IMG/VR virus record: IMGVR_UViG_3300042343_000603
Coordinates: 1-27,612 of that record
DNA: 27,612 bases
Strand: one strand, 5' to 3'
Origin: a virus
The notes under the pieces are model-generated. The model was not told the DNA's origin. It did not search any database and saw only the letters and a list, made by a program, of their open reading frames with translations. A program made the position numbers and the translations under genes. Of this stretch, positions 1-27,612 are shown in pieces (position 1 is the stretch's first letter; each line of letters begins with the position of its first letter).

Positions 1-10
1 TATTATTTCA

Positions 11-373
11 ATGTTATTACTACATGAATTTAGTAGAGATGGAGAAATATTAGATATGTTTAATGTTGAAGTTCCATATCCTGACCAATTACCAAGTCCT
101 TTTGAGTTAAAGTTTGAAGAGACTTTTAAATCATATTCACAGCCATATAAGAACTTTATGTTGATTGAGGCTGGAGTAATTAGTGGTAGAAATTATACAT
201 GGTTAGTTGACACAATGTGCAATATGTTTAATATTAATAAAAATAATATTTTAACTGTAGCTCTTTGTCAAAATAAACATAGTATTTTTCAATGCGATGT
301 AGTTGGAGAATACTACGATAACAATACTCAAGATTTAACATTCTCATTTGAGAAGTATAATAAACATTTTTAA
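11..373 (+). CDS. Hypothetical protein, possibly 5'-partial
   Basis: This 120-residue acidic, aromatic-rich protein shows no signal peptide, membrane segment or motif that I recognise. The reading frame is still open through the three codons before the first ATG (positions 2-10), so the true start could lie outside the window and the gene may be 5'-truncated here. It ends at a TAA one base before the next start at 375, and the following genes run in the same direction with almost no spacing, so it is probably the first visible member of the left-arm operon with phoH. Function unknown; the coding call rests on the operon-like packing and a clean frame. Confidence 0.7.
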   Translation: MLLLHEFSRDGEILDMFNVEVPYPDQLPSPFELKFEETFKSYSQPYKNFMLIEAGVISGRNYTWLVDTMCNMFNINKNNILTVALCQNKHSIFQCDVVGEYYDNNTQDLTFSFEKYNKHF

Positions 374-374
374 T

Positions 375-575
375 ATGAAAGTAACATTTGATTTTTCAGG
401 AGAAGATGACCAAGAGTCATTAGACGTATTTTTGCAAGCACATAAAATGCATCAAGCACTATTAGATTTAAATAGGACATTTAAACAATGGGATAAATCA
501 GAAAAAGAAATAACTTCTGAATTTCTAAGAGAATGTTTTTATGCAGTAATTAATGAAAACGAAATAAAATTATAG
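375..575 (+). CDS. Small conserved-type phage protein, unknown function
   Basis: This 66-residue protein begins MKVTFDFSGEDDQESLD. I chose the ATG at 375, not the in-frame ATG at 348, because 375 lies one base after the preceding stop (371-373) and gives the layout MK-beta strand-acidic loop-helix. It reads as a short beta strand, an acidic turn, then helices (LDVFLQAHKMHQALLDLNRTF and a C-terminal FLRECFYAVINE). From memory, small proteins with this strand-acidic-helix layout recur in many phage genomes without known function; that is an impression, not a search result. It stops two bases before phoH, so it is almost certainly cotranscribed with it. Confidence 0.75.
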   Translation: MKVTFDFSGEDDQESLDVFLQAHKMHQALLDLNRTFKQWDKSEKEITSEFLRECFYAVINENEIKL

Positions 576-577
576 TA

Positions 578-1234
578 ATGAAAGAGCCAACAAGAGAAAG
601 AAAAGGAGAGATTAAAGCAATAAGTGCTATTCAATTAAACGAAGAACAAAAAGAGGCAATGAGTTTGATAGTAAATAATCAAATTGTAGTTGTTACAGGA
701 AGAGCTGGTTCTGGTAAAAGTTTAGTATGTGCTAAAGCTGGTTTAGATTTTTTAAAGAAAAAACAGATAAATTGCTTATGGAATACAAGAGCTGCAATAG
801 AAGTAGGTAAATCTATTGGACTATTACCTGGAATGCTTTCAGAAAAATTTGATCCATACATGGAAGCTTTTGTTGAGAACTTAAATAAATGTTGTACAGA
901 TAAAAGGGAAGTGGGTCACTTAATTGAATCTGAAAAAATAAAAGCATTACCTATTCAATTTATTAGAGGTAAAACAGTAGAAGATGTATTAATTGTGGAA
1001 GAAGCACAAAATACAACTAAAGCAGAAATGCTAGCTATTCTAACTAGATTAGGTAAAACAGGTAAGATAATCATTAATGGAGACAATGAGCAGAAAGATA
1101 TCAGAGATGAATTTAACGGATTGTCTTTTGCTATAGAATTATCTAAAAAGATTGAGGAAATTAAATGGATAAAACTTAAAGCAAATCATAGAAGTGATTT
1201 AGTCGGTAAGATATTGGACTTAGAATATAATTAA
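578..1234 (+). CDS. phoH: PhoH-like P-loop ATPase
   Basis: This 218-residue protein is a PhoH-family NTPase of the type common in large phages. The Walker A motif GRAGSGKS is at residues 41-48, preceded by the Q-motif-like segment QLNEEQKEA. The Walker B region VLIVEEAQN is at about 137-145, with E in place of the usual D of DEAQN. A third conserved block, KIIINGDNEQKDI, matches the family's GD.Q motif. Length fits a stand-alone PhoH domain, so the gene looks complete and is not interrupted. PhoH proteins are cytosolic and have been linked to RNA metabolism and phosphate stress; their phage role is unsettled. It follows two small genes with 1-2 base gaps. The end is followed by a new promoter at 1266-1297 with no obvious terminator between. 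Confidence 0.93.
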   Translation: MKEPTRERKGEIKAISAIQLNEEQKEAMSLIVNNQIVVVTGRAGSGKSLVCAKAGLDFLKKKQINCLWNTRAAIEVGKSIGLLPGMLSEKFDPYMEAFVENLNKCCTDKREVGHLIESEKIKALPIQFIRGKTVEDVLIVEEAQNTTKAEMLAILTRLGKTGKIIINGDNEQKDIRDEFNGLSFAIELSKKIEEIKWIKLKANHRSDLVGKILDLEYN

Positions 1235-1265
1235 TTGTTAAAAAATAATTAAAATTAATTAATAA

Positions 1266-1297
1266 TTTGGAAAATCCAAAAAGTCTTCTTACCTTTG
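1266..1297 (+). promoter_or_regulatory. Bacteroidota-type promoter with palindromic -33 region
   Basis: TTTG (1266-1269) and TACCTTTG (1290-1297) are separated by exactly 20 bases, matching the Bacteroidota primary sigma consensus TTTG-N19-21-TAnnTTTG. The upstream box lies inside a perfect inverted repeat, TTTGG-AAAAT-CCAAA (1266-1280), which could be an operator. The start of transcription would be near 1303-1306. No protein gene follows directly: the first downstream elements are a terminator hairpin at 1343-1400 and then a structured stretch. The same 15-base palindrome lies at the same place in the promoter candidate at 26239-26270. Confidence 0.8.
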
Positions 1298-1342
1298 TAT
1301 TTGTAAGTTGCTCTGGGAGGGGTTAACGTAAAAATATTAATT

Positions 1343-1400
1343 AGTCCTCGTTACATTTCTCCCCCTTCTCTTTATGAGATTGTTGTAACGGGGATTTTTT
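1343..1400 (+). terminator. Intrinsic terminator or leader attenuator
   Basis: Positions 1343-1355 pair with 1384-1396 in a 13-base-pair stem (core CCTCGTTACA with TGTAACGGGG, two G-U pairs), followed by a T-run ending at 1400. The 28-base loop contains CTCCCCC (1359-1365), whose first five bases can pair with GGGAG at 1315-1319 in the 5' end of the same predicted transcript. So the promoter at 1266-1297 would give an RNA of about 100 nt ending here, or a leader whose 5' G-rich segment modulates termination. It could be a small independent RNA, an attenuator, or the end of the phoH transcript. Confidence 0.7.
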
Positions 1401-1416
1401 ATGCCCTTTAGTTTTA

Positions 1417-1692
1417 CTTCTTCTAAACAAATATAAAAAAGAAGCTCGTATAAGCCGAGCAAAAAATAGTAGATTTAACCAGTGTTGTAAATGTGGCTCT
1501 GTCTTAAGGCTGACAACCACGACTTGCAAGTTTGATAAAACTCAACACTGCTATAAAAAGTAAATCCAACTAAATGAGTTTGAGGAGAGTTGGTCAAGGA
1601 GGTAGGGTCGTTAAATTTGCCTTGAATGGTTTAGGACACCAGGAAATATTTCTGCTTGAGAGTTGCTCTCTTGCAAGGAGTAAAGCCTTTGC
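1417..1692 (+). ncRNA. Candidate structured non-coding RNA, unassigned family
   Basis: This stretch has no convincing ORF on either strand but is packed with complementary segments. By eye I find: CTTCTT 1417-1422 with AAGAAG 1439-1444; GCTCG 1444-1448 with CGAGC 1456-1460; TAGT 1467-1470 plus GATTTA 1472-1477 with TAAATC 1561-1566 plus ACTA 1569-1572; AGTGTTG 1481-1487 with CAACACT 1543-1549, enclosing GTGG/CCAC (1493-1496, 1517-1520) and AGTTT/AAACT (1529-1533, 1538-1542); CCAACT 1566-1571 with AGTTGG 1588-1593; TCAAGG 1594-1599 with CCTTGA 1620-1625; GAGAG 1658-1662 with CTCTC 1666-1670; and GCAAGG 1673-1678 with CCTTTGC 1686-1692. GC is about 40 percent here against about 25 percent in the next two genes. 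It lies 27 bases before a GIY-YIG-like gene. Strand is inferred from the promoter and neighbours. I cannot match it to a known ribozyme, riboswitch or intron. Confidence 0.6.
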
Positions 1693-1719
1693 TATGCAAA
1701 AAATAAAATATATAAAAAT

Positions 1720-2169
1720 ATGATAACATGGAAATTTAAAAACAAAGTAATCAACTCACCACCAGAAAATACTTATGGGTTTGTATATAAGATTACAGAT
1801 AAAGATACAGGTAATTTTTATTACGGTTGTAAATCTTTTTACTCTACAACAAAACCTATCATAAGTAAAAAAAGAGCGAATGAATTATACTCAGGAAAAG
1901 GACGTAAACCAAAAAGAGAAACTAAAGTAAAGGAATCTAATTGGAAAAATTACATATCTAGTTCTAAAATAGTACATACTCTAATAGAAGAAAAAACAAC
2001 TGATAATTTTAAATTTGAAATTATTTCATTTCATCAAACAAAACAAGAGATGCTTTTAAAAGAAGCATATATAATTGCTGGTGAATTTCTTCAATTTAAT
2101 AACAAAATTTTAAACGAATGGGTTAGCGTCAAAGCCTTTAAATTAAAAGATGAATCAAAAAATACATAA
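1720..2169 (+). CDS. GIY-YIG-like endonuclease, putative free-standing homing type
   Basis: This 149-residue basic protein carries a degenerate GIY-YIG core near its N-terminus: YGFVYKITDKDTGNFYYGCK at about residues 19-38, where YGFVY stands for GIY and YYG for YIG. The following segment (ESNWKNYISSSK) resembles the block after the core in phage putative homing endonucleases (known from the T-even-like family). GIY-YIG enzymes cut DNA, often to spread their own gene or a linked intron. Here the gene follows directly on a structured non-coding stretch, an arrangement reminiscent of an RNA element with its own nuclease, but no interrupted host gene is visible: phoH is intact. It overlaps the next gene by 20 bases. 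The family call is fairly secure; the homing role is inferred. Confidence 0.72.
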   Translation: MITWKFKNKVINSPPENTYGFVYKITDKDTGNFYYGCKSFYSTTKPIISKKRANELYSGKGRKPKRETKVKESNWKNYISSSKIVHTLIEEKTTDNFKFEIISFHQTKQEMLLKEAYIIAGEFLQFNNKILNEWVSVKAFKLKDESKNT

Positions 2170-2764
2170 CAGATTAATAGAAGATATCTTTGAACATTTT
2201 AAAAATAAAAATGAAAGAGATAATCAGGAAGTAAAGAAAAGAAGATTTGATAAGTTAAACAATTATGACTTAGAGGAAAATATAAAAAAAACTGAAAGGT
2301 TATTAAATAAAATAGGACAACAAAATGTTCCAGATTTATCTGAATATTTAAAAGAATCACAGAATAATTTTGGAAGACCACAAAAAAATATTTTTTATGT
2401 AGATAGCAAAGATTTTTTTGATAAAAATAATTTCAAAAATAAGTATTCAAATCTCAATAAAGAATCTGTTGAAAAAACAGACGGTCATAAAGAATCAAAT
2501 AACAAACAAGAGTTTGAATTAGATTGGGAATTTATTGAAAGCATGGCTAAAAGAATGGCTAAAAACAAGGTAAAATATGGCAAGGATAACTGGAAAAAAC
2601 CAATGGAGGTTGAACAATTAAAACAAGCTTTATTTAGACATTCTCTTGAAATAATGAAAGGTAACTATCACGATGAAGATAAGCTAGATCATTTAGATGC
2701 TATAGCACTTAACGCAATGTTCATAAAATATCAAATTAAGCATTATGGATTACATAGTAAATAA
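2150..2764 (+). CDS. DUF5664-like dATP/dGTP diphosphohydrolase candidate with long N-terminal extension
   Basis: This is a 204-residue protein. The C-terminal part (about 125-204) fits the DUF5664 / all-alpha NTP pyrophosphohydrolase pattern seen in phages: KYGKDNWKK, then ALFRHSLEIMKGNYHDEDKLDH, then LDAIALNAMF. Members are annotated as dATP/dGTP diphosphohydrolases related to MazG-like enzymes; they would hydrolyse dNTPs, using metal-binding acidic residues. The first 120 residues are highly charged and Asn/Lys-rich with predicted helices and no family I recognise, so this looks like an accessory extension on a short catalytic domain. It overlaps the GIY-YIG gene by 20 bases and a 45-aa gene at its end by 20 bases. 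Its position just before dUTPase supports a nucleotide-pool role; substrate is not shown by the sequence. Confidence 0.65.
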   Translation: MNQKIHNRLIEDIFEHFKNKNERDNQEVKKRRFDKLNNYDLEENIKKTERLLNKIGQQNVPDLSEYLKESQNNFGRPQKNIFYVDSKDFFDKNNFKNKYSNLNKESVEKTDGHKESNNKQEFELDWEFIESMAKRMAKNKVKYGKDNWKKPMEVEQLKQALFRHSLEIMKGNYHDEDKLDHLDAIALNAMFIKYQIKHYGLHSK

Positions 2765-2882
2765 ACTTATTCAAATATTAAGACTGTATCCAAAGTGCAG
2801 TTTTTATTTTATTAAAAAAAAGTTAGCAGAAAATAATATAAATTTAGATAAAAAAGTATTAATAAATAGATTGAAGCAATGA
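2745..2882 (+). CDS. Small 45-residue protein, translationally coupled to dUTPase
   Basis: ATG at 2745 opens a 45-codon frame that reads through the otherwise empty gap between its neighbours and stops at TGA 2880-2882, giving an ATGA overlap with the dUTPase start at 2879. It also overlaps the end of the preceding gene by 20 bases. The product begins MDYIVNKLIQILRLYP, is Lys/Leu/Ile/Asn-rich and is probably helical, with a net positive charge. I recognise no family. The fit to both neighbours is the same kind of overlap used elsewhere in this operon (for example at 3352), which supports it being real despite its length. It could still be a chance frame in AT-rich DNA. Confidence 0.6.
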   Translation: MDYIVNKLIQILRLYPKCSFYFIKKKLAENNINLDKKVLINRLKQ

Positions 2883-3355
2883 TAGTAAAAATTAAAAAAT
2901 TAAATGAACACGCAGTGATTCCATCTTATAGTAAAGATGGTGATGCTGGAATGGATTTAACAGCAATCAGTAAAACATTTGATTCAGATGGTAACGTTGT
3001 ATATGATACAGGTTTATCATTTGAAATACCAAAAGGTTATGTTGGATTGTTATTTCCAAGAAGTTCAAATGCTAAAAAAGATTTAGTATTGACAAATTCA
3101 GTTGGTGTACTCGATAGTGGATATAGAGGAACTGTAATGTTTAAATATAAACCTATTGATTCATTATCATATGAAGAAGAGTTTACAGAGGAAGCTCCTG
3201 ATACAGATGAAGATTTTACAATTAAAATGTATGAAGTTGGAGAAAGAGTAGGTCAAATCATAATTCTACCTTATCCTACAATTGAATTTGAAGAAGTAAA
3301 TGAATTAACAGAAACAAATCGTGGTACAGGAGGCTTTGGTTCAACAGGATTATGA
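2879..3355 (+). CDS. dut: dUTP diphosphatase (trimeric dUTPase)
   Basis: This 158-residue enzyme hydrolyses dUTP to dUMP and pyrophosphate, keeping uracil out of DNA and feeding ThyX with dUMP. All five trimeric-dUTPase motifs are visible: I, DAGMDLTA (22-29); II, PRSS (60-63); III, NSVGVLDSGYRG (73-84) with the catalytic Asp at 79; IV, GERVGQIIILP (about 121-131); V, the Gly-rich RGTGGFGSTGL tail that closes over the active site. Between motifs III and IV is an acidic insertion (EEEFTEEAPDTDED) longer than in minimal bacterial enzymes. The start overlaps the previous small gene by ATGA and the end overlaps the next gene by ATGA, so all three are likely translationally coupled. Confidence 0.97.
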   Translation: MIVKIKKLNEHAVIPSYSKDGDAGMDLTAISKTFDSDGNVVYDTGLSFEIPKGYVGLLFPRSSNAKKDLVLTNSVGVLDSGYRGTVMFKYKPIDSLSYEEEFTEEAPDTDEDFTIKMYEVGERVGQIIILPYPTIEFEEVNELTETNRGTGGFGSTGL

Positions 3356-3576
3356 TAATAAAACAAGTAAGATTAAAAGAATTAAAAGGCATATCAAAAA
3401 ATACTTTAGATAAAGTATTGCTTTACAATATTGGTAAAAAAGAAAACAACTATTGGATATTTCCATGCGTATTAATAGGATATATGTCTCAAGATAATGG
3501 GATAAATACATATAATAATATAATTAGAAATTGTCTAAATAATGGTATATTTTCTTTACAAATCATTAACTCTTAG
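3352..3576 (+). CDS. Hypothetical protein, coupled to dUTPase
   Basis: This 74-residue protein begins MIIKQVRLKELKGISKNTLDK at an ATG that overlaps the dUTPase stop (ATGA, 3352-3355). It contains a basic helical N-terminal part and a more hydrophobic middle (YWIFPCVLIGYM) that is too short and interrupted to call a membrane span. I recognise no family. The ATGA overlap makes translation likely, and it ends the operon segment before a new -7 box at 3593. A role linked to nucleotide metabolism is guilt by association only. Confidence 0.65.
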   Translation: MIIKQVRLKELKGISKNTLDKVLLYNIGKKENNYWIFPCVLIGYMSQDNGINTYNNIIRNCLNNGIFSLQIINS

Positions 3577-3592
3577 ATTAAAAGTTTTACCA

Positions 3593-3600
3593 TACCTTTG
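3593..3600 (+). promoter_or_regulatory. -7 promoter box TACCTTTG
   Basis: TACCTTTG matches the Bacteroidota -7 consensus and lies 51 bases before the start of the next gene, in a non-coding gap. It is identical to the -7 boxes at 1290 and 16938 (reverse). The expected TTTG 20 bases upstream is absent (ACTC at 3569-3572), so this is a half-consensus promoter that may rely on another -33 sequence or an activator. Confidence 0.55.
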
Positions 3601-3651
3601 TAAATATCAAATAAATAATTAAATAAAAATAAAAATTAAAACAAACAAAAA

Positions 3652-4158
3652 ATGAGCGAAAATCAAAAAAACACAGCAGGACAACAAACACCTAACCCTC
3701 AAATGCCAGAAGTACGTGAGCAACCTTATTGGGGAGCCAATGACGACTTAACAATTAAAGGTATTGAGTATGAAACTATTTATAATGGTATCATGCAAAT
3801 GACTGAAATTTTACAAGGAGTTTTTGGTGCAACACAATCAGTATTGCAACGTAATTTATTAGATGATAAAATCAAAGTACGCTTTGAAAAATTATCTGAA
3901 ACTACATTAGAAGATGGTAGTAAAGTTCCTGACTATGTTCCAATGACGGAAGAAGAACAAAAACCACATCTTGATAACTTTTACGAATTAGTAAATAAAG
4001 TTAGACAAGATAGAAATGCTGCTATGAAGTCTGCATTGGATTCTGCACAAGAGCATATTCAATCTTTAAATGAGATTGTAAACGTAGATGGTGAGCCAAT
4101 CAGAGCAGCTGAAAAAGGTATTGTAGATGCGGCTGGTCAGCCTATATCAAACAACTAA
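3652..4158 (+). CDS. Hypothetical soluble protein, single-gene transcription unit
   Basis: This 168-residue acidic, soluble protein has a Gln/Asn/Pro-rich N-terminus (residues 1-25), a helical middle (TIYNGIMQMTEILQGVFGATQSVLQ) and a helical C-terminal half (FYELVNKVRQDRNAAMKSALDSAQEHIQ) ending in a flexible tail. There is no cysteine, signal peptide or membrane segment, and I recognise no family. It has its own -7 box 51 bases upstream, a long A-rich leader, and the strongest intrinsic terminator of the left arm 14 bases after its stop, so it is probably expressed alone and perhaps at high level, unlike the tightly packed genes around it. Candidates include a host-takeover factor, a nucleic-acid-binding protein or a minor virion protein; nothing in the sequence decides. 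Confidence 0.75.
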   Translation: MSENQKNTAGQQTPNPQMPEVREQPYWGANDDLTIKGIEYETIYNGIMQMTEILQGVFGATQSVLQRNLLDDKIKVRFEKLSETTLEDGSKVPDYVPMTEEEQKPHLDNFYELVNKVRQDRNAAMKSALDSAQEHIQSLNEIVNVDGEPIRAAEKGIVDAAGQPISNN

Positions 4159-4172
4159 TACCAAATTAACTA

Positions 4173-4198
4173 GAGGGGTGAAAATCCCCTCATTTTTT
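4173..4198 (+). terminator. Intrinsic terminator
   Basis: GAGGGG (4173-4178) pairs perfectly with CCCCTC (4186-4191) across a 7-base loop, followed by a T-rich tail at 4193-4198. It ends the 3652-4158 unit. The next gene starts at 4220, only about 20 bases later, leaving no room for a recognisable promoter, so the RNR gene would need read-through or an undetected promoter. Confidence 0.88.
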
Positions 4199-4219
4199 AA
4201 AATTTAAATAGAAAACAAA

Positions 4220-6073
4220 TTGAATAAAGATAAGAAAATATTGTCAGACTTGATTGTGTACATGAAGTACGCAAAATATTTACAGACTGAAAAAAGAAGA
4301 GAGACATGGGAAGAAATTGTAGATAGAAATTTACAAATGCATGTAAGAAAGTTTCCTGAATTAAAAGATGAACTAATCAAAGTTTACAATGATTATGTAA
4401 TCAACAAAAAAGTATTACCTTCAATGAGAAGTTTACAATTTGGAGGATTACCTATTGAAATAAATAATGCTAGACTTTTTAATTGTAGTTATTTACCTAT
4501 TGATGATTATAGAGCTTTTAGTGAAGCAATGTTTTTATTACTTTCTGGTTGTGGTGTAGGTTATTCTGTACAAAAACACCATGTTGATAAGTTACCTGAA
4601 ATAAATAAACCTATTAAGAGTAAAAGATACCTTGTAGCTGATTCAATTATCGGTTGGGCAGATGCAGTTAAAGTATTAATGAACAGTTATTTTACAGGTA
4701 AAGCTAAACCTAATTATGATTTTAGAGATATCAGAGAGAAGGGAGCAATTTTAGTTACAGCTGGAGGTAAAGCTCCTGGTCCAGAGCCTTTAAAAAGATG
4801 TTTATTTGAAATAGAACAAATTTTAGAAAGATATAATAATGGAGATAAGTTATCTACTATTGATTGTCATTCTATTCTTTGTCATATTGCAGATAGTGTT
4901 TTAAGTGGTGGTATTAGACGTAGTGCTATGATTGCTGGATTTACTATGGATGATGAAGATATGTTAGCTTGTAAAAGTGGTAATTGGTGGGAGAGTAATC
5001 CTCACTTTGCTAGAGCTAATAATAGTGCTATTATTGTTAATTCTCGTATCAAAAAAGATGAGTTTGACAACTTATGGTTGAAAATAGAAAACAGCGGTAG
5101 TGGTGAACCTGGTTTATACTTTACCAATGATTGTGAATACTTTACTAATCCTTGTGTAGAGACTAGTCTTAGACCTTTTAGTTTCTGTAATCTTGTAGAA
5201 ATTAATGCTGAAGGTATTGAAACACAAGAAGAATTTAATAACAGAAGTAAAGCTGCTGCGTTTATTAATACTCTTCAAGCTAGTTATACTGATTTTGTAT
5301 ATCTTAGAAGTATTTGGAAAAAAACTACTGAAAAAGATGCTCTTATTGGTACAGGTATAACAGGAATTGGTAGTGGTACTTTAGATTCATTAGATAAAAA
5401 AGAAGCTTCTACTATCGTATTAAATGAAAATAAAAGAGTTGCTAAATTAATAGGTATTAATAAAGCTGCAAGATGTTGTGTGGTAAAACCTGCTGGTACT
5501 AGTTCAATAGTATTAGGTACATCAAGCGGTATTCATGCTTATCATAATAACTTCTATATTCGTAGAGTACGTATTAATAAAAATGAAGCTTTATATGCTC
5601 ATTTAAAAATTCATAATCCAGAGTTATTGGAAGATGAGATATTTAATCCAACGGCTACAGCTGTAATTAGTGTTCCACAAAAAGCTCCAGAAACTTGTCA
5701 CATTAGAACAGAAAGTGCTTTAGCTTTATTAGAAAGAACTAAAGAGTATAATGTAGATTGGGTTAGAAATAGTCACAATAGTGGTCCTAATTATCACAAC
5801 GTTAGTGCTACAGTTTCTATTAAAGAAAATGAATGGAAAGAAGTTGGAGAATGGATGTGGAAAAATAGAGATTCTTATCATGGTTTAAGTGTATTGCCAT
5901 ATAGTGGACATACTTATAAACAAGCTCCATTTGAAGATTGTTCTGAACTTGAATATAATACTTTGTTTGAAAAATTAAAGGATATTGATTTAAGTACAGT
6001 TATAGAGTTTGAAGATTTAACTAATCTATCAGACAGTGCTGCTTGTGCAGGTGGCGCATGTGAAATTAAGTAA
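4220..6073 (+). CDS. nrdJ: Adenosylcobalamin-dependent (class II) ribonucleoside-triphosphate reductase
   Basis: This 617-residue protein matches the monomeric class II reductase (RTPR type, as in Lactobacillus leichmannii), which uses B12 to make dNTPs from NTPs. Visible are the N-terminal YMKYAKYL and RRETWEE blocks, the redox cysteine in RLFNCS (C89), AGGKAPGPEPL (181-191), GGIRRSAM (230-237), and the active-site loop N310-P-C312-V-E314 with the second redox cysteine at C323, 11 residues later as in RTPR. A C-terminal CAGGAC (C609, C614) is the thiol-shuttle pair. Length is about 120 residues below the 739 of the lactobacillar enzyme, with losses in the N-terminal half and before the active site. 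I use the TTG at 4220 because the family's conserved start block (ILSDLIVYMKYA) lies before the first ATG at 4262. It depends on host or environmental cobalamin. A terminator lies just upstream and an attenuator-like element downstream. Confidence 0.93.
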   Translation: MNKDKKILSDLIVYMKYAKYLQTEKRRETWEEIVDRNLQMHVRKFPELKDELIKVYNDYVINKKVLPSMRSLQFGGLPIEINNARLFNCSYLPIDDYRAFSEAMFLLLSGCGVGYSVQKHHVDKLPEINKPIKSKRYLVADSIIGWADAVKVLMNSYFTGKAKPNYDFRDIREKGAILVTAGGKAPGPEPLKRCLFEIEQILERYNNGDKLSTIDCHSILCHIADSVLSGGIRRSAMIAGFTMDDEDMLACKSGNWWESNPHFARANNSAIIVNSRIKKDEFDNLWLKIENSGSGEPGLYFTNDCEYFTNPCVETSLRPFSFCNLVEINAEGIETQEEFNNRSKAAAFINTLQASYTDFVYLRSIWKKTTEKDALIGTGITGIGSGTLDSLDKKEASTIVLNENKRVAKLIGINKAARCCVVKPAGTSSIVLGTSSGIHAYHNNFYIRRVRINKNEALYAHLKIHNPELLEDEIFNPTATAVISVPQKAPETCHIRTESALALLERTKEYNVDWVRNSHNSGPNYHNVSATVSIKENEWKEVGEWMWKNRDSYHGLSVLPYSGHTYKQAPFEDCSELEYNTLFEKLKDIDLSTVIEFEDLTNLSDSAACAGGACEIK

Positions 6074-6080
6074 TTATAAA

Positions 6081-6124
6081 TAGGTGTTTTACTGCTCACC
6101 TACCTGAAAAGGAGAGCATTTTTT
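6081..6124 (+). promoter_or_regulatory. Attenuator-like pair of exclusive hairpins before thyX
   Basis: The 54-base gap between nrdJ and thyX can fold in two incompatible ways. Hairpin A pairs TAGGTG (6081-6086) with CACCTA (6097-6102). Hairpin B pairs TGCTC (6093-6097) with GAGCA (6114-6118), extended after one A-A mismatch by CCT (6099-6101) with AGG (6110-6112), and is followed at once by six T's (6119-6124), the form of an intrinsic terminator. A and B share 6097-6101, so A would block B. thyX starts at 6128. This is the layout of a transcriptional attenuator; any ligand or protein that shifts the balance is unknown. Confidence 0.6.
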
Positions 6125-6127
6125 AAT

Positions 6128-6763
6128 ATGAATACAGTAGAATTAATAGGACATTATGGCTCGGATGAATTAATAGCTTGTTCTGCATGGACAAGTACAT
6201 CGAGAGAGTTAACAGAAGAAAAAAGAAATAGAGTTTCAAATTTAATACACAGTCTATGGAAAGACGGTCATGAAACACCGTTTGAAAAAGGAACAGTTCA
6301 CTTTTTAATTGATTGTGATATAGCAAGTCATATACATTTATTAAAGCATAGAATAGCTTCTATTAATGCGGAGAGTGCTAGATATAAAGAATTAAAAGAA
6401 GATAAATTTTATTTACCTGAAGATTGGAAAGGTATTAAAGGAGATATTAATAGTTGGTATGAAGTACTAGAAACTTATACAAATATGGGTAATAAATTAT
6501 ACCACGATTGTTTAGAAGATTTAACACCAATATTAGGTAGAAAAAGAGCTAAAGAATCTGCAAGGTTCTTCAAGGCTTATAACTCTCAAATACAATCTGA
6601 TGTTCAATTTAATATGAGAAGCTTTGCTAATTTTTTAAGACTTAGAAATAGTGAACACGCTCAATTAGAAATTAGAGAGATTGCACAACAAATGTTAGAA
6701 CTTGTAGAAAACATTGAAGGTAATCCTTTTAAACATACAATAGAAGCATTTAAAAATAAATAA
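6128..6763 (+). CDS. thyX: Flavin-dependent thymidylate synthase ThyX
   Basis: This 211-residue enzyme would convert dUMP to dTMP using FAD, NADPH and methylenetetrahydrofolate, supplying thymidine to the phage. The ThyX signature RHR-x7-S appears as K73-H74-R75 followed by S83 within KHRIASINAESARY, with Lys in place of the first Arg. Supporting blocks are HETPFEKGTVHFLI at 48-61 and the C-terminal RLRNSEHAQLEIREIA. Length is normal for the family. It lies 54 bases after nrdJ behind a terminator-like hairpin and one base before recA, so it is likely cotranscribed with recA. An AGGAGAG string lies about 10 bases before the start but is also part of the hairpin stem, so a ribosome-binding role is uncertain. 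Confidence 0.95.
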   Translation: MNTVELIGHYGSDELIACSAWTSTSRELTEEKRNRVSNLIHSLWKDGHETPFEKGTVHFLIDCDIASHIHLLKHRIASINAESARYKELKEDKFYLPEDWKGIKGDINSWYEVLETYTNMGNKLYHDCLEDLTPILGRKRAKESARFFKAYNSQIQSDVQFNMRSFANFLRLRNSEHAQLEIREIAQQMLELVENIEGNPFKHTIEAFKNK

Positions 6764-6764
6764 T

Positions 6765-7784
6765 ATGGATAATAAAAAAGAAAAATTAGCTAAGTTGGCA
6801 TCGATTATGAAAGATGTTAACAAAGAAAAAAAATCAGATGTTATAATAGCGCAATTTGCAAATGAAACAACTAGTGTAAAAGATGTAATACCTACTGGTT
6901 CATTAGGATTAGATATTGCAACAGGTATAGGAGGTTTTCCAAGAGGAAGAATAGTTGAGATATTCGGAGATTATAGTTCAAGTAAAACTACATTATGTTT
7001 ACATGCAATTGCTGAATGTCAAAAGCTAGGAGGAATTGCTTTATTTGTAGATATGGAGAGTTCATATGACAAAGATTATGCAGAAGCAATAGGTGTTAAT
7101 AATGATGAGCTTATTTTATGTAGTCCTGAAACAGCAGAAGAAGCTTTGAATTTAATTGAAAAATTAGTTGAGTCAAATAGCATAGATATGTGCGTAGTAG
7201 ATTCTGTTGCGGCTATGTTACCTAGTGCTGAACAAGAAGAAGATTATGGTGCTGGTCGTATGGGTTTACATGCAAAATTAATGAGTACAGCATGTAGAAA
7301 ACTTACTCCAAAATTACACAAACACAATGTATTATTAATTCTAATCAATCAAGTTAGAAGTAGTTTAAATATGTATTCTCCAGACGTTACTACAGGAGGT
7401 AGAGCAATTCCTTTTTATTCTTCTATGAGAATAAGAATGACTAAATCTAATAACAAGGTTGGTGATGAAATTGTTTCTAATACTGTTAAAGCTACTTTAG
7501 TTAAAAATAAATGTTCAAATCCTTTTACAAAATGTGAGTTTGATGTAAACTTTGGAGAAGGTATTGATAAGATAAAAGAAGTACTTGATATTGCTTGTAA
7601 AAATAGTATAATACATAAAGGAGGTGCTTGGTTAACATATGGAGATGTAAAAGTACAGGGATTTGAGAAATTCAAAGTATTGATGATGGACAATCCTGAA
7701 TTAAAAGAGGAGATAGAAACAAAAGTTAAAGAATGCTTAAAAGAAAACAAGGAACCTGCACAGGATGCGGAAACGATAGATTAA
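6765..7784 (+). CDS. recA: RecA-family recombinase with altered Walker A
   Basis: This 339-residue protein is a RecA/UvsX-type ATPase that would form filaments on single-stranded DNA and drive strand exchange in phage recombination, repair or recombination-dependent replication. The core is clear: PTGSLGLDIATGIGGFPRGR, then the P-loop, FVDMES with the catalytic Glu at about 98, VVDSVAAMLPSAE (Walker B and L1), and LINQVRSS followed by TTGGRAIPFYSS (L2 region). The P-loop reads GDYSSSKT (68-75) where bacterial RecA has GPESSGKT: the Gly before Lys is Ser. T4 UvsX also departs from the consensus there, so the protein may still be active. The C-terminal tail is acidic and Lys-rich. It follows thyX by one base, and its last 52 bases overlap the next gene. 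Confidence 0.92.
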   Translation: MDNKKEKLAKLASIMKDVNKEKKSDVIIAQFANETTSVKDVIPTGSLGLDIATGIGGFPRGRIVEIFGDYSSSKTTLCLHAIAECQKLGGIALFVDMESSYDKDYAEAIGVNNDELILCSPETAEEALNLIEKLVESNSIDMCVVDSVAAMLPSAEQEEDYGAGRMGLHAKLMSTACRKLTPKLHKHNVLLILINQVRSSLNMYSPDVTTGGRAIPFYSSMRIRMTKSNNKVGDEIVSNTVKATLVKNKCSNPFTKCEFDVNFGEGIDKIKEVLDIACKNSIIHKGGAWLTYGDVKVQGFEKFKVLMMDNPELKEEIETKVKECLKENKEPAQDAETID

Positions 7785-8179
7785 TTTATTCAAAAAAAAT
7801 GTGTCAAGGTTGTTATTTAAAATCACGTCAAAAAGTTTATGCAGAAAGACGTAAAGAAAAAATAGCAAAGGGTGACACAATTGATAAAGATAAGTTACAT
7901 GAATTTTTTAAAGAGTATTGGGAAGATAATAAAAAAAGGGTATGTTACGAATGTAACACCCCTTTATATGAGTATAAAGCTTGGCATATTCACCACCTTA
8001 TTCCAAAAAGATTTTATAAACAATATTTACCAGTAGATATTATTTTTAATAATGAAAATTTAGTCTATGTTTGTTTAGGTTGTCATTCTGATGCTGACCA
8101 TAATCAAATGAAAAGTACACCAAAAATAAAAGAATTATATAATAAATTAAAAGAAAAATTAAACAATGGAAGCATTTAA
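7733..8179 (+). CDS. HNH-like zinc-binding endonuclease candidate
   Basis: This 148-residue basic protein has two metal-binding parts. Residues about 9-27 form a zinc-finger-like CTGC...CQGC pair. The C-terminal half has CYECN (about 71), then WHIHHLIPK, then NLVYVCLGCHSDADH, the Cys-flanked His-His / Asn / His layout of HNH nucleases, although the first catalytic His is within HIHH rather than a classic DHI. The start at 7733 lies inside recA (52-base overlap); I prefer it to the later ATG at 7799 because only it retains the first CxxC. It may be a nicking or repair nuclease, a phage HNH homing enzyme, or an endonuclease VII-like resolvase. The overlap and adjacency to recA fit a recombination role, but that is inference. 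Confidence 0.7.
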   Translation: MLKRKQGTCTGCGNDRLIYSKKMCQGCYLKSRQKVYAERRKEKIAKGDTIDKDKLHEFFKEYWEDNKKRVCYECNTPLYEYKAWHIHHLIPKRFYKQYLPVDIIFNNENLVYVCLGCHSDADHNQMKSTPKIKELYNKLKEKLNNGSI

Positions 8180-8351
8180 ACTATTAGAAAAACTAAGTTA
8201 TTATGACGAATCAGATATCGAAGTAGTAACAATTAATGATGCAGTTTTTGCATTAAAATCTTTAGTTAAAGAAATTAAAGATTGCATGAACGAACAAAAG
8301 CCTTTAGAGGAAATATTATTAGATATTAAAACACTTATAAATGGAAAATAG
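8166..8351 (+). CDS. Small acidic protein, unknown function
   Basis: This 61-residue acidic protein (MEAFKLLEKLSYYDESDIEV...) is probably all helical, with no motif I recognise. Its ATG overlaps the end of the HNH-like gene by 14 bases and its stop overlaps the next tiny gene by 11 bases, so it fits the overlapping style of this operon end. It could be a small regulator or inhibitor, but nothing specific supports that. Confidence 0.65.
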   Translation: MEAFKLLEKLSYYDESDIEVVTINDAVFALKSLVKEIKDCMNEQKPLEEILLDIKTLINGK

Positions 8352-8487
8352 AGTAAAAGAAATATGTTCAGAAATAAACGATATGTTTTATGCATGTTTT
8401 ATTCAAGAAGCTGTTGACAAAGAAGATTATGAAACAGCACAAGCTACTAAAAATTTTATGGATGAGTTGGAAGATTCAAAAAAATAA
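8341..8487 (+). CDS. Small 48-residue protein, last gene of the left arm
   Basis: ATG at 8341 opens a 48-codon frame (MENRVKEICSEINDMF...) ending at TAA 8485-8487, 17 bases before the terminator stem. It overlaps the preceding stop by 11 bases. The product is acidic and helical (QEAVDKEDYETAQATKNFMDEL) with no recognised family. It fills the space between the previous gene and the terminator, and the overlap suggests translational coupling. Confidence 0.6.
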   Translation: MENRVKEICSEINDMFYACFIQEAVDKEDYETAQATKNFMDELEDSKK

Positions 8488-8498
8488 ATTTTAAAAAT

Positions 8499-8537
8499 AA
8501 AAAGGGGAACTAAAATTAATTAGCTCCCCTTTTTTTT
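8499..8537. terminator. Bidirectional terminator between converging arms
   Basis: AGGGGA-type arms at 8504-8508 pair with TCCCC at 8525-8529; after one mismatch CTAA (8510-8513) pairs with TTAG (8520-8523). The stem is followed by eight T's on the + strand and preceded by an A-rich run (T-rich on the - strand). It lies between the last + gene (ends 8487) and the last - gene (ends 8570), so it would stop transcription from both arms. Confidence 0.9.
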
Positions 8538-8569
8538 GTGTCTTTTTTTAAATTGTTAAGATGTTGTTA

Positions 8570-8806
8570 TTATACAAGTTCACCTACATCTACCCAATCT
8601 TGTCCATCGAATCCTTGAACTTTTAATGTAGTAGCATTATAACGTAAAGGTTGTATATCTGTTATAGTACAACATGGGTCTGTAAAAGTAACACCAAATT
8701 TAGTAAAAATACGTTTAACAAATTTAACCAATGATAATTCAGAATCTGTTGCATTTTCTGAATTTGACAATCTAAAATTTCCTGATTTTAATATAGGATG
8801 TTTCAT
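8570..8806 (-). CDS. Short fibre N-terminal-domain protein, paralogue of the upstream fibre gene
   Basis: This 78-residue protein (MKHPILKSGNFRLSNSEN...) is clearly related to the first 75 residues of the product of 8847-9749. They share MK.PI..SG.FR.S, EL S..KFVK, FGV, a CC pair and RYN.TT..., ending in W..V. The longer protein continues into fibre repeats while this one stops, so it looks like an anchor or assembly domain alone. It may be a capping subunit, an alternative attachment piece, or the remnant of a duplicated fibre gene whose shaft was lost; the clean stop and intact frame argue against recent decay. It is the last gene of the right-arm transcript, 40 bases after its paralogue and about 40 bases before the shared terminator. 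Confidence 0.75.
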   Translation of the reverse strand: MKHPILKSGNFRLSNSENATDSELSLVKFVKRIFTKFGVTFTDPCCTITDIQPLRYNATTLKVQGFDGQDWVDVGELV

Positions 8807-8846
8807 AATTATAAACGGTTATTAGACACCGAAAAACTTTTTATTA

Positions 8847-9749
8847 TTAAATTCTTGCTTTGATAGTATTACCATCTGTTGAGTCTATATATAAATATAC
8901 TCCATTTGCAGATGATGCAGGTAATGCAGCGTTAGCGACAGCAGGACCAGCGAATGTAGGTAAATAATTTAACCCAACTATAAATCTATTATTTTGATTA
9001 TTATTTTTACCAGCATTTCTTCCTAAACTAATTACATTATCACCTGAATTATTTGAGTTAGCTTCAAAACCAATTGCCACAGTATCATCACCTGAATTAC
9101 TATTACCTGATGATGCACCTAAAGATGTAGCATTTACTCCTGAATTACTTATTCCTGAATTAAATCCTAAAGCTACTAAATTAAGACCACTATTACTAGC
9201 TCCTGCACTTAATCCAACACAAGATGCTTGTTGCTCTGTATTGAATCTTCCTGCTCCTGACCCTACAAATGTATTTTCAGAACCAGTACTACTACCACCA
9301 GCTCTTCTACCTATGTTTGTATTTCCTGATTGAGTTGCAGATAAAGATCCTTCTTTAGTAAAATCACCTGATTCTACTCCAAATGACGTATTTGAACTTG
9401 CTAAATATCCTGAATCAATTGCATTTCTTTTTAATCTAATGTCCTTATCATCAGTAGTACCAATAAAATTTAAACTAGGATTAGTTCCAGCGTTACCTAA
9501 TAAATTCCAGTCAGTAGTATCTTGTACAATCTCCCAAGTAGCACTAACTTGATTATAGTATTCTAAAACATTAGTTGTTTCATTGTATCTTGTTGGTGAA
9601 GTTGTAGTAGGGCAACACTCATCTGCAATAGCAACACCAAAACTAGTTAATAAATTTTTAACAAATTTAAATATTGATAATTCTCCTGCTCCGCTAGTAG
9701 CGATATCAGAAAATCTAAAAACTCCGCTTCTTATTATAGGGTATTTCAT
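8847..9749 (-). CDS. Tail-fibre-like protein with 16-residue beta-roll repeats
   Basis: This 300-residue protein has three parts. Residues 1-75 are a conserved N-terminal domain shared with the next gene, probably the virion attachment part. Residues about 76-141 are a linker (NLLGNAGTNPSLNFIGTTDDKDIRLKRN resembles motifs found ahead of fibre shafts). Residues 142-253 hold seven tandem 16-residue repeats, with a glycine at 147, 163, 179, 195 and onward, typically N..(V/S)(A/S)(L/I)G..(S/A)G.SNSG, like the head repeats of trimeric adhesins (Hep/Hag type). The end (RFIVGLNYLPTF...TDGNTIKARI) is a likely trimer cap. A receptor-binding or accessory fibre role is inferred. It directly follows the M15 peptidase gene. 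Confidence 0.78.
   Translation of the reverse strand: MKYPIIRSGVFRFSDIATSGAGELSIFKFVKNLLTSFGVAIADECCPTTTSPTRYNETTNVLEYYNQVSATWEIVQDTTDWNLLGNAGTNPSLNFIGTTDDKDIRLKRNAIDSGYLASSNTSFGVESGDFTKEGSLSATQSGNTNIGRRAGGSSTGSENTFVGSGAGRFNTEQQASCVGLSAGASNSGLNLVALGFNSGISNSGVNATSLGASSGNSNSGDDTVAIGFEANSNNSGDNVISLGRNAGKNNNQNNRFIVGLNYLPTFAGPAVANAALPASSANGVYLYIDSTDGNTIKARI
8991..9326 (-). repeat. Seven 16-residue (48-base) repeats encoding fibre shaft
   Basis: The coding DNA holds seven in-frame units of 48 bases encoding residues 142-253 of the fibre protein. Units such as NLVALGFNSGISNSGV, NATSLGASSGNSNSGD and DTVAIGFEANSNNSGD keep an invariant glycine at position 6 and SNSG/NNSG near the end. Units diverge in DNA sequence, so this is an old, selected protein repeat more than a fresh tandem expansion. 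Confidence 0.8.
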
Positions 9750-9758
9750 TTTATATTA

Positions 9759-10235
9759 TTATACTGGTAATCCATATTGGAAGTGCATCCAATCATAATT
9801 TTTTAATCTTCCCAAACTAGCAAATCCATGCTTTTCAAAAATGTCAATCATGGCTTTGTATTCTGGCTTAGCAAATCTTGCTGTTGCGCTTGTTTCTTTT
9901 AAAGTATTTCTATTCGCATCAAGGTCAATAGCAGTACCCCATGAATGAGCTGAGAGTTTAGTATTTGAACCTCTCATTAAACGATAATTAAAGCAACCAC
10001 CAAAATCGGTAATTTCTAATTCGTTAAGTTTTGCTTCTCCATAATGTGCTAATAAATCTTTAAATACATTTAAAAAAGCTTTAGCCACTTTATTATGGCA
10101 TCTCATTTTTTTAACAGGTTGTTTATCGTAATACATTGTATACGGTAAATCTATTGTAGTTAAATATGTTCCTTGTGGGTTTGCCTTTCCAAAATATTTC
10201 TCCATTTCAGATTGGCTGAATATTTTTACACTCAT
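9759..10235 (-). CDS. M15-family peptidase, lysis-associated
   Basis: This 158-residue protein has the M15 (VanY/L-alanyl-D-glutamate type) zinc peptidase signature: SAHSWGTAIDLD supplies His97 and Asp104, and DWMHFQYG supplies the general base Asp148 and zinc ligand His151. The conserved Arg-containing block CFNYRLMRGS lies upstream. It would cut the peptide part of peptidoglycan. There is no signal peptide, so export through a holin or release on lysis is likely. It sits directly after a GH19 glycan hydrolase gene (11 bases apart), so the phage carries paired activities against the peptide and sugar parts of murein. It may be a second endolysin or a virion-associated hydrolase, given the fibre genes that follow. 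Confidence 0.88.
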   Translation of the reverse strand: MSVKIFSQSEMEKYFGKANPQGTYLTTIDLPYTMYYDKQPVKKMRCHNKVAKAFLNVFKDLLAHYGEAKLNELEITDFGGCFNYRLMRGSNTKLSAHSWGTAIDLDANRNTLKETSATARFAKPEYKAMIDIFEKHGFASLGRLKNYDWMHFQYGLPV

Positions 10236-10246
10236 TTTATTTTATT

Positions 10247-11068
10247 TTATTTTAATAATGAATAATATTCTTTAAAGTGTTTAATTCTATCAGCAAGACC
10301 AATAGTACCTCCATTTACTCTTTTAGTAACTTTAGTAACAACATCATCTGATGCACCTAAGTCACAAATAGACCAAAGTTTATTAGAATCAAAGAAGAAT
10401 GCTGCTGAAGCTAAAGGATATTTAGTAGCAACTAAATCAGGATTAGCAACACAGTCTTCTCCAATAAATTTAGTAAATCCAGTATAATTAGCTTTACCAG
10501 TTAATTGGATGTAACCTCTTCCACGGAATTTCCAACCATCTTTAGAAGCTTCATCACCATTACTCATTCTATTAGCATAAACTTTAGATGCAATTTTTTC
10601 TGGTTGACGCGCATATGCAGCAGCTGTAGCAGAATTAAAGTATTTACCAAATATTTTAACTAAACCATCAGCTGAATAATTTAAATTTTCAGAAACAGCT
10701 TTAAATCCAGCAGATTCATGACCACATTGTGCTAAGAAATGAGCTAATCTTAAAGGATTAGTTATGTTAAATTTCTTTGCTGTATCAGGAATTTGTGCAA
10801 TTACTGCATCAGGAAGATGTCCTTTTAGGTTAGCTAATTTAAAATCAGATGCTGGTATTGCAGTAGCAGCTACAGGAGTTGGAGTTGATCCAAACATTTT
10901 AGACCATGTAGCATCTCCTACTATACCATCAGCAGTTAATCCATTAGCAGCTTGCCATTCTTTTACTTTGGCTTCTGTACCATTACCAAATATTCCATCA
11001 GCAGCTAAGCCTAATTTTGTTTGAAGTTGCTTTACTTCTGCTCCAGAAGAGCCATTTTTTAATAACAT
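10247..11068 (-). CDS. GH19 endolysin with peptidoglycan-binding domain
   Basis: This is a 273-residue protein. Residues 1-60 are a PG_binding_1 domain (LLKNGSSGAEVKQLQTKLGL...DGIFGNGTEAKVKEWQ...GIVGDATWSKMFG). A short Pro/Thr linker leads to a GH19 lysozyme/chitinase-like domain (about 80-273) with the catalytic Glu in CGHESAGF (Glu118), SENLNYSADGL, WKFRGRGYIQLTGKANY and a final GG..GLADR block. It would hydrolyse glycosidic bonds of peptidoglycan. No signal peptide is present, consistent with a holin-dependent endolysin. It lies just after the membrane/spanin-like genes and just before the M15 peptidase, a coherent lysis cassette. Confidence 0.94.
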   Translation of the reverse strand: MLLKNGSSGAEVKQLQTKLGLAADGIFGNGTEAKVKEWQAANGLTADGIVGDATWSKMFGSTPTPVAATAIPASDFKLANLKGHLPDAVIAQIPDTAKKFNITNPLRLAHFLAQCGHESAGFKAVSENLNYSADGLVKIFGKYFNSATAAAYARQPEKIASKVYANRMSNGDEASKDGWKFRGRGYIQLTGKANYTGFTKFIGEDCVANPDLVATKYPLASAAFFFDSNKLWSICDLGASDDVVTKVTKRVNGGTIGLADRIKHFKEYYSLLK

Positions 11069-11070
11069 AA

Positions 11071-11487
11071 TTAATTGTATCTATTTTTTCTAATTTTTTC
11101 TAACTCTTTGTATTTTTTTCTAAACCTTCTATAATTGCAGGTATCTAAAAACATAGCAGTTTTTTGAGTTTCTTCATACCATTTAGTTAAACCAATGTTA
11201 GCATCATAACATTCTTTTAACTTACCTTTATAATAAGTTTTCCATTTAGTTACAGCTGTATCATCTTTAATAATAACAACTGTATCTATTTTAACAGGTT
11301 TTGATAATTCAATTTTTTGAGAATCAATTATGCTTTTAAATTTAACAAACTTTAAATTAATATCATCAGCTTGTACTTTAGTAAGCATTACAATTTTTTC
11401 ACCATCAATAACCTTAGTCTTCGGATATTGGCAATAACTCAAATTTGTCAGTACTATCAACATTGTTAATGTTAGAAATGCTTTCAT
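11071..11487 (-). CDS. Exported protein overlapping the previous gene, outer-spanin candidate
   Basis: I place the start at the ATG at 11487 (138 residues, MKAFLTLTMLIVLTNLSYCQ), not the in-frame ATG at 11595, because it gives a clean N-terminal signal peptide. LSYC resembles a weak lipobox (Tyr before Cys is atypical), so it may be a lipoprotein or be cut by ordinary signal peptidase. The rest is charged, with KIDTVVIIKDDTAVTKWKTYYKGKL and a very basic C-terminus (YRRFRKKYKELEKIRKNRYN). It overlaps the preceding membrane protein gene by 74 bases in another frame, reminiscent of Rz/Rz1 pairs, and ends two bases before the endolysin. The spanin role is inferred from layout. Confidence 0.6.
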   Translation of the reverse strand: MKAFLTLTMLIVLTNLSYCQYPKTKVIDGEKIVMLTKVQADDINLKFVKFKSIIDSQKIELSKPVKIDTVVIIKDDTAVTKWKTYYKGKLKECYDANIGLTKWYEETQKTAMFLDTCNYRRFRKKYKELEKIRKNRYN

Positions 11488-11743
11488 GTAATTGTTGATT
11501 TTCTTTTTTAAGAACGGTAACAACACTGGAAAGGCTGTCAGCAGCTTTTTCAGCATTTTTAAGTTCACCAATTCGTTTTGTAATTGTTTTTTCATTTTTT
11601 TCTATCGTCACTTTTATTAAACTATCCATATTAATATGGTTAGAATTTCTATTTTTATTAGATATTGATTTTTGACCTATTGTAGTAATGGCAATTAGTA
11701 AAATTACTATACCAATAATTAATGTTATTTTAATTTGTGGCAT
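11414..11743 (-). CDS. Membrane-anchored coiled-coil protein, inner-spanin candidate
   Basis: This 109-residue protein has one N-terminal membrane segment (about residues 5-22, ITLIIGIVILLIAITTIG) and a long charged, heptad-like helical ectodomain (IEKNEKTITKRIGELKNAEKAADSLSSVVTVLKKENQQLHESI). This is the topology of an i-spanin (Rz). Its 3' end overlaps the next, exported protein by 74 bases, as Rz overlaps Rz1. It overlaps the previous gene by 14 bases. It sits in the lysis cassette just ahead of the endolysin. A general coiled-coil membrane protein is the alternative. Confidence 0.62.
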   Translation of the reverse strand: MPQIKITLIIGIVILLIAITTIGQKSISNKNRNSNHINMDSLIKVTIEKNEKTITKRIGELKNAEKAADSLSSVVTVLKKENQQLHESISNINNVDSTDKFELLPISED

Positions 11744-12035
11744 TGATTATAGCTTGTTGAGTTATTAAATTTAATATTATAGAATCTTTGAAATCAATTT
11801 TCTTTTCTAATTTCATAGTTTGTTCTAAACAGTTATCAATTCCTTTAACTTCTGATTTCTGTTTATCTTTATATAAATATATCATACCAATAATACACAA
11901 AAAAGCCACAGCAGCTACAGGATATTTTCTAAACTGATTAAAACTAACAGGAAGTTTTACAGCTTCTGCTGCAGTTTCAACTGTTTCTTTAACAGTACTT
12001 TTAGGTTTAACTGGTGTTTTTCTAGATGTTGCCAT
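11730..12035 (-). CDS. Single-span membrane protein of the lysis region
   Basis: This 101-residue protein has a basic, Thr/Lys/Glu-rich cytoplasmic-type N-terminus (residues 1-38), one membrane segment (about 39-56, PVAAVAFLCIIGMIYLY) and a charged helical tail. No family is recognised. It overlaps both neighbours by 14 bases (holin candidate before, spanin candidate after), so these genes are probably translationally coupled. It could be a second holin/antiholin component or another envelope protein. Confidence 0.62.
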   Translation of the reverse strand: MATSRKTPVKPKSTVKETVETAAEAVKLPVSFNQFRKYPVAAVAFLCIIGMIYLYKDKQKSEVKGIDNCLEQTMKLEKKIDFKDSIILNLITQQAIINATN

Positions 12036-12282
12036 TATCTTCAGTTGTATTGTTTGATTTTTTAGTAAATTTATCTAACGTATCAGCACCCATACCTATA
12101 GCAGTAATAACTAAAACCGCATTAACTAATGATTCTGCTGGTTTAAAAGATTCATGTGAATAACTATTTAATGTCATAGTTACACATAAAAATAATGTAC
12201 CAATAAAAGCTACTACAGGTTTAACTGATGTAGATCCTCTTTCATCTTTAAATAAGTCAAGTATCCATTGTTTGAAGTTCAT
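12022..12282 (-). CDS. Two-span membrane protein, holin candidate
   Basis: This 86-residue protein has two hydrophobic segments (about 22-38, KPVVAFIGTLFLCVTMTL, and 52-67, LVNAVLVITAIGMGADTL), a charged N-terminus and a polar Asn/Thr/Glu tail. Size and two-span topology fit a class II-like holin that would release the endolysins encoded downstream. It lies between a u-spanin-like lipoprotein and other lysis-region membrane proteins. No specific holin family motif is recognised, so the call rests on topology and context. Confidence 0.6.
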   Translation of the reverse strand: MNFKQWILDLFKDERGSTSVKPVVAFIGTLFLCVTMTLNSYSHESFKPAESLVNAVLVITAIGMGADTLDKFTKKSNNTTEDNGNI

Positions 12283-12297
12283 AATATAATTTTATTT

Positions 12298-12840
12298 TTA
12301 GATTAATTTTTTAAATTTCATTACTGTATATATAATAATAAACATTATAATAGCAGATAATAGTATATAAAATTTTGATTTTTCTTTAACGATTGTTATG
12401 TTTTTTTCTTTAATATCTATTTTTAAATTTCTGATACTATCTGTTTTTTCAGTATTTTCTTTCTTTAATATAGATTCTAATTTAACGTCTCTAATGTAAT
12501 TATTTTTAGTAAGTGTTTGAACAATACTTTTAGTAGGAGGGCATTTTACATAAACTTTGTCATTTTTAACAGAAATGCTAGTTCCTGATGCTAAAACAGT
12601 ATCTTTTGTAGTAATAGATATAGTATCTGTAATGTAATTATTTTGGATTAATGTATCTATTTTTACTACATCAACAATTACTGTATCATTGATACAATAT
12701 CCACGTTTTACTACTTCTTTAGCAACTTTTTCAAATTTTTGATTGTTATTTAATACAATTTTTACAGGATTACAAGAAGTAATTAATAAAAATAATAAAA
12801 ATAAAACTAATATATGTAAAGATTTAATTAATGTTTTCAT
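12298..12840 (-). CDS. u-spanin-like lipoprotein with C-terminal membrane anchor
   Basis: This 180-residue protein has a lipoprotein signal peptide (MKTLIKSLHILVLFLLFLLITSC) with lipobox I-T-S-C and lipidation at Cys23. A beta-rich periplasmic region follows (VIVDVVKIDTLIQNN, DTISITTKDTV, TSISVKNDKVYVKC), then a charged helical part (about 115-153), and a C-terminal membrane span (about 156-173, FYILLSAIIMFIIIYTVM) with a basic cytoplasmic end. An outer-membrane lipid anchor plus a C-terminal inner-membrane anchor is the unimolecular spanin plan known from phage T1 gp11, which fuses the two membranes at the last step of lysis. Gene position in the lysis cassette supports it. A different envelope lipoprotein is possible. 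Confidence 0.66.
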   Translation of the reverse strand: MKTLIKSLHILVLFLLFLLITSCNPVKIVLNNNQKFEKVAKEVVKRGYCINDTVIVDVVKIDTLIQNNYITDTISITTKDTVLASGTSISVKNDKVYVKCPPTKSIVQTLTKNNYIRDVKLESILKKENTEKTDSIRNLKIDIKEKNITIVKEKSKFYILLSAIIMFIIIYTVMKFKKLI

Positions 12841-12885
12841 TAGATTTTAATTTTTTTATAGTTTCTTGAGTTATTTTATTTATTA

Positions 12886-14127
12886 TTATCTACTTACTTC
12901 TTCCCAGTCCATTGATGCAAATCCAGTTTCATTATTTGTTCCTGCTGCTAAAATTACTGTAAACTCATAAGGAGTTCCTGTTAATCCATCTCTTTCTAAT
13001 TGATTACTAAACAGTGCTGCTCTTAATATATCAACAGATACACTTGTATTTGCTGTAGCTGTAAAATAACCTGATGCTAAAATTCTACCTCCTGCAAAAG
13101 ATGTTCCTGTTATATTATATTCTACAGAAGAATTTGTTCCTGCACTTACCCAAGAACCACCTGTTGTTGTTCCTGCTACTACCACTTGCCAATTATAATT
13201 AGCTGCGGTATTACCTATTGCAGAAATAGCAGTAGCTAAAACTATAGCATCTAATCTTGTAGATTTAAGTCTTATAGAAACTATAGGATAATATGTACCT
13301 GCTGTTGTTAAAGTTTTAGGAGAAGTTATTGGTGTACCTACAGCTTGTTGTGAACCACGAAGTTCATACCCTCCTTCAGATAATACAGTAGAACATATTT
13401 GTTTTAATGTACTTGCTCCACTTGTAGCACCTGTATTTGTTATTTCATATCTTAATGGTAGAGAAGCAGTAGTAATATATGTAGATGTAATTATATTTGC
13501 ATGATGAAATTTATGACAAACATAATAATTACCATTTATAACAAAACCCATCCTAACTGTTCCTACTCCTAACCACTCAAGATCCATAAATAAAATCTGA
13601 GCTTTTGTTAAATCAATTGTTATTCCACTAGGACCTGCCCCATTCATAGGATCAACATTCCAATTTAATTGATTAACAGGTGTATTTACTAATGCACCTG
13701 AAACTGAAGTTCTTTCAACAAAACTAAATGTGCTATTACTTTGTTCTAAATAATAACCATTAGCTGCTCCATAATATCCAATTCTTTGTCTAAGATTTGT
13801 TTTAGCAGGACTCATTACAAAAGTACTAAGTACTAACAAACTTTTACCAGGTTGATATGAAAATACTTTATTGGTTTCTCTAATAACTTGAGAACCTGAT
13901 GCTGATGTTACAGCAAGATCAACTAATCCTTGAGCAGAATTAAATGTTGCTGTTCCACTTGTAGCAGTAGATGTAGCCCATAATCCATTATCTGCAAATC
14001 TATGACTTGAATCAAATAATGTAAATGGTGTACTAACTCTTAATCTACCAAATGCATCTATATTGGGAGAATTACTATATGAAATAGCACTATTACTATT
14101 TTGACCTGATTGAGATATTAATGCCAT
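12886..14127 (-). CDS. Structural (tail or fibre-like) protein
   Basis: This 413-residue, Ser/Thr/Gly/Ala-rich, beta-strand-rich protein has few charged residues and no signal peptide or membrane span. The N-terminal block SPNIDAFGRLRVSTPFTLFDSSHRFADNG resembles a motif I associate with phage tail-region structural proteins; the C-terminus (ETGFASMDWEEVSR) reads like a domain edge. It sits among other low-complexity, beta-rich genes under the promoter at 16931-16962, consistent with a virion appendage component. The exact role (fibre, baseplate decoration, adhesin) is not visible. Confidence 0.72.
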   Translation of the reverse strand: MALISQSGQNSNSAISYSNSPNIDAFGRLRVSTPFTLFDSSHRFADNGLWATSTATSGTATFNSAQGLVDLAVTSASGSQVIRETNKVFSYQPGKSLLVLSTFVMSPAKTNLRQRIGYYGAANGYYLEQSNSTFSFVERTSVSGALVNTPVNQLNWNVDPMNGAGPSGITIDLTKAQILFMDLEWLGVGTVRMGFVINGNYYVCHKFHHANIITSTYITTASLPLRYEITNTGATSGASTLKQICSTVLSEGGYELRGSQQAVGTPITSPKTLTTAGTYYPIVSIRLKSTRLDAIVLATAISAIGNTAANYNWQVVVAGTTTGGSWVSAGTNSSVEYNITGTSFAGGRILASGYFTATANTSVSVDILRAALFSNQLERDGLTGTPYEFTVILAAGTNNETGFASMDWEEVSR

Positions 14128-14136
14128 ATTTAATTA

Positions 14137-14472
14137 TTATAAAACCTCCCAGTTAATTGCACTTAATCCAAAATCTTTATATTGTTCTAATACTGAAAGT
14201 GTACCTGTTAATAATTGTAAATTTCTTGCTTCAATTAATGTAAATTCACTAGGTATATTTACTTGACCTATTTGGTTTGCTAATTGATTGTCTACAATAA
14301 ATGAAAATGCTTTAATATAATCACTTGAATTGTCTTCTACATATTTACCAGTAATAGTTATAGCTAATGCATTTCTTGTTTCCTCTTCTATTTCTAAACG
14401 AATAAAATCTTGTCTTAATGTAACTGGATTAACAAGAACTTTTACTTTTGATTTTAATGATAGTATTGCCAT
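14137..14472 (-). CDS. Small structural-region protein, unknown function
   Basis: This 111-residue protein has alternating beta-strand and short helical segments (FIRLEIEEETRNALAITITGKYV, then NIPSEFTLIEARNLQLLTG) and no signal peptide or membrane span. It lies between two fibre-like genes (16 bases after one, 9 before the next) in the same transcript, so it is probably an appendage accessory or chaperone-like component. I recognise no family. Confidence 0.65.
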   Translation of the reverse strand: MAILSLKSKVKVLVNPVTLRQDFIRLEIEEETRNALAITITGKYVEDNSSDYIKAFSFIVDNQLANQIGQVNIPSEFTLIEARNLQLLTGTLSVLEQYKDFGLSAINWEVL

Positions 14473-14488
14473 TTTTTATTATTTATTT

Positions 14489-15568
14489 TTATATTATAAA
14501 TACCCAACCAGTAGATTTTCTTATATATAATCCTTCTGTTGCATCTGTTTGATAAACTATTAATCCTGTTGCAGGAGTTGCTATTGCTAGACGTTGAGCA
14601 CTTGTCATTCTAGGTGGTAAAAAACCTTTAGTAGTAGAAACAACTTCAAATACAGCAGAAGTTGTAATTGCAGTACTTACACCTGTATCACAAGCTTTTG
14701 CACCAGAAGCATTAGCTTGAATACCTCCAACAAGTGCAGTCGAACTTAATACTACTCCTACAGCACCAGCAGCACTTATAAAAGCATTTTGTGAACTAAT
14801 TAATTGATTACTTGAAAATGTCCAGTTATTACTACTTGTTAATCCAATTCTAGTTGCACCAAGTCTATTTACACTAAAAGCAGATACATTATCTACTTTT
14901 AAATTCATTAAGTTTGTAGCGGTACTACTAGCAGTATTAGTAACAGATAAACTTATAATATCAGGAGCCCCTGTTGTATTTAATGTTTGTGATAAATTTA
15001 AAGCAGAAGTAGTTGATGATCCTGTTAAAGTAGGAGCTGATTGTATTAAAAAAGCATCTGTTTTTAAAGTATTTGGTGCATTTCTATATAAATTAGCACT
15101 ATCTGAACCAAATTGAATACCCTCATTAGCAGTTGTACCATTATCAGGAAAACACAATAAAGCTGTTCCTGATGCCACACCTACTCCCATTGTTGCACCC
15201 ATAGTAATCCTACCTGTAAAATTATTAACAGGAACAGCCCATCCTGCTAAAGTTGTTGAAACATCAGGGAAGTTAAAATTTCTATTTGCTGTAATACTTT
15301 GCGTACCAAAAATTGCTAAAAAGCCTGTACCAACTCTCAAATTCATTCTACCTAGTACGTCAAAATGAAGAGAAGTTTTATTAGCTGCACCCACTGATGG
15401 ACTACTCCATGAATATTCAGTTGTGCCAGTAATACCTAACGTTGTAGTAGATAAGGATATTGTAGAAGCTGCACCTGTGTAATCAAAAACATTTTGCAAA
15501 GATGTTGTTAAAGGTAATAGAGTTCTTAATCCTGGAAATTGACTATTTAGTAATCCTGTATTTATCAT
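14489..15568 (-). CDS. Tail-fibre-like protein
   Basis: This 359-residue protein is very rich in Ser, Thr, Ala, Asn and Gly, with short beta repeats (TTLGITGTTEYSW, NRNFNFPDVSTTLAGW, LNLSQTLNTTGAPDIISL). The C-terminal 45 residues (KGFLPPRMTSAQRLAI, then GLIVYQTDATEGLYI) match a tail-end motif I associate with fibre and adhesin proteins of Bacteroidota phages. No signal peptide or membrane span is present. It follows the 426-residue gene by one base and is probably a receptor-binding or shaft protein; the match is from memory. Confidence 0.75.
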   Translation of the reverse strand: MINTGLLNSQFPGLRTLLPLTTSLQNVFDYTGAASTISLSTTTLGITGTTEYSWSSPSVGAANKTSLHFDVLGRMNLRVGTGFLAIFGTQSITANRNFNFPDVSTTLAGWAVPVNNFTGRITMGATMGVGVASGTALLCFPDNGTTANEGIQFGSDSANLYRNAPNTLKTDAFLIQSAPTLTGSSTTSALNLSQTLNTTGAPDIISLSVTNTASSTATNLMNLKVDNVSAFSVNRLGATRIGLTSSNNWTFSSNQLISSQNAFISAAGAVGVVLSSTALVGGIQANASGAKACDTGVSTAITTSAVFEVVSTTKGFLPPRMTSAQRLAIATPATGLIVYQTDATEGLYIRKSTGWVFII

Positions 15569-15569
15569 A

Positions 15570-16850
15570 TTATGGTTTTATTAGTGTAACGTACGCTGAA
15601 CCACCTGACACATCTACTCTTATTTGAGTAGATAACAAAGTAGTTGCAGGAAAAGTTATAGATGTTCCATTTGGAATTGTAATAGGTGTACCAGAATTTA
15701 GTGTTACTTGCACAGTTCCAGCAATAGCACTTATTGAAAATATGTGAATTGTATTTGGTGCGTATGTTACACTAGTTGTAATTAACGCATGTTCTACAGT
15801 ATTATAAGTATTTTCTTTTTGTGAAATTAATAAAATAGGATCGATTGGAGGATTTAAAGTATGTACATTATCTGACAATGTTAATCCAGTACCAATAGAT
15901 ATTACATTTTTACATCTATCAGTATATACACACGCTCCTGTTATTTTATTTTTCCATGAAAGAACTGAAGTGCCTGTTGGAAGCTGGTAGTTAAGAACAT
16001 CACTAGTTGTATTACCATAGGCATTATACGCATTTTTAGAATTTGATAGTGTTCTTTCTACAGCGATTGGAACAGGTCCACCTGCACCATACTGATATTG
16101 TCTTTCATATATAAGTTGAGCACCTTTATATGTATCGTATATTACATATACTGAAAAGTTTTTTGGCTTATATATTATAGTTTGTGAAACAGTTAGAAAT
16201 GATATACTTGTATCATAAATAGTTTTTACGCCATCATCTATAACAGTAACAGTTTTTACTCTATCATTTATAGTGAAAGGATAAGAATCCGTTATAACAG
16301 GATTACATGTAAAATCTTCTCCGTCACCAGCACCATTTACCGAAAAAGACGCATTTGTTTCAAGAGTAAGTTGTGATATCAAATGAGATTCTTGTAAAAA
16401 TTCTAGATCTGGACACAAACCTTTTGTAAAGGAAGAAGGTGTTGCTAAAACAGTACCTGCTAAATTTGTATAATATAACTGTCCTGTTGGTACACCGTTT
16501 CTTTTTACAACCCATTGTGTTGCTTGAGCACCATTGATACATATATCAAGAGGATCTGATTCTAAAACTTCAGATAAACAAGAGATTGGTGGATTTCCTG
16601 TATAAGGAGTTCCATCTGCATTATAATAACTTAATGACCAATCTGTTCCATTAAAATAAAAAGTTCCAATAACGATGTCTCCAGGAGCATCTGGACTACA
16701 ACGTAATATTGGAGCGTATTCTTTATTATTTAATATAGACTCTTTTAAACAACAAATATTTGTGTTTAGTTGTCTTAAATTTTTATTTAGTTCGTTATTT
16801 ACAGTTTCTTTACTGTTGGTGTTATATGCACCAGTTCCATTTAATATCAT
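15570..16850 (-). CDS. Structural protein, first gene of the fibre-lysis transcript
   Basis: This 426-residue protein has a helical N-terminal stretch (residues 1-45, KETVNNELNKNLRQLNTNICCLKESILNN, possibly oligomerisation) and then beta-rich segments with several cysteines (CSPDAPGDIVIGTFYFNGTDWSL, SCLSEVLESDPLDICINGAQ, ACVYTDRCKN). A C-terminal Ile/Thr/Val-rich beta domain ends GGSAYVTLIKP. It is the first gene after the promoter at 16931-16962, with a leader of about 75 bases containing a terminator-like hairpin. Probably a tail or fibre component; no specific family recognised. Confidence 0.72.
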   Translation of the reverse strand: MILNGTGAYNTNSKETVNNELNKNLRQLNTNICCLKESILNNKEYAPILRCSPDAPGDIVIGTFYFNGTDWSLSYYNADGTPYTGNPPISCLSEVLESDPLDICINGAQATQWVVKRNGVPTGQLYYTNLAGTVLATPSSFTKGLCPDLEFLQESHLISQLTLETNASFSVNGAGDGEDFTCNPVITDSYPFTINDRVKTVTVIDDGVKTIYDTSISFLTVSQTIIYKPKNFSVYVIYDTYKGAQLIYERQYQYGAGGPVPIAVERTLSNSKNAYNAYGNTTSDVLNYQLPTGTSVLSWKNKITGACVYTDRCKNVISIGTGLTLSDNVHTLNPPIDPILLISQKENTYNTVEHALITTSVTYAPNTIHIFSISAIAGTVQVTLNSGTPITIPNGTSITFPATTLLSTQIRVDVSGGSAYVTLIKP

Positions 16851-16890
16851 AATTTTTCAGAATTTTAGTTCTCACCGATAAGGTCAATAG

Positions 16891-16913
16891 AAAATAGGGT
16901 GATAAACACCCTA
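16891..16913 (-). promoter_or_regulatory. Terminator-like hairpin in the leader of the fibre-lysis transcript
   Basis: On the - strand TAGGGTG (16913-16907) pairs perfectly with CACCCTA (16901-16895), loop 5 bases, followed by TTTTCT. It lies between the promoter at 16931-16962 and the first gene (start 16850), so it would form early in that transcript. It may terminate the giant-gene transcript, or act as a 5' stabilising hairpin or attenuator for the fibre-lysis operon. Confidence 0.6.
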
Positions 16914-16930
16914 AATCTATTAAATTTTCA

Positions 16931-16962
16931 CAAAGGTACAATAATAATATTTAATTACCAAA
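16931..16962 (-). promoter_or_regulatory. Bacteroidota-type promoter for the fibre-lysis operon
   Basis: On the - strand TTTG (16962-16959) and TACCTTTG (16938-16931) are separated by exactly 20 bases, the Bacteroidota sigma consensus. It begins 18 bases after the stop end of the giant gene (16980) and lies about 80 bases before the start at 16850; the start of transcription would be near 16924. It probably drives 16850 down to 8570. Confidence 0.8.
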
Positions 16963-16979
16963 TACGTAATAATTTTTTA

Positions 16980-19900
16980 TTATTTCGCTCCTTTCTTCAA
17001 ACCTGTACCAACTAGTGATTGATATTGAAGATATCCATCAACATATTCTTCAGGATCTGAGAACGCTTCTAGATGTCTATACACAGGAACAATTTTTTCA
17101 AATTTTGCACTTATTGTTTCTGAATCTTTACCATCAACAACTGCACCTATAAATTCACCAATTTTTTTAAATGTAAACTGAACTGCTACAGGATTATTAC
17201 TAATTTTTTTAAACTCCTGATATAATTCAGATTGGTTTGTAAAAGGATTATATACACCTAAAGGATTTGATACAGCTATATCTGTATATAGACCATTAGC
17301 TGCTGCAATTAACCATTTTTTTGCAGCTGAATCATCATCATCATCGCCGTCTTCTCCACCTGCAAGTAAAAGAGTTAATATCATCATTCCAATAACACCT
17401 ACAAAGGTTTCAAATGTTGCTCTTTTAAAAGAATACTCTTCTTCAGAAGTCCAACCTTTACTTTGTTTATCTTTTGAAAATATATCGTAAGCAGTTATGT
17501 TTACTCCATATTCTATCACATCTTCTAATATTTTTTTAAAGAACGTTCTATGGAAACCTTCTACGACAACTCCTTTAGAGTAATCTACTTTTTGTTTACC
17601 AAAACGTGCTTTAAGTACTGGATACATGTGTTTTCTAAATGTCATTAATAATCCACCGTACCACTCTCTTTGAATAGCTGTTTTATGTAAGTCAGAATAG
17701 TTACCATGATTTGAACGATTCATCTCATGTAAGTTTCTGATAAACTTAGTTTCATCAAATGATGAAGGGTCGATATTTTCTTTAGTAACTACCCCATTTT
17801 TATCTAAGGTTAAAGCATCCCATAAATTAGTAGCAGTTCCGTCTTTTAATTTTACAGATGTATTTAACATCAGTGCTAATGTTGCAGTTCCTTGAATTTG
17901 ATGCTCAGCTACATGTTGTAAAAAGAAAAGTGAATCTGTACTAAATAATCTTGAGATAGCTGCTTTATCTGATGTCAATCTGTTATAACGATCTCTGAAC
18001 TCACCTTGAATAGCTTGGTAATCAAATAAAACTTGATTAAGTTTACTCTTAGTGTTATTTGCTAAGTCCATTGCATTTTGTGGAACGTTCTTAGTATATA
18101 TTACAGCTGCTTCAGCATATTGCATTTTAGAGTAATATTTATTACCGTTACCTTCTGACAAGTTAACAAAGTTACCTATAGTTAAGTTTCGACTAGTTGA
18201 CATTAGATTACCTGCCAATGAAACAACAGATGTAAGGAAAGTAAATTTCTTTGCTATGTTATTTAAGTTTATATTTAAATTAGCATACTCGTCTGTTTTC
18301 CATCTATTATCGTCATCCATATAGAAGGTGGTAGCTTTATAAATCTCTTCTGGAGTTTTTTTATCAGCTATCATTTTTTTAAGCAATGTTAAATTCTCTT
18401 CATACTTACGAGATTTCCATAAAGTTATATCAACTTGTTTTTGTTTTTCTCCGTAGAATACTCTATCTATAAAATAGTTAAGTTGCTTATTTAAACGATT
18501 TTCATGTTGGTCTTTAGATTTAGGTTTACCTAACATTGAATGCCAAATAACAGAACCATTAGCATCAAGTTCTGGAACTTTTCTTCCATCTATATTTTTA
18601 GTACCATTTGTAAGTAAACGTAAATTTTCAACATTTGCTTGAAGACCTCTTAATGAACTATATCTCAATGCATCCTCTGTAAAACCTGTTATGGTGTGAG
18701 TTAAGTCAAAGTCTATAAGATCGTCTTTTAGCATTCTAAGATATGATGTTTTAATAGATTTATACGTACTTCCATCAGGATTTTCCTGTTGTTGCATCAT
18801 ATCTCTATCTTGACCAACTAGATATGTAAATCCAGTTTTAAGCATTCCTTTTGTTTTACTCCAAGCTGGTGTATTTTTATCTTGTACTTTATTAAAAACA
18901 CTTCTTAGTTTTTGGATTCTGCTTTTATTCTTTTCAATAAATTCATCCTTTAAAACTCCTTGTTGAATAATACCATATTTAAGTTTAGCTTCTCCGAATA
19001 AATTATTAGATGATTCATAATTTGTATATAAAAATCTATACATTTCATCTTTCATCAAGTTTTCAAATTTTTTATTTTTGAATCTTTCTTTATTGTTTAT
19101 TTCCCAATCTTTAATTTTATCAGTTCTTTCAACAGCTAACTCTTGATATTCAGCCCATTCGGCATTAGTAGCTCCCATTGGAGGAGGTACAGGCTTAGCT
19201 AATTTTTCTACGAAATCTTTACGAGCTATCTCGTATTCATCCATATTATATTCTGTATTGAATGCCCAACGCTCAACTAATTTAAATATAGGTTCATTTG
19301 TTTTTTCATCTATAATAATTTTACCATATTCATCTTTTTCTACCTCATATACTTTAGCTTTTCTTAAAAAATTATTTTTAATATATTCAGCTCTAGCTTT
19401 ACTTGTAGTAATACCTTTAGCCTTAAAGTAGTTTTCTCTCATACTTTTTGTAGTAGAAACTAGATGTCCTAAAGCATTTGTATTTTTATTGATTACATCT
19501 GATAAAAGAATAGCTACAGTTGCATTGATAGGATCGTCAGTATTAACTAATGTTCCAAATAAGAAGTCTATTTTATTATTATCTTTACTCGCATTTCTTA
19601 AAAGTTTTGCAAAGCTATCTTTATCTACATATTTACTAGCTCTAAGTGTATCTGATACATTTTTAAGAGCCTCTATTTGTAGTTTATCGAAATATGGAAA
19701 TAACCATTCAACAGCTAATTTTCTCATATCTTGTTCTAGTTCTTTATGTCTAGTAACAGACTCAGCGATAGCTTGTGAATAAGGCATGTACTCTGTAGAG
19801 TACTCAAAGTGTTCAGCGTATTGTTTTAAAAGACTATTAGTAAAGCTTTCATATGTAGCATAATAGTTTCTAAGCATAGAAATATCCCAGTTCAATTCTT

Positions 19901-22900
19901 CAATTTCAGAAGGTGATAATTCTACTTTTAAATTATCTATAGTTGTTCTATTTATACCTTGTACTTTTTTTCTAAATGCTTCCTGTTCATCATTAAACTT
20001 AGTTTTTTCAAATGTGCTTTTCTTTTTATAATCACCAACCATATATTTTCCAATATCCATTGGAACCCATCCGTCTTCAATAAGTTGTTGTTTATTAATT
20101 TCTACAACACCTTTATTTAAACGAATACCATATCTGTTATCATCTTTAAATTCTATTTTAACTCCTGCTTTTGTTAAATTAACAACAAGTGAATTTATAT
20201 AGTTATTGATGTCACCATAATTAATTCTAGTTCTGATATTTTGCATCATTCCTTCAGCTTTTTGTAAAGCTGTGAAACCTACTCTTAATATGTTTACAGT
20301 TGTTTCAACAGAATTTTCTTCGTTTAAATCAGCAGTTAAAGTTTTTAAGTCTGTTAAGTTAGAAACCACACGTTCTTTTACTTCTGGAGTCATTTTAGTT
20401 ACTCTTAATCTTTTCTCAATAGTATGTTCAAGATTTTTAAGTTTACTTCTAAATGAATTTGTAAATACTTCAAGTTCTGTTTTATTTTTTATAGAGTATA
20501 AATCGGACATTTCTTCAAAGCTTTCTTTGTGTGCGTCCATGTTTAATTTATAACCTTGAGCATTAGTTAACCATGCTCCTAATTCATCTAAAGTTGTATT
20601 TAAAGATAAAGCCGATAATACGATTTTAGAATCTATCTCTCTAGTTTTATCATTGTAATAATTTTCAACTTTATCTAAAGTACCTTTAAATTTAGAATAT
20701 GAAGGATATGATTTAAAGTCTAATGATAATTTTTTATTGTTGTTGTCTTGTTTTTGTAATGCCTCATCAACAGCTTTAACTAATTCAATGTTTCCACCTA
20801 CAGCAACTGCTTTATCGTATGCCATAGAAAGAATTTTACTTTCATTAGTTTTAATAAAGTCGTTTCTTTCTTTTTTTATTTCATCGAATGTTATTTCGTT
20901 TTCTTTTAAATACTCTTCGGTAATACCATCTTTAATATTTTTAGACTTTAAAAATAACACATCGCCAACTTCATTAAACCATTTTTTATATTTACCATCT
21001 TCTTTAGTAAATACAGCTTTGTCAATAAACAAACTAACTCCTTCTCCGTTGACATTAAAACTATATGTAGCATTTTCTGAAACAGAAGGGTTTTTATTTT
21101 CTAAATCGGCTTTGATATCTTCTACTAATCCTTTTAATTGTTCTACTGTTATTTGTGGAACTCTTTCTCTAGTCTTAATAACAAAGTCATTAAATTTAAG
21201 TTCAGAACCAAGTTTACCTATTGTTGCAACAACCCATTCTATACCAGATTCATCTAAAATTTTTAAACTTCCTTTTATAGGATTATATTCTATTCCTGCA
21301 ATTTTATCAAATGTTCTAGCATTTTTTCTTTCAGTTGTTTTTTTAAATGATGATATAAAAGAATCTATCGCATTTATAAGTAGATTCCACATATCTTTAA
21401 AAAACGTTGAGTATTTATTTGCAATCTCATCCATTTTTTCTGGTATAACTAACCCAGTTTCAGGATTAATTACCTCATTAACTTTATCTGTAAGGATTCT
21501 TACTAAAACCTCATCATCACGTTGTTCTTTGGTTAAAGATGAATACTCAGGTGCTTTAGAAATTTCTGATATAACCTCTTTATAAAAAGATTTATAATCA
21601 CTTTTCATTTCTTTTATTACATTATCATAAAGTTCTTTATTAGAAGATTTTAATGCAAAAATAAAAGGATGTAAATATTCATGAACAGCTGTAGATACAT
21701 CTGCGTTAGAGAAATTAATCTCTACAACACCTTTATGAAAACGTCCTTTCCAATTTTGGTCAGGGAAGTCTACAATTTTATATTTTATTGTAGGGAACAT
21801 ATCTTGAAGTCTATTCAAAATATTTTTTAAAGCAACTTCTTTTGATGAAACTTCTTTACTTATAGGTTGAATATTTGCTTCATTTATTTTAACAGGAGTT
21901 ACCTCTGAACTATTTACAAATTCATAGTTAGGCTTTCTAGATTGTAATTTATCTAATTCAGCTTGTGCTTCTTCTTCTGTATCAAAAGGTTCTTCAGTAA
22001 CAGGATCTTCATCTTTATCAACAATGTACCAACCAATGTGTTGACTTTCTATTATAGAATACTCATCTGCTTTATTAATAGATTTTAATATAAGTGCTCC
22101 ATTCGGTTTAACAGAAGAAACAATATAATTTTTACCTTTGAATGAAACAATATCTTTAGCCTTTGGTACATATTCACTTGTCGGTGTATCAGCAGAAAGA
22201 GTGCTTGTTTTAAAAGTTGGTTGTATAAAATCAGACATATCAGAAACAGGATAAGTTGATAACTTTTTAGAATCTGTTCCTTTTTCATTTGTTGCCGAGA
22301 AGTTAATAGGACTTGCTATAACATAATAAGAATCACCTATTTTAGTAAAGCTTTTGATTTTATGAGGAGTACCATTTATGTTTACAGCAGTACCTACTTT
22401 ATATCCGTATATTTCAACAATAGGTTTTACTTCTTCTTCTTTAAACTCCTCTACACTAACTGGTTCCTCCACAAAAGATTGTTCCTTTATAGATGAATCT
22501 GTTTTTAAATAATCTATAATATCTTGCTTGTTCCAAAACAATTTATTTTCAGCATAAGGTTTGAAATGAGCTTCGTCTAAAGCTAATGCCCATCTATTGG
22601 TAAATCCTTTATCAAATGCTCCATATAATATAAAGTTACCATTTACTACTATTTTAATAGTAGAATCCATGCTATTTTTTAAAGTACTTATTTTTACTGT
22701 ATTATCTACTAGTACTTCTTCTTTTAAATCTTCTACTGTAATTTCTGGTGTAGTAGCAGGTTGTAAAACATCTTTTGAGAAAAATTCTTTAATAGATGCC
22801 TCATCTGGAAATATATCATTTTCAGCATAAGGTACTGACATCGCTTCGTCTGCAAATAATCTCCATGTAAAAGTAGTATCTTCATCAAATTGTGCAAAAT

Positions 22901-25900
22901 ATTCTGCATTACCTAATGATATTTTTAAACCATTATCTGTTTTAGAAATAGTTACAGAATTTGTTTTAGTTGAAATATCTTGTTTAATCATTTCTTTGAT
23001 TGCATCTTTAGATACTTCAATTACATTTTTAAATGCAGGTGATTCAGCTTCTTCTTTTAAATAATAAATGAACACACCGTCTGCAGCTGGTTCTGCAATA
23101 ACATCTCCTCTACCAAATATATCATTTAATACATCTATAGGATCTTCATTGTTAAACACTCTATCAGTATATAAATTTCTTATTCCTAATGATAATTGTA
23201 AAGGTGAGAAGTTTTTATCTACAACATGAGTTGAGTCAACAAATACAGCATCTTGTGGTAATATAAACAGTTTTTCTTCTACTACGGGTTCTTCTTGAAC
23301 CATTTCTATAGGTTCAACTTTTTGTTCTTTTATTTTTCTTAATAAAGGTGTAATTGATTCATCATATCTATCAAATATTTCTTTTTTCTTTACTTCATCA
23401 TTTTGGTCAGTCATAGCAGTATATTCTGCTTTTTCTTTTGCTCTTAAATCAGCTACTTCTTTTTCTAATTGCTCTACTGTTTTTTCTTCTTGTATAGGTG
23501 ATTGTTCTTTGACTGATGTAAAAAAAGTATTTTCTTTTAGAGGATTATCTTTTATATCCTTCTCTAAAATAGCTATTTCATATTTATTTCTAGCGATTGA
23601 TTCTGTTCTATCTTCTGTAGTATCTTCCTCTAAAAAAGTAACCATTTCTTTGGCTCTTTTTAAAGAAGCTTCTCTAGGGTCTTTATTAAATTCATCTTTA
23701 TATTCATAATTAACACCATCTTTTTCACTATATTCTACTTCGTCATAAATTAAACTTGTAACTTTAGAGGAATCAATTATATTTTGAGTATTATTATCAA
23801 ATTCTTCCAATTCTTTTACCTTATTATCATACTCTGCTATAGCGGCAGTCGTATCAGTTGCATTTGATATTTTATTTTTTGCTTCAAATACAGCATCTGT
23901 TAAAGCTATTCGCTTGTTTGAATATTGTCTATCTGTTGTATTTTCATTTTCTTTTTCTATAGCAGAAGGTCTGTTTACTTTATTAAACTCTACAACTTTT
24001 TTATTAATCCTTTCAAATGAAGTTTCTGTTTCTAAGATAGGTTGCTCTTGAACTTTTACTTCTCCAACAGGAGCTGGTGTTACTTCTTTTGTTTCTTGTG
24101 ATATGAACTCACTACCTAACATAGCAGAATATATCTTACGCATTTCATCGTTTAATTCTATATCTATATCAGAACCAATTATTCCATTATAGATAGTCAT
24201 TAACCAACTAGCAAATGCTTCAAATATAGACTGTAAAGCTGGGTTTGGTGCTTTACCTTCAGCTAAGAATTTTTCAAATCCTCTAGCAAATTTTTCAGAT
24301 GTGTCTGTTGTCCATTCTGCAGTTTTTGCAAAATCTAAAACTACTTGTCTTTCATCTTGTGTTAAATATTTTTCAAACTTATGAGCGGCTTCATGTAAAG
24401 GTGATGAAACATTAGGACTTGTCATTGCGTGAATTATATCTTCGCCTTCTTCTAATATGCCAAATTTAGCATTACCTTTAGAGTAAGTACCAGAAGATTG
24501 GTAAGCCGCTTGTGCTTGTTGAAATAAGGTAGATGGTTTTTTATCTATAACATAAAAGATTGCATCTTCATAATTTTTAAATATTTTAGGGTCTGATGTT
24601 CTAGTACGTTTAGAAATATTTGTTTCATATTCAAGACGATTTGAAAATTCATCTATTTCTTCTTGTGTTAATGTTTGTCTATATTCTGTTGAACGAGCTT
24701 CTACCTCTTCTAATGTATTCATATACATCTCCATATAATCATCAGATGTTAATTGAGATGCTTTTATTAGATGTTGTTCTGCTTTTTTAATATCATTTTC
24801 TGTTATTACTTTATTAACATCATATTCTGCTCTTGACCAATCTAATTCATTTAACTCTTCAATATCTTTAGTAGAAGCTAAAATAGAAGTTTGATTTTCA
24901 TTAGCAGTTTCCATTAAAGATATTAACTTAGTTGTAGCTTCAATATCTTTTTCAACTACTTTTTTATAGGTAACTGTATCAAGTCCTTGTTCAAATCCTT
25001 CTATTAATTGAATAGCATGTTGTATTTCATGCAACAATGTATTCATCATATCTTGAATATCAAAAGAAGGTTGTCCTTTTGTATCATTAGAATTTAAAAC
25101 TATTTCAGCTTTTTTTGAATAAAACCCGTCACCTTGTGTTGTAAAATATCCACGGTATTCATTTTTTTGAAGCGGTTTTGATTTTACTTTTAAATATGCT
25201 AATTCAGGATATGCTTTATACAAAGCATCGTGATATAACAAAGAGGAAAGTGTAGTTCCTGCATTTAATTTTTTTACAAGATCTTCTATTCTAGTAGTTG
25301 AAAATACGTTATCAAATTTGAAAGTAGCGTTTGAGTCTGATATTTCAGAACGTTTTTTACCGTCAATGTTTATGTAAACTTTAGAATTAGGAATTGCTAG
25401 ATTAGTTATTCCTTTTGGTCCAATTGATTGTAATAATGTTTCTAAAGAATTATTTATTTCTTCCATTCTTGAACGTTTATAGAATGTAGATTTATAAATA
25501 GTTTCTTTAGTTACATTTTGACGTTTAGCTATTGTTTCCAATACTTTATCCATAAGGGTTGCAGCAGCCTCATCTTGTGATATTCTTTTACCATCTTTAG
25601 TTTTAAAGACTTTTCTTAAACCAAAAGCACTTCTTAAAATACGTGTTAAGCTAAAAGCATCAGTGGCTTTTACTGGTTTTTCTTGAGCAATGTTTATTTC
25701 AAGTTGTTTTTCGTTTTCAAGTCTAGTCTTAGTTGTTCTCCAAGCATTGTTTATAATTGCAAGTCTATTCTTTAATTCTTTAGCAGTTTCAATCCCAGTT
25801 AATCCAGCTTGTTTTCTAGTTTCAGCATCGGATAATCTACTATTTTTAGTGATGTCTTTTTTAAGAAAGTTTCTAAGTTTAACTAAATCAGGAGATGATT

Positions 25901-26114
25901 TTAAAGCTTTTTCATATTTAGCTTTTTCCATTTCCATTTTTCTATCAAACTTTGCACTTATTTTTTTAACTGCTTCTAAAAACTCTTTTCCTATTTTTGT
26001 AATAGGAGTATCGACCTTCTTTTCTAAAGAAAGTTTTTCTAGTTCACCACTTAATAATAAGTTAGCAAACTCATCATTAGAATATTTTTGTCCATTATAT
26101 ATTATACAGCTCAT
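16980..26114 (-). CDS. Giant multi-domain virion-type protein with three HExxH motifs
   Basis: This 3044-residue protein (about 330 kDa) resembles the very large 'polyvalent' proteins of phages, likely packaged in the virion and ejected with DNA. Three zinc-peptidase-like motifs are visible: HEIQH at 362-366 followed by AIQLIEGFEQG, HEAAH at 574-578, and HEYLHP at 1478-1483. After the second, SEKFARGFEKFLAEGKAPNPAL and an IELNDEMRKIYSAML block match a module known from such proteins. Long charged coiled-coil segments fill much of the rest; residues 1078-1193 hold a duplicated segment. The C-terminal 850 residues include NHGNYSD and FRKHMYPVLKARFG (about 2825), then one membrane span (about 2900-2919, FVGVIGMMILTLLLAG) and an Asp run (2922-2928). 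There is no signal peptide. I see no DxDGD-type RNA-polymerase motif. The start ATG shares a base with the upstream stop (TAATG), so translation is probably coupled. Confidence 0.85.
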   Translation of the reverse strand: MSCIIYNGQKYSNDEFANLLLSGELEKLSLEKKVDTPITKIGKEFLEAVKKISAKFDRKMEMEKAKYEKALKSSPDLVKLRNFLKKDITKNSRLSDAETRKQAGLTGIETAKELKNRLAIINNAWRTTKTRLENEKQLEINIAQEKPVKATDAFSLTRILRSAFGLRKVFKTKDGKRISQDEAAATLMDKVLETIAKRQNVTKETIYKSTFYKRSRMEEINNSLETLLQSIGPKGITNLAIPNSKVYINIDGKKRSEISDSNATFKFDNVFSTTRIEDLVKKLNAGTTLSSLLYHDALYKAYPELAYLKVKSKPLQKNEYRGYFTTQGDGFYSKKAEIVLNSNDTKGQPSFDIQDMMNTLLHEIQHAIQLIEGFEQGLDTVTYKKVVEKDIEATTKLISLMETANENQTSILASTKDIEELNELDWSRAEYDVNKVITENDIKKAEQHLIKASQLTSDDYMEMYMNTLEEVEARSTEYRQTLTQEEIDEFSNRLEYETNISKRTRTSDPKIFKNYEDAIFYVIDKKPSTLFQQAQAAYQSSGTYSKGNAKFGILEEGEDIIHAMTSPNVSSPLHEAAHKFEKYLTQDERQVVLDFAKTAEWTTDTSEKFARGFEKFLAEGKAPNPALQSIFEAFASWLMTIYNGIIGSDIDIELNDEMRKIYSAMLGSEFISQETKEVTPAPVGEVKVQEQPILETETSFERINKKVVEFNKVNRPSAIEKENENTTDRQYSNKRIALTDAVFEAKNKISNATDTTAAIAEYDNKVKELEEFDNNTQNIIDSSKVTSLIYDEVEYSEKDGVNYEYKDEFNKDPREASLKRAKEMVTFLEEDTTEDRTESIARNKYEIAILEKDIKDNPLKENTFFTSVKEQSPIQEEKTVEQLEKEVADLRAKEKAEYTAMTDQNDEVKKKEIFDRYDESITPLLRKIKEQKVEPIEMVQEEPVVEEKLFILPQDAVFVDSTHVVDKNFSPLQLSLGIRNLYTDRVFNNEDPIDVLNDIFGRGDVIAEPAADGVFIYYLKEEAESPAFKNVIEVSKDAIKEMIKQDISTKTNSVTISKTDNGLKISLGNAEYFAQFDEDTTFTWRLFADEAMSVPYAENDIFPDEASIKEFFSKDVLQPATTPEITVEDLKEEVLVDNTVKISTLKNSMDSTIKIVVNGNFILYGAFDKGFTNRWALALDEAHFKPYAENKLFWNKQDIIDYLKTDSSIKEQSFVEEPVSVEEFKEEEVKPIVEIYGYKVGTAVNINGTPHKIKSFTKIGDSYYVIASPINFSATNEKGTDSKKLSTYPVSDMSDFIQPTFKTSTLSADTPTSEYVPKAKDIVSFKGKNYIVSSVKPNGALILKSINKADEYSIIESQHIGWYIVDKDEDPVTEEPFDTEEEAQAELDKLQSRKPNYEFVNSSEVTPVKINEANIQPISKEVSSKEVALKNILNRLQDMFPTIKYKIVDFPDQNWKGRFHKGVVEINFSNADVSTAVHEYLHPFIFALKSSNKELYDNVIKEMKSDYKSFYKEVISEISKAPEYSSLTKEQRDDEVLVRILTDKVNEVINPETGLVIPEKMDEIANKYSTFFKDMWNLLINAIDSFISSFKKTTERKNARTFDKIAGIEYNPIKGSLKILDESGIEWVVATIGKLGSELKFNDFVIKTRERVPQITVEQLKGLVEDIKADLENKNPSVSENATYSFNVNGEGVSLFIDKAVFTKEDGKYKKWFNEVGDVLFLKSKNIKDGITEEYLKENEITFDEIKKERNDFIKTNESKILSMAYDKAVAVGGNIELVKAVDEALQKQDNNNKKLSLDFKSYPSYSKFKGTLDKVENYYNDKTREIDSKIVLSALSLNTTLDELGAWLTNAQGYKLNMDAHKESFEEMSDLYSIKNKTELEVFTNSFRSKLKNLEHTIEKRLRVTKMTPEVKERVVSNLTDLKTLTADLNEENSVETTVNILRVGFTALQKAEGMMQNIRTRINYGDINNYINSLVVNLTKAGVKIEFKDDNRYGIRLNKGVVEINKQQLIEDGWVPMDIGKYMVGDYKKKSTFEKTKFNDEQEAFRKKVQGINRTTIDNLKVELSPSEIEELNWDISMLRNYYATYESFTNSLLKQYAEHFEYSTEYMPYSQAIAESVTRHKELEQDMRKLAVEWLFPYFDKLQIEALKNVSDTLRASKYVDKDSFAKLLRNASKDNNKIDFLFGTLVNTDDPINATVAILLSDVINKNTNALGHLVSTTKSMRENYFKAKGITTSKARAEYIKNNFLRKAKVYEVEKDEYGKIIIDEKTNEPIFKLVERWAFNTEYNMDEYEIARKDFVEKLAKPVPPPMGATNAEWAEYQELAVERTDKIKDWEINNKERFKNKKFENLMKDEMYRFLYTNYESSNNLFGEAKLKYGIIQQGVLKDEFIEKNKSRIQKLRSVFNKVQDKNTPAWSKTKGMLKTGFTYLVGQDRDMMQQQENPDGSTYKSIKTSYLRMLKDDLIDFDLTHTITGFTEDALRYSSLRGLQANVENLRLLTNGTKNIDGRKVPELDANGSVIWHSMLGKPKSKDQHENRLNKQLNYFIDRVFYGEKQKQVDITLWKSRKYEENLTLLKKMIADKKTPEEIYKATTFYMDDDNRWKTDEYANLNINLNNIAKKFTFLTSVVSLAGNLMSTSRNLTIGNFVNLSEGNGNKYYSKMQYAEAAVIYTKNVPQNAMDLANNTKSKLNQVLFDYQAIQGEFRDRYNRLTSDKAAISRLFSTDSLFFLQHVAEHQIQGTATLALMLNTSVKLKDGTATNLWDALTLDKNGVVTKENIDPSSFDETKFIRNLHEMNRSNHGNYSDLHKTAIQREWYGGLLMTFRKHMYPVLKARFGKQKVDYSKGVVVEGFHRTFFKKILEDVIEYGVNITAYDIFSKDKQSKGWTSEEEYSFKRATFETFVGVIGMMILTLLLAGGEDGDDDDDSAAKKWLIAAANGLYTDIAVSNPLGVYNPFTNQSELYQEFKKISNNPVAVQFTFKKIGEFIGAVVDGKDSETISAKFEKIVPVYRHLEAFSDPEEYVDGYLQYQSLVGTGLKKGAK
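22546..22833 (-). repeat. Internal duplication inside the giant gene
   Basis: A 15-base string TTTTCAGCATAAGGT occurs at 22546-22560 and again at 22819-22833, 273 bases (91 codons) apart and in frame, with flanking similarity. The encoded segments are W(R/A)L..DEA....PYAEN..F.....I..(F/Y)(F/L), at roughly residues 1078-1102 and 1169-1193. This is a divergent tandem repeat of a small domain of about 90 residues. Confidence 0.7.
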
Positions 26115-27612
26115 TATTTACAGTTGGTCCTTTTAATTGTGTTATTATTTAATAATTGTGGAAGTATTGTTTGCAGTTCTTTTTGTAATAGTCTTGCTTT
26201 AGCAATTCCTTCTATGTCGTTGATGTCATAATCTTTTGCAAAGATACGAACAATATTTGGATTTTCCAAATTTTCGCCTTCTTTATTTAGGTTATTTATT
26301 ATTTGAAATGTGGCATTACGACCACTCTTAGAAAGTTCTTTCAATAATCCTTTTTGAATAGCTTTATTATGCATAGCTACTGCCCCTTCGCCTGCTGACA
26401 CAGTAGATAGTATAGTAATTTTTTTATTTTTTAAATAATTTATTAATGCTTCAAACATTTTAGAACCTTTACCTTTACCTACTTCATTTGCAGTAATACC
26501 ATCAATTCTAAAGTCTGTTGAAGAAGTCATGACCCCAGCTATTAATCCGTCTTCTGTTTTAAATTCATATAGCTCACCGTCCTCTACTTTTGATATAGAA
26601 GGTTCGCCTAAATATGTAGATGTAGTTGGGGCAGGTTCTACGATAGGCGCGGTTGGTTGTTTAGATAATTCTTCTAACTCAACGTCATATTTAGCTTCAA
26701 TAAATAATTTATAAATATTATGTAAAGCATCTACATTACCTTCTTCTTTAGCTTGATTTAATTGTAAAATAAACTCATTAGCAATATTTTTTAATTTTTC
26801 ATCTTGGTACTTATCAGGATGTATTTTTTTAACATAATTTTTATAAATATCGTTAGCCTTTTTTAAATCTATTTCATCTTGTGTACCATATCCATATTTT
26901 TTAAATACATCATTGATTTTTGTTCTACTAGTTTTTTCTGTTTTGTCATAACCCATTTTTTCAGCAAATTTATCAAATGCAGATTTAAATCCAGATACAA
27001 AAGAAGAAACTTCTTGTTTTTTAGTAACAGGTATTACGGCTAATTCTTGATTTTTTTTATTTAATAATTCAGCTTTTTTAGCTTCTATATCAGATTGAGT
27101 AGATTTTGTTTCTTCTGACGTATCTTCAAAAGATTCTCTAGGTGCAATGGTCATTTTAATTTTATTATAAAAATAAGGAGTTGTTGCAACTGAAAGAGTA
27201 TCCATATAATCATTAAAGACTGCTTGTTCGTCATCTTTAATATTCTTTTTAAAACTATTTATTGTAATTTTAGAAATATCAAAAGTATCTCTTTTTTGAT
27301 TTTCTAAATCTATATTAATAAAAGATATAAATTCGTTTAAATCGTCTGCTGTTTCAGCTATATCTGTTAAGTCAATAGTTATTACGTTTTGAACACCTTG
27401 TGATATTTTTTCTTGATTTATATCTAAAGATACATTACCTTTCATATCCATTGCAAACTCATAGGATAGACCGTTTCCTTTAGGGAGAATACCTTCAGCC
27501 ATAAATATAGTTGGAAGCATGGTTGCTACTTTTTCTGTATCTTTTGCTTTTAAAGCTTGGTACAAATCTTCTATTGTATCAACATTTAAGTTTATAGGTC
27601 TAGCAACAACTC
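26114..27612 (-). CDS. Large protein with J-domain and GNAT-like domain, 5' end outside the window
   Basis: The frame is open to the right window edge; a TTG at 27563-27565 can be read as a start, but codons further upstream continue (VARPINLNVDTIEDLY), so I treat the gene as truncated at its N-terminus. The middle carries a DnaJ-type J-domain (about 26750-26960): DIYKNYVKKIHPDKYQDEK with the HPDK-like HPD signature, ending in a helix NEFILQLNQAKEEG. The C-terminal part (about 26330-26560) has a GNAT-like acetyl-CoA-binding loop: ITANEVGKGKGSKMFEALINYL followed by TVSAGEGAVAMHNKAIQKGLLKE. No signal peptide can be assessed. It ends TAATG with the giant gene, and a candidate promoter for the latter lies inside it. 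It might recruit host Hsp70 and acetylate a target, or be a co-ejected virion protein; neither is shown. Confidence 0.72.
   Translation of the reverse strand, partial: VVARPINLNVDTIEDLYQALKAKDTEKVATMLPTIFMAEGILPKGNGLSYEFAMDMKGNVSLDINQEKISQGVQNVITIDLTDIAETADDLNEFISFINIDLENQKRDTFDISKITINSFKKNIKDDEQAVFNDYMDTLSVATTPYFYNKIKMTIAPRESFEDTSEETKSTQSDIEAKKAELLNKKNQELAVIPVTKKQEVSSFVSGFKSAFDKFAEKMGYDKTEKTSRTKINDVFKKYGYGTQDEIDLKKANDIYKNYVKKIHPDKYQDEKLKNIANEFILQLNQAKEEGNVDALHNIYKLFIEAKYDVELEELSKQPTAPIVEPAPTTSTYLGEPSISKVEDGELYEFKTEDGLIAGVMTSSTDFRIDGITANEVGKGKGSKMFEALINYLKNKKITILSTVSAGEGAVAMHNKAIQKGLLKELSKSGRNATFQIINNLNKEGENLENPNIVRIFAKDYDINDIEGIAKARLLQKELQTILPQLLNNNTIKRTNCK
26239..26270 (-). promoter_or_regulatory. 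Candidate Bacteroidota-type promoter for the giant gene, inside the upstream gene
   Basis: On the - strand TTTG (26270-26267), 20 bases, then TATCTTTG (26246-26239) match the TTTG-N20-TAnnTTTG consensus. The box starts the 15-base palindrome TTTGGAAAATCCAAA (26270-26256), identical to that at 1266-1280. It lies within the end of the upstream coding region, about 125 bases before the giant-gene start, so it could add independent expression. A coincidence in coding DNA is possible, but the shared palindrome and spacing argue against it. Confidence 0.55.

What the first reader, a model, noticed from the sequence alone, without database searches (positions are those of the whole stretch)
1417..1692. 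Dense, GC-elevated structured RNA candidate directly before a GIY-YIG-like gene
At least nine complementary segment pairs, many perfect 6-7 bp, nest into a three-way-junction-like unit (AGTGTTG/CAACACT enclosing two hairpins) flanked by adjacent stems that could stack (GATTTA/TAAATC, CCAACT/AGTTGG, TCAAGG/CCTTGA). Local GC is about 40 percent against about 25 percent in the next genes, typical of structured RNA in AT-rich DNA. It lies in the only stretch over 300 bases without a protein gene, and I recognise no known class. Association with a nuclease gene suggests a mobile RNA-plus-nuclease element or a cis-regulatory RNA.
Basis: partly seen in the sequence, partly recalled or inferred. Interest (0 to 1): 0.7.

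Follow-up and report, generated by a model that had tools for sequence, protein, structure and literature searches.

The report
Phage attenuator leader plus knotted RNA
Downstream of a phoH gene, a freshwater phage that probably infects Bacteroidota bacteria carries a conserved, structured RNA that matches no family in the Rfam library, preceded by a promoter and a switch-like terminator; it looks like a genuine but narrowly distributed new phage RNA whose job is still untested.

Summary
The structured RNA is real, but part of the observation and most of the interpretation need correcting. Energy alone does not prove it (z = -1.1). A second phage species (L002/L003) does: between the two arms of helix P1 only 1 of 130 bases differs, while 26% of phoH third codon positions differ. 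All 7 changes in the core (1471-1625) keep pairing in one + strand model. Two helices carry two compensatory pairs each (1469-1479/1610-1620 and 1444-1448/1456-1460); nulls gave two such helices in 0/1500 and 1/1656 trials. G-U pairs point to the + strand. The proposed GATTTA/TAAATC stem is broken in the relative; GATTTAAC pairs with GTTAAATT instead, and a 6-bp stem (1594-1599/1620-1625) would make it a pseudoknot. The unit is larger than reported: a Bacteroidota-type promoter (1266-1297), a ~100-nt leader with mutually exclusive terminator and antiterminator folds (1303-1402), then the knotted domain (~1420-1692). The nuclease is not its partner: in the relative two other ORFs follow the RNA. 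No Rfam match and no third homologue was found. Best reading: an attenuator-type phage leader with an orphan structured domain; signal and target unknown.

The parts
1266..1297 (+). Bacteroidota-type promoter TTTGG-N19-TACCTTTG (inside palindrome TTTGGAAAATCCAAA)
   Evidence: TTTGG-N17-21-TAnnTTTG occurs 3 times in the window against 0.185 expected in mononucleotide shuffles; conserved in the L002 virus. TAnnTTTG consensus: PMC5682007.
1303..1402 (+). Leader RNA1 (~100 nt) with two mutually exclusive folds
   Evidence: terminator fold z = -2.7 (window) and -3.8 (L002); antiterminator fold before the 3' half is made z = -1.6 and -4.0.
1315..1363 (+). Antiterminator helix 1315-1323/1355-1363 (extends to TAACG/CGTTA)
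   Evidence: both changes in L002 keep pairing (G-U to G-C, G-U to A-U).
1345..1400 (+). Intrinsic terminator: 11-bp stem 1345-1355/1384-1394 followed by T6
   Evidence: invariant in L002.
1401..1443 (+). Fully conserved linker (43/43); holds the 5' arm of possible closing helix P0 (1421-1428/1629-1636) and a 12-codon frame ATG...TAA (1401-1436)
   Evidence: conservation; P0 in consensus fold; no covariation.
1444..1460 (+). Hairpin H0, GCTCG/CGAGC
   Evidence: two fully compensatory pairs (G-C to A-U, C-G to U-A).
1469..1620 (+). Long-range helix P1: 1471-1479/1610-1618 (9 bp), extendable to 1469-1479/1610-1620 (11 bp)
   Evidence: two compensatory pairs plus one consistent change; on the - strand the full helix breaks.
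1481..1549 (+). P2 (AGTGTTG/CAACACT, 1481-1487/1543-1549) enclosing P3 (1493-1496/1517-1520 and 1501-1503/1512-1514) and P4 (1529-1533/1538-1542)
   Evidence: P3 has one consistent change (G-C to G-U); P2 and P4 invariant, hence unproven.
1566..1593 (+). Hairpin P5 CCAACT/AGTTGG
   Evidence: invariant, unproven.
1594..1625 (+). P6 TCAAGG/CCTTGA (1594-1599/1620-1625); crosses P1, so it would form a pseudoknot
   Evidence: one consistent change (G-C to G-U).
1626..1694 (+). 3' domain hairpins; conservation ends sharply here
   Evidence: 65/69 identical to 1694, then 11/25.
1720..2169 (+). SegE-like GIY-YIG gene (next gene in the window, not a conserved neighbour of the RNA)
   Evidence: PF19835, 1e-20; for the different neighbour in L002.

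Best explanation
A + strand transcript starts about 1303 at a host-type (Bacteroidota) promoter. Its first ~100 nt can fold either into an intrinsic terminator or into an antiterminator that uses the same CGTTACA...CTCCC segment. When polymerase passes, it makes a ~275-nt structured, probably pseudoknotted RNA domain (RNA2, ~1420-1692) and then the downstream phage genes (GIY-YIG, dATP/dGTP-diphosphohydrolase-like, dUTPase). The locus therefore most likely works as an attenuator-type leader that sets how much of RNA2 and of this operon is made; RNA2 either tunes the operon from its 5' region or is released as a phage RNA. Shown: conservation, strand, helices P1 and H0, two alternative leader folds that both persist in two species, promoter match. 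Inferred: transcription, read-through, regulation. Unknown: the signal, and the target of RNA2.
For: Compensatory changes and nulls. Far fewer changes than at synonymous sites: 1/130 between the P1 arms against 56/217 phoH third codon positions. Promoter (consensus in PMC5682007). Terminator and antiterminator folds both strong, z to -4.0 in L002, with both antiterminator changes pairing-neutral. In the window this is the only TTTGG-type promoter between phoH and a weaker TACCTTTG box at 3593, so genes 1720-3576 probably lie on this transcript. The RNA ends about 21-27 nt before whichever gene follows.
Against: Only two distinct sequences are known, so most stems (P0, P2, P4, P5) have no covariation support. 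Folding energy of RNA2 is ordinary. RNA1 could simply be a terminated small RNA and not a switch. Nothing shows read-through. The gene right after the RNA differs between the two species, which weakens gene-specific cis control.
Confidence: 0.5

Rival explanations
1. Two separate trans-acting phage small RNAs: RNA1 (~100 nt, own promoter and terminator) and RNA2 (~275 nt, made by leaky read-through or an unrecognised phage promoter in the invariant 1401-1443 block, then processed), acting on host functions rather than on the downstream genes.
For: RNA1 has a complete promoter-to-terminator unit; 1401-1443 is 43/43 conserved although mostly unpaired; the downstream gene is not conserved.
Against: No promoter motif or terminator recognised for RNA2; RNA2 abuts the next start codon by about 21-27 nt in both species.
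Confidence: 0.33
2. Mobile RNA-plus-nuclease element (intron-like or guide-RNA-like) with the GIY-YIG gene.
For: Adjacency in the window only.
Against: Adjacency lost in L002; no intron or guide-RNA family hit in Rfam; no interrupted gene seen; nuclease is SegE-type.
Confidence: 0.04
3. Decayed or unannotated protein-coding DNA; the stems are incidental.
For: Frames of 40-60 aa are open in both species, e.g. - strand 1341-1529 and a + frame with CCKCG...C...HC.
Against: 1 change in 130 bases between the P1 arms, where about 11 synonymous ones would be expected from the phoH third-position rate; much of the - strand frame is scrambled between the species; the changes are compensatory.
Confidence: 0.04

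Closest known systems
Intrinsic-terminator attenuators and riboswitch-type leaders (e.g. B. subtilis rplJL leader, PMC4538822, seen as an abstract)
   Same: Promoter, leader with mutually exclusive antiterminator and terminator, operon behind it
   Different: No ligand, protein or leader peptide identified; a second large structured domain lies after the terminator; found only in two phages
Large ornate RNAs of phages and bacteria (GOLLD, ROOL, OLE; PMC12286853, abstract)
   Same: Highly conserved, complex, intergenic RNA of unknown cellular role
   Different: Much smaller (~275 nt; OLE is ~600 nt), no Rfam match, no tRNAs nearby
manA and wcaG motifs in T4-like cyanophages (PMC2864571)
   Same: Phage-borne structured RNA near metabolic genes
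   Different: No Rfam match; another host group
Phage HK022 put RNA and P4 c4 antisense RNA (own knowledge; c4 is listed in PMC2864571)
   Same: Phage RNA tied to termination control
   Different: No Rfam match to c4; no evidence of action on RNA polymerase

Membership tests
Any Rfam 15 family | Score above the family gathering threshold | tested here: not met
   0 hits in window; best 26.8 bits against gathering 51, a eukaryotic snoRNA on the - strand, chance
Transcription attenuator leader | Promoter upstream of the leader | tested here: met
   (sequence match only)
Transcription attenuator leader | Intrinsic terminator before the operon, and an alternative antiterminator sharing its 5' arm | tested here: met
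   (predicted folds)
Transcription attenuator leader | Signal-dependent read-through | not testable with these tools
   Needs transcription assays
Group I intron | Family model match and an interrupted gene | tested here: not met
   (no intron family match); no split gene seen; P1 and P6 cross, but their spacing does not fit P3/P7 as I know it
Guide RNA of an RNA-guided nuclease (HEARO/omega-RNA, RAGATH-18 type) | Stable linkage to its nuclease gene | tested here: not met
   Adjacency to GIY-YIG broken in L002
GOLLD / ROOL / OLE | Family covariance model match | tested here: not met
tRNA / tmRNA | ARAGORN or Rfam match | tested here: not met
6S-flavo RNA (RF01685) | Covariance model match | tested here: not met

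The most novel reading that the evidence does not exclude
A new class of pseudoknotted phage RNA, coupled to a switchable terminator, that senses a signal or acts on a host factor during infection of Bacteroidota hosts.
Probability: 0.3. Interest if true: 0.6.

Novelty: new member of a known kind. Interest (0 to 1): 0.42.

Why it matters
Regulatory RNAs of Bacteroidota phages are little known (own knowledge). This locus gives a compact, testable case: a host-type promoter, a leader with two conserved alternative folds and an orphan structured RNA, all in under 430 bases. If the RNA acts in trans, or the leader responds to a phage or host signal, it would be a new way for such phages to time nucleotide-metabolism genes.

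Tried and rejected
(1) Folding energy as proof: z about -1.1, rejected as evidence. (2) - strand RNA: the full helix P1 breaks on that strand, although H0 followed by a T-run looks like a - strand terminator. (3) GATTTA/TAAATC stem: broken in L002. (4) CGAC(1520-1523)/GTCG stem: my pairing check was off by one base; with 1607-1610 it would compete with P1; not supported separately. (5) Homologue searches: blastn in phages and plasmids, exact patterns in IMG/VR and GTDB contigs, covariance models R1-R3 over relatives found by PhoH and ribonucleotide reductase and many of their whole records. All gave only the two species; weak hits that I looked at (L186 inside an open coding frame; L263, L115 and L274) look like chance. 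(6) A phylum-wide scan was centred on a MAG whose group has genomes of about 0.5-2 Mb and is probably not the host phylum, so it says nothing about the host. (7) Coding-remnant idea rejected.

Full report
What was checked. The window is a 27.6-kb uncultured phage record. Genes on the left are on the + strand: PhoH (578-1234), a SegE-type GIY-YIG protein (1720-2169), a dATP/dGTP-diphosphohydrolase-like protein, dUTPase, a protein with weak ribonucleotide-reductase matches, and Thy1. Between PhoH and GIY-YIG lie 485 bases without a credible gene.

Energy. Several folds lie within about 2 kcal/mol. Energy does not decide the matter.

Relatives. PhoH and GIY-YIG searches in IMG/VR gave a record identical to the window here (L001) and one other species in two samples (L002, L003) that carries the same stretch at 92% identity. 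Next-nearest phages (PhoH 83% or less, RNR about 54-63%) have other genes after PhoH and no detectable trace of the RNA.

Comparison. In PhoH 56 of 217 third codon positions differ; in RNA2 1471-1625 only 7 of 155 bases do, and between the P1 arms 1 of 130. All seven changes preserve pairing in one + strand model: P1 1471-1479/1610-1618 (A-U to G-U, G-U to U-G, U-A to C-G), P3 (G-C to G-U), P6 (G-C to G-U). The hairpin at 1444-1460 changes G-C to A-U and C-G to U-A. Placing the same 17 substitutions at random gave a helix with two compensatory pairs in 6 of 1500 trials and two such helices in none; rotating the pattern to keep its clustering gave 43 and 1 of 1656. The G-U states make the full P1 incompatible with the - strand. 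With one pair of species this is strong for P1 and H0, suggestive for P3 and P6, and silent for P0, P2, P4 and P5. P1 and P6 cross, so if both form the RNA is pseudoknotted; their 3' arms are nearly contiguous (1610-1618, 1620-1625) and could stack (inference).

Upstream. TTTGG-N19-TACCTTTG at 1266-1297 fits the Bacteroidota consensus TAnnTTTG (PMC5682007); the extended motif occurs three times in the window against 0.185 expected. It should start RNA near 1303 (inference). The next 100 nt end in an 11-bp terminator stem followed by T6. Before the terminator's 3' arm is made, the same sequence is predicted to fold into a 14-bp antiterminator; two changes in L002 keep it (G-U to G-C, G-U to A-U), and in L002 both states are far more stable than shuffles (z = -3.8 and -4.0). 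The two states exclude each other because they share 1349-1355. This is the anatomy of an attenuator, though a small RNA with a terminator would look much alike.

Downstream. In L002 the RNA is followed by ORFs of 64 and 77 aa and only then by GIY-YIG. So the nuclease is not a fixed partner. Conservation ends at about 1694, some 25 nt before the window's start codon and about 20 nt before the one in L002.

Interpretation. I favour a leader transcript with an attenuator followed by a structured domain in the 5' region of a phage operon (0.5), with a pair of trans-acting phage RNAs as the main rival (0.33). They cannot be separated without expression data. The signal and target are unknown.

Known families. 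No Rfam family matches, nor tRNA/tmRNA. In layout it works like attenuator leaders, but signal-dependence is untested. It is not an intron or a nuclease guide RNA by the tests above. I file it as a new orphan member of the broad kind 'phage structured RNA or leader'.

Noticed in passing
window 26239-26270 (- strand), 16931-16962 (- strand), 3593-3600 (+): Further Bacteroidota-type promoter motifs; the one at 26270 shares the palindrome TTTGGAAAATCCAAA with the RNA promoter, perhaps a phage regulatory site.
   Followed up: partly
window 1401-1436 (+): 12-codon frame ATG CCC ... TAA (MPFSFTSSKQI) directly after the terminator, identical in both species.
   Followed up: no
window 1596-1603 (+): Perfect Shine-Dalgarno-like AAGGAGGT inside RNA2, not followed by a sensible start codon; Bacteroidota rarely use such sites (own knowledge).
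   Followed up: no
window 1460-1436 (- strand): Hairpin H0 read on the - strand is followed by TTCTTTTTT and looks like a terminator; the stem covaries and the T-run is kept in L002, so it may also stop opposing transcription.
   Followed up: partly
L002 7558-8477: The related phage has an HNH-like gene (not tested against a library) with its own TTTGG-type promoter between the dATP/dGTP-diphosphohydrolase-like gene and dUTPase, absent from the window.
   Followed up: no
window 16980-26114 (- strand): A single 3044-aa open reading frame, a third of the window; not examined.
   Followed up: no
window 8499-8534: Strong terminator between the + strand and - strand gene blocks (AAAAAGGGGAGC...GTTCCCCTTTTT).
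   Followed up: no
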